From Halococcus qingdaonensis (GTDB lineage Archaea; Halobacteriota; Halobacteria; Halobacteriales; Halococcaceae), in assembly GCF_024508235.1 (NCBI RefSeq), contig NZ_CP101943.1, forward strand, positions 620,001 through 684,000: a stretch of DNA of 64,000 nt, written 5' to 3'. The number at the start of each line of letters is the position of its first letter. Position 1 is the stretch's first letter. Below the pieces are notes generated by a model, which had not been told where the DNA came from, ran no database searches, and saw only the letters and a program-made list of their open reading frames with translations. This document shows positions 1 through 64,000 of this stretch, one piece after another. The position numbers and the translations under genes were made by a program.

Positions 1-2
1 AG

Positions 3-1460
3 ACGTTCGACATCACCCGGGGACACGAGCGCGACACTGAGTGGGCCGATGCGGTCCTCCGCCGGAAGATGGACTCGTGGATGGCCGAACGAGTCCACGA
101 GCTCACCCGCGAGACCGGCGGCGGGCTGCTGACGGGCGTGAAGGTGAACGGTCTCCTCAGGGAGGACAGCGAGGGGCGCGTTCGCCCCTCGGATGGGTCG
201 AGCGGGGAGCAACGCGACCCGCGAGACGGCGAAATCGTCGGCGTTACCTGCGAGGAACTCGATCCGATCGAGGCCGATTTCATCGTGGCCGCCGACGGCG
301 TGAACTCCGAACTCGCGCGTGCAGCGGGGCTGATGGACTGGGAAGAGCCCGAGGAGTGGTTCCAGGGCGTGAAGGCCGTCGTCGATATGCCCGGCGATGC
401 CATCAACGAACGGTTCGGGATCGACGACGACGAGGGCGAAGCCCATCTGTTCTCCGGCGATCTCTACGACGGTGTCCGTGGCGGTGGCTTCCTCTACACC
501 AACGAGAGCTCGCTGTGCATCGGGAACGTCTTCCATCTCGATAGCATCGTCGCGGAGGAAGCCGAGGTTCAGGAGTTGCTCGACGCGCTGCTCACCCACC
601 CGCTGCTCGCCCAGTGGCTCGGCGAGGAGTACGACGAACGGGAGTATTCGGCCAAACTCGTCCCCGATTCGAAGAAGGCCGCCAATCCCTCGCCTCACGA
701 GGGACGACTCGTGCTCGTCGGCGATGCGGGCGGCCAGATGCAGGCTCAGGGACCGATCATCAAGGGGATGAACCACGCGGTGACGGCCGGCGCGCTCGCC
801 GCCGAGGCGTTCGTCGAAGCTCGTTCCAGGGGAAAACCCAGTACCGCCGGCGAGCGCTACGAGCAGCGCCTGCACGACGAGGGCGTGATGGCGAAGCTCC
901 GACCGATGCGCTACGAGGTCGCGAGCGCGGCCGGCGAAAACGATATTACCACCGATCTCGCCGAACGACTGCTCGATTCGCCGCTCGGGCGTGCCGGCGT
1001 GCGCGCCGCCGACACGGCCGGGCTGCTCGGGCGGGCCTACGGCTCGCCGTATCTGGCGACGATGATGCCCGATACGAAGACGCCCTACGTGACGCTGCCG
1101 ACGATCATCGCCGAGGAGCTCGGAACGCGTGTCGCGGACGACAACACCGTCGAGCCGCCGAGTCTCGGCGAGCGCATCGGCGATCTGACCTACGACACCG
1201 ACGTCGGCAACCCACATATCGTTCTGGAAGACGACTCCGTCGCAGCCAGCGGCGCGGCCGTGACGGCCTGTCCGGTGAGTGCCGAGGGGTTCGGCGGTGG
1301 CTGCTATCGTGAGGAGACAGTGCAATCGAACGGCGACGAGGAGCGCGTCGTGAGCCTCGACACCCAGCCCTGCGTCGAGTGTGGCACCTGTGCCATCGTT
1401 GCCGACACCCAGTGGGAACACCCGCGCGGCGGCAAGGGCGTCGAGTTCCGGGAGGGCTGA
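3..1460 (+). CDS. fixC: FixC-FixX fusion: ETF-quinone oxidoreductase (5' end outside window)
   Basis: The reading frame is open from the window edge, so the N-terminal FAD-binding GxGxxG segment is missing. What remains (about 485 residues) looks like the FixC/ETF-QO flavoprotein that passes electrons from electron-transfer flavoprotein to the membrane quinone pool. A GDAGG motif at about residues 238-242 of the visible part fits the second FAD contact. The last 70 residues form a fused FixX-type ferredoxin: one Cys in TACPVS and three in CVECGTC supply four cluster ligands, followed by the W..PRGGKGVE signature. The stop overlaps the start of the next gene by one base (TGATG). fixA and fixB probably lie upstream. 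Confidence 0.9.
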   Translation, partial: TFDITRGHERDTEWADAVLRRKMDSWMAERVHELTRETGGGLLTGVKVNGLLREDSEGRVRPSDGSSGEQRDPRDGEIVGVTCEELDPIEADFIVAADGVNSELARAAGLMDWEEPEEWFQGVKAVVDMPGDAINERFGIDDDEGEAHLFSGDLYDGVRGGGFLYTNESSLCIGNVFHLDSIVAEEAEVQELLDALLTHPLLAQWLGEEYDEREYSAKLVPDSKKAANPSPHEGRLVLVGDAGGQMQAQGPIIKGMNHAVTAGALAAEAFVEARSRGKPSTAGERYEQRLHDEGVMAKLRPMRYEVASAAGENDITTDLAERLLDSPLGRAGVRAADTAGLLGRAYGSPYLATMMPDTKTPYVTLPTIIAEELGTRVADDNTVEPPSLGERIGDLTYDTDVGNPHIVLEDDSVAASGAAVTACPVSAEGFGGGCYREETVQSNGDEERVVSLDTQPCVECGTCAIVADTQWEHPRGGKGVEFREG

Positions 1461-1840
1461 TGGCGCGCCCGGCAACGGACTACCGCGAGCGGATCGACGA
1501 ACTCGCCGCGCGGGCCGCCCGTGATCGTGCGACGTTCGAGCCGCCCCCGAACCCGCCGGACGAAGAGCGGGCGATGGCGTTCCTTCGCGAAGGGCTCGGC
1601 CCGCTCGTGGTGCTCTATCTCGACGCGCGGACTGCGGACGAAGCGGTCGTCTTCTCGGACGAAGAGTTGGCCCGGTTCCACCGCGCGACGAACGACTGGC
1701 TCGCGCTGTACGCACGCTGTTACGGCGTTTCGATGGAGCCGGACGCGACCATCAGGAAGGCCGCCGAGGTGCTCGTCGGGACGGACGACATCAGGGCGAC
1801 GGCGCAGTTGCTCACGCACGTCCCGGCGCCCACGGGCTAG
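1460..1840 (+). CDS. Hypothetical protein downstream of fixCX
   Basis: A 126-residue acidic soluble protein with no membrane segment or known motif that I recognise. The ATG overlaps the fixC-fixX stop codon by one base, which implies co-transcription and translational coupling. An in-frame start further upstream would sit inside the ferredoxin coding region, so the coupled ATG is preferred. It is mostly helical in appearance, with a conserved-looking centre (REGLGPLVVLYLDARTAD). Its position suggests a role tied to the Fix electron-transfer system, but that is inference only. It converges with the diadenylate-cyclase-like gene, the two ends overlapping by four bases. Confidence 0.75.
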   Translation: MARPATDYRERIDELAARAARDRATFEPPPNPPDEERAMAFLREGLGPLVVLYLDARTADEAVVFSDEELARFHRATNDWLALYARCYGVSMEPDATIRKAAEVLVGTDDIRATAQLLTHVPAPTG

Positions 1841-2466
1841 CCCTGCGCGCGCCAGCGGCCGCCGAGTTCGGCTCGATCGTAGTCCTCGAACGCGCCGTCG
1901 ACGAACGTCGTCACGCGGTCGGTCTCCTCGCTGAGTGTGATCGTCGCGACCACGCCGTCGCGCAGCGAGGTGTCGAGCGCGCTCATGTGTCGCGATCCCA
2001 TCCAGTCGGCGTAGGCGATCGGGCCGCCGTTGTGCTCTTCGAGCGTTGCACGATCGAGATCCTTCAGTCGGACCAGCCGTTCCTGGAGCACGCCGTCGAT
2101 GCTCGCGATCACCGCACCGTCCATCCGGTCGGCGGTCGTCGCGGCCGCCGCGTGGAACGCCTCGATGTCGCCGAAGACGCTGGCACAGCGCTCGACTGGC
2201 CAGCGGTTCGCACCCATCGGATCGGCGTACCCCTCGACCGAGGTACCGGAGACGATCGCGAGGTAGAAGCCGGGGCCGCTGACGTGCGGTTCGCCCCAGC
2301 GGTCGAACTCCAGGCTGATGGCCTCGAGACAGAAGCGCACGATGTCGACCATCTCCTCGACTCGCCGGTGGTGAGCGTACGCGATGTCGAGCTCGTCCCG
2401 ATCGTCGTCGGTCCGTTCGCCGGCCATCGGCGGGTCGCCGACGCGGACGTCGTCTACTGGAGCCAT
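1837..2466 (-). CDS. Diadenylate cyclase-like (DisA_N/DAC domain) protein
   Basis: A 209-residue protein whose second half resembles the DAC domain that condenses two ATP into cyclic di-AMP. A DGA motif is at residues 116-118 (RMDGAVIASIDG), followed by GSRHMSAL at 158-165, where the classical family has RHR; here the third position is Met (R159-H160-M161). The final SEETDRVTTFVDGAF strand matches the end of DAC domains. The ATG lies 13 bases inside the upstream permease gene, so the two are probably translationally coupled; a second ATG 13 codons later is possible. Function as an active cyclase is uncertain because of the altered RHR motif. Confidence 0.7.
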   Translation of the reverse strand: MAPVDDVRVGDPPMAGERTDDDRDELDIAYAHHRRVEEMVDIVRFCLEAISLEFDRWGEPHVSGPGFYLAIVSGTSVEGYADPMGANRWPVERCASVFGDIEAFHAAAATTADRMDGAVIASIDGVLQERLVRLKDLDRATLEEHNGGPIAYADWMGSRHMSALDTSLRDGVVATITLSEETDRVTTFVDGAFEDYDRAELGGRWRAQG

Positions 2467-4937
2467 CGGCGGAGTGAGTACCGGGCCTGTGACGATAGCC
2501 CTTCGTTCCGTTTCGCGATCACGACCGTGTCGTCGGCCGCGCGGGCGACCTCCTCGGGGATCGCCCCGAAGACGAACTGCTGGAGCAGCCCCTCGCGAGT
2601 CGCGCCGATGACGGTCAGGTCGTGTTCGCTCGTCCGGTCGGTGATGGCGTCGAGCACGTCGTCGCTCTCGACGACGGTGGTTTCGGCCGTGACCCCGGCC
2701 TCCCGGAGTCCGGCCGCGCTCTCCTCGAGCCGTTCGCGCGCGTCGTCGGCGTCGCCATCCGGCGAGACTACCCGGAACAGCTCCGCACGTGCGCCCGTCG
2801 CGCGACAGATCGCCCGACCGATCTCCCTGCTGAGCTCGGCGTGTGGCCCGCCGGCGGTGGGGAGCAGTACCGATTCGACGTCGCCGGCGGCGTCGTCGCC
2901 GAGGCGCTCGACGAGCACGTCACAGTCGGCGTCGGTCGCGATCGTGTCGATGACGCTGCCGAAGACGATCTCGCGCCGGCGCGAGCCGCGTGCGCCCCAG
3001 CCCATCAACACCGCATCGGCGTCGTACTGTTCGACGCTGTTCAAGATCGCCGTGTCGACGCGATGGCTCACGCGCAGCGTCGCGCTGACCGGCACGTCGA
3101 CGCCGTCCGCGTCGACGGTTCCGCTGAGCGCTTCGGTATCGATGTCTGCGGCGTCCGTATCGACCTCCCCGCCATCGGCCCGCATCGCCGTGGCACGGCG
3201 GAGTGTCTCGCGCTGGTCGTCGACGTACTCGCTCCCGCGAGACAGCGGCGTCTGTTCGGGAACGGTGGCGACACTCATCGCGAGTACCTCGCCGTCGTGG
3301 TCGGCGGCGATGTCGGCGGCCGTCCGCAGGAGCTGGTCGACGTTCTCGGGGTTCGCGATCGGGACGAGCACCCGGTAGTCGCGCCTGTCCGGGCTCTGTT
3401 GGGAGACGACCGTCGGCGTCTCCTCCTCCAGGCGCTCGGTCGAGGCACCGCGACGCTTCCAGGCGAACCAGAAGGCGATGCCGACCGCCTCGGCGATGAG
3501 GCCGATCGTGACGATGCGTGCGCCGAGGTTGACCAGCAGCGCGAGGTTGGCCACGACGCCGGCGTAGGGCACCCAGGGAACGAACGGGACCTCGAACTCG
3601 CGCTCCATGTCGGGATGTTCCTTGCGCGAGCGAACCAGCGCGAGGTTGACCGTCGAGAGCCCGAGGATCAACAGGAAGTTCGCGAAGTTTGTCACCGACT
3701 CCAGGCCGAGGTGGATGCCGAGGGGGAACGACGCCTCCGTGAGGGCGAGTTCGGGGTTCTTGCCGAACAGAACGGTGAAGATCACGATGAGCGCGAAGAT
3801 GAACCCGCCGGTGAGCAACACCGTGTTGTAGGGGGTGCTGTAGTCGTCGTGGAGTTTCTCGAAGCGCGCGGGCAGGTGATCGCGCCGCGCCATCGCGAAC
3901 TTGACACGCGAGCCTGCGAGGATCGTGGCGTTGGCCGCCGACACCATCGAGAACAGCGCGCCGACGATGATGACGTAGAAGCCGATCGGGCCGAGGTAGT
4001 ACTGGGCGGCGTAGGCCATCGACACCTCGCCGTTGTTGGCGACGAACGCGGTCGGTGAGGCTCCCCCGAGGTTCGCGTTGTCCGCGAGGAAGCCCAAGAA
4101 CGCGCCGTCGTTGATCGCGAAGACGATGACGAGCACGACGAGCGCGTAGATCACGGTGACGAACCCCATCGAGATGTAGATCGCCCGCGGGATCGTCCAA
4201 CCGGGCTGTTTGACCTCCTCGGCGTTGGTCGCGATCGCCGAGAAGCCGAAGAAGGTGATGAACACGAGCGCGCTCGTCACGCCGATCTCGGCGAACTGGC
4301 CGACGTTCTCCGCCGCCGACGTCGCGACGATGTCCGTATTGAACGCCTGGAGCCCGCCATAGAGGAAGAACCCGACGAGCACCACCTTGAGCGTGGTGAC
4401 GACGATCTGGAACTGGCTCGACTCCTCGCTGCCGCGGATGTTGATGAACACCAACAGTGCGAGAACGGCAACCCCCGGCAGCCAGTAGGGGATCGCCTGC
4501 GGGATGCCGACGAGCGGGTAGATGAACCGGTAGAACCAGTCCGAAAACGATGCGAGGTAGAAGGCGGCGCTCGCCGGATAACCGAGGATCATCGTCCAGC
4601 CCATGATGTAGGTGAAGTTCTGCTTGAACGTGTTGGCGACGTACATGTAGCCGCCGCCGCTCTCGGGGTAGATCGAGGAGAATTCGGCGTAGGCCGCCGC
4701 CGTGAAAGCGGCGACGACCGCCGCGATCGCGAAGGAGAGAATGGCGATGACGCCGACCTTGCTCACCGCCAGTCCCGAGAGCACGAAGATCCCCGCGGCC
4801 ATCATCGTCCCGATGCCGATGGCGAGTGCTCCGAGCAGCCCGATATCCCGATTCAGCTCGGTGGTGACCTCGCCGGCGTCGCCGGCGGCCGCGTCGCTCA
4901 TGATGCGAGAACGCACGCTGCTAACGGTTTCAGCCAT
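2454..4937 (-). CDS. APC-family amino-acid permease with two C-terminal Usp domains
   Basis: An 827-residue fusion. Residues about 30-490 form a twelve-helix APC transporter; the first helix carries the GTMMAAGIFVLSG signature of the family, and YPESGGGYMYV follows helix 2. A short linker leads to two UspA-like domains (about 515-660 and 685-815), the first beginning RDYRVLVPIANPEN and the second containing TVIGATREGLLQQFVFG, close to the nucleotide-binding GxxGxxxxxxxGS region. It probably imports amino acids or polyamines under nucleotide or stress control. A second ATG 12 codons in is an equally good start. It is divergent from the GNAT gene and overlaps the cyclase-like gene downstream. 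Confidence 0.9.
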   Translation of the reverse strand: MAETVSSVRSRIMSDAAAGDAGEVTTELNRDIGLLGALAIGIGTMMAAGIFVLSGLAVSKVGVIAILSFAIAAVVAAFTAAAYAEFSSIYPESGGGYMYVANTFKQNFTYIMGWTMILGYPASAAFYLASFSDWFYRFIYPLVGIPQAIPYWLPGVAVLALLVFINIRGSEESSQFQIVVTTLKVVLVGFFLYGGLQAFNTDIVATSAAENVGQFAEIGVTSALVFITFFGFSAIATNAEEVKQPGWTIPRAIYISMGFVTVIYALVVLVIVFAINDGAFLGFLADNANLGGASPTAFVANNGEVSMAYAAQYYLGPIGFYVIIVGALFSMVSAANATILAGSRVKFAMARRDHLPARFEKLHDDYSTPYNTVLLTGGFIFALIVIFTVLFGKNPELALTEASFPLGIHLGLESVTNFANFLLILGLSTVNLALVRSRKEHPDMEREFEVPFVPWVPYAGVVANLALLVNLGARIVTIGLIAEAVGIAFWFAWKRRGASTERLEEETPTVVSQQSPDRRDYRVLVPIANPENVDQLLRTAADIAADHDGEVLAMSVATVPEQTPLSRGSEYVDDQRETLRRATAMRADGGEVDTDAADIDTEALSGTVDADGVDVPVSATLRVSHRVDTAILNSVEQYDADAVLMGWGARGSRRREIVFGSVIDTIATDADCDVLVERLGDDAAGDVESVLLPTAGGPHAELSREIGRAICRATGARAELFRVVSPDGDADDARERLEESAAGLREAGVTAETTVVESDDVLDAITDRTSEHDLTVIGATREGLLQQFVFGAIPEEVARAADDTVVIAKRNEGLSSQARYSLRRWLQ

Positions 4938-5019
4938 GTCCCTTCAGAGGCAAGCAGCAACGCGATCGAATCCGATCGAGAGATCGGTCGTGACAGTCGT
5001 GCGTGACCTCGGTCAACAG

Positions 5020-5026
5020 TTAAGTG
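5020..5026 (+). promoter_or_regulatory. TATA-like box of the wHTH-GNAT gene
   Basis: TTAAGTG lies about 26 bases before the ATG at 5049, the spacing expected if transcription starts at or next to the start codon (leaderless mRNA). No Shine-Dalgarno sequence is seen before that ATG, which agrees. Confidence 0.5.
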
Positions 5027-5048
5027 ACGTGGTGTGCTAACTACGAGC

Positions 5049-5792
5049 ATGCAAGTGTCGGAAACGGTTGATTTCAGCCACGAAGACAGGAAGAGCATCT
5101 ACGAATATATCGAGGATAGCGACGACCCCGTCGCCGCCGGCGATGTCCGCGAGTCGCTCAGGCTCGATCCGGGCGGCTTTCGTCACCACGTCGCCATCCT
5201 GAAGCGTGACGGGCTCGTCACCGAGGTGGGGAACGAGCTCCGGGCGACGTTCGAGGGCAGCGACGAGACCGACGAGGAGCAGTTCGACGCCGGAGGCCTG
5301 ACGTTCACCATCCGGCCGGCGATCGAGACCGATCGCTCCGGGCTGGTAGGGGTCATCCGACAGGTCGCCGGCGGCAAGACCTACACCGTCGCCGAGAGCG
5401 TCGCCGATATCATCGATCACGAGGAGACGGTCGTCCAGCAGAGTCCCGTGCGCTCGCGGATGTTCTTCGTCGCCACCGTCAACGACGAGGTGGTGGGCTG
5501 GATCCATCTCGAATCGCCCGAACTGGAGAAGCTCTCGCACACGGCCGAGCTCACTCTCGGCGTTCTGGAGGAGTATCAGGGCCACGGCATCGGCGGCCAC
5601 CTGCTCGATCGCGGGCTCGACTGGGCCGACGAGAAGGGCTACGAGAAGCTCTACAACTCGATCCCCTCGACCAACGAGGAGGCGGTCGAGTTCTTCGAGG
5701 CACACGGTGGAGAGGTCGAGGCCGTCCGCGAGAACCACTACACGTACGACGGTGAGTACATCGACGAGGTGATGCTCGCGCTCGAACCCTGA
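5049..5792 (+). CDS. Winged-helix plus GNAT N-acetyltransferase
   Basis: A 247-residue protein. Residues about 8-70 form a winged-helix DNA-binding-like domain (DPGGFRHHVAILKRDGLVTEVGNELRA is the recognition helix and wing). Residues about 90-245 form a GNAT acetyltransferase; the acetyl-CoA loop is EEYQGHGIGGHLL (Q/RxxGxG/A type), and EEAVEFFEAHG is the typical final helix. The substrate is unknown. The ATG with a leaderless promoter is preferred over an in-frame start five codons upstream. Such fusions may sense acetyl-CoA or acetylate transcription or translation proteins; that is inference. The next gene, on the other strand, ends directly against its stop codon. Confidence 0.85.
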   Translation: MQVSETVDFSHEDRKSIYEYIEDSDDPVAAGDVRESLRLDPGGFRHHVAILKRDGLVTEVGNELRATFEGSDETDEEQFDAGGLTFTIRPAIETDRSGLVGVIRQVAGGKTYTVAESVADIIDHEETVVQQSPVRSRMFFVATVNDEVVGWIHLESPELEKLSHTAELTLGVLEEYQGHGIGGHLLDRGLDWADEKGYEKLYNSIPSTNEEAVEFFEAHGGEVEAVRENHYTYDGEYIDEVMLALEP

Positions 5793-5957
5793 TCACTGCC
5801 AGTTCTCGCCCGCACCCTCCAGCGGTTCGGCGACGACACCCTCCTGCTGCACGAGCGCGCGACCGTGCGCCGTGCAGACCTCGCGGTTCGCGGCCCACGG
5901 GACGTGGAGTCGTACCGCTGCCGGCCGGTCGCAGCCCTCCTCGGCACACGCGGCCAT
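5793..5957 (-). CDS. Small cysteine-containing haloarchaeal protein (54 aa)
   Basis: A 54-residue protein starting MAACAEEGCDRPAAVRLHVP with Cys at 4, 9 and 28 and His at 31, a likely small metal-binding knuckle (CxxxxC...CxxH). The pattern resembles short conserved proteins I know from other haloarchaea, none with an assigned function. GTATAC at 5978-5983 lies about 24 bases before the ATG, so the transcript is probably leaderless. It converges head-on with the GNAT gene with no gap. Two TGTC-S-GACA palindromes lie upstream of its promoter. Confidence 0.7.
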   Translation of the reverse strand: MAACAEEGCDRPAAVRLHVPWAANREVCTAHGRALVQQEGVVAEPLEGAGENWQ

Positions 5958-6000
5958 ACTCGTCGTTCGACACGAGTGTATACAACGGTTGTCCTCATAC

Positions 6001-6093
6001 TGTCGGACAGATCTGATCCGGGACCCGTGACGCGAAAATCAGCCCGTTGCAGTGAATTCTCGGAATCGAATGTGCACGTACTTCTGTCCGACA
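6001..6093. repeat. Pair of TGTCSGACA palindromes forming an 11-bp inverted repeat
   Basis: TGTCGGACAGA at 6001-6011 and its exact reverse complement TCTGTCCGACA at 6083-6093 are separated by 71 bases. Each arm is itself a palindrome (TGTC-G/C-GACA). The first lies just upstream of the TATA-like box of the 54-residue gene, a reasonable operator position. No regulator is known. Confidence 0.4.
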
Positions 6094-6096
6094 ATA

Positions 6097-6579
6097 TCAG
6101 AGGAGGATGACGGCCACGAGCGCGACGAGCATCGTCACCGTCACGAGCAGCTGGACGACCGTCGAGGCGAGCACCCCGATGGCGGCGTAGAGCGCCGCGC
6201 GCAGGCTGCGTTCGGGGTCGCGGTGGCGATAGAACTCGACGGTGAACACGGTGCCGGCGACGCCGAGGACGATGCCGAGCGGCCCGACGACGAAGAAGAG
6301 GGCGATACCGACGACCGCCGCGAGCGTCGTCGTGACTATCGACGCGCCGCCGGCGCGCGCCGACACCGCCCCACCGAAGTAGTCCGCGACGAGCGCGAGC
6401 ACGCCCACCACGGTCAGCGCGGCGAGCAACAGCGGCCCGGGCTCGGTGTAACCGCTCGCCCACCAGTAGAGGTAGACACCGACGAGCGAACTCAGCGTGC
6501 CCGGCACCAGCGGCACGACGCTGCCGACGACGCCGACGACGAGCAGCGCGAACGAACCGACGACGAGCCAGTCGACCAT
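6097..6579 (-). CDS. DUF456 family membrane protein
   Basis: A 160-residue integral membrane protein with about five hydrophobic segments and the glycine-rich pattern of the DUF456 family (ADYFGGAVSARAGGAS, then GIVLGVAGTVFTVEF). The family has no established biochemical function. The chosen ATG begins MVDWLVVG directly into the first helix; longer frames run through the riboswitch region and are not credible. A TATA-like sequence at 6602-6608 lies about 25 bases before it, so the transcript is probably leaderless. The same sequence can serve the divergent fluoride-exporter operon. Confidence 0.85.
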   Translation of the reverse strand: MVDWLVVGSFALLVVGVVGSVVPLVPGTLSSLVGVYLYWWASGYTEPGPLLLAALTVVGVLALVADYFGGAVSARAGGASIVTTTLAAVVGIALFFVVGPLGIVLGVAGTVFTVEFYRHRDPERSLRAALYAAIGVLASTVVQLLVTVTMLVALVAVILL

Positions 6580-6601
6580 GCGCCACGTGCGATCCCGGCG
6601 G

Positions 6602-6608
6602 TTATATA
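6602..6608. promoter_or_regulatory. crcB: Shared TATA element between DUF456 gene and crcB operon
   Basis: TTATATA reads as a TATA box in both directions. Rightward, the expected start about 25 bases on falls at about 6630, just where the fluoride riboswitch begins. Leftward, it falls at the DUF456 ATG. The double fit is seen in the sequence; its use in both directions is inference. Confidence 0.6.
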
Positions 6609-6630
6609 CGGACGGACCGAATGCCGCCCA

Positions 6631-6691
6631 TCGGGCGATGGGGTCCGCCTGCCACAACCGCTGGGCATCCAGCTGATGACTCCTCCCGGAG
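6631..6691 (+). promoter_or_regulatory. crcB: Fluoride riboswitch (crcB RNA motif) with likely Shine-Dalgarno control
   Basis: The order of elements matches the fluoride aptamer: GGGCGATGGGGTCCGCC (6633-6649, with GGCG/CGCC pairing), ACAACCGC, a CTGG-GCAT-CCAG hairpin (6661-6672), then GCTGATGACTCCT (6672-6684). GGGGTC at 6640-6645 can pair with GACTCC at 6678-6683 to form the pseudoknot-proximal stem. CTCC at 6680-6683 is also complementary to GGAG at 6688-6691, the Shine-Dalgarno of the first crcB gene six bases before its ATG. This predicts that fluoride binding frees the ribosome site. The downstream genes being fluoride exporters supports the call. Confidence 0.93.
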
Positions 6692-6697
6692 ATTGCC

Positions 6698-7087
6698 ATG
6701 TCGGGACCCCATCCACTTCGCACGTTCGAAACGATTGCCCTGATCGCCATCGGCGGGTTCGCCGGTGCGAACCTCCGCTTTCTCGTCGCACGACTCCTCC
6801 CGGGAGCGGGCGGGACGCTCCTCGTCAACGTCGTCGGCAGTTTCGTGCTTGGCTTCGTACTCTACGAGGCGCGCTATACGGGAGTCCTCACCGAGCGGGC
6901 ACGGCTGGTCCTCGCGACCGGCTTCCTCTCCTCGTTGACGACCTACAGCACCTTCGCGCTCCAGACGACGCTGCTCGCCCGCCCGGTGTGGATGGTCGCG
7001 AACGTGCTCGCGACCTACGCGCTCGGGTTCGGTAGCGTGCTCGTGGGACGGGCGTTCGCCCGCCGGATCGGTGGAGGCGATCGATGA
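6698..7087 (+). CDS. crcB: Fluoride exporter Fluc/CrcB, subunit 1
   Basis: A 129-residue four-helix membrane protein of the Fluc family, which exports fluoride as a dual-topology or heteromeric channel. Family hallmarks are GGFAGANLRFL (residues about 19-29), NVVGSFVLG and the GFLSSLTTYSTF stretch with the conserved phenylalanine and Thr-Thr/Ser-Thr pair lining the fluoride path. The ATG has GGAG six bases upstream and lies behind the fluoride riboswitch. The stop overlaps the ATG of the second subunit (ATGA), so the two are made together and probably form a heterodimer with opposite orientation. Confidence 0.95.
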   Translation: MSGPHPLRTFETIALIAIGGFAGANLRFLVARLLPGAGGTLLVNVVGSFVLGFVLYEARYTGVLTERARLVLATGFLSSLTTYSTFALQTTLLARPVWMVANVLATYALGFGSVLVGRAFARRIGGGDR

Positions 7088-7443
7088 CCGCGATCGATCC
7101 GGCCCATCTCGTCGGCACGGGTGGTGCGCTCGGTGCGCTCGCCCGGGTGTACGTGAGCCAGCGTTTCGAGGGCGAGTACCCGGTCGGTACGCTCGTCGTC
7201 AACGTTCTCGGCAGCCTCGTGCTCGGACTGGTGACGTTCGCGGGTGCGGGCGAGACGATCGTTCTCCTGGTCGGTACGGGCGCGTGTGGCTCCTTCACGA
7301 CCTTCTCGTCGTTCTCGTTCGAGACCGTACGTTTGATTGAGGAGGGTGAAATCGGGCGGGCAGCGGTCAACGGACTCGCGAACCTCGTCGGATCGCTCGC
7401 GGCGATCGGGCTCGCGTGGCTCGTCGTTCGCGCGGTCGGCTGA
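7084..7443 (+). CDS. crcB: Fluoride exporter Fluc/CrcB, subunit 2
   Basis: A 119-residue partner of the preceding gene with the same signatures: GTGGALGALARVYVS near the start, NVLGSLVLG in helix 2, and GACGSFTTFSSFSFET in helix 3. It is shorter at the N-terminus than its neighbour and has a different charge distribution, as expected for pairs of Fluc proteins inserted in opposite orientation. Its ATG overlaps the preceding stop by four bases. It ends five bases before the convergent tmcA gene. Confidence 0.95.
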   Translation: MTAIDPAHLVGTGGALGALARVYVSQRFEGEYPVGTLVVNVLGSLVLGLVTFAGAGETIVLLVGTGACGSFTTFSSFSFETVRLIEEGEIGRAAVNGLANLVGSLAAIGLAWLVVRAVG

Positions 7444-7448
7444 TGGAC

Positions 7449-9689
7449 TCAGTCCAGGTATCGGTCGCGCTCGTCGTGTGCCGCACGGTTCCCGTACCGA
7501 TCGACGAGCGGTTTGTAGGCGTCGCCGAGCGCGCGCATGCACGCGCCGGTCGAGACGTAGTCGAGCGCGTCGGCCACGTTCTTGGTCGAGCGGGTCTGCA
7601 ACACGCGCATGACGAGCAGGCGTTCCTCGCGCGCCGAGAGATCGCCGCCCGTATCTGTGAGGTGGCGCAGCGCGAGCGCGCGGAAGACGTGTGGATGGAT
7701 CTCGGCGAGCCCGGGGCCGTAGGCGGCGCTGGCGGCGACGCGCCACTCGTGGTCGGAGAGATCGACCTCGGCAGTGATATGGGTCGCCCCGAGCACGGCC
7801 CGAACCACGTCGGGATCGAGCGTAGCGAGCGCGTCGGACAGCGTCGCGCCGATCCGTTCGACGAACCGCCGCACGTGGCGATCGCGGAGTTCACGGCCGG
7901 CATCCGACAGCGGCGCGAGCATCAGCGCGGAGTGTTCGCCGCTGCGTTCGTTCCGTGTGGTCGCGAGATAGACGGTCGAAAAGCCGTTTCGTCGCCAGAA
8001 ATCGACGAGTTCGGGCGTCGAACCGTAGCCGACGCCGAGCCAGTCGGTCGTTGCGTTCGCCCGTATCTCGTTGAGCAGTCGCGAGCCGAGCCCGCGCGAG
8101 CGGGCCGCCGGATGGGTGGCGATGCGGAGTACGCGCTGGCCGGTCGGCACGCCTGCTCGCTCGTCGCGGAGCTGGCTCGTCAGCACGTCCGGGAGGAGAT
8201 GGCCCTTGAGACGGCTCCCCTCGTACACCTCGCGACGCAGATCCTCTGGAAGGCCGCCCTCGCGGGCGAGCAGCGCGACCGAGACGACGTGGCCCTCGTG
8301 GAGTAGTACCTGAACAGAGACGTTCGGCGCGTCGAGCAGGCGCGCGAGATCGTTCGGCTCCGTGCGGTAGTGGGCGGCGACGAGCAGCCCGAACGCCTCG
8401 CGCAGGCGGTGTTCGTCGGCGAGCAATTCCTCGGCGTCCATTCGTGCGTAATCGACGGTTTCGGGCGTCGCTTCCTTGACCAGCGGCGCGACGGGTGGGC
8501 GTGCGTCGAGCAACAGCGCACGGAACGCCCACACCTCGACCGGATCGCCGGCGGCGTATCGGATGGGATCGTCGAGACGCTGCTCGTGCACGGTGAACGC
8601 GCTGTCGTCGAGGCGGTCGCGAAAGCGTACCGAGAACCCGCGACCGGCTCCCTCGTAGCCATGGACGGTCGTGACGAACGCGACCGCTGGCGCGGCGAGA
8701 AATTCGGTCAGTCGGTCGACCGGGAGCGCGGCGGCCTCGTCGACCACGAGCAGGTCCGCCCGTTCGGCCTGCTCGGTCGCCACCGCGGGCTTCGCGAACC
8801 GCACCTCCCCTCCCCCCACTGCGTCGAGTCGATGTGGAGGTTCGTCCCGATCCACGTCGGCGAGCGCGTCGAGCGTCGCGAGAAGCTCACGCGCGCGCTC
8901 GAAAATCGGCGCGGCGCTGCGGTAGGCGGAGGCGGTCACGAGGACGTCCTTCCCGTCGGCCGCCAGCGCACCGGCGGCCAGCCCGGCGGCGCTCGATTTT
9001 CCTCGCCCACGATCGGCCTCGACAACGAGTGCCCCGCTCGGCTCACGAAGGTCCTCGAAGGCGTGGATGGCCGCTGTCTGATCGGGAGTCAGACAGGCCT
9101 CGTAGGCCGCTCGCGGAAATCCGTGCTCGTCCGGCGGAGCGGGTGCGGACCGCTGTTCGTGCGGCGGTGGATCGATCAGGCCATCGCACTCGATGGTCCC
9201 GGAATCGACGTTTGCGATGGCGATGCCCCGATGCGCCCGGAGTGTGTCGACCAGTCGTCGGCGGAAGTTCCCCGCCACCGATGCGGGTTCGTTGGGTGGC
9301 ACGGCGAGCGTCGCGTCGAAGCCGTCCCGGCGATCAGGCCACGAATCGAGCGACGGCACGAGCAGAACGAGAAGCCCACCGCCGTCGACCGCGCCCACCG
9401 TGCGTCCGATCGCGTTCGGCCGACACTCGTCGTGGCAGTCGAGCACGACCGCCCCGCGGGTTCGCCCAAGGAGTTCGTCGGCGTGTTTCGACGTGATTCG
9501 CTCGCAGTCGAGGTCGTCACCGCTCTCACCGGCGACGAGCGTGGTCGCTGCTCGCGAAATCCCGGCCGCGTCGAGCGCTTCGCGTGCTTCGGCATAGCAG
9601 TCCTCGCGCTCACCCGTGAGTACCAGCACGCGGCGCTCGTTCGCCCGGCGGGCCTCCGCGCCGAGTACGGCCGCGAGGTCGGCGATCAT
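7449..9689 (-). CDS. tmcA: tRNA(Met) cytidine acetyltransferase TmcA
   Basis: A 746-residue protein of the TmcA/Kre33 family that makes N4-acetylcytidine in RNA using acetyl-CoA and ATP. An N-terminal domain (1-200) is followed by the helicase-like ATPase with Walker A EADRGRGKSSA (about 224-233) and Walker B LLVVDEAAALP, a GNAT domain with LRIATHPAARSRGLGSRLL, and a C-terminal RNA-binding region with GYGSTPELVDFWRRNGF. The long upstream in-frame extension runs through the neighbouring gene, so the ATG giving MIADLAAVLG was chosen. It is divergent from a small membrane protein. In archaea this enzyme modifies elongator tRNA-Met and often other RNAs. Confidence 0.95.
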   Translation of the reverse strand: MIADLAAVLGAEARRANERRVLVLTGEREDCYAEAREALDAAGISRAATTLVAGESGDDLDCERITSKHADELLGRTRGAVVLDCHDECRPNAIGRTVGAVDGGGLLVLLVPSLDSWPDRRDGFDATLAVPPNEPASVAGNFRRRLVDTLRAHRGIAIANVDSGTIECDGLIDPPPHEQRSAPAPPDEHGFPRAAYEACLTPDQTAAIHAFEDLREPSGALVVEADRGRGKSSAAGLAAGALAADGKDVLVTASAYRSAAPIFERARELLATLDALADVDRDEPPHRLDAVGGGEVRFAKPAVATEQAERADLLVVDEAAALPVDRLTEFLAAPAVAFVTTVHGYEGAGRGFSVRFRDRLDDSAFTVHEQRLDDPIRYAAGDPVEVWAFRALLLDARPPVAPLVKEATPETVDYARMDAEELLADEHRLREAFGLLVAAHYRTEPNDLARLLDAPNVSVQVLLHEGHVVSVALLAREGGLPEDLRREVYEGSRLKGHLLPDVLTSQLRDERAGVPTGQRVLRIATHPAARSRGLGSRLLNEIRANATTDWLGVGYGSTPELVDFWRRNGFSTVYLATTRNERSGEHSALMLAPLSDAGRELRDRHVRRFVERIGATLSDALATLDPDVVRAVLGATHITAEVDLSDHEWRVAASAAYGPGLAEIHPHVFRALALRHLTDTGGDLSAREERLLVMRVLQTRSTKNVADALDYVSTGACMRALGDAYKPLVDRYGNRAAHDERDRYLD

Positions 9690-9783
9690 ATCGATCCACC
9701 GACACGGGGCGGCATGGGCGCGTCGGTTCGCTGCCCCGTTCGGACCCACAAAACTTAGTCCGTGCGTCACGAACGCCGAGTGG

Positions 9784-10110
9784 ATGGACGAGCGCGGCGA
9801 CTCCACGTCGGCGTTCGAGCAGCTCCGCGAGCATTTCGGCGACGAATCGGATTCGGCATCGGCGGACGATACCGACGAACCGACGTGGAAACGGTTCACC
9901 TCGCTGCTCCAGATCGTACTCCTCCTCGTCGCGGCCTTCGGTGGTGTCATTCTGAACGTCGCCTCGACGGCCATCGACCAGGCCACGAGCGTCGCCCGCG
10001 CGAGCGGTCCCGCGCTGGCCGAAACCCTCTGGCCGATCCTGCTCGGAGTCACGGCGCTCGCGGTAGTGATCTGTCTGGTTGTCGTCGGGCTCTCAGTGCG
10101 GAACGTCTGA
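9784..10110 (+). CDS. Small two-helix membrane protein
   Basis: A 108-residue protein with an acidic soluble N-terminus (residues 1-35, rich in Asp, Glu and Ser) and two predicted membrane helices (about 39-60 and 82-104). I do not recognise a family. A TATA-like ACAAAACTTAG at 9747-9757 lies about 27-30 bases before the ATG, which supports this start and a leaderless transcript. It is divergent from tmcA. No functional link can be claimed. Confidence 0.7.
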   Translation: MDERGDSTSAFEQLREHFGDESDSASADDTDEPTWKRFTSLLQIVLLLVAAFGGVILNVASTAIDQATSVARASGPALAETLWPILLGVTALAVVICLVVVGLSVRNV

Positions 10111-10176
10111 GTCGATTTTTCGAGACCTATTGCGATCGCTCCCGCTCGCTGCTGATGCTGCTGTGTTCGACGATGA

Positions 10177-10611
10177 CTACACCGACCCGTGTGCTCTCGC
10201 GTGTGAATGCACCACGCTGATATCGACGAGATGATTGGTGAGGGTTGCGCCGAAGAGGGCCGCCTCAAGCAACAGCGACGAGATTCCAACGGTCACTGTG
10301 AGATAGAGCACGCCGATAACCGCTATCGCAGCGACGAGGACGAACGCGACTTTCCGACCGAGCGATGCGTTCCGGTACCACCGATCCGCACGTCGCCCCG
10401 TTTCCGTTCGTCGATGCCAGTGCCCGAAGCCGACGCCGACGAGCATTCCGACGACGAGCGCGAGTAAAAAGGCCGACAGTCGGATGTCGTCGCCGACGTA
10501 CTCGAACACGAAAAAGATCGCCCAGAACGCCCAGAGGAGGACGAACCCGACGACCAGTATCGGCCCCTGTTCGAAGAGATGATCGGGGAGATCGTTCGTT
10601 CGAGTAGTCAT
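10177..10611 (-). CDS. Four-helix membrane protein, copy B of a tandem pair
   Basis: A 144-residue integral membrane protein with two helices, a basic loop (HWHRRTETGRRADRWYRNASLGRK) and two more helices. It aligns along most of its length with the next gene upstream: both have MxTR at the start, LLWAxWAxxxxxEyVGD, a TRTE/RRTE-GRxA basic loop and LGxx before helix 3. TTTTTATC about 25 bases before the ATG fits a leaderless promoter, so the two copies may be separately transcribed. Function unknown. Confidence 0.75.
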   Translation of the reverse strand: MTTRTNDLPDHLFEQGPILVVGFVLLWAFWAIFFVFEYVGDDIRLSAFLLALVVGMLVGVGFGHWHRRTETGRRADRWYRNASLGRKVAFVLVAAIAVIGVLYLTVTVGISSLLLEAALFGATLTNHLVDISVVHSHARAHGSV

Positions 10612-10663
10612 AGATACGCTATAGTGGGTGGTGATAAAAACCCATACCGATCGGTCGTGTGGC

Positions 10664-11077
10664 TCATTCCGATCTGGTGTGCTTCGTGACGAACGTCAAC
10701 TGCTGGTAGCCGACGATCGCGCTGATCCAGAGCACGAGCAACACCACGAGTGATACGTTTATGACCGACAGACCGTAGGCCAGAGCGGCCAACGGGACCA
10801 ACAGCGCGATACTGACGGCGAACTGTTGGCCGAGCGGTGCGTCGTCGTAGAGCCGTTTCGCCATCCGACCACGTTCGGTTCGCGTCGTCCATGCGACAAC
10901 CACACCACCGAGCAGGAAACCACCGACCAGCAGGAGCAGGTAAAATGACAATCCGAACGCATCCCCGACGAACTCGTTGGCGGTCAGGACTGCCCAGACC
11001 GCCCAGAGGACGACGAAGAAACTGTGTCGGACGGCACCGTCCCCGAACGTGGACGATCCGCTGGATCGGGTTGCCAT
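10664..11077 (-). CDS. Four-helix membrane protein, copy A of a tandem pair
   Basis: A 137-residue paralogue of the following gene, with the same arrangement of helices around a basic loop (WTTRTERGRMAKRLYDDAPLGQQ). An ATG six codons further upstream is possible, but the chosen start gives MATRSS, which aligns with the MTTRTN start of the paralogue. The two genes are separated by about 50 bases on the same strand. Function unknown. Confidence 0.75.
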   Translation of the reverse strand: MATRSSGSSTFGDGAVRHSFFVVLWAVWAVLTANEFVGDAFGLSFYLLLLVGGFLLGGVVVAWTTRTERGRMAKRLYDDAPLGQQFAVSIALLVPLAALAYGLSVINVSLVVLLVLWISAIVGYQQLTFVTKHTRSE

Positions 11078-11166
11078 TGCTATATTATCGTGCAAACTGG
11101 TTGCGGCAAAAACTTTGTGTGAAATCGTCCGTGCGCTCGCCTCGCACGGCGTGCGTGCTTTGAAAG

Positions 11167-11174
11167 CGCTTTTA
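11167..11174 (+). promoter_or_regulatory. rpl7ae: Likely TATA box of the rpl7ae operon
   Basis: CTTTTATG lies upstream of the structured leader. It predicts a start at about 11198 and a leader of about 130 bases before rpl7ae, unusual in a window where most starts look leaderless. Other AT-rich sites between it and the ATG are poor. Confidence 0.4.
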
Positions 11175-11221
11175 TGCAGGGCTACGCTACCGCTGGCTAC
11201 AGCCTGTACGGGGTTGTGAAG

Positions 11222-11302
11222 CTCCCAGCCTCAGGGATTCGGTCGCCGCCGAGAACCCCTCGGCGAGCAGTCAAAAGCGAGGCTTTTGACATGGCGGGGG
11301 AG
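11222..11302 (+). other. Structured leader element; resembles the right end of an IS1341-type tnpB element
   Basis: Three nested or adjacent stems are readable. An outer stem joins CTCCC-A-GCC (11222-11230) to GGC-GG-GGGAG (11293-11302). Inside are a perfect 7-bp hairpin CGCCGAG/CTCGGCG (11247-11265) and a perfect 9-bp hairpin GTCAAAAGC/GCTTTTGAC (11270-11290). In one frame the strand reads CEAPSLRDSVAAEN..., like the C-terminal tail of haloarchaeal TnpB proteins, whose genes end in similar hairpin-rich right ends. No TnpB body is present. It may be a decayed insertion-element end or a regulatory leader of rpl7ae; the choice is open. Confidence 0.45.
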
Positions 11303-11317
11303 ACAGAACTCGCGTAC

Positions 11318-11324
11318 AGGAGGA
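11318..11324 (+). promoter_or_regulatory. rpl7ae: Strong Shine-Dalgarno of rpl7ae
   Basis: AGGAGGA lies seven bases before the rpl7ae ATG. A clear ribosome site is uncommon in this window and agrees with a leadered mRNA. Confidence 0.7.
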
Positions 11325-11331
11325 CCACACA

Positions 11332-11694
11332 ATGTCAGTTTATGTCACCTATGACGTTCCGGCGGACCTCGAAGACGACGCCATCGAGGCGCTCGAGGTC
11401 GCTCGGGACACCGGCACGGTAAAGAAAGGAACCAACGAGACGACCAAGGCGGTCGAGCGCGGCAACGCCGAGCTCGTCTACATCGCCGAGGACGTCAGCC
11501 CGGAAGAAATCGTGATGCATCTGCCCGAACTCGCCGACGAGAAGGAGATCCCCTTCGTCTTCGTCGAGACTCAGGACGACGTCGGCCACGCGGCAGGCCT
11601 CGAAGTCGGCTCGGCCGCCGCGGCCATCGTCGACGCCGGCGACGCCGACGAGGACGTCGAGGACATCACCACCACCGTCGAGGACCTCCGATAG
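11332..11694 (+). CDS. rpl7ae: Ribosomal protein L7Ae
   Basis: A 120-residue L7Ae protein, which binds kink-turns in 23S rRNA and is also part of box C/D and H/ACA ribonucleoproteins and of RNase P in archaea. The RNA-contact motif [19 protein letters not shown] (residues 25-43) and the central [23 protein letters not shown] are characteristic. It is first in an operon with rps28e, rpl24e and ndk, as in other archaea. Length matches the family. In some archaea L7Ae controls its own mRNA through a leader kink-turn, so the structured leader here deserves comparison. Confidence 0.97.
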
Positions 11695-11698
11695 GACG

Positions 11699-11917
11699 AT
11701 GAGCGCCGAAGGAACTGACTCCACGCCCGCCGAGGTCATCGAGGTCGTCGGCAAGACCGGGATGCACGGCGAGGCGATGCAGGTCAACTGTCGGATCCAG
11801 GAAGGCGAGAACAGAGGACGGATCATCACGCGTAACTGCCTCGGTCCGGTCCGCGAGGGCGACGTGCTCCAGCTCAGGGAGACCGCCCGCGAGGCCGACT
11901 CGATAGGGGGTCGCTGA
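11699..11917 (+). CDS. rps28e: Ribosomal protein S28e
   Basis: A 72-residue small-subunit protein of the S1-like OB fold. The family motif [15 protein letters not shown] and the [21 protein letters not shown]-type C-terminal half (here [19 protein letters not shown]) are complete, and it ends [14 protein letters not shown], typical of S28e. It starts four bases after rpl7ae and its stop overlaps the rpl24e ATG. Confidence 0.97.
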
Positions 11918-12465
11918 TGGTCGACACGCGGTCGTGCGACTACTGCGGCTCGGAGATCGAACCCGGCACGGGAACGATGTTCGTCCGCGTCGACGGCGAG
12001 GTCATCCACTACTGCTCGTCGAAGTGCGAGAACAACGCCGATCTCGGTCGTGCTGCCCGTGATCTCGAATGGACCGCCGAGGGCCGGCGCAGCGGCGACA
12101 GTCAGGCGGGGACGCCCGACGAGGTCGAACAGGTCGCCGCCGACCCGCCGAGCGAAGGCGACGACACCGTCGCCGACGAGATGGACACCGTTCCGGGCGA
12201 GAGCGAGGCCGAAGCGGTCGCCGCGGCAGCTGGCGACGCCGGCTCGCGCTCGGGAGAACCCGCAGGCGTGACCGACGAGCGCGTCGATGACGACACCGCG
12301 GCCGACACCGACGAACTCGACGAGGTCGAGGGCCGGAGCGCCGGCGGTTCGGACCCCGACATCGAAGAGGACCAGGACACGGCCGATGTCGACGAGAGCG
12401 AGGCCGAGGCGAACGTCGGCGATGAGACGGTCCGCGAGACCGACGACGGCGAGGACGACCAGTGA
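11917..12465 (+). CDS. rpl24e: Ribosomal protein L24e with a long acidic C-terminal tail
   Basis: Residues 1-58 are a complete L24e with zinc-finger Cys at 7, 10, 33 and 37 (CDYCG...HYCSSKC). The family normally ends near residue 60-70, but this protein runs to 182 residues. The extra 120 or so are almost purely acidic and small residues (Asp, Glu, Ala, Gly, Ser, Thr) and look disordered. The frame stays open and the stop overlaps the ndk GTG start, so the tail is genuine coding sequence in this operon, not a frameshift. Whether the tail is kept in the mature ribosome is unknown. Confidence 0.95.
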
Positions 12466-12929
12466 GTAATCACGACGAACGAACCTTCGTGATGGCCAAA
12501 CCCGACGCCGTCCAGCGGGGGCTGATCGGCGAGATCGTCTCCCGGCTCGAGGGCAAGGGGCTGAAACTCGTCGCGGGCAAGTTCATGCGGATCGACGAGG
12601 AACTCGCCCACGAACACTACGGCGAACACGAGGGCAAGCCGTTCTTCGACGGGCTCGTCGAGTTCATCACCTCTGGGCCCGTTTTCGCGATGGTCTGGGA
12701 AGGCGACGACGCCACCCGGCAGGTCCGCCGGCTGATGGGCGCGACCGACGCGCGCGAGGCAGCTCCCGGAACGATCCGGGGCGACCTCGGCAACGATCTC
12801 GGCCACAACCTGATCCACGGCTCGGATCACGAGGACGAGGGTGCGAACGAGCGTGAGATCGACCTCTTCTTCGACGACGAGGAGCTCCTCGACTGGGACC
12901 GTGACGCGTCGGCCTGGGTCTACGAGTAA
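12462..12929 (+). CDS. ndk: Nucleoside-diphosphate kinase
   Basis: A 155-residue Ndk, transferring the gamma phosphate between nucleoside triphosphates and diphosphates through a phosphohistidine. [19 protein letters not shown] near the start and NLIHGSD with the catalytic His (residue 119) are diagnostic. A GTG start overlapping the rpl24e stop is used because the next ATG would remove the first strand. Last gene of the ribosomal operon; a T5 run at 12949-12953 may end the transcript before the convergent MFS gene. Confidence 0.96.
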
Positions 12930-12948
12930 CGCGACCCGTCGAATTCGC

Positions 12949-12953
12949 TTTTT
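12949..12953 (+). terminator. T-run after ndk
   Basis: TTTTT lies 20 bases past the ndk stop, between convergent genes. Archaeal RNA polymerase often terminates at T-runs without a strong hairpin. Weak evidence. Confidence 0.3.
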
Positions 12954-12986
12954 ACGATTGCGGAAGGACAGTCGTTTTCGGACGCT

Positions 12987-14192
12987 CTAGATGCTCGTCG
13001 TTCGTTCGCCACCGAACAGTGCGAGGTAGCCGATGCCGGCGACGCCGACGACGAAGGCGGTCACGCCAGCGATGAGCAGCGTCTCGCTGTAGCCGACGAT
13101 CGAGGCGACGGAGACGAACAGCGGCGGGCCGACGGTCGTGCCCAACTGGAGGATGCTCGTTCGGATGCTCATGATCCCACCGCGGAAGGCGTCCGGCGTG
13201 AGCGCGTTCAGCGCCGTGTCGGTGATCGGTTCGGCGAACCCCTGGCCGAAGCCGAACAGGAAGAGCGCGCCGGCGAGCACGAGGATGGAGTCGGTGAGTG
13301 CGGCGACGCTGAGGCCGACTCCGTAGGTGAGAAAGCCGAGAGCGATGAGCCGTAGCGGCGAGAAATAGCCGAGCAGGCGCGAGGACTGTGAGGAAGTCAC
13401 CCCCATCGCCACCGCCGGCAGCCCGAGGAGGAGCCCGATCACGCCCGAGGAGAGCCCGTAGGAGTCGTCGAGCACGAACGGGATGACCGTGAGCTGTGCG
13501 CCGTAGAGGATGACGAAGATACCGAAGATCGCCGTGTAGAGCACGAGTGCCGTCCGGGTCGGGATCGCCCGTGCCGCCTCGACGAAGTAGGAGAGCCCGC
13601 CGGATTCCGACTCACCCTTGGGGTCGGGCAGGATCGCCGAGCCGGCGACTGCGACGAGGACGGCCAGCGCGAAGCAGATGAACGGGACGGTCCACGAAAT
13701 GAGCGCGAGCCCGCCGCCGATCAGGGGGTAGCCGGCCGCACCGATCGCGAGGATCGCGGCGTTCAGCCCGATGAACCGGCTGCGCTGCTCGCCGGTGAAG
13801 ATGTCGCCGAGCAGGGTGACGGTGAGGCTCATGATGGCGCTGCCGGCGGTGCCCTGGACGACCCGGAGGGCGAGGACGGTCGTGAAGTCGCCGACGAAGA
13901 CGACCGCGAACCCGCTGATCCCGAACAGGAACAGCGAGGGGACGAGCACGCGCTTGCGCCCGATCCGGTCGGAGACGAGTCCCACGAAGGGCGTGAGGAC
14001 GATGCCGGGGAAGGTGAACGCCGAGATGAGCAGGCTCGCCTGGCTTGTCGAGACGTTCCACGCCGCCTGGATCGTCGGGAGCGCCGGGCTGATGAGCGAG
14101 ACACCCATCACGCTGACGAGCGTGCTCGCGAAGATGACGAGCACCGTCGGCGACCGATCGGTTCCGAGTCGCGTCGATAGCAGCTCTCTCAT
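12987..14192 (-). CDS. Major facilitator superfamily transporter
   Basis: A 401-residue, twelve-helix MFS protein of the drug:H+ antiporter type. The loop between helices 2 and 3 has GLVSDRIGRKRVLVPS, and helix 5 begins with the antiporter-like motif GAAGYPLIGGGLA. The chosen ATG (MRELLSTRLG) opens just before helix 1; a longer frame of 71 more residues lacks membrane character and covers the intergenic region. Substrate unknown; efflux of a drug or metabolite is the likely role. Divergent from paaK. Confidence 0.88.
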   Translation of the reverse strand: MRELLSTRLGTDRSPTVLVIFASTLVSVMGVSLISPALPTIQAAWNVSTSQASLLISAFTFPGIVLTPFVGLVSDRIGRKRVLVPSLFLFGISGFAVVFVGDFTTVLALRVVQGTAGSAIMSLTVTLLGDIFTGEQRSRFIGLNAAILAIGAAGYPLIGGGLALISWTVPFICFALAVLVAVAGSAILPDPKGESESGGLSYFVEAARAIPTRTALVLYTAIFGIFVILYGAQLTVIPFVLDDSYGLSSGVIGLLLGLPAVAMGVTSSQSSRLLGYFSPLRLIALGFLTYGVGLSVAALTDSILVLAGALFLFGFGQGFAEPITDTALNALTPDAFRGGIMSIRTSILQLGTTVGPPLFVSVASIVGYSETLLIAGVTAFVVGVAGIGYLALFGGERTTSI

Positions 14193-14444
14193 GGTGGTCA
14201 CTCGCGCGGCGCTCAGCCATAGCAAACGGACCCACCACGGATCGGGAGTTCGACGAATCGCTGCGTGCGTCGCGCGTTGTGCGCCGTTCGCCCACGTAGC
14301 GTTTGAAACTTGCGCACCGCGGTCGACAGTGATAAACCCGCCCCATGTGCGGGGAAATCTATATCCGCTCACGCCGACACCGATTGGTGTGTTATTTCCT
14401 GTCATAGAGAAAGGGGCGACCGCACATAACGGGCGAACGTGGCG

Positions 14445-15749
14445 ATGGACGGTCGATCGGCGATGACGGTGCCCATCGAACCCGAGCTAAGTCGTGCGGA
14501 ACTCGTCGACCGACAGGACGAACGCCTCGTCGAGACCGTCGCGAACGCCTACGAGAACGTCCCGTTCTACCGCGATCGACTCGACGAACACGGAATTTCG
14601 CCCGACGACATCGACGGCATCGACGATATCGGAAAACTACCGGTGACGACCAAGACAGCCTTTCGTGAGGAGTACCCAGACGGGCTGTTCGCGGTCGACG
14701 ACGATGAGATCAACCGGATCCACGCCTCGTCGGGGACGACCGGAAAGCCGAAGATCGTCGGCTACACCGACGGGGATCTGGAGCGCTGGGCGGCGGTCGT
14801 GGCACGATCGCTCGCTGCCGCCGGGGTCGAACCGGGTGATACGGTACAGAACGCCTACGGCTACGGCCTCTTCACCGGCGGTCTCGGCCTCCACGACGGT
14901 ATCGAGCGCCTCGGCGCGACGGTCGTCCCGATGGGCGGCGGGGATACGGCCCGTCAGCTCACGATGGCTCAGGACCTCGGGAGCGACGCGCTCGCGTGCA
15001 CGCCCTCGTACTGTCTCTATCTCGCCGACTGCGCCGCGGAGCGCGGTCTCGACCCGCGCGATCTGCCCTTCGAGACCGTGGTCATCGGCGCGGAACCGTT
15101 CACCGATCCGATGCGTGAGGAGATCGAGGCGGCTCTCGACGTCACCGCGATCGACATCTACGGGCTCTCGGAGATCGTCGGTCCGGGCGTGGCGATCGAG
15201 TGTGCCGAGGCACAGAACGGTCTGCACGTCTGGGAGGACCAGTTCTATCCGGAGATCGTCGATCCCGACACCGGCGAGACCCTCCCGCCGGGCGAGACGG
15301 GCGAACTGGTGTTGACGACGCTCACGAAGGAGGCGCAGCCGATACTCCGCTATCGCACGGGCGACATCACGCGGCTCTACGAGGACGAGTGCGATTGTGG
15401 CCGCGTCGAACGGCGGATGGGCAACGTCACCGGTCGGACCGACGACCTGCTCATCGTTCGCGGCGTCAACGTCTACGCGAGCCAGATCGAGGCAGTCATG
15501 GTCGGCATCGACGAGGTGGCACCCCACTACCGAATCGATCTCCGTCGTGAGGACAGCCTCGACACGATGGCGATCACCGTCGAACCACACGAGCGCTCCA
15601 CGACCACCCCGGTGGAGCTCCGTGCGACGATCGAGGAGCGACTCGGCGAGGAGCTCGACGTCTCGCCCGACGACATCGACGTGGTCGAACCCGGGACGAT
15701 CGAGCGCACCGAGGTCGGCAAGGTGAAGCGGGTGTTCGATCACCGGTAG
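14445..15749 (+). CDS. paaK: Phenylacetate-CoA ligase
   Basis: A 434-residue adenylate-forming enzyme, converting phenylacetate, CoA and ATP to phenylacetyl-CoA. The ATP-binding loop is IHASSGTTGKPKIVGYT; YGLSEIVGPGVA, the RYRTGDIT hinge region and GRTDDLLIVRGVNVYASQIE are characteristic of PaaK rather than of longer acyl-CoA ligases. Start choice is uncertain among a GTG, this ATG and an ATG six codons later. It supplies substrate for the PaaABC epoxidase genes about 1.7 kb downstream, from which it is separated by an AT-rich insert and a regulator gene. Confidence 0.88.
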   Translation: MDGRSAMTVPIEPELSRAELVDRQDERLVETVANAYENVPFYRDRLDEHGISPDDIDGIDDIGKLPVTTKTAFREEYPDGLFAVDDDEINRIHASSGTTGKPKIVGYTDGDLERWAAVVARSLAAAGVEPGDTVQNAYGYGLFTGGLGLHDGIERLGATVVPMGGGDTARQLTMAQDLGSDALACTPSYCLYLADCAAERGLDPRDLPFETVVIGAEPFTDPMREEIEAALDVTAIDIYGLSEIVGPGVAIECAEAQNGLHVWEDQFYPEIVDPDTGETLPPGETGELVLTTLTKEAQPILRYRTGDITRLYEDECDCGRVERRMGNVTGRTDDLLIVRGVNVYASQIEAVMVGIDEVAPHYRIDLRREDSLDTMAITVEPHERSTTTPVELRATIEERLGEELDVSPDDIDVVEPGTIERTEVGKVKRVFDHR

Positions 15750-15812
15750 TCCGCCGGTCAGCGGCAGTTCGCCGTCTATCAATATAAAAATTAGCTGAAA
15801 TCTTCGCACTTT

Positions 15813-15846
15813 CCAATTTCACGGATTGGCTATCTGTTGAAATTGG
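15813..15846 (+). terminator. Hairpin after paaK: 9-bp inverted repeat
   Basis: CCAATTTCA and TGAAATTGG form a perfect 9-bp stem with a 16-base loop, about 65 bases after the paaK stop. It may act as a terminator or mark the left side of the AT-rich insert. No long T-run follows directly. Confidence 0.35.
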
Positions 15847-15940
15847 CGTGCGAGATAGAGGGCGCGTATTTTGCACATCGGCTCGCCAGCGGTATGCTCA
15901 TCAGGTGACTCATCGCCCAATCGTCAACATATTTTTAATT

Positions 15941-15950
15941 CCCCCCCCCC
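15941..15950. repeat. C10 homopolymer
   Basis: A run of exactly ten C directly follows the AT-rich ATATTTTTAATT. It is outside any gene, about 20 bases past the end of the small membrane-protein gene on the opposite strand. Such tracts are prone to length change and sequencing error. Confidence 0.6.
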
Positions 15951-15972
15951 TGACGGTCGCACGTTTGTCAGA

Positions 15973-16170
15973 TCAGCCGACAATAGCACCAATTGAGAAA
16001 AGTATCCAGCCAACTCCGACCCCGACGACCGCTCCCCACCACGGAAATCCCTCAACGAAATACTCCGCGAAAGCCGTGCCGCCACCTCTTCCAGAAAGAA
16101 AAAACATCATCGTCAATATACCAACAAACATCAGGGATTTGCCAATAGCTCCGGTTATATCGGGACGCAT
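15973..16170 (-). CDS. Small membrane protein in AT-rich insert (65 aa)
   Basis: A 65-residue protein with two hydrophobic segments (about 10-26 and 44-63) separated by a short loop with RGGGTAFAEYF. No family recognised. Base composition is clearly more AT-rich than the flanking genes and codon choice is unlike them, suggesting acquisition. It begins five bases after the stop of the next upstream gene on the same strand, so the two form a small operon. Confidence 0.6.
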   Translation of the reverse strand: MRPDITGAIGKSLMFVGILTMMFFLSGRGGGTAFAEYFVEGFPWWGAVVGVGVGWILFSIGAIVG

Positions 16171-16175
16171 ATTAG

Positions 16176-16697
16176 TCAGTTAGAGTCCGTGCTCACAGTA
16201 TTTTTACGGTACTTCGGCCAAATCACTAGAACCACAACGAGAATAAGACCCATCAGAACACCTTGCAATCTACTTGAAATGTCGCGTAGGAGTATCGGTG
16301 ACAGAACGAACAAAAAAAGCACCTCAAAGACGACAGTGAGAGCAAGCGTTTCGAGAAACCGACGAACTGCGCCTTTTTCATATAGCATTAAAACCAGGTC
16401 GATTCTTAGCCGATAAATAGCTGTTGGCAAAAAACTCCGACGATACTCATCATTAGATTCGGATGACCTCACATATCTCACAACCATTCGCCAAAACATC
16501 TCTTCGGTGGTGATCGCAAGATTCTCACGGCTCACAGGGGCTGGAGGGCTGGCAGGATAATACTCACGAGCATCAACAAGAGGGTAAAAGATAGCCACAG
16601 AGGTTAATGTGAGATACACCCTCTGTATCTTGCACGCCGTTTCTGGCAGTTTACGAGGGAGATTGCTATGAGAGGTATGAGGACTTCTGCTAAACAC
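16176..16697 (-). CDS. Hypothetical membrane protein in AT-rich insert
   Basis: Up to 173 residues. A soluble, charged first part containing YVRSSESNDEYRRSFLP is followed by LRIDLVLMLYEKGAVRRFLETL and two hydrophobic helices (about 115-135 and 145-162). No family recognised. The first codon is GTG and the start is uncertain: another GTG 26 codons later is preceded by a short AGAGG. Codon use is AT-rich compared with the flanks. It opens seven bases after the stop of the HTH regulator on the same strand, and probably forms an operon with the 65-residue gene. Confidence 0.55.
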   Translation of the reverse strand: MFSRSPHTSHSNLPRKLPETACKIQRVYLTLTSVAIFYPLVDAREYYPASPPAPVSRENLAITTEEMFWRMVVRYVRSSESNDEYRRSFLPTAIYRLRIDLVLMLYEKGAVRRFLETLALTVVFEVLFLFVLSPILLRDISSRLQGVLMGLILVVVLVIWPKYRKNTVSTDSN

Positions 16698-16703
16698 TAT
16701 AGT

Positions 16704-17342
16704 TCAGGCGAACAGCTGCGAGAACAGCGCGTGCTGGCCGCGATGGAGGCGCTCGATGAAGGCCGATTTACTGATCCCGATATCGTCGGCGACCTCCGCG
16801 GCGGTCGCACCCCGCGGAACGGTGAAGTAGCCACGCTCGACGGCCGCCCTGAGCGCCTCCTCCTGTCTGGGAGTCACGTTCCAGCGCGTCGCGATCGCCC
16901 CCTCGTCGTCGGCCTGGAGCGGGTAGGCACGTTCGAGCGCGACGCCGACGGTCTCACCGGCGGTGTTCAGCACGCCCCTGAGGACGTCGTGTCCGACGAC
17001 TGCACCGGTGACGGTCGCACTGCCCTCGCGATAGCGCAGCGATTCGACGATGAGGCCCGCGCTCACGAGGTCGTGGACCACACAGGGCTGTTTCGAGAGA
17101 CAGCGACCGTTCTGTCGCCCGTCGACCCTGGCGAGGTGGAGATAGCGGATGCGCTCGTCGCCGTCGAGCGCCGTCGCGAATTCGGGCGATTCGGGGGCGG
17201 TGAAGCTCAGCAGGGCGTTGCCGTCGGCGCGCAGCTGTGGCGGCTGGGCGTCGATCTCGATGCCCGCCGCCCGCGTGGCGTCGGCCAGCGGGCAGTCGTC
17301 GTCACGCACGCGGAACTCGACGACGAGACACTCGTCGATCAC
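16704..17342 (-). CDS. HTH_10 (bacterio-opsin activator type) regulator, probably of the paa genes
   Basis: A 212-residue protein. The C-terminal 55 residues form the haloarchaeal HTH_10 domain: WNVTPRQEEALRAAVERGYF, then PRGATAAEVADDIGISKSAFIERLHRGQHALF. The N-terminal part is a probable sensing domain (Cys-containing, beta-rich). Upstream in-frame ATGs fall in the paaA coding region, so a GTG is used; the one chosen lies about 25-30 bases from a TTTATAC box on this strand and would give a leaderless transcript. Its divergence from paaA makes it the likely regulator of phenylacetate catabolism; that is inference from position. Confidence 0.8.
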   Translation of the reverse strand: MIDECLVVEFRVRDDDCPLADATRAAGIEIDAQPPQLRADGNALLSFTAPESPEFATALDGDERIRYLHLARVDGRQNGRCLSKQPCVVHDLVSAGLIVESLRYREGSATVTGAVVGHDVLRGVLNTAGETVGVALERAYPLQADDEGAIATRWNVTPRQEEALRAAVERGYFTVPRGATAAEVADDIGISKSAFIERLHRGQHALFSQLFA

Positions 17343-17363
17343 GACCGTCGTCACCGCCGCACA

Positions 17364-17384
17364 CGTATAAACCCCGCCTATAGA
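17364..17384. promoter_or_regulatory. Divergent promoter region between HTH regulator and paaA
   Basis: GTATAAAC (read leftward as GTTTATAC) is well spaced for the leaderless regulator gene, and CCTATAG at about 17377 could serve paaA. The gap between the divergent starts is short, so a regulator bound here would affect both. Confidence 0.45.
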
Positions 17385-17430
17385 CGTGTGAAGGTCTATG
17401 ATGATAGAACGACGATGTGGATGTGTACCA

Positions 17431-18372
17431 ATGGACCTCGACACAGTGAAAGAGCGCGCCGGGCCGCGCCAGTTCAGCCCGGACGACGACATGCCGCGGA
17501 AGTACCGCGAGGCGGCGACGCGGATGATCCAGTTCCACGCGAACTCGGAGATCATGGGTGCGTATCTCGAACGGCCGTTCATCCGTGAGGCCCCGAGCCT
17601 CGACCGCAAACTGGCCTACTCGGCGAAGACCCAGGACGAGCTCGGCCACGGCCAACTGTTGTATCGAGCGGCCGAGTCGCTGGGAATCAAGACGCGCGAG
17701 CAGATGCTCGACGAACTCGCCAACGGGGAGGGGAAGTTCCTCAACTGTTTCCACTACCCGATGGAGTCGTGGGTCGAGACGCCGATGATCGCCTTCTTCG
17801 TCGACGGCGCGGCGATGCGCCGGCAGGCCACCCTCAAGCGAACGAGCTGGGAGCCGTACGCCCACGCGATGGACAAGGTCGTCTTCGAGGAGGGGTTCCA
17901 CATCAAACACGGCGAGTCCATCCTGAAGGAGCTCGCCACAGGCTCGAAACGCGAACAGGAGATGGTGCAGGACGCCTTCGAGACCTGGTGGCCGCGCATC
18001 ATCCAATTCTTCGGGCCGACCGACGACGACTCGACCCATCACGACTTCTCCGCCGAGGTCGGGCTGAAGCAGATGACCAACGACGAGCTCCGGCAGTCGT
18101 TCCTCAACCAGTATCTCCCGAAAGCCGAAAAATACGGGCTCGAGATCCCGGATACGCCGACCATCGAGCAGGACGAGAATGGGAATTATCGGGTCGCCGA
18201 GGACGAACTCGACTGGGAGGAGTTCTTCCAGATCGCCAAAAACGAGTACGATCCCGGTCGGGGCCAGATCAACTCGCGCAAGCGCGCCCACGACGCGGTC
18301 GAGTGGGTTCGCGAGACGCTCGACGAGTACGAAACCACCACGAGCGGCCACGCGCCGCAGGCGGCCGACTGA
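17431..18372 (+). CDS. paaA: Phenylacetyl-CoA 1,2-epoxidase subunit PaaA
   Basis: A 313-residue ferritin-like di-iron subunit, the catalytic part of the PaaABCE oxygenase that forms ring-1,2-epoxyphenylacetyl-CoA. Metal-binding motifs are visible: KTQDELGHGQ with DELGH at 69-73 and VFEEGFHIKHGE at 152-161. An in-frame ATG 11 codons upstream may instead be used, as it lies at the expected start for the upstream promoter, but the chosen start gives MDLDTVKERAGPR, which looks like the usual beginning. paaB follows after 15 bases. Confidence 0.93.
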   Translation: MDLDTVKERAGPRQFSPDDDMPRKYREAATRMIQFHANSEIMGAYLERPFIREAPSLDRKLAYSAKTQDELGHGQLLYRAAESLGIKTREQMLDELANGEGKFLNCFHYPMESWVETPMIAFFVDGAAMRRQATLKRTSWEPYAHAMDKVVFEEGFHIKHGESILKELATGSKREQEMVQDAFETWWPRIIQFFGPTDDDSTHHDFSAEVGLKQMTNDELRQSFLNQYLPKAEKYGLEIPDTPTIEQDENGNYRVAEDELDWEEFFQIAKNEYDPGRGQINSRKRAHDAVEWVRETLDEYETTTSGHAPQAAD

Positions 18373-18387
18373 GATGAGTACTAACAG

Positions 18388-18702
18388 ATGATTTGGGAAG
18401 TGTTCCGACAGGAGGGAGCCGGCAAGTACCACACCCACTGCGGGAACGTCCACGCGCCGGATCGCGAGATGGCGCTCATGTTCGCACAGATTCAGCACGG
18501 CCGGCGCAAGCCCACCCACAGCATCTGGGTCACGCCACAGCAGGAGATCGGTGAGGTGAACGAGGACGGCGCGACCTTCGGCGGCACCACGGACAAGGGC
18601 TACCGCTGGGCGACCCAGTACAACATCACGGCCGCCGCCGAGGAGGTCGCAGACTCCGAAAGCGAGCAGGCCGACGCCGAGAAGGAACGGGGGCGGCGCT
18701 GA
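18388..18702 (+). CDS. paaB: Phenylacetyl-CoA epoxidase subunit PaaB
   Basis: A 104-residue PaaB, a small subunit that bridges PaaA-PaaC dimers. The family features are the start WEVFRQ, HCGNVHAPDREMALMFAQ and GRRKPTHSIWVTP. The last 20 residues are a charged tail (ADAEKERGRR). The start follows a short gap after paaA, and the stop overlaps the paaC ATG by one base. Confidence 0.92.
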   Translation: MIWEVFRQEGAGKYHTHCGNVHAPDREMALMFAQIQHGRRKPTHSIWVTPQQEIGEVNEDGATFGGTTDKGYRWATQYNITAAAEEVADSESEQADAEKERGRR

Positions 18703-19562
18703 TGGCCACCACCGAGAGCCTCTCCGGGCCGAACGATCTCGACGAGCGCGAGCGCGCGGCCGTCGAAAGCCTGCTCTACCGGCTGGCCGACGACGAGTTC
18801 GTCCTCGCTGACCGCTACACCGACTGGCAGGTGCGCGCGCCCACGGTCGAATCCGACATCGCGATCGCCAACATCGCCCAGGACGAACTCGGCCACGCGC
18901 GGCTCTGGTACGACCTGCTGGAGGACTTCGGCCACTCCGAGCCGGACCTGATCTGGGAGCGCGACCCCGATAGCTTCCGGCACAGCACGCTCTGTGAACT
19001 GCCCTTCGCCGAGGGCGATTGGGCCGACGCCATCGTGCGGAGCTATCTCTACGACGAAGCGGAGATCCTTCGATTGCGGGCGCTCGAAGACTCCTCGTAC
19101 CCGCGCATCCGTGACCGCGTCGGCAAGGTGATGGGCGAGGAGGACTATCACCGCGAGCACGCCGAGAACTGGCTCCGCCGGCTCGTGGGCGGCGACGAGG
19201 GACGCGAGCGCGTCCAAGACGCCGCCGACGAACTGTTTCCCTACGCGCTGACGCTGTTCGAGGAAACCGAGGACGACGAAGCGATCGACGACCTGGGGAT
19301 CCGCACCCGCTCGCTTGCCGATATGCGCGACGAGTGGGTCGAGACCGTCACCGGGACGCTGACCGAGGTCGGGATCGACGCTCGCGCACCCGCGACCGAT
19401 GAAGACGGACGGGTGGTGAGCGACGAACTACCCGATCACGTCGGGCGGGATGGCGACCACACCGATCACTGGACGACTCACTACGACGAGATCACGAACA
19501 CCTACCGCGAGCTCGGTCGCGATCACGCGGCGCGGCTGATGGAGGATCCCGACGATGAGTAG
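18702..19562 (+). CDS. paaC: Phenylacetyl-CoA epoxidase subunit PaaC
   Basis: A 286-residue ferritin-like partner of PaaA, structurally related to it but not the site of catalysis in the characterised bacterial enzyme. It keeps IAQDELGHARLWY (DELGH at 61-65) and GEEDYHREHAENW, so more iron-binding-like residues remain than a purely structural role needs. The stop lies inside the start of paaD (8-base overlap), consistent with coupled synthesis. Confidence 0.92.
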   Translation: MATTESLSGPNDLDERERAAVESLLYRLADDEFVLADRYTDWQVRAPTVESDIAIANIAQDELGHARLWYDLLEDFGHSEPDLIWERDPDSFRHSTLCELPFAEGDWADAIVRSYLYDEAEILRLRALEDSSYPRIRDRVGKVMGEEDYHREHAENWLRRLVGGDEGRERVQDAADELFPYALTLFEETEDDEAIDDLGIRTRSLADMRDEWVETVTGTLTEVGIDARAPATDEDGRVVSDELPDHVGRDGDHTDHWTTHYDEITNTYRELGRDHAARLMEDPDDE

Positions 19563-19983
19563 CGAGTCAGGTATCGATCCCGAGTTCGACCCGGACGCCA
19601 AATACTGTGCGTACACCGACTACGAATCGGGCGAGACCGTCGAAGCGCTGCCCGCGACCGGTAAGGGAAGTACCGGGATCGAGCGCGCGGTCTGGGACGC
19701 GCTCTACGAGATCGACGATCCCGAGATGCCGATCAGCATCGTCGATCTGGGGCTGATCTACGGGGTCACGGTCGACGAAGGCCACGCACGGGTCGACATG
19801 ACGCTTACCTACACCGGGTGTCCGGCGCGCGACATGCTTCAGGAGACCGTTCGCAAGCGAATCGCGGCGGTCGAGGGCGTCGACGATGCCGAACTGCGGC
19901 TCGTCTGGTCGCCCGAGTGGACCGTCGAGATGGTCACCGAACAGGGCAAAAACGACCTCCGGGAGTTCGGGTTGAGCATCTGA
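19555..19983 (+). CDS. paaD: PaaD, MIP18/DUF59 domain part
   Basis: A 142-residue protein with the MIP18/DUF59 domain at about 42-130: LYEIDDPEMPISIVDLGLIY, then LTYTGCPARDMLQ with the conserved Cys, and a WSPEWTVEMVTEQGK tail. PaaD is thought to help mature the iron centres of the epoxidase. In bacterial PaaD a zinc ribbon follows in the same chain; here the chain stops (SI-stop) and the ribbon is the next gene, with overlapping stop and start. Confidence 0.9.
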   Translation: MSSESGIDPEFDPDAKYCAYTDYESGETVEALPATGKGSTGIERAVWDALYEIDDPEMPISIVDLGLIYGVTVDEGHARVDMTLTYTGCPARDMLQETVRKRIAAVEGVDDAELRLVWSPEWTVEMVTEQGKNDLREFGLSI

Positions 19984-20153
19984 TGAATAGAACTACGGAC
20001 CCGAGCGTCGAGACCACAGGGAAAGACGAGCGGGCTGAGTGCCCGTACTGCGAATCGACGAACACCGAGCGCGAGCATCCGAAAGGGCCATCGCTCTGTC
20101 GGTCGATGCACTACTGTCACGACTGCAACCAACCGTTCGAGAAGTTCGAATAA
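19983..20153 (+). CDS. Detached zinc-ribbon part of PaaD (56 aa)
   Basis: A 56-residue protein with CPYC at 20-23 and CHDC at 45-48, plus Cys39 (GPSLCRSMHYCHDCNQPFEKF). This matches the C-terminal zinc ribbon of bacterial PaaD (CPxC...GPxxCxxxxxCxxCxxPFxxF). Its ATG overlaps the paaD stop (TGATG), so the two halves are made together. The sequence directly shows the split; the shared function in iron-centre assembly is inferred from the bacterial fusion. Confidence 0.88.
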   Translation: MNRTTDPSVETTGKDERAECPYCESTNTEREHPKGPSLCRSMHYCHDCNQPFEKFE

Positions 20154-20165
20154 TCACTCATTACA

Positions 20166-21683
20166 ATGTCTTCAGAAACACAGCAGATCGACGATAGCCG
20201 CGACGAGATCAAGGACCGCCACCGCGAGGCGCGCGACGAACTGCTCGCCGACTCGTACGACCACTACATCGGCGGCGAGTGGGTCGAAAGCGCTTCGGGC
20301 GAAACCTTCGAGACGCGCGACCCCACGACGGGCGAGCTGCTCGCGGAGGCACAGGCCGGCAACAGCGAGGATGTCGACCGCGCGGTCGAGGCAGCGTGGG
20401 AGGCCTACGAGACCGAGTGGGCCGACACCGACGGGACGAAACGCCAGCGCCTGCTCACCGAGATCGCCGATCGCATCGAGGAGAATCGAAGCGAAATCGC
20501 GCGGATCGAGACGCTCGACAACGGCAAACCGATCCGCGAGGCGCGCGCCGACGTCGCGCTCGTCGCCGACCAGTTCCGCTACTTCGCGGGCGCGGCCCGC
20601 ACGCACGGCGGCGAGACCGTTCCCTCGGGAAGTGGCAAATCGATCCAGACGCTCCGCGAACCCTACGGTGTGATCGGCGCGGTCGTGCCCTGGAATTTCC
20701 CGCTGCTGATTGCTTCATGGAAGCTCGCGCCGGCGCTGGCCGCCGGCAACTGCGTCGTGCTCAAACCCGCCGAACAGACCCCGCTGTCGATCCTCAGAGT
20801 CATGGAGGAGATCGACGACGTGCTTCCCGATGGCGTCGTCAACGTCGTGACGGGCTACGGCGAGGAGGCGGGCGCGCCGCTGACGGGTCACTCCGACGTG
20901 CGAAAGGTCTCCTTCACGGGATCGACCGCGGTCGGCAAGGAGGTCATGAAGGCCGCCGCGGAGAACGTCGCGGATGTGACCCTCGAACTCGGTGGAAAGA
21001 GCCCCGTGGTGGTGTTCCCGGATGCCGACGTCCAGCAGGCGGTGCGGGTGATGATGATCGCCATGTTCTACAACACCGGCGAGTGTTGCACCGCTGGAAC
21101 GAGACTATTCGTCCACGAGGAGATCTACGAGGAGTTCATGGATGCCTTCGTCGAGAGCGCCGAGGGGCTCCGGATGGGCGATCCGCTCTCGAAGGATACT
21201 CGATTGGGCCCCAAAGTCTCCGAGGAGCAGGTCGAGCGCACGCTCTCGTACATCGAGCAGGCCAGGGAGGACGGCGCACGGATCGTGACTGGTGGGAAGC
21301 AGCCCGAAGACGACGCTCTCGCGGACGGCTGTTTCGTCGTCCCCACGGTGATCGACGAGATCGACCACGATTCCGAACCCGTGCAGGAGGAGATCTTCGG
21401 CCCCGTGGAAGAGGTCTTCGCGTGGTCGGACTACGATGAAATGATCGAGCAGGCCAACGACGTCGATTACGGGCTCGCGGCGGGGCTCATCACGAACGAC
21501 CTGTCGAAGGCGAATCGCGCCGCACGGGACATCGAGGCGGGCAACATCTGGGTCAACCAGTACAACGACTTCCCCGCGGGCCAGCCGTTCGGCGGGTTCA
21601 AACAGTCGGGTATCGGCCGCGAGCAGGCCGAAGAGACCCTCGATCACTACTCGCAGACCAAGACGATCAACATGAATCTGTAG
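20166..21683 (+). CDS. NAD(P)-dependent aldehyde dehydrogenase
   Basis: A 505-residue ALDH. VPWNFPLLIASWKLAPALAAG, the nucleotide motif FTGSTAVGKEV, the catalytic Glu in LELGGKSP and the catalytic Cys308 in NTGECCTAGTR are all present, and the C-terminus has PFGGFKQSGIGRE. It starts 12 bases after the PaaD zinc-ribbon gene, so it is likely the last gene of the paa operon. It could oxidise phenylacetaldehyde (feeding PaaK) or the ring-opened semialdehyde usually handled by PaaZ; it lacks the PaaZ hydratase domain. Confidence 0.9.
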   Translation: MSSETQQIDDSRDEIKDRHREARDELLADSYDHYIGGEWVESASGETFETRDPTTGELLAEAQAGNSEDVDRAVEAAWEAYETEWADTDGTKRQRLLTEIADRIEENRSEIARIETLDNGKPIREARADVALVADQFRYFAGAARTHGGETVPSGSGKSIQTLREPYGVIGAVVPWNFPLLIASWKLAPALAAGNCVVLKPAEQTPLSILRVMEEIDDVLPDGVVNVVTGYGEEAGAPLTGHSDVRKVSFTGSTAVGKEVMKAAAENVADVTLELGGKSPVVVFPDADVQQAVRVMMIAMFYNTGECCTAGTRLFVHEEIYEEFMDAFVESAEGLRMGDPLSKDTRLGPKVSEEQVERTLSYIEQAREDGARIVTGGKQPEDDALADGCFVVPTVIDEIDHDSEPVQEEIFGPVEEVFAWSDYDEMIEQANDVDYGLAAGLITNDLSKANRAARDIEAGNIWVNQYNDFPAGQPFGGFKQSGIGREQAEETLDHYSQTKTINMNL

Positions 21684-21719
21684 CGCCGAGCGCTCCCGAC
21701 CGACTGCTGTCGTCCAGGA

Positions 21720-22073
21720 CTACTCGGCGCGGAAGACCGGTGCGATCTCCCCTGATTCGTCGATAGCGCCGTCGAAGACCACGCGATCGCCGATCTCGAC
21801 GTCACCCTCAATCCGGGCGGTCACGCGCGCGCCGTCGAGTTGCACAGTCCCAACCTGATACGGGCCCTCGAAGCCCGTCGGCGGCACCTGGACCGTCGTT
21901 TCCGAATAAACCTCGCCCTCTTCGGGGAGTTCGGTCGTTTCCAGATCGCGGCCGCCACAATCGTTACAGACGGCGAACGGCGTACCGTAGGTCGCCCCAC
22001 AGTCACCACAGCGCACGCCGAGCAGGTCGCCGTCTTCGAGTGCTGCTGTCCAGCCGTCGTGCGTGAGGCTCAT
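21720..22073 (-). CDS. DUF35 (zinc-ribbon plus OB-fold) acyl-CoA-associated protein
   Basis: A 117-residue protein with a zinc ribbon (CGDCG at 22-26 and CNDCGG at 36-41) followed by an OB-fold (GEVYSETTVQVPPTGFEGPYQVGTVQLDG). In archaea these DUF35 proteins form complexes with thiolases and are thought to hold the acyl-CoA. It overlaps the thiolase gene by four bases (ATGA), supporting a complex with it. Confidence 0.9.
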   Translation of the reverse strand: MSLTHDGWTAALEDGDLLGVRCGDCGATYGTPFAVCNDCGGRDLETTELPEEGEVYSETTVQVPPTGFEGPYQVGTVQLDGARVTARIEGDVEIGDRVVFDGAIDESGEIAPVFRAE

Positions 22074-23236
22074 CCGCGCACCTCCATAACCGACACGACA
22101 GTTGTCGCGGCGTCGCCACCAAGATTGTGCGCCACGGCCTTCTCCGCGCCGTCGATCTGGCGTTCGCCAGTGTCACCCCGGAGCTGTTCGGTGAGTTCGA
22201 CGATCTGCGCAGTCCCGGTAGCGCCGATCGGGTGGCCCTTCGCCTTCAGCCCGCCCGAGGGGTTGATCGGTCGGTCGCCGTTCATTCCTGTGCGCCCCTC
22301 CGCGGCTGCGGAACCACCCTCGCCGTCCTCGAAGAAGCCGATCGCTTCGCTCGCCATCACCTCGGCCCCGGTGAAGCAGTCGTGAACCTCGGCGAAGGCC
22401 ATTTCATCAGCACTCGTCCCCGCCTGCTCGTAGGCCTGCGCGGCGGCGTCGCGGGCGGCCTGCGTCGCGTGTGGGACGGGTTTCGCGCTCAACGGGACGA
22501 CGTCCGTCGCGTGGCCGACGCCGCTCACGTCCACAGGGTCATCGAACGAGTCGGCGCGGTCGTCGCTCGTGACGATCACGGCGCTCGCACCGTCCGAAAA
22601 CGGACAGCAGTCCATCAGGTGGAACGGATCGGCGACGATGGGCGAGTCGAGCACCTCTTCGACGGTCGTTTCTTTGCCGAAGTGGGCGTTCGGATTACGA
22701 GTCCCGTTTTTGTGGTTCTTCACGGCGACGTGGGCGAGCTGCTCCTCGGTCGTACCGTGTTCGTGCATGTGGCGTTTGGTGAGCAGCGCGAACACGCCCG
22801 GGAAAGTGAGTCCTGTCGGCTGCTCGTAGTGGCGATCCGAAGCGGAGGCGAAGATGCGCGTCATCTCGCCAGTGCCCAACCCTGTCTCGGGCGTGCAGCG
22901 CTCGACGCCACCCACCAATACTGTGTCGTGGATCCCCGCCTCGACGGCCTCGACGGCGTTCTTGAACGCGTTCGCGGAAGTCGCACACGCGTCCTCGTAG
23001 CGCTGGCAGGGCACGCCCGCGAGACCGACCTGGGAGGCGACCCCCGGGGCGAGATGGGTGTCGTTTTCGGTCTGGCCGCCCATCGCGTTGCCGAAGTAGA
23101 GCGCGTCGATCTCGTCCGGATCGACCCTGGCGTCGTCGTACGCGCCGAGCGCCGCCTCGGCGAACAGCTCCGACAGCGTGCTTTCGTGGACGCCGAACGT
23201 CGTCATGTCGGCACCCACGACGCTTGCTCGTGTCAT
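22070..23236 (-). CDS. Thiolase-family acetyl-CoA acyltransferase
   Basis: A 388-residue thiolase superfamily enzyme. The nucleophilic Cys is in YEDACATSANAFKNA, the conserved GLKAKGHPIGATG and EVHDCFTGAEV with a second catalytic His/Cys region are readable. It is of the archaeal/SCP2-like type that works with a DUF35 partner, which is the next gene. Start chosen at MTRASVVGAD; nine upstream codons are non-homologous. Probably cleaves a 3-ketoacyl-CoA from aromatic or fatty-acid degradation. Confidence 0.9.
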   Translation of the reverse strand: MTRASVVGADMTTFGVHESTLSELFAEAALGAYDDARVDPDEIDALYFGNAMGGQTENDTHLAPGVASQVGLAGVPCQRYEDACATSANAFKNAVEAVEAGIHDTVLVGGVERCTPETGLGTGEMTRIFASASDRHYEQPTGLTFPGVFALLTKRHMHEHGTTEEQLAHVAVKNHKNGTRNPNAHFGKETTVEEVLDSPIVADPFHLMDCCPFSDGASAVIVTSDDRADSFDDPVDVSGVGHATDVVPLSAKPVPHATQAARDAAAQAYEQAGTSADEMAFAEVHDCFTGAEVMASEAIGFFEDGEGGSAAAEGRTGMNGDRPINPSGGLKAKGHPIGATGTAQIVELTEQLRGDTGERQIDGAEKAVAHNLGGDAATTVVSVMEVRG

Positions 23237-23343
23237 CAACAATGGTTGGAGATGGTTGCACAAAGGCCTACCGAGGTGGAGTGCAGCGCAGTCGCGCTGC
23301 GTTTCGCTTTCCGTTCGACGAATCGACGACGATCGAGAACGAA

Positions 23344-24870
23344 CTACGACAGCTGACTCTTGATGACTTTCCCGGTGGGATTGCGCGGGAGGCTCTCGCG
23401 GAACTCCACCTCGCGCGGGAGTTTGAACGCCGCGAGACGGTCCCCGACGACCGATCGAACCTCATCGGTGGTCATCGAGATCCCCTCGCGGAGAACCACC
23501 ACGGCTTTGACGCGCTCGCCCCACGTCTCGTCGGGAACGCCGACAACACCCGCCGCGGCGATGTCTTCGTGGTCTTCGAGGGCGGCCTCGATTTCGGTGG
23601 GATAGACGTTCTCGCCGCCGGAAACTATCATGTCGTCGTGTCTATCGACGAAATAGACGAACCCCTCCTCGTCGCGGCGCACGAGGTCCGATGAGACGAA
23701 ATACCCCTCGTCGTCGAACACGTCGTCGGTCTTTTCGGGCATCCCGAGATACTCGCGGAACGCGGTCGCACCTTTGTAGGCCGCACGACCGACCGCCCCC
23801 TGTTCGACCTCCGCACCGTCGTCGTCGACGATTTTGAGTGTGACGTTGATGATGGGCTTGCCGATGCTGTCGGGTTTTTCGAGCGCGTCCCCGGGATGGA
23901 GAATGGTCGTCACCGGCGACAGCTCCGTCTGGCCGAACACTTCGTAGAGATCTGCATCGAAAGCGTTCATCACGGTCCGTTTGAGCTCCTCGCTTGAGGG
24001 GGCCGCACCGGTCATGTACGACTCGAACGACGAGAGATCGTACTCCTCGAAACCAGCAACGGCGAGCATCGCGCGGCTCATCGTCGGAACGAAAAACGAA
24101 CCGGTGATGTTCGCTTCGTCGATGATTTCGAGGGTGCGAACGGGGTCGAACTCCTCGACGAGATGGGTCGTGGAGCCGGCATAGAAGGTGTTGTTGAACA
24201 CCCCGAGCGCCGCGATGTGGAACAGCGGTGTGACGATGAGGAATCTGTCTGCGTTTTCCTCGAATCCAGCGCTGTACACCGTATTCACCGAGTTCTGGAG
24301 CAGATTGTCGTGGGTGAGAACACAGCCTTTCGGTTGCCCCGTCGTTCCGCTGGTGTACAGCAACGCTGCATCGTCCAAGCGGTTCGGCACCACGTCGATG
24401 CGCTCGTCTGCTGCGGCGTCGCGGGTGGTCCGGAAGTCGTCCGCGAACGATGGCGTGTCCGCGCCGACGTAGAGATACTCTTCGACCGGTGTCTCGCTCT
24501 CTCGAACGGCGTGGATGGTCGATGTGGCGTCGCTATCGAACACGCAGAGACACGCCCCGCTGTCGCGGAGAACGTAGCCGACTTCTTCGTCCTTGAACCG
24601 ATGGTTGACCGGGACCGGCAGCGCGCCGAGTTTCATCGCGCCGTAGTACGTCTCCAGCGTTTCGACGTTGTTCTGCATGTACACTGCAATCCGGTCGCCC
24701 GCCTCGACGCCGCGCTCGCGGAGCAGATGTGCTACTCGGTCGACGCGCTCGTTGAACTCGGCGAAGGTGAGCGACTCGGAACCCGTCTCGGTCTCCATCA
24801 CGAGACAGTCCTCGTCGGCGTGTCGTTTGGCGTTCGCCTCCGCCACGTGGCCGAACGTGAGTCCGCGCAT
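23344..24870 (-). CDS. Acyl-CoA synthetase (AMP-forming)
   Basis: A 508-residue adenylate-forming ligase that joins a fatty or aromatic acid to CoA. LLYTSGTTGQPKGCVLTH is the P-loop-like motif, followed by YEVFGQTELSP, and DRHDDMIVSGGENVYPTEIE is the hinge region. The final NPTGKVIKSQL carries the acetylatable Lys. The start is uncertain among three nearby ATGs; this one lies about 25 bases from TTATATG on this strand, giving a leaderless transcript. It is transcribed toward the thiolase gene and probably supplies its pathway. Confidence 0.88.
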   Translation of the reverse strand: MRGLTFGHVAEANAKRHADEDCLVMETETGSESLTFAEFNERVDRVAHLLRERGVEAGDRIAVYMQNNVETLETYYGAMKLGALPVPVNHRFKDEEVGYVLRDSGACLCVFDSDATSTIHAVRESETPVEEYLYVGADTPSFADDFRTTRDAAADERIDVVPNRLDDAALLYTSGTTGQPKGCVLTHDNLLQNSVNTVYSAGFEENADRFLIVTPLFHIAALGVFNNTFYAGSTTHLVEEFDPVRTLEIIDEANITGSFFVPTMSRAMLAVAGFEEYDLSSFESYMTGAAPSSEELKRTVMNAFDADLYEVFGQTELSPVTTILHPGDALEKPDSIGKPIINVTLKIVDDDGAEVEQGAVGRAAYKGATAFREYLGMPEKTDDVFDDEGYFVSSDLVRRDEEGFVYFVDRHDDMIVSGGENVYPTEIEAALEDHEDIAAAGVVGVPDETWGERVKAVVVLREGISMTTDEVRSVVGDRLAAFKLPREVEFRESLPRNPTGKVIKSQLS

Positions 24871-24893
24871 AATAGTCATACGATAGCAGTTCA

Positions 24894-24900
24894 CATATAA
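24894..24900 (-). promoter_or_regulatory. TATA box of the acyl-CoA synthetase gene
   Basis: Read on the minus strand this is TTATATG, centred about 27 bases before the chosen ATG and about 18 before the alternative ATG. Confidence 0.5.
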
Positions 24901-24947
24901 CTGTGTCCTGTAACTACTGGCCCGCCATTTGGCCAGAGATCACTCGG

Positions 24948-25715
24948 TCAGTGGGCCGCGTAGCCCCCGTCGACGACGTGGATCTCGCCGGTGGCGTACG
25001 AGGCCGCCGGGCCTGCGAGATAGATCGCCGCGCCGGCGATCTCCTCGGGATCGGCGAACCGATCCTGTGGGATCTCGGCGAGGAGCTCCTCGTGGATCGA
25101 TTCGTTTCCCCTGACGCCCGCGGTGAATTCGGTCTTCACGTAGCCCGGGGCGATCGCGTTGACGCGGATGGCGGGTGCCCACTCGACGGCGAGGGTTCGC
25201 GTCATGCCGACCAGCGCGTGCTTCGAGGCCGTGTAGGGGACCTGGTGAGGGAGCCCGACGACCCCGCCGACGCTGGCGACGTTCACGACGCTTCCCTCGC
25301 CATCGCGCTCGTCGATGCGGCGGGCGAACTCGCGCGCACAGCGGAAGGCCCCGGTCGCGTTCACGTTCATGATCTCCTCCCAGGTCTCGATCGCGAGCTC
25401 CCGAGCATCGCCGAAATACGGGTTCGTGCCGGCGTTATTCACGAGTACGTCGACCGGACCGAACACGCCCTCAGCACGGTCGAACGCCGCCTCGACGTGG
25501 GCTATCTCGGTCACGTCCGCCGTGCAGGTGACGGCCTCGTCTCCGTTCGTCTCGATGCGCTCAACGGTCGCTTCGAGATCGTCTTCGGAGCGCGCGAGCG
25601 CGACCACCCTCGCTCCGGCATCGGCCATCGCGACGGCGATCTCCTCGCCGATGCCGCGGCTGGCACCCGTCACGAGCGCGACTTTCCCGTCGAGCGAGAA
25701 CCGTTCGAGTTCCAT
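24948..25715 (-). CDS. SDR-family oxidoreductase (3-oxoacyl-reductase type)
   Basis: A 255-residue classical short-chain dehydrogenase. TGASRGIG binds NAD(P), NNAGT and VVNVASVGG place the catalytic Ser, and YTASK gives the Tyr and Lys. GDG-type ends are typical of FabG-like enzymes (VVDGGYAAH). The start chosen gives MELERFSLDGKVALVTG, the usual length before the Rossmann loop. Likely a 3-hydroxyacyl-CoA or 3-oxoacyl step in the neighbouring acyl-CoA pathway. Confidence 0.9.
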   Translation of the reverse strand: MELERFSLDGKVALVTGASRGIGEEIAVAMADAGARVVALARSEDDLEATVERIETNGDEAVTCTADVTEIAHVEAAFDRAEGVFGPVDVLVNNAGTNPYFGDARELAIETWEEIMNVNATGAFRCAREFARRIDERDGEGSVVNVASVGGVVGLPHQVPYTASKHALVGMTRTLAVEWAPAIRVNAIAPGYVKTEFTAGVRGNESIHEELLAEIPQDRFADPEEIAGAAIYLAGPAASYATGEIHVVDGGYAAH

Positions 25716-25822
25716 GACCCTTCTCCGCCAGCGGGAACCATAAGCGTCGAGCCGACGTTCGAGAACTGTCACGAACAATCAGTCATAGCCAGTGTTATGG
25801 GAACGCCCCACAGAGCCAGCGT

Positions 25823-26668
25823 ATGGCACTGGCGACTCCGGACCTGAGCGGTCACACGGCGTTCATCACCGGTACGACGCGGGGCATCGGCAAGCGGATC
25901 GCGCTCGCGCTCGCCGAGGCCGGCTGTAACGTCGTCTCGACGGGCAAGACCGTCGACGACAGCGATAGCGATCTCGACGGGACGATCCACGAGACCGCCG
26001 CCGAGTGCGAGGAGCGCGGCGTCGACGCACACGCCATCCAGCTGAACCTGCGCGACGAGCAGCAGGTCGAGGCGGCCGCCGCCGAGGCGATCGACGTCTT
26101 CGGCGAAGTCGATATCGTGATCAACAACGCGAGCGCCATCCAGATGGCACCCGTCGAGGAACTCCCAGCCAACCGGTTCGACCTGTTGACCGACGTGAAC
26201 ATCCGGGGGACCTATCTCACCTGTCGGGCGTTCGCTCCCCATCTCCAGGAGATCGGTGGCGGGCAGATCCTGACGAACGCGCCCCCGGTGAAGATGGATC
26301 GTGCACCCGGCGAGGCGGCCTACGCGTGGTCGAAGATGGGGATGACGTTCGTGACGCTCTCGCTCGCGAGCGAACTCCGCGGAACGGGGATCTCGGCCAA
26401 CAGTTTCTGGCCCGTAACGGCCATCGACACGCGCGCGACGCGCTACTTCGGCATGGGAACGGAGGACGACTGGCGCTCGCCGGCCATCGTCGCCGATACC
26501 GTGCTCGAACTGCTCGACCGCGACGAGGAGTTCACCGGCAACGCCGTCTACGACGAGGACGTGCTCCGCGAGGCCGGCGTCACCGACTTCGAGCGCTACA
26601 ACTGTACCGAGGGCGATCCGACCCCGCTCTCGGCACAACTGTTCGATCCCGACTACGAACGGCTGTAG
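25823..26668 (+). CDS. SDR-family protein of the HSDL2 type
   Basis: A 281-residue short-chain dehydrogenase with TGTTRGIG, NNASA and a YAWSK catalytic pair. The position normally holding the catalytic Ser reads ILTNAPPVKM, so the Ser appears replaced by Ala, as the alignment to ISPP of HSDL2-like proteins suggests. The extended C-terminal half (WPVTAIDTRATRYFG...) fits that subgroup. Divergent from the previous SDR gene. Activity and substrate are uncertain. Confidence 0.85.
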   Translation: MALATPDLSGHTAFITGTTRGIGKRIALALAEAGCNVVSTGKTVDDSDSDLDGTIHETAAECEERGVDAHAIQLNLRDEQQVEAAAAEAIDVFGEVDIVINNASAIQMAPVEELPANRFDLLTDVNIRGTYLTCRAFAPHLQEIGGGQILTNAPPVKMDRAPGEAAYAWSKMGMTFVTLSLASELRGTGISANSFWPVTAIDTRATRYFGMGTEDDWRSPAIVADTVLELLDRDEEFTGNAVYDEDVLREAGVTDFERYNCTEGDPTPLSAQLFDPDYERL

Positions 26669-26688
26669 CTGTCCGTTCCGCCCGTAGT

Positions 26689-26726
26689 GGGGAAGGAGAG
26701 AGGGGGAAGGGAGAGGAGAGGGAGAA
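26689..26726 (+). repeat. 38-base polypurine tract
   Basis: An unbroken run of G and A lies between the SDR and SOUL genes, about 55 bases before the SOUL start. Such tracts may form unusual DNA structure, but no function is known. Confidence 0.5.
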
Positions 26727-26780
26727 TCGTCGAGCCGGAACGAGCGATACAGCCTTCAGTCGTCACCGTTTCGTCTGTCC

Positions 26781-27560
26781 ATGAATCGAGCACGGCTCGG
26801 AGCGATCGGTGCAGTGACGGTCGGGAGCGCACTCGCGGTCTGGAGCGCCTTTGGAGTGCTGCGCTCGCGATCGGCCGAACGGGTCGACTACACCGTCGAA
26901 CGGACGATCGACGACCGGACCGAGATCAGGCGCTATCCGGAGCTCGTCCGCGTCGAAACAACAGGCGACTCGACACGCGAGGCGTTCGGTCGGCTGTTCG
27001 ACTACATCCAGGGAGCGAACGAGTCGCGATCGGACGTCTCGATGACCGCTCCCGTACGGACCGACGAGGGCACTGGCGAGAACGCTGGCGATGACAAGGG
27101 GGCGGGGGAGGAAATCGAGATGACCGCACCCGTGCGGACGGCGAACGGTGCCGATTCGGAATCGGTGTCGATGACGGCTCCCGTCCGTACCGATACGGGC
27201 GATGACGGCGTCGAAATGGGGTTCTATCTGCCGTCGAAATACACGCCGAACACCGCGCCGCGGCCGACGAACTCGCAGGTGTCGCTCGCGGTCGAAGCGC
27301 CACGCTCGGTGGCGACGCGGCGCTTCTCCTGGTGGCGGCCCGACTGGCGGACGCGCCGACAGGCGTCGAAACTCTTGGATTCGCTTGCCGACAGCGACGT
27401 CGAACCCGTCGGCGAACCGTTCAGTCTCGGATACAACGACCCATCCACTCCGCCCTTCCTCCGAACCAACGAGGTCGCCGTCGACGTCGAGTGGGCGGAC
27501 GCGGTGCCGACGGCGGAGGCGTCCGGTGGCGAGGACGCACCGGATCTCGGTGGCGATTAG
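26781..27560 (+). CDS. SOUL-family haem-binding protein with a triplicated MTAPVRT motif
   Basis: A 259-residue protein with an N-terminal hydrophobic segment (about 5-27) that may be a signal anchor, then a SOUL/HBP domain (ERTIDDRTEIRRYPELVRVET, then AFGRLFDYIQGANES). The family normally has one I-x-MT-x-PV motif before the MxFxLP strand; here MTAPVRT appears three times (about residues 92, 114 and 133) separated by acidic Gly-rich spacers, then MGFYLPSKYTPNTAP. SOUL proteins bind haem or are related scavengers. The repeats make it longer than usual. Confidence 0.85.
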   Translation: MNRARLGAIGAVTVGSALAVWSAFGVLRSRSAERVDYTVERTIDDRTEIRRYPELVRVETTGDSTREAFGRLFDYIQGANESRSDVSMTAPVRTDEGTGENAGDDKGAGEEIEMTAPVRTANGADSESVSMTAPVRTDTGDDGVEMGFYLPSKYTPNTAPRPTNSQVSLAVEAPRSVATRRFSWWRPDWRTRRQASKLLDSLADSDVEPVGEPFSLGYNDPSTPPFLRTNEVAVDVEWADAVPTAEASGGEDAPDLGGD

Positions 27561-27567
27561 CGACTAG

Positions 27568-29925
<2,358 letters not shown>

Positions 29926-29958
29926 TCGATCGAGAAGCCGAGTAAGAGAAATCCGTGT

Positions 29959-30201
29959 TCAGGCCGCTTGCCGCGCCCGCAGCAGGTCCTGAACGACCCG
30001 CCGTCCGCGCCGCACCAGCAGGGCCGCCAGCCCGACGAGCAGTGCGAGACCTGCCGCGAGCGCCGGGTTGGCGAGCAGCCAGAGGAGAACGGGCACGAGC
30101 GCCATCGCCGCGTAGACGAGCGCCACGTCCTGGAGACTCACCTGTGCGTTCGATCGTCGGTTCCGCTCGATCCGGCCGTGTCGCGTCGTTCGTCCCCTCA
30201 T
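29959..30201 (-). CDS. Small membrane protein (80 aa)
   Basis: An 80-residue protein with a basic N-terminus (MRGRTTRHGRIERNRR), two hydrophobic stretches (about 30-60) and an arginine-rich end (VRRGRRVVQDLLRARQAA). No family recognised. An AT-rich box (ATTATACTT on this strand) lies about 25-30 bases before the ATG, supporting this start. Downstream of the CDC48-type gene, convergent with it. Confidence 0.6.
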   Translation of the reverse strand: MRGRTTRHGRIERNRRSNAQVSLQDVALVYAAMALVPVLLWLLANPALAAGLALLVGLAALLVRRGRRVVQDLLRARQAA

Positions 30202-30296
30202 ACATGTAGTGAGAAGGGACACGCGACCAAAAGTATAATCTGGAATACATTTTTGTAACGCGCGTTACTGAAATCGGCTTCAGTAGTTGTGGCCGT

Positions 30297-31178
30297 TCAG
30301 ATCGTGCTGCGGCGGGTCTCGACCAGCGAGAGATCGCCGTCGAGGGTCGCGTGGAGCCGTTCGTCGTCGAGGTCGATGGCGAGTTCGAGCTCCCAGGGAT
30401 CGGTCGAGCGCACGGTGGTATGATCGTCGCTCACGCACCAGTCGAGCCGCCAGTACGGCGTCGCCCCGAGGTCGACGTCGTGATCGCGGTGGAAGGCGAC
30501 GACCGGCGAGCGATCGAGCAGGCTCAGGCCGATCGCCGAGCAGAGGCTGTGATCGCACTGCTCGCAGACGTGATCGGCGCGGATACCCACTCCGAGACAG
30601 CACTCGCCCTCGTCGGATATCGTGGTGGTCATCCGTCCGCTGCACTCGGGACAGACCCCGTCCTTGGCAAGACAGTGGAGATGGCGCACCCGTTGGTCGA
30701 ACGCTTCGAGGACCTCCTCGTTCGTGCGGTCGTTGAGCCCGCCCGGCGGGAAGGAGTACTCGCCGTGGGCGCGGCCGCAGTCGGGACAGTCGAGCGAGAG
30801 CATCTCCTCCTCGTAGCTCGCGACGAGCGGTTCGCCACACCGGGTGCAGCCGTCCGCGATCACGAACGGCTCGACCCGGGGATGTTCGGTGAACGAACCG
30901 GCGAGCACCGCGCGGACGACTTTCGCGCCGGCGGTGCGGAGCTCGTACCCCTCCTCGACCTTCCGCACGTACTGATCGGTGAGCTTCCCCAGATGGTAGT
31001 TGAACTGCGCGCTGTCGCGCATGCCGACCATCTCGTTGAGCGTCGAGAAGCGGACGGGCTCCTCCTCGGCCCGCCAGAGCGCTTCGAGGATGCTCAATCG
31101 GGTCTCGTTCCCGATGAGCGCGAACGCGTCGGCCGGCGCGACGCAGTCGACGCACTCCTGGATGTCAGGTGTACTCAT
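30297..31178 (-). CDS. ArsR-like winged-helix regulator with zinc ribbons
   Basis: A 293-residue haloarchaeal regulator. Residues about 15-90 form an ArsR/HTH_20-type winged helix (FALIGNETRLSILEALWRAEEEPVRF, then DSAQFNYHLGKLTDQYV). The middle has Cys pairs (CTRCGEP, CPDCGRA, CPECSGR, CEQCDHS) that could form zinc ribbons. It is a soluble DNA-binding protein with probable metal or redox sensing. CACTTATCC about 26 bases before the ATG fits a leaderless transcript. Its targets are unknown. Confidence 0.85.
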   Translation of the reverse strand: MSTPDIQECVDCVAPADAFALIGNETRLSILEALWRAEEEPVRFSTLNEMVGMRDSAQFNYHLGKLTDQYVRKVEEGYELRTAGAKVVRAVLAGSFTEHPRVEPFVIADGCTRCGEPLVASYEEEMLSLDCPDCGRAHGEYSFPPGGLNDRTNEEVLEAFDQRVRHLHCLAKDGVCPECSGRMTTTISDEGECCLGVGIRADHVCEQCDHSLCSAIGLSLLDRSPVVAFHRDHDVDLGATPYWRLDWCVSDDHTTVRSTDPWELELAIDLDDERLHATLDGDLSLVETRRSTI

Positions 31179-31245
31179 GGCTGTCCTACCGCGACCGGCA
31201 GGATAAGTGTTTTTTCGATATACTGAGACGGCTCGGCTCCTTCGA

Positions 31246-32649
31246 TCACCGGCGTTTCAGACCGTCACGAACGCCGCCGACCGTCCGCACGAACCGTCGG
31301 CGGATGCGCCGGCGCTGATAGATGCTCTCACCAACCGCCCAGCCGAGCGAGACGAGCAGACCCACGCCGAGAACCGTGAAGGCCCAGGTCGGCAGCCACG
31401 TCGGTTTGAGCCACGGTGCGACGTGATTCCAGCGCACGGCGAGCTCGGTGAGTTCGCCCGGGAGCGGTGTCGCGGACACTACGCCGCCCACGACGGCCGG
31501 TATCGAGGGCAGGACCGTCTCGCGGCTCCCGCCGTGGACGGTCACGGCCCCGGTGGCGTTCTGCTCGCGGATCGTCGGCCCGTTCGGCTCGTCACCGTGG
31601 GCCACCCGTTCGGCGTCGTAGGTCGCCCAGGGCGCGTGCATCTCCCAGACGATCTCGCCCGCCGACGTGACCTCGATCACCCGATGGTTCATCGAATCGA
31701 CGACGAGCGTGTTGCCGTTCGGGAGGCGATCGGCGTCGCGCGGCCAGTTCAGTCCCCCCGAGAGCGTCCACGTGCGCTCCCAGCTCCCGTTGCCTGGCGG
31801 ACCGCCCGTGCGCGCGTACTCGACGATCCGGTCGTTCTCGGAATCGGCCACCAGTATCGTGGGTGTGCCGTTCGCGCCGTCGAGATAGGACGGGTTGTGC
31901 TGCTCGAACATGGTCGAGTGGTCGTCGTCGCTGCCGAGGCGCAGGTCGATCTCCTTCGTCGAGCGATTCACGGCGATGACCTGGTCCATGTTGCGCACCG
32001 AGACGAGGAACTCGCCCTCCTGGAACTCGTCGACGTCGTTGACGTGCGTCCAGTCCTTCGTTTCGATCCCGTCGTCGGCGCTCGCCGGGTAGTGGTTCTT
32101 GAACTGCCACTCCCACGTCACGTTCTCGGTCGTCCGATTGTAGACGAACACGCTGTCGTTGCTCGTCGATCCGGTGTCGTAGTTGATACCCGCGACGAGC
32201 AACTCGTCGCCGTTGATCAGATCGACGTCGTGGATGTCCGGACTGTCGAACCGCTCGGTCCAGACTCGCTCGCGGCTCTCGGGGTCGAACTCGTAGACGA
32301 CGGTCGTCCCCCGGACGGGGTTGACGACGAGCAGGTTGCCGTTCGGCAACGGATCGACGTCGTAGAACCAGTTCGTCCGGTCGTCGGGACCGTCGTGGGT
32401 CCAGTTCACCGATCCGTTCTCGTCGACCGAGACGAGCCGCGCGGGACGGTTCGGCAGCGACATCCCCTGGGCGTGCCAGCCCTGACTGGAGATGACCGTC
32501 TCGCTATCGGGCGTGGTGCTCGTGACGCCGCGTTTGAGCGTCGGTTCCTCGTACGAGAGTGCCAGCACGCCGCTGAGGAGCACCAACGAGAGCACGACGA
32601 TCCCGAGCAGCCCTCGAACGAGCCAGCGACGGGACGGCATCCCGGCCAT
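31246..32649 (-). CDS. Arylsulfotransferase (ASST)-like beta-propeller with membrane anchors
   Basis: A 467-residue protein with an N-terminal membrane helix (about 11-31), a beta-propeller body with repeats of the LPNGNLLVV, LLVAGINYDTG and GNTLVVDSMNHRVIEV type, and a C-terminal helix near 415-440 followed by a basic tail (YQRRRIRRRFVRTVGG). The repeats match the ASST family. Several Asn-x-Thr/Ser sites suggest an exported, possibly glycosylated domain outside the cell. The true reaction is unknown; sulfate transfer is only the family name. Confidence 0.75.
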   Translation of the reverse strand: MAGMPSRRWLVRGLLGIVVLSLVLLSGVLALSYEEPTLKRGVTSTTPDSETVISSQGWHAQGMSLPNRPARLVSVDENGSVNWTHDGPDDRTNWFYDVDPLPNGNLLVVNPVRGTTVVYEFDPESRERVWTERFDSPDIHDVDLINGDELLVAGINYDTGSTSNDSVFVYNRTTENVTWEWQFKNHYPASADDGIETKDWTHVNDVDEFQEGEFLVSVRNMDQVIAVNRSTKEIDLRLGSDDDHSTMFEQHNPSYLDGANGTPTILVADSENDRIVEYARTGGPPGNGSWERTWTLSGGLNWPRDADRLPNGNTLVVDSMNHRVIEVTSAGEIVWEMHAPWATYDAERVAHGDEPNGPTIREQNATGAVTVHGGSRETVLPSIPAVVGGVVSATPLPGELTELAVRWNHVAPWLKPTWLPTWAFTVLGVGLLVSLGWAVGESIYQRRRIRRRFVRTVGGVRDGLKRR

Positions 32650-32767
32650 ACGAAACGCTGTTCGGGGTCACATGATAGCCGTTACGAAAACTCGGAGTGG
32701 TACGTCGAGACCCCTCTTGCAAGCGGTAGCCGGCCGCGTTCGCTACGATAGCGTCTTCACAGCGACG

Positions 32768-33664
32768 TCATCGAGCGAAATATCGCGCGAGACCGGCACT
32801 CGTGGCCATTTCGACGATACCGAAGACGACGGCGGGTAGTGAGGCGCGCGCCGGCAGACCCGCCGCAACGACGAGCGCGGCTGCAACCGCAAAGTCCCGC
32901 ATCCCGACCGAGAGAGCGACCGCGATTCGTTCGTCCCGGGGTCGGTGTACGGTCCCGAGCCAGCCGACTCCGTAACCGAGGAGATTGAGAACAACGACAC
33001 CGGCACCGACGACGAACAGCACCGTCCTACTCGAACGGATCACGGCGGCGTTGGTCGCGGTCACGCCGCCGATGACGAGAATCACCATCAGTGCTGACAC
33101 GGATGGATAGTAGTCGTCGTATCGTTTGACGCGCTCGGGCCGCCACGCACGAACGCCGACCGCGAGGAGCATCGGCCCGACGACGGCAATCAGCAACTGT
33201 TCGACGAGCGGGACCGTCGAGACACCGATGCCACCGACGAGTACCACGACGACGGCTGGGATGAACGCGATACTCCCGATGCCGATGGCCGCAAGCGCCG
33301 TCGCCGAAAGAGCGGTGTCACCACCCGCGAGTTCGGTCATGACTGGCGTCACGAGTTCGGGGGTGACTGCCCCGAGAACGACGAAACCGACGGTGAGTTC
33401 TGGTGACAGTTCGAGACCGCGAGCAATGGCGAACGCGAGAAATGGCATCGTCACGTGACCGAGAAGAGCGGTCCCAAGGGTCCGTCCCTCGACCTGCCGG
33501 AACTGCTCGACAGAGAGCGTCAGCGAGATGCTGCCGATCATCACCGCGAGGATACCAGTTAAAACCTCCGTCACGACCGCCACGCGTGGAACGGCGATTC
33601 CGAGACCAACTGCGAGGAGAACCCACAGGAGAAGGTAGTCCTCAATGATAGCCGTTAGCCTCAT
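32768..33664 (-). CDS. BASS-family (bile acid:sodium symporter-like) transporter
   Basis: A 298-residue protein with about nine or ten membrane helices. GAVTPELVTPVMTELAGGDTALSATALA is the family-like crossed-helix region with Pro and Ser/Thr, and the ESxxxxD-like pattern near ERIAVALSVGMRDFAVAAALV fits this fold. It probably takes up or exports an organic anion with sodium. It starts 12 bases after the lhr stop on the same strand, so it may be in one operon with lhr, although no functional link is obvious. Confidence 0.75.
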   Translation of the reverse strand: MRLTAIIEDYLLLWVLLAVGLGIAVPRVAVVTEVLTGILAVMIGSISLTLSVEQFRQVEGRTLGTALLGHVTMPFLAFAIARGLELSPELTVGFVVLGAVTPELVTPVMTELAGGDTALSATALAAIGIGSIAFIPAVVVVLVGGIGVSTVPLVEQLLIAVVGPMLLAVGVRAWRPERVKRYDDYYPSVSALMVILVIGGVTATNAAVIRSSRTVLFVVGAGVVVLNLLGYGVGWLGTVHRPRDERIAVALSVGMRDFAVAAALVVAAGLPARASLPAVVFGIVEMATSAGLARYFAR

Positions 33665-33676
33665 TTCGGAAGGATG

Positions 33677-36514
33677 TCAGCCCCAAAAGGACTGCGTGCG
33701 GGCGTACTGGCGCTCCTGTGAGAGGATATCCCGGTAGAAGTCGTCCTCGTTCTCGCGGAGCTTGGCGATGATCCGGGCGGCGTTGTGCGGGCCGACACCG
33801 CGGGCAGCGAGCGCGATGACGGCCTGCTTGCCGTGGCTCTGGACGAGCGTCGCGGCCTGATACGCCCGCTCGGTCTGCTTTTCCTGTTCGTCGTCCTTCT
33901 CGTCGGTCTTGATCGCCTCGACGACCTCCTCGGCCCACGGGTTGAGCGCCGCGATGCGCGTCGAGCCACAGAGCGGACATTCGGGCTGGTCGGGGATTCG
34001 CCGCACCTCCTGCGTACGCTCCCACTCCTGGCAGTGCAGACAGAACAGCCGCATCCGATCCTCCTGGATCCGCTCTCGCACCGTGTCGATGACGCTCGCG
34101 TCGGCGTTCTCGGGCGCGAGCAGCTCCTTGCCCGACGAGCGCCCGTCGATTCCCACGGAGGTATGCCCGCTGTGGGTCACGAGATCGATCTCCTCGGACT
34201 GGATGGCCGAGAGCACATCGCCGGCGTCGTCGATCGAGAGATCGTCGTGGAACACCTCGCGGACGGCCTCGTCGTAGACCGGCGTGTCCTGGAGCGCCGC
34301 GAGCAGCCGCCCACGGCCGAACCGACTGTCGCTCTGCCAGGATTTGAGCGCACCGAACGTCGCCGCGACCTGTGCGAGTTTGAACTTGAGCGCATCCGAA
34401 TTTTTGAGGCTGAGTTCGATGAGCCCCGCGACGTGCTCCGGTGCTGTCTCGTTCAGGATCTCGACGACGTCGCTCCCGCGCACCCCGCGCGGCACATCGA
34501 GCTCGATGCGATATGGGTCGATCTCCATGCCCACGGAGGAGCCGGTTCGCTGGCCGAGCAGTGCCGACAGGATCCTCCCGAGAGTCTCGTTGGTCGTGTG
34601 GCCGAAACAGGCATTCACCACCACCGACCGTGGTTCGGATTCGACGACGATCCGATCCTCTGTGGGCATCGGACCGTCCGCCTCGATCTGCTTTTCGAGC
34701 GGGTTGAGCGCCTCGCTCGCGGTGTACTCGTCGGTTGGATAGCGCTCGGCGAGATCGTCGGCCACCGCCGTCCGCGACGCGCCGTCGGCGAACGACTCGC
34801 CGACCGTTCCCCGGATCTCGCCGACCTCGCCGGCGACCGCTTGCGGCACCGGGATCTCCTGGCCGGTCCACGAGGGGATCTCGCCGGCGGGATCCTCGAT
34901 CGGGCTGACCTTCACCTCGCTCTTCTCGTCGTTGACCTCCGCGATGCGCCACATCTCGCCGCGCTGGATGAAGGTCTCACCCGGGCCGGCGAAGTTGACG
35001 ACGAACCGTTCGTCGAGCGTGCCGATCGTCCGCCCGGAGGCGACGTCCGAGACCGTGTACGTCTCCTCGTCGGGGATCATCGAGAGGTTGGCGTAGAAAT
35101 ACTGCCACGACCCGCCCGACTTCTCCAGTCTGTCCTGCTCTTCGTCGAGCCAGAGGATCCGATTGCCCGATAGTTCGCGGACGATCTCGCGAAACTCCTC
35201 CTCGCCGAGATCGCGGAACGGGTAGGCACGCGTGACGATCTCGTAGGCTCGGCGCGCGCCGATCTCGCCGAAGTCCATGACGAACCCGACGATCTGGTTG
35301 GCGACCGTGTCCAGGCTGCCGTGGTGGATCTCGGCGGGTTCGACCAGGCCTTCGTGGGCGCGCCGGCAGATGGCGAGCGCTTCGAGCGTGTCGTCCGGGC
35401 GTGTCGTGAGCACGGTACCCGACGAGAGTCGGTCCGAGCGATGGCCCGCCCGCCCGACGCGCTGGAGGAGGCGCGCGACCTCGCGCGGGCTCTGGTACTG
35501 GATCACGTGATCGACACGGCCCACGTCGATGCCGAGTTCCATCGAGGAGGTACAGAGCAATCCATCGAGCTCGCCGGCTTTGAACGCGTCCTCGACCTCG
35601 ATACGGGCCTCCTTCGAGAGCGAGCCGTGGTGGACGCCGATCGGGAGATCGAGCGCGTTACACCGCGAGCCGAGCGCTTCGGCCGTCTGGCGCGTGTTGA
35701 CGAAGATGAGGGTGGATTCGTTGTCGGCGACGAGATCGCGGATCGCCCGGACGTGGCTCGCGAGGTCGGGATCGCTCGCGAGCTCCGCCGCCAGCGTTTC
35801 GTCCTCGTCGGTGACCCGTGGCTTGCGCACTCGGACATCGAGCCGGCTGCCGACGTCGACCTCGATGAGCGCGCACTCTCGCCCGCCGGTGAGGAACTTC
35901 CCGACCTCGCCGGGATCGCCGACCGTCGCCGACAGACCGATTCGTTGGAACTCCCCCGCGAGCTCGCGGAGGCGTTCGAGCCCGATCGTGAGCTGCGCGC
36001 CGCGTTTCGACGCCGCGAGCTCGTGGACTTCGTCGATCACGACGTGCGAGACGTCTCCAAGCGCTTTGCGGAGTTTCTTGCCGGTGAGCATCGCCTGGAG
36101 CGTCTCGGGCGTCGTCACGAGCACGTCCGGCGGGTCCTCGGCCTGCTGCTGGCGGTGGTACTGCGTCGTATCGCCGTGGCGCACGTCGATGTCGAGCTCC
36201 AACTGTTCGCCCCACCAGTCGAGTCGATCGCGCATGTCGCGGTTGAGCGCTCTCAGGGGAGTGATGTAGAGCGCCTGCATCCCGAACCGGTCCTCGCCCG
36301 CGAGCGCGTCGAACACGGGGAGCATCGCGGTCTCGGTCTTGCCAGTCCCTGTGGGCGCGATCACGAGCCCGTCCTGCCCGTCGGCCAGCGGCGGGATCGC
36401 CTTGCGCTGTGGCTCGGTCGGGGTCGTGAACCCGCGCTCGGAGAGCGCCGCCCTGACCTGCTCGCCGAGGTGTGTGAAGGCCGCCAGATCGGCGGCGGCC
36501 TCGCTATCTGCCAT
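33677..36514 (-). CDS. Lhr-family superfamily-2 DNA/RNA helicase
   Basis: A 945-residue helicase. Motif I is APTGTGKTET, motif II VVIDEVHE, motif III GLSATVGD, motif V CTSSMELGIDVG and motif VI QRVGRAGHR, all with the Lhr order. The C-terminal half holds the Lhr-specific winged-helix and beta-barrel domains, and the end has a zinc-binding run CLHCQEWERTQEVRR with CPLCGS. A helix-hairpin-helix-like segment near the end (ALAARGVGPHNAARIIAKLRE) is typical of the archaeal subgroup. Probably acts in DNA repair or RNA handling. Start has a CTTAATCG box at leaderless spacing. Confidence 0.93.
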   Translation of the reverse strand: MADSEAAADLAAFTHLGEQVRAALSERGFTTPTEPQRKAIPPLADGQDGLVIAPTGTGKTETAMLPVFDALAGEDRFGMQALYITPLRALNRDMRDRLDWWGEQLELDIDVRHGDTTQYHRQQQAEDPPDVLVTTPETLQAMLTGKKLRKALGDVSHVVIDEVHELAASKRGAQLTIGLERLRELAGEFQRIGLSATVGDPGEVGKFLTGGRECALIEVDVGSRLDVRVRKPRVTDEDETLAAELASDPDLASHVRAIRDLVADNESTLIFVNTRQTAEALGSRCNALDLPIGVHHGSLSKEARIEVEDAFKAGELDGLLCTSSMELGIDVGRVDHVIQYQSPREVARLLQRVGRAGHRSDRLSSGTVLTTRPDDTLEALAICRRAHEGLVEPAEIHHGSLDTVANQIVGFVMDFGEIGARRAYEIVTRAYPFRDLGEEEFREIVRELSGNRILWLDEEQDRLEKSGGSWQYFYANLSMIPDEETYTVSDVASGRTIGTLDERFVVNFAGPGETFIQRGEMWRIAEVNDEKSEVKVSPIEDPAGEIPSWTGQEIPVPQAVAGEVGEIRGTVGESFADGASRTAVADDLAERYPTDEYTASEALNPLEKQIEADGPMPTEDRIVVESEPRSVVVNACFGHTTNETLGRILSALLGQRTGSSVGMEIDPYRIELDVPRGVRGSDVVEILNETAPEHVAGLIELSLKNSDALKFKLAQVAATFGALKSWQSDSRFGRGRLLAALQDTPVYDEAVREVFHDDLSIDDAGDVLSAIQSEEIDLVTHSGHTSVGIDGRSSGKELLAPENADASVIDTVRERIQEDRMRLFCLHCQEWERTQEVRRIPDQPECPLCGSTRIAALNPWAEEVVEAIKTDEKDDEQEKQTERAYQAATLVQSHGKQAVIALAARGVGPHNAARIIAKLRENEDDFYRDILSQERQYARTQSFWG

Positions 36515-36553
36515 TGGATTTTCTATGGGTGCGAGCCGATTAAGAACTCCGGG

Positions 36554-37312
36554 TCAGAGCCGCCGATACGCGCCGAGACGCGTCCCGTCGAGCAGATACG
36601 CCTCGCCATCGGCGAGCCCATCGGGGAGAAACGGCGCGAGGAACTCCTGACCCTCGACGTTCACCCACGTCCCACCGGAGAGATCGTTGAACGACGGGAA
36701 CACCACGAGTTCGCCGTCGATCGCCAACTCGGTGTCGTGGTGGTCCTCGAACGGCTCCGGCGCGAGCGACCCGCGGAGCCACGCGCGCTCGGCCCGGCTC
36801 CCGCCCACCTCGTCTTCGAGCCGGACGGTCGGGTGTTCGTGGCCGACACAGACCACATCCGCTTCGAGTACACGCCCGCTCGGCCAGGTGTGTCCGTGGG
36901 CGAATCCCACGCCGCCGACACGGATGCCGTCTGTCGGCGTCACGGCCACGCCGAACTCCTCGGCGAGCGATTCGATCTCGCCGTCGTGGTTGCCCTTGAC
37001 GAGCGTGACCGGAACGCGCTCGGCGAGCGCGGACAGCAGCGTTTCGAGCTCCTCGCGCTCGTCGCCCCGTGAACCGCCGATCGAGTGTGCGAGATCGCCA
37101 AGGAACACGACCCGTTCAGCTGCCGTCGTCTCGACGAGCGAGAGCACGTGCTCGCGGCGTTCGTCGGCCTGGCTCGGCAGCGAGACGCCCTCCCACCGGA
37201 GCGCGGCTTCGAGCCCGGCGTGGTAGTCCGCGATGCAGAGCACGCGTTCGCCGCACTCGACGACGGCCGCCGGTTCGCTCGGAATCGGCTCGACGCGACC
37301 CTTCCCGCCCAT
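36554..37312 (-). CDS. rpe: RPA-associated calcineurin-like phosphoesterase
   Basis: A 252-residue metallophosphoesterase of the calcineurin type: ADYHAG (D-x-H), VFLGDLAHS (GD), VKGNHDGE (GNHD) and GHEHP (GHxH) give the two-metal site. It is third in an operon rpa1-rpap1-rpe, an arrangement described in Haloferax where the third gene is named rpe. Its ATG overlaps the rpap1 stop by four bases. The role with single-strand DNA-binding protein is unknown; a DNA 5'/3' end processing or dephosphorylation role is a guess. Confidence 0.85.
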   Translation of the reverse strand: MGGKGRVEPIPSEPAAVVECGERVLCIADYHAGLEAALRWEGVSLPSQADERREHVLSLVETTAAERVVFLGDLAHSIGGSRGDEREELETLLSALAERVPVTLVKGNHDGEIESLAEEFGVAVTPTDGIRVGGVGFAHGHTWPSGRVLEADVVCVGHEHPTVRLEDEVGGSRAERAWLRGSLAPEPFEDHHDTELAIDGELVVFPSFNDLSGGTWVNVEGQEFLAPFLPDGLADGEAYLLDGTRLGAYRRL

Positions 37313-38973
37313 CAGATCGGTTTGAGCCTGTCGTCGTCGGGTTCGTAGCACTCGCCGCTCATCAGCGCCTCCTGGATGCCGTCGTCGGCTGCCTCGGGCG
37401 TGAGACCGTACTCCGCGACGGCGTGCTCGACGACCGCCTCGCGATCGACACCGTCGCCCTCGTTCAGCGCCGCCATCGCCGCGACGACCGCCGCCTCGGG
37501 ATCGGGGTCGTCCTCGGCACGCTCCGATTCGTCGCCATCGTCGACATCGACGTCGGCAGCCTCGTCGATTCCGTCGTCAGCAGCGTCTTCGACCGTTTCG
37601 TCTTCATCCTCGGGCTCCGACGAGGGCTCGGTATCGGAAGGCGGATCGGCCGGTTCGGAACCCGCTTCGTCAGCCTCCTCGGGTCCTGGCGTCTCGATGT
37701 CGGCTTCGCCTGGCTCGCCCACCTCGGCGGCGCTCTCGAAGTCGGTGCCGAACTCCTCCTCGATCCGTTCGCGCTCGTCGGGATCGATCTCGAACTCCTC
37801 CGGATCGTCGACGTCGACCTCGACCGACTCCCTACTGCCCGTCCCGGTGGCCTCCTCGTCATCTCCCTCTGGAGTGATCTCGTCGTCGGTTCCGTCGATC
37901 TCGCCGAACGACTCGTCGGGTCCGTCCTCGTGCTCGTTTCTGGATCGCTCCAGCTCCGCCGCTTCGGTGGGTTCACGTTCGACGAGTTCGTCCTCGGTAG
38001 TCGGCTCGGGCTCCGCTTCGGCTTCGCCCTCGGTTTCGCTCTCGGTAGCTGACCCGGGTTCCCGATCCAGTTCGGCTTCGATACCGGTCTCGGTCTCTGT
38101 ATCGCCTGTCAAATCCGCTACGGCTGTGGTCTCGTCGTCCGCATTCGCACTCTCAGCTGTGATCGACTCGTCATCCGTTTCGACCGCTGGCTCCGCATCC
38201 GCTTCGTCGCTCGCGGTCGCCGCGTCGGGCTCGCTACCGTTCTCTGAAACGGTCCGTTCGGCACCTTCGGCCGCTGCGTCGCGCCCGGTCGATCGGCCTT
38301 CGGGTGCGACGGTGAGCGGACGGACTTCCTCTCGCTCGCCGGCGACCACTCGCGCCGCGTCGAGTGCGAGTTCCTGGATGGCGTCGAGATATTCCTGTGT
38401 CGTGTCGTAGTGAGAGAGCGCGCGCGGAACCCCGGCAGCCAGCCCCCGTTCGACACCCTCGTCTTCGAATGCGTCGCGGAGCGCATCGCCACGCTCGTCA
38501 CGGTCGCGCGCCGCGCGCATCGTCCGGACGCGTTCGAGGGTTCGCTCCGCGGCATCGACGGCGAACCGATCGCGCGTGGCGGCGTCGACCTCGTTCAGAC
38601 TCTCCGGTCGGATCGAGGTGAACACCCGATCGGAGTCCTCGGGCTGGAACGTGCGTGCCTTGCCCGCGACGGCGACGAACGCGGGAGTGTCGGCGCGTTC
38701 CAGGAAGGAGAGCGCCTCGGGCTGGTACTGGCCGGCGTAGACGACGAACGCACCCGTGGGATCGACGACCCGGGCGCGCAACTGCTCGTCGTTGACCGCC
38801 TCGATCTCGGTGAGAACTCCCACGGCGAACAGGCGGTTGAGCCGCGCGCCGGTCGGCGTCACGACGTAGTTCGGCGCGCGCTCCTCGTCGCTCTCGGCGT
38901 ACGAGAGGGTCGCGTCGTCGAACTCGGCGGCGAAGACGCGGTAGGCGGTCTCGCGGTTCGGTCGGCTGCTCAT
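37312..38973 (-). CDS. rpap1: RPA-associated protein with long acidic insert
   Basis: A 553-residue protein. Residues 1-120 form an OB-fold typical of RPA-associated proteins (VFAAEFDDATLSYAE, GARLNRLFAVGVLTEIE, ARVVDPTGAFVVYAGQYQPEA), and 125-225 a helical region. From about 230 to 495 comes a very acidic, repetitive disordered region (Glu, Asp, Thr, Ser). The last 55 residues are a small folded domain (VVAAMAALNEGDGVDREAVVEHAVAEYG) with predicted helices. It lies between rpa1 and rpe with overlapping ends. The OB-fold likely works with RPA1 in single-strand DNA binding. Confidence 0.85.
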   Translation of the reverse strand: MSSRPNRETAYRVFAAEFDDATLSYAESDEERAPNYVVTPTGARLNRLFAVGVLTEIEAVNDEQLRARVVDPTGAFVVYAGQYQPEALSFLERADTPAFVAVAGKARTFQPEDSDRVFTSIRPESLNEVDAATRDRFAVDAAERTLERVRTMRAARDRDERGDALRDAFEDEGVERGLAAGVPRALSHYDTTQEYLDAIQELALDAARVVAGEREEVRPLTVAPEGRSTGRDAAAEGAERTVSENGSEPDAATASDEADAEPAVETDDESITAESANADDETTAVADLTGDTETETGIEAELDREPGSATESETEGEAEAEPEPTTEDELVEREPTEAAELERSRNEHEDGPDESFGEIDGTDDEITPEGDDEEATGTGSRESVEVDVDDPEEFEIDPDERERIEEEFGTDFESAAEVGEPGEADIETPGPEEADEAGSEPADPPSDTEPSSEPEDEDETVEDAADDGIDEAADVDVDDGDESERAEDDPDPEAAVVAAMAALNEGDGVDREAVVEHAVAEYGLTPEAADDGIQEALMSGECYEPDDDRLKPI

Positions 38974-40262
38974 TCGGCTACCTCCGCATCGCCCGCGTCG
39001 TCAGCCTCGGCGAGCAGCGTTCGTGCGTGCTCAGCGGGGTCGTCGTCACGGGGCGCGAACTCGGTCGCTTCCAGGTTCGCGCCGTAGTCGTCGATCGAGA
39101 GTGTGCCCCGTATGCGGAACTCGTGGCCGACGATCGACTCGCGGATCTCGTCGGCCACCACTTCCTGATCCATCGCGTCCCTGGCGGCTTCGCGCGCGTC
39201 CTCGACGTCGCCACCGTAGATCGCTGCGGTGAGATCGGTGTCGAGCACGGCCGTGAGCGATGCCGTGCCGTCGTCGACGATGGCCTTCACGCGCAGGTCG
39301 TCCTCGCCGTCGACGTCGCCGTGGGCGCGGCACTCACCCCGCTGGATGACGCGCCCACACTCCGGACAGCGCTGGATGAGCCCGGAGCCGTCCCGGACCG
39401 CGAGCAGGCTGCCGGTGACCGTTACGTCGAAGAGGCCGCCGGTGGCGATCGCCTCGTGGACGCTCATCCGTGGGGCGTTCTCGCCGCCCTCGATCGTCTC
39501 GTCGAGCGGCTCGATCGTCGAGAACTCGGCGACGTTCACCGAGGGAACTCCACGAAATTCGCGGACGTAGGCGTTCTCGATGCGGATCGAGGCGTCCTCG
39601 TCGATCCCGTCGTGGGGGTTCCAGTCGGTGAACGGGAGTCGTCCCGACTCGTCGGCGACGACGCCGCTCAGAATTTTGGTTTCGCCGTCGCGCCCGTCGA
39701 TGACCTTCTCCTCGACCTCGGCGACGCGAACGGCGAGCGTGCGCCCGCGATCACCCGGCACGAGCTCAGCGAGCGTGCTTTTGCCACCGATCTCGTACGG
39801 GATGTCGAGGGGCTCGTCGGCGAACGCGACCGTCGTCTCGGAGCCGAGGTTGAGCTCGGGGTCGCCCTCCCACTCGCGGACGCCGGCCCCGTGCGCTTCG
39901 ATCGTGTCGCCCGGCGCGAGCTCGAAGTCGTCCCACGCTGTGTAGGAGATTTTGCCCGATTCGTCGGCGAGCTCACCCTCGAAGATCACGAGCTCGTCGC
40001 CCTGATAGCGGATCGAACGCTTGCCGACCGTGAGCACTCGCCCGCGAACCGTCACCGAGCCGTCGCCCGTCGAGACGTCGTCGATGGGCTTGCTCGTCGG
40101 GGCTCCGTCACCCCCGTCGTCGCCGTACTTCCGCCGGAGGCTGCTCTTGGCCTCGTCGATCGGCACGCTGTACTCCACCAGGTTCTGCAGATCCGCTTTG
40201 ACCTCCTCTTTGTCGACGCCGAGGGCGGAGGCGAGCTCCTCGGCATGATCGTCGAGTGTCAT
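38970..40262 (-). CDS. rpa1: Replication protein A, single-strand DNA-binding RPA1
   Basis: A 430-residue protein with three OB-folds: SVTVRGRVLTVGKRSIRYQGDEL at about 65, ALAVRVAEVEEKVIDGRDGETKIL at about 170 and SVNVAEFSTIEP through DVTVTGSLLAV, followed by a zinc finger CPECGRVIQRGECRAHG (CxxC...CxxH). The zinc finger and a last OB-fold complete the usual euryarchaeal RPA. It coats single-stranded DNA in replication and repair. GTG one codon before ATG is possible, but ATG is preferred. It is the first gene of the rpa1-rpap1-rpe operon. Confidence 0.92.
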   Translation of the reverse strand: MTLDDHAEELASALGVDKEEVKADLQNLVEYSVPIDEAKSSLRRKYGDDGGDGAPTSKPIDDVSTGDGSVTVRGRVLTVGKRSIRYQGDELVIFEGELADESGKISYTAWDDFELAPGDTIEAHGAGVREWEGDPELNLGSETTVAFADEPLDIPYEIGGKSTLAELVPGDRGRTLAVRVAEVEEKVIDGRDGETKILSGVVADESGRLPFTDWNPHDGIDEDASIRIENAYVREFRGVPSVNVAEFSTIEPLDETIEGGENAPRMSVHEAIATGGLFDVTVTGSLLAVRDGSGLIQRCPECGRVIQRGECRAHGDVDGEDDLRVKAIVDDGTASLTAVLDTDLTAAIYGGDVEDAREAARDAMDQEVVADEIRESIVGHEFRIRGTLSIDDYGANLEATEFAPRDDDPAEHARTLLAEADDAGDAEVAE

Positions 40263-40307
40263 CACCTGTCTTCGGGACGGAACGAACTAAAGCGTTCGCG
40301 CCCGCAG

Positions 40308-41714
40308 TCAGTCGCTCTCGGTCGTGCTCGCCGCCGTCTCGGTATCGGCGACGCCGTCGATCTTGTAGGTGTAGATCCCGGTGAAGAGATCGCTCGTCAG
40401 CGCGAACCCGCGCTCTTCGTTGTACGTAGCGCTGTAGGCCATCGGCGGGTCGCCGAACACCTGGAGATCCTCTGCCGGATTCGGCACCGCGGGCGCGTCG
40501 GTGCGGTGACTGTCGATCGGGTGCGGGTCAGTCGGGTCGGTGATGTCGTAGAGCACCGTGCCCTCGTGCCAGTCGCCGCTCACCACTAGGGTGGCGTCCC
40601 CCCGGGGAACGATGTCGAACTGGTGGCCGGTCCAGTCGAAGCGCTCGGTCTGATCGTCCGTCCCGTCGTCGCCCGATTCCATGTGCTCGGCGTTCGGCGA
40701 GACGGTGAACCCGATGGGGATCGGGTTCTCGATCGAGCCGTCGCGCCAGCCGATGTCGAAGACGTGTTTGCCGCCCGGCGTCCCGTAGGAGCGCTCGTCG
40801 CCGACGACCACGAGGTCGCGGCGCGGGTCGGGCAGTGCGTAGTGGCAGTTCCCGAACGCCTCCTCGCCGACCTCGCTGTTGGCGTAGGAGGGATGCTTGT
40901 CGTAGTCGAAGTGGCCCGCCTGGTTCGGCTTCAACGGGTCGCTCGCGTCGAGCAGCACGTAGCCGTCGGCCATCTCACCCATGTACGCACAGTGGAGCAG
41001 TTCGCGTTTCGCGTCGTAGACGACGTCGTGTGCCAAGCCGGGCGGGCCGGCGGTGCCGTGCTGTTGTGGCGAGCGTGGATCGGAGACGTCCCAGACGTCG
41101 ATGCCGCCGATGTCCGGATCGTCGCCGTAGTTGACCGCGTAGACGACCGATTCGTTCGAGCGAACGAACAGGTTGTGCGTCCCGCTGGCGTTGAGTTCGC
41201 CGATGACCTGTGGCGATTCCGGCGTTCCCTCGGCAAATCCGTAGTCGACGATCTGGACGCCGGAGTCGCCGGCCGGGTGGTTGCTCCGACAGTACAGCCC
41301 CTTCTTGGGTCCGAACTTGACGTCGAGACAGCGCACGCCGTCGTCGGCCGGGAAGTGATGAACGAGCTCGGGCGCGCTCGGGTCCTCCAGATCGACGAGA
41401 TAGCTTCCGGTGCCCGAAAACCGGGTCCCGACGGCCGCGTAGCGCCCGTCGGGACGGACGGAGCCTTCGGCGAACCCGCCGACCGACGAGGAGAGCTGTG
41501 ACTGGCCCGTCGCTCCGAGTCGCCAGGTCGACGGCGTCGGCGTCGTGGCTGCGTTCGTCCGTGTTCGCCCGGCGGTCGTGGTCGTTCGGGTTTCGTTCGA
41601 GCCGTTGACGGCGCTCTCGCTCGGTTCCATCTGGAGCGCACCGTATGCCGCACCGGAACCGATACCGACCACCCCGAGAGCCTTGAGCACCGCTCGACGA
41701 GTCGTCCCTGCCAT
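40308..41714 (-). CDS. Tat-exported LVIVD-repeat beta-propeller protein
   Basis: A 468-residue protein with a twin-arginine start (MAGTTRRAVLKALGVVGIGSG, RR at 6-7), a Thr-rich linker and then a beta-propeller with LVIVD-type blades (GSYLVDLEDPSAPELVHHF, SGVQIVDYGF, GYVLLDASDPLKPNQAGHF and GTVLYDITDPTDPHPIDSH). It is a predicted exported surface protein. The 2-His/Glu-type metal sites of related selenium-binding proteins are not clearly present, and no function can be given. Located between the rpa1 operon and arfC. Confidence 0.82.
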   Translation of the reverse strand: MAGTTRRAVLKALGVVGIGSGAAYGALQMEPSESAVNGSNETRTTTTAGRTRTNAATTPTPSTWRLGATGQSQLSSSVGGFAEGSVRPDGRYAAVGTRFSGTGSYLVDLEDPSAPELVHHFPADDGVRCLDVKFGPKKGLYCRSNHPAGDSGVQIVDYGFAEGTPESPQVIGELNASGTHNLFVRSNESVVYAVNYGDDPDIGGIDVWDVSDPRSPQQHGTAGPPGLAHDVVYDAKRELLHCAYMGEMADGYVLLDASDPLKPNQAGHFDYDKHPSYANSEVGEEAFGNCHYALPDPRRDLVVVGDERSYGTPGGKHVFDIGWRDGSIENPIPIGFTVSPNAEHMESGDDGTDDQTERFDWTGHQFDIVPRGDATLVVSGDWHEGTVLYDITDPTDPHPIDSHRTDAPAVPNPAEDLQVFGDPPMAYSATYNEERGFALTSDLFTGIYTYKIDGVADTETAASTTESD

Positions 41715-41875
41715 GCTGTTCGGTAGAGTCGAACGCCACGCGCGCACTTATCTCCTCCCGTTCGTCCATCCGCGCCGCAGACGCCGATTTCGACGCTTCT
41801 GGCGGCTCACGATTCGATCCCGTCCACATCCCATGGCATCGAAAGCGGCTTTCGGGGTCGCCGGCTACCGTCCCC

Positions 41876-42538
41876 ATGCACGTCGTGGCCAACGCGGCGA
41901 TGAGCGCCGACGGCAAACTCTCCTCGCGCCGGCGCGAGCAGGTCGTCATCAGCGGGCCCGACGATTTCGCGCGCGTCGACGCGCTTCGGGCGTCCTGCGA
42001 CGCAGTGCTCGTCGGCGGCGGGACGGTACACGCCGACGATCCCCATCTCACCGTCGAGGATCCCGACCTGCGCGCCGACCGCCGTGAGGCCGGCAAACCA
42101 CCCCACCCCGCGCGCGTGGTCGTCGACACGCGTGCTCGTACACCGCCGGACGGCCGCGTGCTCGACGACGCCGCCGTGAGCTACGTGCTGGTCGGCGAAT
42201 CGGCACCCGAAGATCGACGCACTGTGCTTCGAGACGCTGGTGCGGAACTCCTCGTCGCCGGCGACGAACGGGTCGATCTCGCGGCGGGGGTCGCCGCGCT
42301 CGAAGACGAGGGGATCGATCGACTGCTCGTCGAGGGTGGCGGCGAAATTCTGTTTTCGGCGTTCGAGGCGAGAATCGTCGACGAATTATCGATCTTCGTC
42401 GGCTCGCTCCTGATCGGCGGTCGCGATGCGCCGACGCTCGCCGACGGTACGGGGTTCGTCGACGAGTTTCCTGACCTCGACCTCGAAGACGTCGAGCGCG
42501 TCGACGACGGCGTGCTGTGTCGCTACGCCGTCGAGTAA
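41876..42538 (+). CDS. arfC: 2,5-diamino-6-(ribosylamino)-pyrimidinone phosphate reductase
   Basis: A 220-residue RibD-C type reductase. HVVANAAMSADGKLS at the start, VLVGGGTVHADDPHLTV, and LLVEGGGEILFSAFEAR are the NADPH and substrate motifs of the archaeal riboflavin and F420/FO-related reductase. It reduces the ribosylamino-pyrimidine intermediate in riboflavin biosynthesis. Convergent with trxB, stop codons adjacent. Length fits the archaeal family. Confidence 0.9.
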   Translation: MHVVANAAMSADGKLSSRRREQVVISGPDDFARVDALRASCDAVLVGGGTVHADDPHLTVEDPDLRADRREAGKPPHPARVVVDTRARTPPDGRVLDDAAVSYVLVGESAPEDRRTVLRDAGAELLVAGDERVDLAAGVAALEDEGIDRLLVEGGGEILFSAFEARIVDELSIFVGSLLIGGRDAPTLADGTGFVDEFPDLDLEDVERVDDGVLCRYAVE

Positions 42539-43585
42539 TTAGTCGTCGGATTCGGCCAGCGGTGCCGTCTGCGCTTCGTCAGTATGAGTTTCGAGATACG
42601 TGTCGGCGTCGAGGGCGGCCTTGCTCCCCATGCCGGCGGCGGTCACGGCCTGCTGGTAGTGGTGATCGACCACGTCGCCAGCGCCGAAGATACCGGGGAC
42701 GTCCGTGTGGGTCTGGCCGCCGCCCGTACCGCCCGCGGTGGTGAGATAACCGGCGTCGTCCATCTCGACGCCCGTCTCGCGGAGATAATCGGTGTTCGGC
42801 GTGTGACCGATGGCGAGGAAGACGGCCCCGACGTCGAAATCGAACTCCTCGGTCCGGGGATCGTCGCGGTTCTCGCTCGGATGGCCCTCGGGATTGGTGA
42901 GCAGCGAGATGTCCTCGACGCCCTCCTCGGGCGAGCCGCGGATCTCGGCGAGTTCGGTGTTCCGCATCACCTCGATATCGCCCTCTTCGACGTGTTCTTC
43001 GAGGCGCTCGATCCAGTAGTCCTCGGCACGGAACTCCTCGCGGCGGTGGACGAGATGGACTTTCGAGGCGAACTTCGTCAGGAAGGTCGCCTCTTCCATC
43101 GCGGCGTCGCCGCCGCCGACGACGAGCATCTCCTCGCCGCGGAAGAAGGCTCCGTCACACGTGGCACACGTCGAGACGCCGTATCCCATGAGCTTGTCCT
43201 CGCCGGGGACGCTGAGCGTGCGCGCGCTCGCGCCGCTGGCGACGATGACGGCGTCGGCCGTGTAGCGTTCGCCGCTCGCGAGTGTGAGCTCGTACGGGCG
43301 TTCGGCATCGTCGATGGATTCGACGACGCCGTGCTCGATCTCCGTGCCGAAGCGCTTCGCCTGCTCCTTCATCTCGTTGATGAGTTCCGTCCCGCCGATC
43401 CCCTCGGGGAATCCAGGATAGTTGGCGACGTCGGTCGTGAGCGTGAGCTGGCCGCCCGGCTCGTCACCCTCCAGCACCAGCGGGTCGTTGTTCGCGCGCG
43501 CAGCATAGATGGCCGCCGTCAGTCCTGCGATGCCCGACCCCGTGATGACGAGCCGACGATGGACCGGCTCCGCGTCCTCGTTCAT
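42539..43585 (-). CDS. trxB: Thioredoxin reductase (TrxB)
   Basis: A 348-residue NAD(P)H flavoprotein. FAD motif GSGIAGLTAAIYAARA, NAD(P)H motif VVGGGDAAMEEATFL, and the redox-active CATC in GVSTCATCDGAFF are all present. GIFGAGDVVDHHYQQAVTAAGMG is the second FAD contact. Start chosen at MNEDAEPVHR, since the upstream 26 codons are non-homologous and overlap the next gene's promoter. It reduces thioredoxin. Confidence 0.95.
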   Translation of the reverse strand: MNEDAEPVHRRLVITGSGIAGLTAAIYAARANNDPLVLEGDEPGGQLTLTTDVANYPGFPEGIGGTELINEMKEQAKRFGTEIEHGVVESIDDAERPYELTLASGERYTADAVIVASGASARTLSVPGEDKLMGYGVSTCATCDGAFFRGEEMLVVGGGDAAMEEATFLTKFASKVHLVHRREEFRAEDYWIERLEEHVEEGDIEVMRNTELAEIRGSPEEGVEDISLLTNPEGHPSENRDDPRTEEFDFDVGAVFLAIGHTPNTDYLRETGVEMDDAGYLTTAGGTGGGQTHTDVPGIFGAGDVVDHHYQQAVTAAGMGSKAALDADTYLETHTDEAQTAPLAESDD

Positions 43586-43661
43586 ACACTCGATTGACGG
43601 TCCGCGAATAACTACCTTGTGCTGTCGCGGGAGTTTAGGGGGCTGTCCCCCTGGAGCGGGC

Positions 43662-43946
43662 ATGCCGGCAGATCTCGCGGAGAAGACCGACCGATACGAA
43701 CGGCTGCTCGCCGACGCGCTCGATGCAGCGACGATCGCGCCGCCTGTGGGGACGCCGCTTGCCGAGTCCGCCGCCGATTACCGGGAGATGGCGCGCTCGT
43801 ATCTGGAGGACGGGCGACATTTCCGTGCCAACGAGGACCCGGTGAACGCGCTCGCGGCGTTTTCGTACGGTCACGCGTGGCTCGACGCCGGTGCGCGCAT
43901 TGGGCTGTTTTCGGTGCCGGACGAGGGTGATCTCTTCACGGTCTGA
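43662..43946 (+). CDS. DUF357 family protein
   Basis: A 94-residue helical protein with AEKTDRYERLLADALDAATI, YREMARSYLEDGRHF and NALAAFSYGHAWLDAG, matching the archaeal DUF357 family. Function unknown. ATG chosen downstream of the trxB divergent promoter region; the in-frame upstream extension overlaps trxB and is rejected. Confidence 0.85.
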   Translation: MPADLAEKTDRYERLLADALDAATIAPPVGTPLAESAADYREMARSYLEDGRHFRANEDPVNALAAFSYGHAWLDAGARIGLFSVPDEGDLFTV

Positions 43947-43998
43947 GAACGCACGCGGTCGGTGCGCTTACAAGGGGTGGGTGTGTCAGTTTCCGTCG

Positions 43999-44274
43999 AT
44001 GGAGGCCGTTCTGTGGTACGTGCTGACCGGAACACGCGGCGGCACGAACCGCGTGCGTATCCTCCAAGCGCTCGACGAACGGCCGCGCAACGCCAACCGT
44101 CTCGCCGAAGAACTGGATCTCGATTACAAAACCGTCCGTCATCATCTCGACGTGCTGGAGGAGAACAACGTTCTCAAAAACAGCGGTGACGACTACGGTG
44201 CGGTCTATCTCCCGACCGAGCAGGCGCGCCATCACTGGGAGACGATCGAGGAAATCATCGACGAGGTGAACTGA
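43999..44274 (+). CDS. Winged-helix regulator (91 aa)
   Basis: A 91-residue ArsR/HTH_20-like regulator (NRVRILQALDERPRNANRLAEELDLDYKTVRHHLDVLEENNVLK). GCTTACAAG about 26 bases before the ATG suggests a leaderless start and decides against the longer in-frame extension. A small four-helix membrane-protein gene follows 55 bases later and may be its partner; such wHTH/membrane-protein pairs are common in haloarchaea. Confidence 0.85.
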   Translation: MEAVLWYVLTGTRGGTNRVRILQALDERPRNANRLAEELDLDYKTVRHHLDVLEENNVLKNSGDDYGAVYLPTEQARHHWETIEEIIDEVN

Positions 44275-44329
44275 GTATGGTCCGATTTGGGAAAGAGTAT
44301 ATGCACGCAACCGAGGTATGTAGGGATAG

Positions 44330-44641
44330 ATGGCGGCTCTGATCGACGCGATGCGCGTGTTCAGCGCGCTGAACGTGCTCCTGCTCCTCGGACTGGGCTA
44401 CGTCTGGGGGCGGAACTTCCTCCAGTTCCGCTCGAAGCACACCCTCGGTCTGCTGGTCTTCGCAGTCTTACTGCTCGCGGAGAACGCGCTGGCGATCTAC
44501 TTCTTCGTCTTCCACGACACGCTCACCCTCTGGGTGACGAACCCCGAACTCGTTCCCCCGATCGCCCAGGAGGCGATGCTCGCGCTCCGGCTGTTCGAGT
44601 TCGGCGGCGTCGCCTTCCTCACGTGGGTCACGTGGGACTGA
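44330..44641 (+). CDS. Small membrane protein next to wHTH regulator
   Basis: A 103-residue protein with three hydrophobic segments (about 8-27, 38-58 and 78-100). The loops are acidic on one side and basic on the other. TATA-like GAGTATATG about 27 bases before the ATG supports a leaderless transcript separate from the regulator. No family assigned; a sensing partner of the adjacent regulator is a guess from position. Confidence 0.72.
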   Translation: MAALIDAMRVFSALNVLLLLGLGYVWGRNFLQFRSKHTLGLLVFAVLLLAENALAIYFFVFHDTLTLWVTNPELVPPIAQEAMLALRLFEFGGVAFLTWVTWD

Positions 44642-44955
44642 ACGTGGCACGGAGCCGTCGAGGGCGTTCGGTCGGAAAACGTGCAAGGAACTGCAAGCCC
44701 ATCGCTATCGTTGCTCGCGCACGACCCTCTGCCGTGAGCAGCGTCGTCGGTACATCTACCCGGAAAAGCGCCGCGATAAGCGGTAGTTTAACCCCCTCCA
44801 CACAGACGGCGTCGAGAGGGCGTGAGGCGACCGATTTCGTCGGGGTGTAACCGGTAGCTTTAAGTAGTTTACGAGCTAACGTATTGTCAGATACCGAGTT
44901 CTGGGAGTGGGCGCGACCGATCCCCAGCAGCCAACCGCATCCGAGTCACAAACCC
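44642..44955 (+). other. Gene-free stretch upstream of tfb
   Basis: About 314 bases without a credible gene. It contains a TATA-like TTTAAGTA near 44859-44866, which would start tfb transcription near 44888 with a leader of about 68 bases. No tRNA fold or repeat was seen. A long in-frame open stretch from a TTG at 44884 precedes the tfb ATG but lacks similarity to the TFB N-terminus. Confidence 0.5.
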
Positions 44956-45936
44956 ATGAGCGATTCAACAACACGAGTCAACGAGCGAGAACGAACCGAC
45001 GAGAGCGAGGTCGAGGAAGAGGAAGTCGACGAAGACGAACTCGTCTGCCCCGAGTGTGGCGGCCGACTGGCCGCCGATAGCGAGCACGGCGAGACCGTCT
45101 GTACGAACTGTGGGCTCGTCGTCGAGGCCGACGAGATCGATCGCGGTCCCGAGTGGCGGGCGTTCGATAGTGCAGAACGCGACCAGAAGTCGCGGGTCGG
45201 TGCCCCGACGACGAACATGATGCACGACAAGGGGCTTTCGACGAACATCGGCTGGCAGAACAAGGACGCCTACGGCAACGCGCTCTCCTCGCGCCAGCGC
45301 CAAAAGATGCAGCGCCTGCGCACGTGGAACGAGCGCTTCCGTACCCGCGACTCGAAGGAGCGCAACCTGAAGCAGGCGCTCGGCGAGATCGACCGCATGG
45401 CGAGCGCGCTCGGGCTTCCCGACAGCGTCCGCGAGACAGCGTCGGTCATCTACCGCCGTGCGCTCGACGAGGACCTCCTGCCCGGGCGCTCGATCGAGGG
45501 TGTCTCGACCTCGGCGCTCTACGCGGCGGCCCGACAGGCGGGCACGCCACGGAGCCTCGACGAGATCGCCACCGTCTCCAGAGTGGGGAAGATGGAGCTC
45601 ACCCGGACCTACCGTTACGTGGTCCGCGAGCTCGGGCTGGAGATCCAGCCGGCCGACCCCGCGAGCTACGTGCCGCGCTTTGCCTCCGATCTCGAACTCT
45701 CGGAGGAGGCCGAGCGGCGCGCACGACAGCTCCTCGAAACCGCCAAGGACGAAGGGATCATCAGCGGCAAGAGCCCCGTTGGGCTCGCCGCTGCCGCGGT
45801 CTATGCCGCCGCGCTGCTCACCAACGAGAAGGTCACGCAGGGCGCGGTCAGCGAGGTCGCCGACATCTCCGAGGTCACCATCCGCAACCGGTACAAGGAG
45901 CTGCTCGAAGCCGAAGGCGACGTGATGGCTGCCTGA
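44956..45936 (+). CDS. tfb: Transcription initiation factor IIB (TFB)
   Basis: A 326-residue TFB. After an acidic leader (1-30), the zinc ribbon has Cys at 31, 34, 49 and 52 (CPECGGRL...CTNCGLVV). The B-finger/linker reads RGPEWRAFDSAERDQKSRVGAPTTNMMHDKGLST, and two cyclin-like repeats follow (LGLPDSVRETASVIYRRALDEDLL and GIISGKSPVGLAAAAVYAAALL). TFB recruits RNA polymerase with TBP to TATA boxes. Haloarchaea carry several tfb genes, so which paralogue this is cannot be told. Confidence 0.96.
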   Translation: MSDSTTRVNERERTDESEVEEEEVDEDELVCPECGGRLAADSEHGETVCTNCGLVVEADEIDRGPEWRAFDSAERDQKSRVGAPTTNMMHDKGLSTNIGWQNKDAYGNALSSRQRQKMQRLRTWNERFRTRDSKERNLKQALGEIDRMASALGLPDSVRETASVIYRRALDEDLLPGRSIEGVSTSALYAAARQAGTPRSLDEIATVSRVGKMELTRTYRYVVRELGLEIQPADPASYVPRFASDLELSEEAERRARQLLETAKDEGIISGKSPVGLAAAAVYAAALLTNEKVTQGAVSEVADISEVTIRNRYKELLEAEGDVMAA

Positions 45937-45979
45937 TCGACGCGAACATTTTTGTACTCGTCACGTGTTGAACGGTGAC

Positions 45980-46159
45980 ATGGACGAAGCAGCCGTCCAA
46001 CTGTTGTGTCCGGAGTGTGCGAAACACTGGCGCGAGACGCCGCGCGAGCTTCCGGCGGACGGGTCGACGTTCCACTGTCCGAACTGTCACGCGAGCTATC
46101 GCATCAGCGAGTTCATGCGAACCGACCGCGATCTCAGCGCGTTCAAACAGCTCCAGTAG
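45980..46159 (+). CDS. Small zinc-ribbon protein (59 aa)
   Basis: A 59-residue protein with CPEC at 10-13 and CPNC at about 34-37 (FHCPNCHASYRISEFM), a zinc-ribbon pair, and a helical C-terminal tail (RTDRDLSAFKQLQ). No function known. A TATA-like CATTTTTG about 26-30 bases before the ATG supports the start. Follows tfb. Confidence 0.78.
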   Translation: MDEAAVQLLCPECAKHWRETPRELPADGSTFHCPNCHASYRISEFMRTDRDLSAFKQLQ

Positions 46160-46205
46160 TCGGCCGAGCCGTCTGTAACATTCATTATCGTCAATGACAC
46201 TTACT

Positions 46206-46234
46206 GCCGCGAACGGCCGTTTCGCGGCGTTTTT
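46206..46234 (+). terminator. Terminator-like hairpin with T-run
   Basis: GCCGCGAA and TTCGCGGC form a perfect 8-bp stem around a 7-base loop, followed by GTTTTT. This is the only strong hairpin-plus-T-run I noticed. It lies between the zinc-ribbon gene and the UPF0058 gene and would end the former. Confidence 0.55.
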
Positions 46235-46300
46235 CGCCTCCGTATGTTAACGAGAGTCAGGATACTACTAATATCCTCCAGTCACTAGGGACAAGTGCCC

Positions 46301-46540
46301 ATGAAAAAGCAGGAGCTTATCCACCTCCACGGCCTGCTTGCAGAGGTACGTAAGCATCACGAAGCACGGACGGGGAAATCGGCCGACTACGACTCGTACG
46401 AATCGCTCGGCGTTCGTCCGACATCGATTCATCAGTCGAAGACAGACCACAAAGCCGCCGTTTTCGCGCTCGCCGACGGTATTACAACCGATATGCGACG
46501 AACCGAAAACGAGGAGACGGTTCCGGCGGCCGCCGACTGA
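46301..46540 (+). CDS. UPF0058 family protein
   Basis: A 79-residue haloarchaeal UPF0058 protein with MKKQELIHLHGLLAEVRKHHE, a His-rich helix, and YESLGVRPTSIHQSKTDHKAAVFALADGI. The His pattern suggests metal binding. Function unknown. ATG chosen over an in-frame GTG two codons upstream. Confidence 0.88.
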   Translation: MKKQELIHLHGLLAEVRKHHEARTGKSADYDSYESLGVRPTSIHQSKTDHKAAVFALADGITTDMRRTENEETVPAAAD

Positions 46541-46599
46541 AACGAGCGAACGGCAGACAACCGCGTTCTCCGGTCAGCAACGTTCCGTAGCGTTGCGGC

Positions 46600-47097
46600 T
46601 CACTCTTCGAGCAGTTCGTCGAACTCCGGCAGCAGGTCGTCATCGTCAGCGCCCTCTCCGTCGGTTGTCGTCTCGTCGCTCGCCGAGTTGTCATCGCCGT
46701 CGCTTGTTGAGCCATCACTGTCCTGATCATTCGTCGAATCGTCGCCTTCGTCCGAGTCGTCGCTTTCGAGGACCTCGATTTCGAGGACCTCGAGAGGGAT
46801 GTTTTCGAGGCGTTGGCCGATCTCCTTGCGCGCGATGCGGGCAGCGTGTTCCTCGCGTTCGACGTTGAAGACGGTCATCTCGAGTTCGAGTGCGACGAGC
46901 GCTTCGTCGGCGACGATGAAGGCGGGCTCCAGCTCCTCGCCAGCGGGCGAGCTACGCGACCCCATCTCGATCTCGACGTAGCTCAGATCGGGGTTGAGCA
47001 TTCCGCCGGTCTTCGAGATGGCGATGCGGACGGCCTCATCGGGCGTCTCGACATCGTAGACGGGCACGGCGGCCTCGACGACGACTCGACAGTCCAT
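46600..47097 (-). CDS. DUF555 (UPF0212) family protein with acidic tail
   Basis: A 165-residue protein. Residues 1-110 are the DUF555 domain (VVVEAAVPVYDVETPDEAVRIAISKTGGMLNPDLSYVEI, then PAFIVADEALVALELEMTVFNVEREEHAARIARKEIGQRL). The last 50 residues are an acidic disordered tail (Asp, Ser, Thr, Glu, Gly). The function of the family is unknown. Divergent from the ogg gene. Confidence 0.88.
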   Translation of the reverse strand: MDCRVVVEAAVPVYDVETPDEAVRIAISKTGGMLNPDLSYVEIEMGSRSSPAGEELEPAFIVADEALVALELEMTVFNVEREEHAARIARKEIGQRLENIPLEVLEIEVLESDDSDEGDDSTNDQDSDGSTSDGDDNSASDETTTDGEGADDDDLLPEFDELLEE

Positions 47098-47181
47098 GTC
47101 GGCCGTTCATTGGCTGATAGTATCAACGTTGGGTCGCCGAAGTCGAAAGGGCCAACGACCACCCGTTCGTCCACCATCGTG

Positions 47182-48090
47182 ATGGAGACCGGCAGCCTGG
47201 ATCTCGACGAGGTGGCGGGCGACTTCGATCTGCAGGCCACGCTCGAAAGCGGCCAGAGCTACGCGTGGCAGCGTGCCGACGGCCGGATGTACGACCAGCC
47301 GTCGGCCGTCGGCGGATCGGCGTGGTACGAGACGGTGCTCCCGGCGACCGTCACCGGCGAGCGCGAGGTGATCCGCACTCGCCAGACCGACGGCCGACTC
47401 GACTGGGAGGCGACGACCGACGCGACGGCGCTGCTCACCCACCGACTGCGACTCGACGACGATCTCGACGCCATCCGCGAGGCGACGCCGGCCGAACCGC
47501 TGATCGAGCGGGCGTTCGACGCCTACGAGGGGCTGCGAGTGGTCCGCGACCCACCGTTCGTCTCGCTCGTCTCGTTCATCTGCTCGGCACAGATGCGCGT
47601 GTCCCGCATCCACGGGATGCAGCGCACGCTCGCCCGCGAGTTCGGATCGACGATCGAGTTCGATGGTGAAACCTACCACGCCTTCCCGACGCCCACGCAG
47701 TTGGCCGACGCCAGCGAGGAAGAACTGCGTGAGTGCTCGCTCGGCTATCGAGCGCCTTACGTCGAGCGGACGGCCGAACTCGTCGCGAACGGCGACGCAC
47801 ACCCCGAATCAGCCCGCGGAATGGCCTTCGAGGAGGCCCGCGAGTATCTCAAGCAGTTCGTCGGCGTCGGCGACAAGGTCGCCGACTGCGTGCTCCTCTT
47901 CGCGCTCGACTACCTCGAAGCCGTCCCGCTCGACACCTGGATCCAGGAAGCGATTTCCGAGCATTACCCCGACTGCGATCGCGGCTCCTACGCCGAGACC
48001 TCGCGGGCGATCCGCGAGCGCTTCGGCGACGATTACGCGGGCTACGTCCAGACGTACGTGTTCCACTACCTGCGTGGCGGAATCGAGTGA
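47182..48090 (+). CDS. ogg: 8-oxoguanine DNA glycosylase/lyase (Ogg type)
   Basis: A 302-residue HhH-GPD DNA glycosylase/AP lyase that removes 8-oxoguanine. The N-terminal beta domain contains LESGQSYAWQRADG; the helix-hairpin-helix is YLKQFVGVGDKVADCVLLFALD, with the catalytic Lys in GVGDKVADC and the catalytic Asp in AVPLDTWIQEA. Start METGSLDLDEVAG chosen because earlier codons lie in the divergent DUF555 promoter. Length fits the family. Confidence 0.92.
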   Translation: METGSLDLDEVAGDFDLQATLESGQSYAWQRADGRMYDQPSAVGGSAWYETVLPATVTGEREVIRTRQTDGRLDWEATTDATALLTHRLRLDDDLDAIREATPAEPLIERAFDAYEGLRVVRDPPFVSLVSFICSAQMRVSRIHGMQRTLAREFGSTIEFDGETYHAFPTPTQLADASEEELRECSLGYRAPYVERTAELVANGDAHPESARGMAFEEAREYLKQFVGVGDKVADCVLLFALDYLEAVPLDTWIQEAISEHYPDCDRGSYAETSRAIRERFGDDYAGYVQTYVFHYLRGGIE

Positions 48091-48150
48091 TCGGCGGCGA
48101 ACCGTCTCTGGAGCCAGACCGCTTTTGCTCGTCGCCGAGAAACCCGTCCC

Positions 48151-48426
48151 ATGAGCGAGACCCGTGCCCACGTGTTCGTCTCCGGGCGTGTCCAGGGCGT
48201 CGCCTTCCGTGCGAACACTCGCAACACCGCCCGCGAGATCGGTGTCGACGGCTGGGTGCAGAACCTGGACGACGGCCGCGTCGAGGCGGTCTTCGAGGGT
48301 GAAGAGGAGAGCGTCGAGCGCATGGTTGAGTGGTGTCACGACGGCAGTCCGGCCGCGGAGGTCGAGAGCGTCGACGCCGAGTACGGCGATCCCGAGGGAC
48401 TGTCCGAGTTCGAGATTCGCCGGTAG
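48151..48426 (+). CDS. acyP: Acylphosphatase
   Basis: A 91-residue acylphosphatase that hydrolyses acyl phosphates. The catalytic region has VSGRVQGVAFRANTRNTAREIG with the Arg that binds phosphate, and DGWVQNLDDGRVEAVFEG. CGCTTTTGC at about 48119 lies near the leaderless distance. Convergent or operon relationship with ogg is loose (60-base gap). Confidence 0.95.
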   Translation: MSETRAHVFVSGRVQGVAFRANTRNTAREIGVDGWVQNLDDGRVEAVFEGEEESVERMVEWCHDGSPAAEVESVDAEYGDPEGLSEFEIRR

Positions 48427-48464
48427 TCCGCACGCTTAATTCGCCGGCGATCGATGCTGTCGTC

Positions 48465-49889
48465 ATGATCGACACCGACCGGATGGCCGCCGTCGACGAG
48501 AACGCGGCGGCGCTCGGCGTCCCCAGGAAACAGTTGATGGAGTCGAGCGGCAACGCCGTCGCCAGTGCGGTCCGCGACATCGCCGACTCGGGCGCGCGCG
48601 TGACGATCGTCGCCGGCCGGGGCAACAACGGTGGCGACGCGTTCGTCGCCGCGCGCTTTCTCGACACGTACGACGTGCGAACGCTGCTGCTCGGGCGCAC
48701 CGAAACGATCACGACCGGGATCGCCCGCGAGAACTGGGCGGCGCTCGAACGGAGTGGCTACGAAACCCAGGAAGTGCGCGACTCACGAGATTTCGATCTC
48801 GGCGAGCCCGACGTGGTGGTGGACGCGATGCTCGGCACGGGCATCACCGGCGAACTCCGCGAACCCGAGGCCACGGCCGCGCGTGCGATGAACGACGCCG
48901 ACGCGACCGTCCTCTCGGTCGACGTTCCGTCGGGTGTCGACGCCGACACCGGTGAAGGTGGTGCGGGAGCCGTCGATGCCGACCACGTCGTCACGTTCCA
49001 CGACACGAAACCGGGTCTCGACGCGCTCGACGCGGACGTACGGGTCGCCGACATCGGCATCCCGTGGGCTGCCGAGCGGTTCGTCGGGCCGGGCGATCTC
49101 GCCGTCGAGCGCGATCCCCACGGCGAGAAGGGCGATTCGGGGCGCGTGTTCGTCGTCGGCGGCGGTCCCTATACCGGCGCGCCGGCGCTTGCGGGGCAGG
49201 CTGCGCTCCGGGCGGGTGCCGATCTCGCCTTCGTCGCGGCCCCCGAGCGCGTGTTCGAGCCGATCGCGGGCTACGCCGAGGACCTCATCGTCCAGCCCTA
49301 CGACGCCGACCGGCTCGGTCCCGATCACGTCGATGAACTGGTCGAGACGGCGACCGATCACGACGACATCGTGGTGCTCGGTCCGGGTCTTGGCAGCGCC
49401 GACGAGACCCACGCGGCCGTCGAGCAGTTCCTCCGAAGGTTCGACGGCCGGGCGGTCGTCGATGCCGATGCACTCGCCGTCGTCCCCGGGATCGAGACGG
49501 ACGCGACGCTCGTCTGCACGCCGAACCGAAAGGAACTCGCCGCGATGGGCGGTCCCGACGTCGACGACCTTCGCGAACACGTCGACGAGATCGAGACCTT
49601 CGCCGCCGATCTCGGCCACGTCGTGCTGGCGAAGGCGAAGGACGACGTGATCACCGACGGCGAGCGGACGCGGATCTCCCGGACCGGAACGGCCGGAATG
49701 ACCGTCGGCGGGACCGGCGACGTGCTCGCCGGGATCACGGCCGCGCTGCTCGCGACGCGGGAGCCGTTCGAGGCGGCCAGCGTCGCACCCTACGTCAACG
49801 GCCGGGCGGCCGAACGGTTCTCCGAGAAGGGGCTGCTCGCCTCCGAACTGCTCGACGGGATCCCGAATGCGATGGAGGTGGACCGATGA
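48465..49889 (+). CDS. nnr: Bifunctional NAD(P)H-hydrate epimerase/dehydratase (Nnr)
   Basis: A 474-residue fusion. The N-terminal YjeF epimerase domain (1-210) contains VAGRGNNGGDAFVAARFL and VDVPSGVDADTGE. The C-terminal dehydratase (215-474) contains GGGPYTGAPALAGQAALRAGADL and AGMTVGGTGDVLAGI, with the ADP/ATP-binding GTGD. It repairs damaged NADH/NADPH hydrates. A box CGCTTAATT lies about 27 bases before the ATG. Its stop overlaps the moaC ATG (ATGA). Confidence 0.94.
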   Translation: MIDTDRMAAVDENAAALGVPRKQLMESSGNAVASAVRDIADSGARVTIVAGRGNNGGDAFVAARFLDTYDVRTLLLGRTETITTGIARENWAALERSGYETQEVRDSRDFDLGEPDVVVDAMLGTGITGELREPEATAARAMNDADATVLSVDVPSGVDADTGEGGAGAVDADHVVTFHDTKPGLDALDADVRVADIGIPWAAERFVGPGDLAVERDPHGEKGDSGRVFVVGGGPYTGAPALAGQAALRAGADLAFVAAPERVFEPIAGYAEDLIVQPYDADRLGPDHVDELVETATDHDDIVVLGPGLGSADETHAAVEQFLRRFDGRAVVDADALAVVPGIETDATLVCTPNRKELAAMGGPDVDDLREHVDEIETFAADLGHVVLAKAKDDVITDGERTRISRTGTAGMTVGGTGDVLAGITAALLATREPFEAASVAPYVNGRAAERFSEKGLLASELLDGIPNAMEVDR

Positions 49890-50386
49890 GCGACGACCCG
49901 GGCGACGCGAACGATCTGACCCACACCACGGCCGAGGGCGACGCGCAGATGGTCGATGTCGGCGCGAAACCCGACAGCGCGCGCCGAGCGGTCGCCCGCG
50001 GGACGATCCGTCTCCAGGAATCGACGGTCGCGGCGATCGCCGACGACGGGATCGAGAAGGGCGACGTCCTCGCGACCGCGCGCATCGGTGCGATCCGCGC
50101 CGTCAAACACACGTGGGAGACGATCCCGCTCTGTCACCAGATTCCCATCACGAACGTCGAGACCGAGTTCACCCTCGCCGACGATCGCGTGACGCTCACC
50201 GTCGCCGTCGAGACCACCGGCAAGACGGGCTGCGAGATGGAGGCCCTCGAGGGTGTGACGACCGGATTGAATACTGTCTGGGACATGACGAAAGCCGCCG
50301 AGAAGGACGAGGACGGCCAGTATCCCACGACGCAAATCGAGGACGTGCGGGTGCTCGAAAAAGAGAAGACGCTCGACGAGGATTGA
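49886..50386 (+). CDS. moaC: Cyclic pyranopterin monophosphate synthase MoaC
   Basis: A 166-residue MoaC for molybdenum-cofactor synthesis. Signatures are AQMVDVGAKPDSARRAVARG, KGDVLATARIGAIRAVKHTWETIPLCHQIPI with conserved His and Cys, and CEMEALEGVTTGLNTVWDMTKA. It overlaps the nnr stop by four bases, so both are co-translated, though their pathways are not obviously related. Confidence 0.95.
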   Translation: MSDDPGDANDLTHTTAEGDAQMVDVGAKPDSARRAVARGTIRLQESTVAAIADDGIEKGDVLATARIGAIRAVKHTWETIPLCHQIPITNVETEFTLADDRVTLTVAVETTGKTGCEMEALEGVTTGLNTVWDMTKAAEKDEDGQYPTTQIEDVRVLEKEKTLDED

Positions 50387-50393
50387 AATTCCT

Positions 50394-51119
50394 TCAGTTG
50401 TCGCCGAACGGCTGGATCTCGCTCTGGCCGTCGAGCACGAGCTGTGCGTCGCCGTCGTACTCGTTCGTACGCCCGCCGATCAGGCGATAGCGTTCGTTTT
50501 CGTGCAGTCGTCGAAGTCCGTTGTCCGCCCAGACGACGAATCGGATCAGCGTCACGTCGTCGTCACGATCGCTGTCGACCGGCGCGAACAGGCCGACCTG
50601 CTGGACCGACGACGAGGAACTGTTCCACAGCGTCGCGACCCGTACGTCGGTGCTGACGCCGTGATCGGTCGGAAGTGTGGGCAGCGAACCGACCGGAGTG
50701 AGTTCGATCTCGCGGCCGTACTCGTCGGTGATACTCTCCGGACTGCTGGTGAGCAAGTTGAACAGTACGGGAACGACGAGCAGCACGCGGAGCACGCGCC
50801 ACGTCAACGACCGCGTGTTCCGGCGCTCCCAGTCCCGTGCTCGCCGTTCGAGTTTCCCGTTGCCGGCGTGTTTGTCGGCGTGACAGGTCGGACAGAGCGT
50901 CTGGAGGTTCGACAGTTGGTGACCGCCCCCGTCGGATTTCGCCACGATATGGTCGACATCGAAGTAGACGTCGTCGACACGCGTGCTCTTGACGCCACAG
51001 CTCTGACACGTGTAGCCGTCGCGGGTAAGCACCGCCTTCCGTCGGCCGTCCCAGTCCGGCGGATACTCGTTGCTTGTGTAATCGTCGTACGCGGGGTTGT
51101 AGCTCGTCTCCGTTGCCAT
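50394..51119 (-). CDS. HNH endonuclease with a membrane helix and OB-like C-terminus
   Basis: A 241-residue protein. Residues 28-85 are a complete HNH domain with CQSCG (38, 41), DHIVAK (Asp56, His57) and CPTCHADKH (76, 79, His80). A basic stretch leads to one membrane helix at about 105-124. The C-terminal 110 residues are beta-rich and end YRLIGGRTNEYDGDAQLVLDGQSEIQPFGD, resembling OB-fold nucleic-acid-binding ends. The combination is unusual. Possibly a nuclease held at the membrane; its role (DNA uptake, defence or repair) is unknown. Confidence 0.8.
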   Translation of the reverse strand: MATETSYNPAYDDYTSNEYPPDWDGRRKAVLTRDGYTCQSCGVKSTRVDDVYFDVDHIVAKSDGGGHQLSNLQTLCPTCHADKHAGNGKLERRARDWERRNTRSLTWRVLRVLLVVPVLFNLLTSSPESITDEYGREIELTPVGSLPTLPTDHGVSTDVRVATLWNSSSSSVQQVGLFAPVDSDRDDDVTLIRFVVWADNGLRRLHENERYRLIGGRTNEYDGDAQLVLDGQSEIQPFGDN

Positions 51120-51271
51120 GATCTGCGACGTTCGGCGAACGTTTCGTCCGTGACAAGAAGCTACCGGGATCGTCGTCCGTTCGGCTGCCTGCTGTCTCCG
51201 GACTCGAATCGGACACGCGACCCCTCCGAATCGGTTGACGGCCGACGACGATTCCGCTACCGACCGAACGC

Positions 51272-52564
51272 TTAGGCCGACTCGGCCGGCACGGTGAGGT
51301 TCGCGGCGCGATCCCGACTCCGCTCGACGACCGCCGGACGCGCGGCGAACGTGACCGTCACCTGCTCGCCGTAGGAGACGTCCTCGACCCGGGCGTGATC
51401 GTGGATCCAGGAGACGAGGCTCATCGTCCCATCGCCCATCGGCAACACGAGCCGTTCGCGTTCGTAATCGGGGAGTTCGTCCTCGACGCGTTCGAGCAGC
51501 TCCCCGATGTCGTCGCCTTCGGCGGCGCTGATCGGCACGGGATTGGGTGCGAGCGCCGACAGCGCCTCGCGCTTTTCGGCCAGCTCGTTCGCATCGACCC
51601 GATCGGTCTTGTTCAGAACGGTGACGATCGGGGCCTCGTTGCGCTCGTAGAGCGTGTCGTGGGCGGTGACGAGCTTCTCGCGCATCGTCTCGGTCGGCTC
51701 GCTCGCGTCCACGACCAGAAGCACGAGGTCGGCACGGTAGACCGAATCGAGCGTCGATTTAAACGATTCGACGAGCCAGTGCGGGAGGTCGGAAATAAAT
51801 CCCACCGTGTCGGTCAGCAACACCGGCCGATCCATCGCCGCCCGGCGCGTGGTCGTCCCGAGCGTCGTGAACAGCCGGTTCTCGGATTCGGCGGTCGAAT
51901 CGAGGTCCGGGTGGAGCCCCTCGTTCTCGTCGATATCGACGTCGGCGGCGAGTCGGCGCAGCAGCGTCGATTTGCCGGCGTTCGTGTAGCCGGCCAGCGC
52001 CACGAGATCGAAGCCGGACTCGCGGCGCTGTTCTCGCCGGTGGGCTTCGGTTTCCTCGATCCCGTCGAGCTCCTCGCGAATCGCGCTGATCTGGGCCTTG
52101 ATGTCCTGCTCGCGCGATTCGTCGTACTCGCCGAGCCCCATGAACCCCGGGCGTTCGTCGCGTTTGGCGAGGCTCGTCTTCGCCTCCGCGCGCGGGAGTT
52201 CGTATCTGAGTTCGGCGAGTTCGACCTGGAGCTGGGCCTTCTTCGTCTCCGCGCGCTGGCCGAAGATCTCGAGGATCAGCCGGAACCGATCGAGCACTTC
52301 GGTGTCGCCCGGCAGGCGCTGGCCGAGATTGTATATCTGGTACGGGCCGAGCCGGTTGTCGAAGATCACCGCCGCCGCGTCCCGGTCGCGGACGAGCGCC
52401 GCGAGCTCGTCGGCCTTCCCCTCGCCGAGATGGAGCGCGGCGTCTTCGGTTCTGGTCTGGGTGAGCGTGCCGACGACCTCGTGGCCGGCCGCCGCCGCGA
52501 GATCGGCGATCTCACTCGTGTCGGCGCTGCCCGAATCGACCCGCTTTGCGATGATGACCTTCAT
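51272..52564 (-). CDS. hflX: GTPase HflX
   Basis: A 430-residue ribosome-associated GTPase. The N-terminal HflX domain (about 1-180) contains AAAVIFDNRLGPYQIYNLG. The G domain has ALAGYTNAGKSTLLRRL (G1), TTRRA (G2 region), LTDTVGFI (G3) and VLNKTDR (G4). The C-terminal SPIH-like end is EDVSYGEQVTVTFAARPAVVERSR. Start MKVIIAKRVDSG chosen, since 19 earlier codons are unrelated. It splits stalled ribosomes in bacteria; the archaeal role is less clear. Confidence 0.93.
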   Translation of the reverse strand: MKVIIAKRVDSGSADTSEIADLAAAAGHEVVGTLTQTRTEDAALHLGEGKADELAALVRDRDAAAVIFDNRLGPYQIYNLGQRLPGDTEVLDRFRLILEIFGQRAETKKAQLQVELAELRYELPRAEAKTSLAKRDERPGFMGLGEYDESREQDIKAQISAIREELDGIEETEAHRREQRRESGFDLVALAGYTNAGKSTLLRRLAADVDIDENEGLHPDLDSTAESENRLFTTLGTTTRRAAMDRPVLLTDTVGFISDLPHWLVESFKSTLDSVYRADLVLLVVDASEPTETMREKLVTAHDTLYERNEAPIVTVLNKTDRVDANELAEKREALSALAPNPVPISAAEGDDIGELLERVEDELPDYERERLVLPMGDGTMSLVSWIHDHARVEDVSYGEQVTVTFAARPAVVERSRDRAANLTVPAESA

Positions 52565-52679
52565 GTGGTGGCTCGACGCGTGGCGTCGATCGGTCGAAAA
52601 TACGGCTCCATCCCCTTTCAATCCCGGGTCCGATCCGTCACGCCGGGGGCCACTGCCGACCGCACCGACCGATGCGTCG

Positions 52680-53597
52680 TCAAGTCTGCTCCTCGGGCGG
52701 GACGAACGGACCGACCGAGACAGTATAGCGGGCGATCGTGGCGAGCCTGAGCATGTAGCTGAGGAGGAGCGCGAGCGGCAACAACACGATCGCGATGGCG
52801 GCGCTGACGACGACGGGCAACAGCGGTTGTGCGACCATCGCGCTCGGGATGGATGTGTAGACGGTCGTGGTGTAAAAGGCGACGAGGAGGATGGGGATGC
52901 CGAGGGTGGCCAGCCGCCGCGAGAGCCCCGCGAGGTCCTGCTGGATGGCGATCGTCTTGAAGAACTGCCGGGCGACCGCGACCGCTTCCAGCAGCTCCGC
53001 CACTGCGTCGAGCTCCTCGGTCGAGCGGTCGTCGTGCGTCCGGCGGATGGCCTCCGTTTCCGTCAGTCGCTGTGCGTAGGCCGGCCCGAGCAGCGTCGAG
53101 ACGATCGCCATCGTGTCCTCGGTGCCCGCGACCCCTTCGAGGCGCTCGGCGTAGGAGCGCATCGCCGAGCGGTACTCCTCGATCTCGTCGGTCGTCTCGT
53201 CGTGCTCCGCCGCGAACGCTTCCACCCGATCGTCGAGCGTCTCGCCGACGAGCGCGAGGAACTCCGCCGGGTCGTTCGGGCTCGTGGCCCGTCCCGCGAG
53301 CTCCGCGACCGACTGCCGGAACTCGCGGGTGCCGTCGAGGCGGTCGGTGAGCCCCTCGACCGTGCCGAACACCCGCGAGAGCACAAGCTGGTTCACGGTG
53401 AGCGTGATCGTGATGAGCGAGAACGTCCCTGAGACGACGCCGCTGCCGAACATCGACGAGACCGCGCTCGCCGGCTGGAACGTGATGAGCCCGATCTGCG
53501 TCGCCCCGAACGTGACCAGAAAGGCCACGGCGGCGAGCAGAACGGAAACGAGCAGTCGATTGCCGTCGATGAAGATCCACTTCGAGAGTTTGTTCAT
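52680..53597 (-). CDS. Hypothetical membrane protein
   Basis: A 305-residue protein with two N-terminal helices (about 15-37 and 50-72), a long soluble acidic and helical centre (about 75-215) with possible coiled coil, and two C-terminal helices (about 230-250 and 265-290). No family recognised. It opens 12 bases after the stop of the lipoprotein gene on the same strand, so they may form an operon. Confidence 0.75.
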   Translation of the reverse strand: MNKLSKWIFIDGNRLLVSVLLAAVAFLVTFGATQIGLITFQPASAVSSMFGSGVVSGTFSLITITLTVNQLVLSRVFGTVEGLTDRLDGTREFRQSVAELAGRATSPNDPAEFLALVGETLDDRVEAFAAEHDETTDEIEEYRSAMRSYAERLEGVAGTEDTMAIVSTLLGPAYAQRLTETEAIRRTHDDRSTEELDAVAELLEAVAVARQFFKTIAIQQDLAGLSRRLATLGIPILLVAFYTTTVYTSIPSAMVAQPLLPVVVSAAIAIVLLPLALLLSYMLRLATIARYTVSVGPFVPPEEQT

Positions 53598-53609
53598 GAT
53601 GGTCTCCAG

Positions 53610-54005
53610 TCAGCGCAGCGAATCGCCCGTGACCGTCGCGTTGCGCGTTTCGACCACCGTGCCGTTGACGGTGTTGGCGGCGACGACGGTCGCGGACCCA
53701 TCTGGCGGGAGGAGAACGGACGCGCTCGACTGGCCGCTGTCGAGCGTGGTCCGGTGGAACGTCTCGCCGTTCGGCGCGATAACCGAGATCCGATCGACGC
53801 CCTCGTCGGTCGTCGCGTTCGGCACGAGGCGGAGTTTCGTGTTCACCTGTCCGACGGCCACCGCCCCGTCCGTGGCTGCACCCGCGAACACCGTCGATTC
53901 CGTCGTGTTCAGCTCGACGGCCGGATCGGTCGTGAGACAGCCGCTGGTCACGAGCAGCGTGCCGAGGGCGACGACGGCCAGCAGCCGCACTCGCGAACCC
54001 TGCAT
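53610..54005 (-). CDS. Predicted lipoprotein
   Basis: A 131-residue protein with a signal peptide (MQGSRVRLLAVVALGTLLVT) ending in SGC, Cys23, a lipobox-like site. The mature part is a short beta-rich domain with Asn-x-Thr sites. No function known. A GTG one codon earlier is an alternative start. It precedes the four-helix membrane protein and may act with it at the cell surface. Confidence 0.75.
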   Translation of the reverse strand: MQGSRVRLLAVVALGTLLVTSGCLTTDPAVELNTTESTVFAGAATDGAVAVGQVNTKLRLVPNATTDEGVDRISVIAPNGETFHRTTLDSGQSSASVLLPPDGSATVVAANTVNGTVVETRNATVTGDSLR

Positions 54006-54121
54006 CACTCAGTATTTCGGCCGTAGACCGGTGGTTCGGCACCGCCCGCCGCTCCCGATTCGTTCGTCATGAATCTCCCTCACGCGGCACCGACAAGAGC
54101 GTACTGCCTTCGGTGGCCGGC

Positions 54122-54847
54122 TCACCGGGTGCGGATGTCTTCCTCGTCGCGCACTTTCTTGGTCTCGCCCTCGCCCGCCGACTGTTCGCTGACGAGCTCG
54201 TAGAAGTCGTTCTGCAGGCCGGCCGGGAACTCGACGACGCCGATCCAGGAGCCGTCGTTCTGCCACTCCTCCCTGACGAGATCGCCGAACTGGCGGATCT
54301 GTGCCTGCGCGCTGCCGGCGTGATCGGCGGGGATCTGGGCGGCCATCGTCACTTCCTCGAAGCGGATTGGGATCACGGGTCGCAGCGCGTCGAGCGCGTC
54401 GTCGATCTGGTTCTCGACGGGCTCCATCGGATCGATCCGGAAGTCGGTCTCTTCGAGCGCCGACTCGATCCGGTCGGGCGGGTGGGGTGCGCCGTCCATC
54501 TGCGGGTTGACGGCGTTGCGCGCGATCGTGTTGATGAGCTGTTTGCGCTTCTGGGACTGCATCTCGCGGCGCTGCTCGGCCGTGATCTGGATCTCGCCCT
54601 CGCGGATCACTTCAGGGATGATCTCCAGCGGTTCGGTCGTCCCGAACACCTCCTCGACGTCGGCCTCGGCGGGGCGATCCCCGCGGGAGGCGTCCTCGAA
54701 GACGTCCTCGGCGGCGATCACGTCCTCGAGATCGCCTTCGAACTCGCCGTGGTCGATGGCCAGCGCCGCATCGGGATCGACGAGCACCTCGAAACGTGCC
54801 CCGTGCGATTCGAGGCGTGCCGTCACCGCCTCGTCGAGCGATATCAT
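54122..54847 (-). CDS. sbds: SBDS ribosome maturation protein
   Basis: A 241-residue SBDS/Sdo1 protein, which helps release the anti-association factor aIF6 during 60S/50S maturation. The N-terminal FYSH domain has ARLESHGARFEVLVDPDAAL, and QITAEQRREMQSQKRKQLINTIARNAVNPQ is the conserved middle helix. The C-terminal region with IPIRFEEVTMAAQIPADHAGSA is typical. It is next to psmA on the same strand, as in many archaea. Confidence 0.94.
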   Translation of the reverse strand: MISLDEAVTARLESHGARFEVLVDPDAALAIDHGEFEGDLEDVIAAEDVFEDASRGDRPAEADVEEVFGTTEPLEIIPEVIREGEIQITAEQRREMQSQKRKQLINTIARNAVNPQMDGAPHPPDRIESALEETDFRIDPMEPVENQIDDALDALRPVIPIRFEEVTMAAQIPADHAGSAQAQIRQFGDLVREEWQNDGSWIGVVEFPAGLQNDFYELVSEQSAGEGETKKVRDEEDIRTR

Positions 54848-54917
54848 GCCACCCTCTGGGGGGCGAAGCTACAAGTCGTTTCCCATCGGGAAAAAGCGCG
54901 GCCCGCTTGCGTCGTGG

Positions 54918-55673
54918 TTACTCGTCGGTGTCCTCGTCGTCGCTCTCGAGGAGTTCGTACTCGTCGAGATAGGAGTCGACCTCGTCGTCGGGGAGCTCCG
55001 CGAAGCGCTCGGTCTCGACGTCGATCGTGGCGACGCCGATGCCCTCCGGCGTGAGGCCGCCGTCGACGGATTCGGCGAGCGTTTCGAGGGCGAGGCCGAT
55101 GCCGCCCTGGAGATCCATCGACTCCTGGTAGTTCCCTTCGAGGTACTCGATCATCTCGCTGCGGCCGGAGCCGATCGCGAGCGCCTGCCACTCCGACGAC
55201 GTGCCCGACGGGTCGGTCTCGAACAGCCGCGGCTCGCCGTCCTCGATGCCGCCGATGATGAGCGCCACGCCGAACGGGCGTGCGCCGCCGACCTGGGTGT
55301 ACTGCTGGATGTGGTCGGTGACCTCCTTAGTGATCGTTTCGACGCCGATCGGCTCGCCGTAGCGCAGCTGCTCGACCTGAGCCTGGCGGCGTGCGAAGTC
55401 GATGAGCTGGCGGGCGTCGGCGACGTGGCCCGCACTGGCGATGCCGATATGGTCGTCGGCCTTGTGCATCTTCTCGACGCTCTCGCGCTCCATCAGCGGC
55501 GAGCGGAAGCGCTTGTCGACGGCGAAGACGACGCCATCGTCGGTCTTGACGCCGATGCTCGCGGTGCCGCGCTTGACGGCCTCGCGGGCGTACTCGACTT
55601 GGTAAAGTCGCCCGTCCGGCGAGAAGATCGTTATCCCGCGGTCGTAGGCCTGCTGTTGGGATTGTCCCTGCAT
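54918..55673 (-). CDS. psmA: Proteasome subunit alpha
   Basis: A 251-residue alpha-type 20S proteasome subunit. AYDRGITIFSPDGRLYQVEYAREAVKRGTASIGVKT is the alpha-specific N-terminal helix and first strands; no catalytic Thr is expected. The C-terminus ends in an acidic tail (LLESDDEDTDE). Start MQGQSQQQAYDRG. Its ATG is four bases past the rnp2 stop, so it is in the RNase P run. Confidence 0.95.
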   Translation of the reverse strand: MQGQSQQQAYDRGITIFSPDGRLYQVEYAREAVKRGTASIGVKTDDGVVFAVDKRFRSPLMERESVEKMHKADDHIGIASAGHVADARQLIDFARRQAQVEQLRYGEPIGVETITKEVTDHIQQYTQVGGARPFGVALIIGGIEDGEPRLFETDPSGTSSEWQALAIGSGRSEMIEYLEGNYQESMDLQGGIGLALETLAESVDGGLTPEGIGVATIDVETERFAELPDDEVDSYLDEYELLESDDEDTDE

Positions 55674-55677
55674 AGTT

Positions 55678-56154
55678 TTAGATATCGAGTGTTGTCGCTC
55701 CCACGAACCCACTCCCCGAGTCTATCTCGACCCGATCGCCCCGCACGGTCGCGGGCCGTCGTGCATCCGCGAACGCGACGTTTCTCTCGGCGGATTCTCG
55801 GACCGCGCGACCTTTATACCTTTCCTCACAGGCGCGTATCGTTCCGCTCACGCCGAGCAGCCGGATGCCGACCGGCGCGTCGCCGACGGTGTCGATACAG
55901 GCGATCGCCGCCCGTGCTCGCTCGACCTCACCGTGGCGCACCCGGACGATCGCCATTCCCGATCCGTCGTCCACCTCGAAATCGATGACTCTGAGGTCGG
56001 CATCGGCGCTGCCCGGATCGCCGAGGAGGTTCTGGGCGGCGTACCAGCACTCGTGCTGGAAGTCACGGGTGCCGAAGTCGTCGTCGGGCCACGATTCGAT
56101 CCCGACCGCGAGATAGCGCCGGCGCGGACGGAGATGTTTCGGCAGGTGTTTCAT
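55678..56154 (-). CDS. rnp2: RNase P protein component 2 (Rnp2/Pop5)
   Basis: A 158-residue Pop5-family protein: HLRPRRRYLAVGIES at the start, FQHECWYAAQNLLGD in the middle and RIRLLGVSGTIRACEERY-like ending (here VGIRLLGVSGTIRACEERYKG) are diagnostic. It helps RNase P RNA cut tRNA leaders, together with Rnp3. It is between psmA and the methyltransferase, two bases after the latter's stop. Confidence 0.93.
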   Translation of the reverse strand: MKHLPKHLRPRRRYLAVGIESWPDDDFGTRDFQHECWYAAQNLLGDPGSADADLRVIDFEVDDGSGMAIVRVRHGEVERARAAIACIDTVGDAPVGIRLLGVSGTIRACEERYKGRAVRESAERNVAFADARRPATVRGDRVEIDSGSGFVGATTLDI

Positions 56155-56156
56155 GC

Positions 56157-56792
56157 TTACCCGTCCGCCGTCGACGCGTCCCTCTCGTCGGCGCGTTCGG
56201 CGACCAGCACGCCGACCTGATCGTGAACGCGCTCGACCGCGGTGAGCGAGAAACCCGTATCCGTCAGCGCGTCCGCGAGCGTACCGACGGTCGCGGGATC
56301 GTCGACGTCGGGCGAGTAGAAGGGCTCGTCGGGATCGGGCTCGCCGAAGAACATCACGTCGCCAAGCACGAATTTGCGAGGACCGAGAGTCGCGATGGCC
56401 TCGATCGCCTCGCGCTTTTCCTCGTCGTCCAGATGGTGCATCGCGAAGTTCGAGACCACGACGTCGACCGACTCGTCGACTGCCGGCTCGCGGAAACTCC
56501 CTTCGCCGAAGGCGACGTTCTCGATGCCTGCCTCCGTTGCCTTCGAGCGTGCTTCATCCATCATCCCGTCCGAGATGTCTCGGCCGACGACCCGCTCGGC
56601 GTCGCCCGAGAGCGCGAGGGCGATGGCTCCCGTCCCGGTGCCGAGATCGAGTACGGTGTCGTCGGCGTCGGGCGCGGCGTGTTCGACGACCAGCGACGCG
56701 CAGGCACGGTACTCGGCGCTGTCCTGATCCTCGTCGTAGCTCCCGGAATGCTCGTCGAAGCGCGCGGCGTGTTCCTCAATCGTCTTCTTCAT
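56157..56792 (-). CDS. Class I SAM methyltransferase
   Basis: A 211-residue Rossmann methyltransferase with motif I VLDLGTGTGAIALALS, then VVGRDISDGMMDEA and VVSNFAMHHLDDEEK, of the UbiE-like group. Start at MKKTIEEHAARFD chosen; the in-frame ATG nine codons earlier is less likely. It sits between two RNase P protein genes and its start overlaps the rnp3 stop by 17 bases, so it is in the same operon. Substrate unknown (small molecule, tRNA or protein). Confidence 0.88.
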   Translation of the reverse strand: MKKTIEEHAARFDEHSGSYDEDQDSAEYRACASLVVEHAAPDADDTVLDLGTGTGAIALALSGDAERVVGRDISDGMMDEARSKATEAGIENVAFGEGSFREPAVDESVDVVVSNFAMHHLDDEEKREAIEAIATLGPRKFVLGDVMFFGEPDPDEPFYSPDVDDPATVGTLADALTDTGFSLTAVERVHDQVGVLVAERADERDASTADG

Positions 56793-57483
56793 GTCTCCCT
56801 CTCCGGACGCCCGGCCCAATGAACGACTCGCTTAGGCGCTCGCGATTGCGAGCGGCGAGACGACCCCACTCGGCGAGCCCCTTCGCGACCGACTCGCGAT
56901 CGAAGCCGATGACGTCGCCGAGCGCGAGCAGCTCCCGGGGTGCGCGCAGCTCGAGGTGGCTCTCCGGGCTCGCGCTCACCACGTACGGTGCGTCGTAGTA
57001 GGCGACGATCTCGCGGAGTTTGCGGAGATCGCCGAGCGCCTGGACGCGCCGGCCGCCGCTCGTTCGGAGCACGCGCCCGAAGTCGAACTCGAAGCGCACG
57101 CCGTTTCGCTTCGCCGCCCGCGCGAGCACGTGGTTGACGTCGCCGTCGGTCATCGGCCGGGCAAGGACGTCGACGCGGGGTTCCTCGCAGGCGAAGCGGT
57201 TCAACGCGTCGGAGCCCTCGACCACGACCAGCGTGTGCTCGTCGCGGTGCTCTTTGACCCGCGCGCTCGCCGCCGACCGGCTGTCGCCGCCGATCTCGAC
57301 CGCGTCCACGGCGTCGATGTCGTACTCGTCGGTGATCTCGCTCCTGCTCGGACCGTTCTCGAACGCAGCAGGACCGTTGCGGATGACGATACCCGAGAAA
57401 TCACACTCCGCGGCCGTCAGCGCGAGCCGTGCGGTGGTGCTCTCGCCGTCGGGATACGCCTGGACGGCCTCGTAGGCGTCCAT
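56776..57483 (-). CDS. rnp3: RNase P protein component 3 (Rnp3/Rpp30)
   Basis: A 235-residue Rpp30-family TIM-like protein: MDAYEAVQAYPDGE, then EYDIDAVDAVEIGGD, LVVVEGSDALNRFACEEPRVDVLARP and VRFEFDFGRVLRTSGGRRV-like segments. It is paired with Rnp2 in archaeal RNase P. The start ATG overlaps the next upstream gene closely, and an open frame that extends further is a shift into another frame and is rejected. Confidence 0.9.
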   Translation of the reverse strand: MDAYEAVQAYPDGESTTARLALTAAECDFSGIVIRNGPAAFENGPSRSEITDEYDIDAVDAVEIGGDSRSAASARVKEHRDEHTLVVVEGSDALNRFACEEPRVDVLARPMTDGDVNHVLARAAKRNGVRFEFDFGRVLRTSGGRRVQALGDLRKLREIVAYYDAPYVVSASPESHLELRAPRELLALGDVIGFDRESVAKGLAEWGRLAARNRERLSESFIGPGVRRGRHEEDD

Positions 57484-57484
57484 C

Positions 57485-57910
57485 TTACGCCCGCGATTCG
57501 AGCGCGTCGGCGGCGTTCTCGACGGCCGCTGCCTTCTTCGCGGGGTAGGCCTCGATCTTCGCACGGAGTTCGATCCCCGGGCCGCGCTCGACTCGTCCGC
57601 CGTAGGCCGCCTGTTTGTCGAGACGCAAGAACAGCGAACAGTTCTCGTCGACGCGCTCTTCGAGTTCGCTGCGGATCGTGTCGAGGTCGATCGCGGCGAG
57701 TTCGTCGAGCACGTGGCGGATCTCGTCGGCGTTCTCGACGCGAGCCGACAGCACGACGATGCGATCGCCGTTGAACCCCTCGTTTTCGATACGGTCGATC
57801 GCGACCTCGTCGGGGAGGAACTGCCGGAGCGCACCCTGGACGCGCGCCTCGTCCTCGGTCGCATAGCAGAAAGTCCGCAGGTCGATGTAGTGGAACGGAA
57901 CGCCGCTCAT
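57485..57910 (-). CDS. COG1325-type RNA-binding protein
   Basis: A 141-residue protein with PFHYIDLRTFCYATEDEARVQGALRQFLP and KKAAAVENAADALE, resembling COG1325 proteins, which are usually found beside exosome and RNase P genes in archaea and are described as RNA-binding. The Rnp3 start follows its stop after one base. A TATA-like CGTTTGAC about 25 bases before the ATG may be the operon promoter. Confidence 0.85.
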   Translation of the reverse strand: MSGVPFHYIDLRTFCYATEDEARVQGALRQFLPDEVAIDRIENEGFNGDRIVVLSARVENADEIRHVLDELAAIDLDTIRSELEERVDENCSLFLRLDKQAAYGGRVERGPGIELRAKIEAYPAKKAAAVENAADALESRA

Positions 57911-57941
57911 ACTCTCGCTCCGTTCTCGGGCGTCAAACGCC

Positions 57942-58121
57942 TTACTCCTCGGCTTCGAGCGAGTCCTCGGGCACGCCCGCCTCCTGACCGTCCTCGAAGG
58001 TCACGGTGTAGGTCGCGTCGCCGAACATCGTCTCCATCACCTGCGTCACCGTCCCCGTCTCGCCGTCGTACTCGCTGTGCTCGTCGTGCAGAACGACCTC
58101 GTCGTCTTCCTCGAAGCTCAT
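57942..58121 (-). CDS. Small acidic SH3/KOW-like protein (59 aa)
   Basis: A 59-residue protein DDEVVLHDEHSEYDGETGTV followed by a VTQVMETMFGDATYTVTFEDGQEAGVPEDSLE half, with beta strands like an SH3 or KOW fold, possibly DUF1918-like. GCTTTTATCC about 25-30 bases before the ATG indicates a leaderless transcript. Function unknown. Confidence 0.8.
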   Translation of the reverse strand: MSFEEDDEVVLHDEHSEYDGETGTVTQVMETMFGDATYTVTFEDGQEAGVPEDSLEAEE

Positions 58122-58192
58122 GGATCGCGTTATCGGACGGGCGGATAAAAGCGCCGTGTTTCGCCGTGAACGGCCGTGCGTCGCGGTCCCGA

Positions 58193-58735
58193 TCAGATTT
58201 CCTTGCTCACGCTCATCGTGTTCGTCGTGACGAACAGCACCTCCGTCCGCTGGGCGATGATCGCGAACACGAGTCCGAGCAGGACCCCGTAGGCCCAGTG
58301 GGCCAGCAGCGTCAACAGCAGGTAGAGCACGAGCGCCAGTCCGGCCTGTGAGCTGTAGAAGGCGACGAGGAACCCGGTCCACATGATGGTGGCGAAGCCG
58401 AACCCGCTCTGGACCATCGTCCGACCGGGGAGATAGTCGTTGAGTACGGCGAACAGCAGCGGCCACGTCGTCATGCCGCCGCCGGCGAAGATGACGTAGC
58501 CGAGCAGCGCGTTATCCGGCCGTCCGAGGCCGAGATAGGCGAGTTCCGAGAAGGCTGCGCTGTCGATGACGCCGAGGGCGACCCCGGCCCAGAGGATCGG
58601 TGCCATCGCGAGCAGGCCGACCCCGCCGGCGATCGCACCGATGACGCCGCCCTTGACCACGGCGACGACATCGTTTTCGGCCTCGCTCTGTGATTCGCCC
58701 GCGATCGCCGCGATGACCGAATCGGACCGTGACAT
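58193..58735 (-). CDS. Membrane protein, DUF6789-like
   Basis: A 180-residue protein with about four to five membrane helices starting KGGVIGAIAGGVGLLAMAPI. It has the pattern I associate with haloarchaeal DUF6789-type proteins, but that assignment is from memory. CTTTTATTTTTGG about 25 bases before the ATG supports a leaderless start; an in-frame GTG two codons earlier is rejected. Confidence 0.75.
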   Translation of the reverse strand: MSRSDSVIAAIAGESQSEAENDVVAVVKGGVIGAIAGGVGLLAMAPILWAGVALGVIDSAAFSELAYLGLGRPDNALLGYVIFAGGGMTTWPLLFAVLNDYLPGRTMVQSGFGFATIMWTGFLVAFYSSQAGLALVLYLLLTLLAHWAYGVLLGLVFAIIAQRTEVLFVTTNTMSVSKEI

Positions 58736-58795
58736 ACGCACACATAGTCGGCCAAAAATAAAAGTCCATCGCGCAAGGGATCGACGAGGGCCGAT

Positions 58796-59617
58796 TCAGC
58801 CGTAGGAGTGGCCCTCGTTGCGCTCGGCGTTCATCCGCCGGATCGCCCCGCAGGCCGTGCTCGCGTCGTAGCCGAACAGGACGTCCTTGGCGTAGGCGTC
58901 GGCGACCTCGGTGGCGTGGATCAGCTCGTCGAGATCGATGTCGGGCGCGTAGAGCTCGATCGAGAACGGTGTGCTGAGCGCATCGAGAAAGCCCTTGGCG
59001 ATGATCTCGATCCAGTAGGTCGTCGAGTAGGCCATATCGTACAGCGGGACGACGAACTCGTCGACGTGCTCGGAGAGTTCGTCGAAGTCGATGCCCGAGC
59101 GCTCGACGAGGTGGCCGGGGTACGGGTCGGGGTGGACCGTGAGATAGAGCCGGCCCGGCACGCGCTCGGCGGCATCGGCGACGAAATCGGTGATGACCTG
59201 CCGCCGCCACTCGAACCGGTCGTCGAACTCGCTTTCCTCGAACCGCTCCATACAGCGGTCACAGAAACAGTACTCCGGGCGGGGAAAGCCCACGTCGTCG
59301 AGGCGAACGTCCCCACTGACCGCGGCGGCGTCGGCGATCGTTTCGAGCAGCCCCTCGCGATAGCCGGGATGGGTCGGACAGACGTACGCCCAGTCGAAGT
59401 AGCGCCGCTCGCGGGTCGCCCGCTCGCCCGCCTCGTTGACGGGAACGACGTCGGGATTGGCGTCGGCGATGGCGTTGTCGGCGTGACAGGAGATCATGCT
59501 CACCGCGTCCTCGACCGGTTCGTTCGTCCGGCCGCTCACGGATTTCACCTCGAAGAACGCGCGGTCGAACTCCGGCCAGTCGAGCTCCTTCTCGTTGCGC
59601 GTGACGACCCCGAACAT
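58796..59617 (-). CDS. Hypothetical protein, possible TIM-barrel with Cys motif
   Basis: A 273-residue soluble protein. PEYCFCDRCMERFEES (CxCxxC) follows LDDVGFPR, and RLYLTVHPDPYPGHL, EFVVPLYDMAYSTTYWIEI suggest alternating strands and helices like a TIM barrel of glycoside-hydrolase type. No catalytic pair can be named with confidence. Start MFGVVTRNEKELDW fits a CGCTTACCC box at leaderless distance. Function unknown. Confidence 0.7.
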   Translation of the reverse strand: MFGVVTRNEKELDWPEFDRAFFEVKSVSGRTNEPVEDAVSMISCHADNAIADANPDVVPVNEAGERATRERRYFDWAYVCPTHPGYREGLLETIADAAAVSGDVRLDDVGFPRPEYCFCDRCMERFEESEFDDRFEWRRQVITDFVADAAERVPGRLYLTVHPDPYPGHLVERSGIDFDELSEHVDEFVVPLYDMAYSTTYWIEIIAKGFLDALSTPFSIELYAPDIDLDELIHATEVADAYAKDVLFGYDASTACGAIRRMNAERNEGHSYG

Positions 59618-59671
59618 ACCGGCAGTGGGGTGTGGGCGCGGGTAAGCGGTTCGTTCCGCCACCCGGTCGGC

Positions 59672-59878
59672 TCACTTCCAGCCGGCGGCGGCGAGGATGA
59701 TACCGAACAGGAGACCGACCACCAGGAGCCCACCGCCGCCGATGGCGTAGAGCTCGGTCGTCGTCCACTGGAATCGGCTCCCGTAGCGCAGGATGCCCGC
59801 CGACACCAGCAGGGTGAGCCCGGAGCCAACGAGCGTCGTCACGAAGTCGAACCCGAAGCGTGCGCCGGGATCGGCCAT
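59672..59878 (-). CDS. Small two-helix membrane protein (68 aa)
   Basis: A 68-residue protein with hydrophobic helices at about 14-32 and 44-65 and a short loop between. No family recognised. It lies between the TIM-barrel-like gene and pyrI, with no clear promoter. Confidence 0.6.
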   Translation of the reverse strand: MADPGARFGFDFVTTLVGSGLTLLVSAGILRYGSRFQWTTTELYAIGGGGLLVVGLLFGIILAAAGWK

Positions 59879-59959
59879 ATCGTCTACTGGTTACGAACGG
59901 GTTTCGGCCTTCGGCCGGCGGCTGCAAGCGTGCGCCAGCCGCTGTCGAAAAATCACTCC

Positions 59960-60469
59960 TCAGACGTCGATGTGATCGGTCAAGCGTCGGCGGATGATCG
60001 TCCCGCAGTACAGACAGCGCACGCCGTCGTCGAGCACCTCGAAGCGGGTGGCAACCGGTTCGTCCGCGGTGGTGATGCAGTTGCGGTTCGGACACGAGAG
60101 CACGCCCTCGACGGTCGCCGGCCGCTCGACACGATTCTTCTCGATCACGTCGTACTCGCGGATGATGTTGATCGAGGCCGCTGGCGCGACGAGCGAGATG
60201 ACCTCGACTTCGTCCTGACTGAGCTCGCGTCCCTCGATCTTCACCACGTCCTTGTAGCCGAGCCTGTCCGAGGGGACGTTCATCCCGATGCTGACGACCT
60301 CGTCGGTAGCGCTGTCGATGCCCAAAATGGCGAGCACGTCCGGCGCGTGCCCGCCCGCGATGTGATCGATGACGGTGCCGTTGCGGATCTTGCTGATCCG
60401 GAGTTCGTGTGCCGACTCCTCGCCACCCTCCTCGTCGATGCCGTCCCCACTCCCGTCGTACTCGTTCAT
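59960..60469 (-). CDS. pyrI: Aspartate carbamoyltransferase regulatory subunit PyrI
   Basis: A 169-residue PyrI. The nucleotide-binding half has [28 protein letters not shown], and the zinc domain has CPNRNC and CLYCG (C-x4-C and C-x2-C). An extra N-terminal acidic stretch of about 20 residues precedes the usual start. The ATG overlaps the pyrB stop, confirming the pyrBI operon. Confidence 0.96.
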
Positions 60470-61383
60470 CGGTCGTCCTCCGCAAGCAGCAGATCGAGCA
60501 GCGCCATCCGTACGGGAACCGCGTTGTGCGCCTGCTCGAAGTAGTGTGCATGCTGCGTCGCGTCGACATCGGGAGCGATCTCGTCCACTCGGGGCAGCGG
60601 GTGCATCACCACGCACTCCTCGCGCGCGTCCTCGAGCGTTGCGGCGTCGATGCGGTACTCGCCGGCGACCTGCCGATACTCGTTCTCGTCGGGGAAGCGC
60701 TCGCGCTGGATGCGAGTCACGTAGAGGACATCGAGTTCCTCTATGACGGCGTCGAGATCGGTGTGTTCCTTGAGCCGTGCGCCCGACTCGTGGAGATCGT
60801 AGCGAACGCTCCGGGGGAGGCTGAGACTCTCGGGACTGACGAAATGCTGGCGGGCGTCGAACTTCGTGAGCGCGTAGGCCAGCGAGTGGACGGTCCGCCC
60901 GTATTTCAGGTCGCCCATGATCCCCACCGTCAGATCGGCGAGATCGCCGGCCGCCTCGCGCATCGTGTAGAGATCGAGCAGCGTCTGTGTCGGATGCTGG
61001 CCGGCCCCGTCACCCGCGTTGATCAGCGGGATATCGACGAACTCGCTCGCCATCTGCGCCGCGCCTTCACTGGGGTGGCGCAGCACGAGCGCGTCGGCGT
61101 ACCCCTCGACGACGCGCACGGTGTCGGCGAGGCTCTCGCCCTTGGTCGCGCTGGAGGATTCGACCGGCCCCATGTCGAGTGCATCTCCGCCCAAGCGTTT
61201 GATCGCCGTCTCGAAACTCATGTGCGTGCGCGTGCTCGGTTCGAAAAAACAGAGCGCGAGCAGATCGTCGGCGTGGCGATCCCGGTCCGGCGGCGTTCGA
61301 TCGATCTCGGCTGCGCGGTCGAGCACCGTCTCGATGTCCGCCCGTGAGAGGCTCTTGGCGCTGATGACGTGGTCGTGGCTCAC
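60466..61383 (-). CDS. pyrB: Aspartate carbamoyltransferase catalytic subunit PyrB
   Basis: A 305-residue ATCase that makes carbamoyl aspartate in pyrimidine synthesis. [12 protein letters not shown] is the carbamoyl-phosphate motif, followed by [30 protein letters not shown] and [13 protein letters not shown] start gives [18 protein letters not shown], close to the usual beginning; a GTG 14 codons earlier is also possible. Divergent from the RecA-like gene. Confidence 0.94.
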
Positions 61384-61474
61384 TGCATACAGCCGGGCAC
61401 CGACTCGTCTTGAATCCCCCGACACGCCCCGTCCGCCGGCAAGCTTTATCCAGCCTCACCGGAAAGATAATCCA

Positions 61475-62101
61475 ATGCCAACGCGCCTGCCGACCGGCAT
61501 CGACGTTCTCGACAACCGACTCGGGGGTGGGGTTCCAGCGGGGAGCATCGTCGCCCTTTCGGCCCCGCCGGCAAGCCAGGCCGAACTCCTGCTCGCCGAG
61601 TTCGTGATGCCGCGCGACACGCTTTATCTCGCGTTCGACCGACCCGCAGCGGTCGTCTCGGCGAACATCGAACGAACGGACGTCGATACCGGCGACCCGA
61701 CGGTCCGGACGATCGACGCCGACGATCCCATCGACGAAGCGCTCGCCGTCCTTGACGAGCTCCCCGAACGCTCGACGGTCGTCGTCGATCCACAGTCGGT
61801 GATCGAGCGCGCCGAGCGCCCGGCGTTTCTGGAGTTCATGACCGGCCTACGCCGACGCGTCGATGACGCGGGGAGTATCGCCGTGTTGCACTGCCTCGAC
61901 GGGCGTAACGTCTCGCCGCTGCGCGACAGCACCGAACACCTTGCGGACGTGATCTTCCGTCTCACGACCGATACGACCGGCGCGACGGTCGAGAACCGCC
62001 TCGCGGTGCCGAAGTTCCGCGGCGGGCGTGCGCTCACCGAGACGCTCAAACTCACCCTCACCGATCGAGTCGCGGTCGACACCAGTCGCGATATCGCGTA
62101 A
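61475..62101 (+). CDS. RecA/KaiC-superfamily-like protein with a degenerate Walker A
   Basis: A 208-residue RecA-fold protein that begins RLPTGIDVLDNRLGGGVPAGSIV, as in RadA/KaiC-like ATPases. The expected P-loop GPPGTGKT position reads SAPPASQAELLL (residues about 29-40), with no Lys-Ser/Thr, so ATP hydrolysis in the usual way is unlikely. The Walker B-like region is RSTVVVDPQSV. CTTTATC about 27 bases before the ATG indicates a leaderless transcript. Divergent from pyrB; its function is unknown. Confidence 0.82.
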   Translation: MPTRLPTGIDVLDNRLGGGVPAGSIVALSAPPASQAELLLAEFVMPRDTLYLAFDRPAAVVSANIERTDVDTGDPTVRTIDADDPIDEALAVLDELPERSTVVVDPQSVIERAERPAFLEFMTGLRRRVDDAGSIAVLHCLDGRNVSPLRDSTEHLADVIFRLTTDTTGATVENRLAVPKFRGGRALTETLKLTLTDRVAVDTSRDIA

Positions 62102-62160
62102 TGAGACGGCGGCTGTCACCGGCGGAGCGTTTATGCGGTAGCCGGCCGACAGCGCCCGCA

Positions 62161-62487
62161 ATGGCAACCGCAGAGTCGGCGTTCGACCTCCGACGCCTCG
62201 CCGCCCAGATCGTGCTCGTCGGGCTGGTCGTCACGGTCGCGCTCAGCGACTTCGGCAACCCCGTCTTCGCCGTCGTCGGCTTCCTCAGCGGGCTGTTGCT
62301 CGTGCTGGCGGCGGTCGATACGATCCGCGAACATCCGCTCTACCCGGTCGCGTTCGGCGTCGTCATCGTTCTCGCGGGTGTCGGAGGAATCCTGATCAAC
62401 GGGTTCGGGTTCGTCGTCGCGCTGCTCGTTCTCGGCGGGCTCGTCTATCTCGGTGACTGGGGCTATCGGCAGTACGAGCGCGCCTAA
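62161..62487 (+). CDS. Small membrane protein (108 aa)
   Basis: A 108-residue protein with three to four hydrophobic segments and a short acidic start. TTTATG at 62130-62135 lies about 28 bases before the ATG, giving a leaderless start and ruling out the longer upstream frame. No family recognised. Convergent with the FKBP gene. Confidence 0.75.
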   Translation: MATAESAFDLRRLAAQIVLVGLVVTVALSDFGNPVFAVVGFLSGLLLVLAAVDTIREHPLYPVAFGVVIVLAGVGGILINGFGFVVALLVLGGLVYLGDWGYRQYERA

Positions 62488-62505
62488 CGGTTCGACGCGA
62501 GGTCG

Positions 62506-63459
62506 TTACTCCTCGTCGAGTTCTTCGGTGATGTCGTCGACGTCCACGTCGGCATCCTCGAGCTCCTCCTCGATGGCGTCGAGATCGGCCTCGCCACCGC
62601 CGCCGCCCATACCGCCCATCATGCCACCCATGCCGCCCATCATCCCGCCGGTGCCGTCGATGACCTCCTCGACGATCACGCGATCGAGGTCGAGCCGGTC
62701 GATGAGATCGCCCAGGATCTGCTGTTTGCCCATCATCCACTGCTGGTCGAACTGGAGCTGGGGCGACTGCTCGATGTAGAGCGTCTCCTTCTCGACGACC
62801 TCGGTCTCGAACTCGGGTTCGCTCTCCTCGTCGTCCTCGTCCTCGTCGGACTCCACCATCTGCTCTTCTTCGACTTCGTCCGTCTCGATGCGCATGTCGA
62901 AGTCGGCGTCGAAGTACATGCCGAGCATCCCCTCGGCCTGTTCGAGGCGGTCGTCGACCGTGTCGAGCACCTCGTAGTCGTACTCGACGTCTTGGCCGGC
63001 GAGCGGGTGGTTGAAATCCACACGTGCGCGCCCGCCGATGATCGTCTCGACGTGGCCGTGCTCGCCGTCGATGTCGACGTGGCCGCCCGGATAGCGGTCG
63101 TCCTCCGGGATGCGGTCGGCGCTCACAGTACGAACTTCGTCCTCGTCGTACTCGCCGAAGGCCTCGTCGGCGGGCACCGTCACGGTGCCCGAATCGCCGG
63201 CCTCGCCGCCGGTGAAGTCCTCCTCGACGGTGTCGAAGAGGTGGCCGGCACCGACCGCGATGACGCGCGGCTCGAAGCTCTGCTGTTGGTCGTCGACGCC
63301 CTCCTCCTCGGCGACCTCCTCGTCGGTCGTGTCGACGAGCTGGTCGTTCTCGACCGACCGGGCGGTGTAGGCGAGACGGACGAAATCTCCCTCCTGAATC
63401 CCGCTTGCGGCTTCCTCGTCGGCGTCCGATGCGGACTGTTCGCTTGCTTCGTCGCTCAT
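62506..63459 (-). CDS. FKBP-type peptidyl-prolyl isomerase, SlyD-like, with Gly-Met tail
   Basis: A 317-residue FKBP. The PPIase domain (about 24-165) has VRLAYTARSVENDQLVDTTDEE and PRVIAVGAGHLFDTVEEDFTGGEAGDSGTV, with an inserted-flap region up to HPLAGQDVEYDYEVL. A central acidic linker (DEDEDDEESEPEFE) and a C-terminal helix domain follow, and the end has GGMMGGMGGMMGGMGGGGG (about 273-291), like chaperonin Gly-Met tails. TTAAACG at the start gives a leaderless fit. Likely a chaperone-isomerase. Confidence 0.92.
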   Translation of the reverse strand: MSDEASEQSASDADEEAASGIQEGDFVRLAYTARSVENDQLVDTTDEEVAEEEGVDDQQQSFEPRVIAVGAGHLFDTVEEDFTGGEAGDSGTVTVPADEAFGEYDEDEVRTVSADRIPEDDRYPGGHVDIDGEHGHVETIIGGRARVDFNHPLAGQDVEYDYEVLDTVDDRLEQAEGMLGMYFDADFDMRIETDEVEEEQMVESDEDEDDEESEPEFETEVVEKETLYIEQSPQLQFDQQWMMGKQQILGDLIDRLDLDRVIVEEVIDGTGGMMGGMGGMMGGMGGGGGEADLDAIEEELEDADVDVDDITEELDEE

Positions 63460-63608
63460 ACCCCCTCAACTCCCGTTCGACGTTTAAGAACGTTGCTTCA
63501 CGTTCGCCTGCGGACGACGGATCGCGCTGCTCACGTACTGCAAGCGAGCGACGTCGTCGCCGTTCGTGCAGGGGACAGGTTTAGGAACCGGAACGTCCTC
63601 TGTCGGAT

Positions 63609-63851
63609 ATGGCAGACACGACCGAAGCGAGTCAGTCCCTCTCGCGCGACGAGGCCGCCGAAGCGCTCGAATCGCTCGCGAACGAGCTGCGCGGGGACGC
63701 CGAGATGACGGTCCTCGCCGGCAACAAGTCGGTCGCGCTCACGCCGCGCGACACCGTCGAGTACGACATCGAGGTGAGCGAGCGCGAGCCGATGCTCGGC
63801 GACAAACGCGAATCGATCAGCATCGACCTCAACTGGAAAGCCGAAGAGTAG
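63609..63851 (+). CDS. Amphi-Trp domain protein (80 aa)
   Basis: An 80-residue protein resembling the amphi-Trp domain family: LSRDEAAEALESLANELRGDAEM, then SVALTPRDTVEYDIEVSERE and a final Trp in ISIDLNWKAEE. Function unknown. GGTTTAGG about 27 bases before the ATG gives a leaderless start. Confidence 0.82.
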   Translation: MADTTEASQSLSRDEAAEALESLANELRGDAEMTVLAGNKSVALTPRDTVEYDIEVSEREPMLGDKRESISIDLNWKAEE

Positions 63852-63876
63852 TTTCCGTCCCGGACGAACGACCCTC

Positions 63877-64000
63877 GTGTACGAAGTCGAGTGTAAGGTC
63901 GCCAGCCCCCACGAACCGGTCCGCGAGCGGCTGTCGGCGCTCGATGCCGAGGCCACGGGCACCGTCGAGCAGGTCGATACGTACTACGACGCGCCACATC
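63877..64000 (+). CDS. CYTH-domain (CyaB/ThTPase-like) protein, 3' end outside window
   Basis: The first 41 codons are visible, starting at GTG: VYEVECKVASPHEPVRERL, then DTYYDAPH. The ExExK-type start (EVECK) and the later D-x-YYDxP pattern are typical of CYTH phosphatases or class-IV adenylate cyclases. Start codon GTG is the first possible in this frame. It begins 25 bases after the amphi-Trp stop. Confidence 0.7.
   Translation, partial: MYEVECKVASPHEPVRERLSALDAEATGTVEQVDTYYDAPH

Follow-up and report, generated by a model that had tools for sequence, protein, structure and literature searches.

The fluoride-exporter operon and its leader

The window, a stretch of 64,000 nucleotides from the genome of Halococcus qingdaonensis, contains two genes for Fluc subunits, crcB1 and crcB2, which overlap by the sequence ATGA (7084-7087). 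This overlap suggests that they are translationally coupled and together encode a two-subunit Fluc channel. Both products match PF02537, and the host belongs to the genus Halococcus, in agreement with a preliminary description of this locus as a haloarchaeal Fluc operon. Its crcB1 is closest to the relatives in H. morrhuae and H. thailandensis, at 92% identity. The features discussed below all lie on the forward strand, with aptamer positions following the Thermotoga petrophila (T. petrophila) numbering:

6602..6608 (+), TATA box TTATATA, centred 28 nt before G1
6633..6684 (+), fluoride aptamer core (G1 = 6633, U48 = 6684), within the RF01734 match at 6625-6692
6633-6649 (+), 5' segment of the aptamer, GGGCGATGGGGTCCGCC, seen directly in the sequence
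6638-6640 (+), ligand-site strand A6-U7-G8
6640..6645 (+), GGGGTC, 5' strand of the pseudoknot (positions 8-13) and at the same time the strand of the fluoride site
6660..6673 (+), P3 hairpin GCTGG-GCAT-CCAGC (cmscan alignment and fold)
6672-6684 (+), 3' segment of the aptamer, GCTGATGACTCCT, seen directly in the sequence
6674 (+), U38
6676-6678 (+), A40-U41-G42, an ATG inside the aptamer (6676..6678), out of frame with crcB1
6678..6683 (+), pseudoknot 3' strand GACTCC (positions 42-47; cmscan alignment, fold and comparison of 69 loci)
6680-6683 (+), CTCC, pseudoknot positions 44-47, with GGAG as alternative partner
6684 (+), U48
6688..6691 (+), GGAG, Shine-Dalgarno (SD)-like and putative anti-pseudoknot arm, with the ATG 6 nt downstream
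6698..7087 (+), crcB1, Fluc subunit of 129 aa (PF02537, 67.9 bits), ATG at 6698-6700
6704..6713 (+), GGACCCCATC, crcB1 codons 3-6, a perfect complement of 6637-6646 that competes in predicted folds
7084..7443 (+), crcB2, Fluc subunit of 119 aa (PF02537, 90.2 bits)

In archaea, transcription usually starts about 25-27 nt from the TATA box, which from the position of TTATATA predicts a start at about 6630-6633. The register of the box supports this; all eight aptamer-bearing Halococcus congeners have an AT-rich box centred at -28/-29 relative to G1, while the sequence surrounding it differs among them, and in other haloarchaeal families the box lies at about -32. The leader would then consist essentially of the aptamer plus 13 nt, about 68 nt in all, so the earlier prediction of a start near 6630 and a nearly pure-aptamer leader gains from this shared register.

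Within 6578-6608, the TATATA box may also serve both strands: a DUF456 gene (PF04306) on the minus strand has its start at 6580, and the centre of the box is 25 nt away, as expected of a leaderless mRNA. In another congener (L093, genome G208), crcB1 has a TATA box and a leader of similar length without a recognisable aptamer, and the riboswitch was probably lost there.

A Rfam covariance-model search of the 64-kb window matched RF01734 (the crcB motif) at 6625-6692 on the forward strand with 46.7 bits (E 8.9e-10), compared with a gathering score of 34 bits. RF01734 was the sole Rfam family above its cut-off in the window, and the 2.70-Mb genome contains a single copy of the fluoride riboswitch. 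The pseudoknot joins 6640-6645 with 6678-6683 (GGGGUC/GACUCC) in six pairs, including one wobble (G10-U45), and the core residues A6, U7, G8, U38, A40, U41, G42 and U48 are complete. Across 69 haloarchaeal loci, A6, U7, G8, A40 and G42 are invariant (69/69), and U38 and U48 are present in 68/69. Pseudoknot pairing holds in 412 of 414 cells over these loci, against 200-282 in a slid control, and pairs 10-45, 11-44 and 12-43 occur as several pair types, with both sides varying. Given the score, the pairing and the invariant residues, the element is, by sequence standards, certainly a fluoride riboswitch aptamer. The preliminary description had recognised it without a database search, and the covariance model bears this out; TTATATA, GGGCGATGGGGTCCGCC, P3, GCTGATGACTCCT, CTCC, GGAG and the ATG all lie where they had been placed.

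The riboswitch thus adds a genuine, well-formed example to an already known family, with which it shares P1, P3, the six-pair pseudoknot, the ligand-site residues and the crcB/Fluc genes downstream. It differs from RF01734 members generally in its expression platform, which is only 13 nt long and lacks a terminator.

Several other haloarchaeal fluoride aptamers depart from this form. In Natrialbaceae, the aptamer carries C41 instead of U41, and P3 is very variable and often very long. C41 aptamers occur at L035-L069 (except L040 and L046), L096-L100, L104, L105, L107, L110, L114, L119, L122, L125, L131 and L132. Many of those in Natrialbaceae fall short of the RF01734 cut-off or escape the model altogether, and the exact 3' core CGGCTGACGGTCCCT is found in 71/125 Natrialbaceae genomes (0 for the reversed control). 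Two genomes have a second fluoride aptamer (L031 with L006, and L032 with L004), located about 415 nt from the crcB one and ahead of a different reading frame (MGQQDT...), where the SD is of the GGAGG type and the spacer is 33 nt long. At L007 and L013, no full-length open crcB1 frame follows the aptamer and spacer complementarity is poor, as if these loci were decaying, and degenerate aptamer remains precede crcB1 at L103, L111 and L113 in other haloarchaea.

Probable occlusion of the start region and competing explanations

CTCC at 6680-6683 belongs to the pseudoknot stem and is also complementary to GGAG at 6688-6691; the sequence bears out both complementarities as previously described. 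We consider it probable that the riboswitch is an ON switch for translation of crcB1-crcB2, in which the aptamer 3' strand hides the start region and SD pairing is optional. Without fluoride, CTCC would leave the pseudoknot and pair with GGAG just before the AUG, hiding the ribosome landing site. Binding of fluoride and Mg2+ would lock the pseudoknot, leaving GGAG and the AUG region single-stranded, and the exporter would be made. The essential act would be to cover the 13 nt that separate the aptamer from the AUG, and the same layout would be manageable without GGAG, as in the relatives described below. At the level of sequence, the aptamer with its pseudoknot, the operon, the register of the promoter and the CTCC strand common to both pairings are themselves established.

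When transcripts of increasing length were folded in silico, the transcript to the AUG gave -22.1 kcal/mol for the SD-hairpin state, and -17.3 kcal/mol for the aptamer plus -7.4 kcal/mol for pseudoknot stacking, with no pseudoknot penalty applied. The two modelled states are close in energy, so the ligand could tip the balance. As a plain duplex with the aptamer 3' strand, the window spacer surpassed neither its shuffled versions (p 0.39) nor other starts (p 0.25-0.30).

The preliminary description had gone further and proposed a switch acting on the SD site. In its strict form, fluoride would expose GGAG to the 16S anti-SD, and SD pairing itself would drive translation. GGAG does precede the ATG by 6 nt, and five of the eight Halococcus loci retain it (L001, L014, L017, L022 and L027). 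The 16S rRNA ends in CACCTCCT, and its 3' end GGATCACCTCCT, containing the anti-SD, occurs twice in the genome. SD-like sites are also not rare in haloarchaea, with GGAG found before 12/72 ordinary starts outside Natrialbaceae (family f4) and 4/77 within it, and some gas-vesicle genes of haloarchaea are SD-responsive, according to a passage of PMC8241225 (citing Sartorius-Neef and Pfeifer, 2004). Against this, translation of the leadered sod gene of Haloferax volcanii is independent of SD complementarity in its 5'-UTR (PMC3986360). GGAG is reduced to GAG in one congener (L030), absent from two others (L015 and L016), found in 0/35 Natrialbaceae riboswitch loci, and missing from nearly all other haloarchaeal loci. 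Furthermore, the ACUCCU of the aptamer consensus is anti-SD-like, and any SD there is therefore complementary almost automatically, making complementarity alone weak evidence. Covariation support for the CTCC/GGAG pairing is impossible, since CTCC never varies within Halococcus. Hence, the complementarity part of the earlier claim stands, while a role for the SD is only plausible; the emphasis on this site is not established, and it may be secondary to start-region occlusion. We regard a strict SD switch as rather unlikely. Many methanogen fluoride aptamers, unlike those of haloarchaea, are followed by an SD-like GGAG/GAGG.

Translation and transcription are coupled in archaea, and the mRNA level could therefore follow any change in initiation. 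Fluoride might also alter termination or mRNA decay instead of initiation, and bacterial fluoride riboswitches mostly overlap terminators (PMC2864571, PMC11077080). However, a search of 6560-6800 yielded no terminator-like site, and five consecutive T are absent within 3 kb, making control by termination unlikely, and the 13-nt spacer is too short for a separate terminator. With no intrinsic terminator or oligo-T tract overlapping the aptamer, a terminator riboswitch was rejected, and control at the RNA level as a whole seems improbable.

The folds contain a further competitor, within the coding sequence. Without fluoride, crcB1 codons 3-6 (GGACCCCATC) could bind the aptamer loop (GATGGGGTCC), thereby holding the aptamer open. 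The complementarity is perfect over 10 bp (-19.3 kcal/mol as a duplex), and once 6713 is transcribed the helix enters the minimum-energy fold and outweighs the aptamer (-40.4 kcal/mol in silico, versus -25.9 plus -7.4 for the locked aptamer). It also appears, with mismatches, in the folds of L014 and L017. However, the aptamer folds first during transcription, and synonymous shuffles of the codons are equally strong (p 0.33, 0.16, 0.14, 0.29 and 0.74 for L001, L022, L027, L014 and L017, respectively, 0.33 being the value in the window), for which reason we rejected the helix as a selected feature. Across the class, complementarity to the aptamer is even lower for the actual early crcB1 codons than for synonymous choices (median p 0.79). 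From the equal strength of the shuffles and this class-wide avoidance, we regard the helix as a by-product of protein sequence and base composition which could affect the real RNA, and a coding-region anti-aptamer as highly improbable.

A decoy start, where ribosomes without fluoride would initiate at the out-of-frame aptamer AUG until fluoride buries it and redirects them, was rejected as barely credible: although the 35 U41 loci all have this AUG, at the ligand site, and in the window its frame runs on without a stop beyond the beginning of crcB1, its frames relative to crcB1 are uniform over these loci (13/13/9, as expected without selection), and 34 loci have ACG instead.

The start-proximal element of haloarchaeal relatives

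Start-region occlusion with optional SD pairing can be compared with the arrangement in other haloarchaea. RF01734 matches occur in 66/392 Halobacteria genomes, and a crcB1 relative in 375/392. In 65/69 haloarchaeal loci, U48 and the ATG are separated by 10-19 nt, and in 37/69 riboswitch loci the ATG is directly preceded by CAGC[C/T]. This is the case for only 1/149 other starts (0/77 in Natrialbaceae and 1/72 outside), which rules out CAGCC as a generic haloarchaeal start context. The element is found in 26/35 Natrialbaceae loci, where the spacer is of the type ...CAGTCAGCC, and in 11/34 other riboswitch loci. In the window, the CAGCC of the relatives has decayed to TTGCC, with the GGAG hairpin in its place. 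Of some 24 crcB1 genes in which no aptamer is recognisable, CAGCC precedes only L116 and L118, both from Natrialbaceae; L118 also retains aptamer remnants.

CAGCC is complementary to GGCUG, which comprises the P3 arm and junction of the aptamer 3' strand. Longer pairings between spacer and aptamer were found at L002 (GGCTGATG..CATCAGCC) and L063 (GGCTGACGG..CCGTCAGCC), as well as at L004 and L006, where ATGACTC..GAGTCAT includes the start codon. The partners also change together. Spacers taken from C41 loci favour pairing with the C41 strand over the U41 strand, with a mean difference of -2.29 kcal/mol compared with -0.19 and -0.77 kcal/mol for other spacers and background (p below 0.001, although the across-family p-values for spacer pairing ignore relatedness). 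A G lies opposite C41 in 12/17 cases, and within one genus GATGAC/GTCATC (L018 and L019) is replaced by the compensatory GACGAC/GTCGTC (L046).

Together, the enrichment of CAGC[C/T] and these partner changes suggest that the start region is masked by the 3' strand and that an SD is unnecessary. We tentatively propose a class-wide, SD-free ON platform as a possibility somewhat short of even. In it, a short anti-aptamer, mostly CAGC[C/T] and touching the AUG, would pair with the aptamer 3' strand (the P3 arm, junction and pseudoknot strand), and fluoride would free the AUG. Halococcus would represent a sub-type, with the SD-like GGAG as its anti-aptamer.

Comparison with known systems and significance

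A close natural counterpart is found in Thermococcus kodakarensis, whose fluoride riboswitch (Speed et al., 2018, as described in a passage of PMC8241225) is likewise archaeal, associated with fluoride-exporter genes and presumed to control translation. That passage calls it the sole experimentally determined archaeal riboswitch. T. kodakarensis is, however, a hyperthermophile from a lineage with mainly SD-leadered mRNAs (PMC7531240), whereas the window comes from a haloarchaeon, for which use of the SD is doubtful. In Haloferax volcanii, synthetic theophylline riboswitches demonstrate that an ON switch hiding both SD and AUG works in a haloarchaeon (PMC8241225), although these respond to another ligand and keep the SD in their design, while the riboswitch in the window is natural. 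In the transcriptional fluoride riboswitch of Bacillus cereus, the expression platform competes for the pseudoknot 3' strand (PMC11077080, PMC8752731), as we propose here, but the competitor is a terminator hairpin, which the window lacks. A pseudoknot wobble, U-G at pair 13-42, is critical for switching in B. cereus (PMC11077080). In the window this pair is C-G and the sole wobble is at 10-45, so the likeness is only an analogy.

To our knowledge, very few archaeal riboswitches have been tested. Haloarchaeal mRNAs are largely leaderless and translation is largely SD-independent, which raises the question of how a riboswitch could control translation in these organisms. The locus described here, with its leader of about 68 nt, nearly all of it aptamer, placed before a gene with a simple selectable phenotype (fluoride resistance), would make this question testable in Haloferax or Halococcus. 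The riboswitch in the window could also provide a natural inducible expression system for haloarchaea, and its relatives suggest that haloarchaea run a fluoride sensor without the usual Shine-Dalgarno signal.
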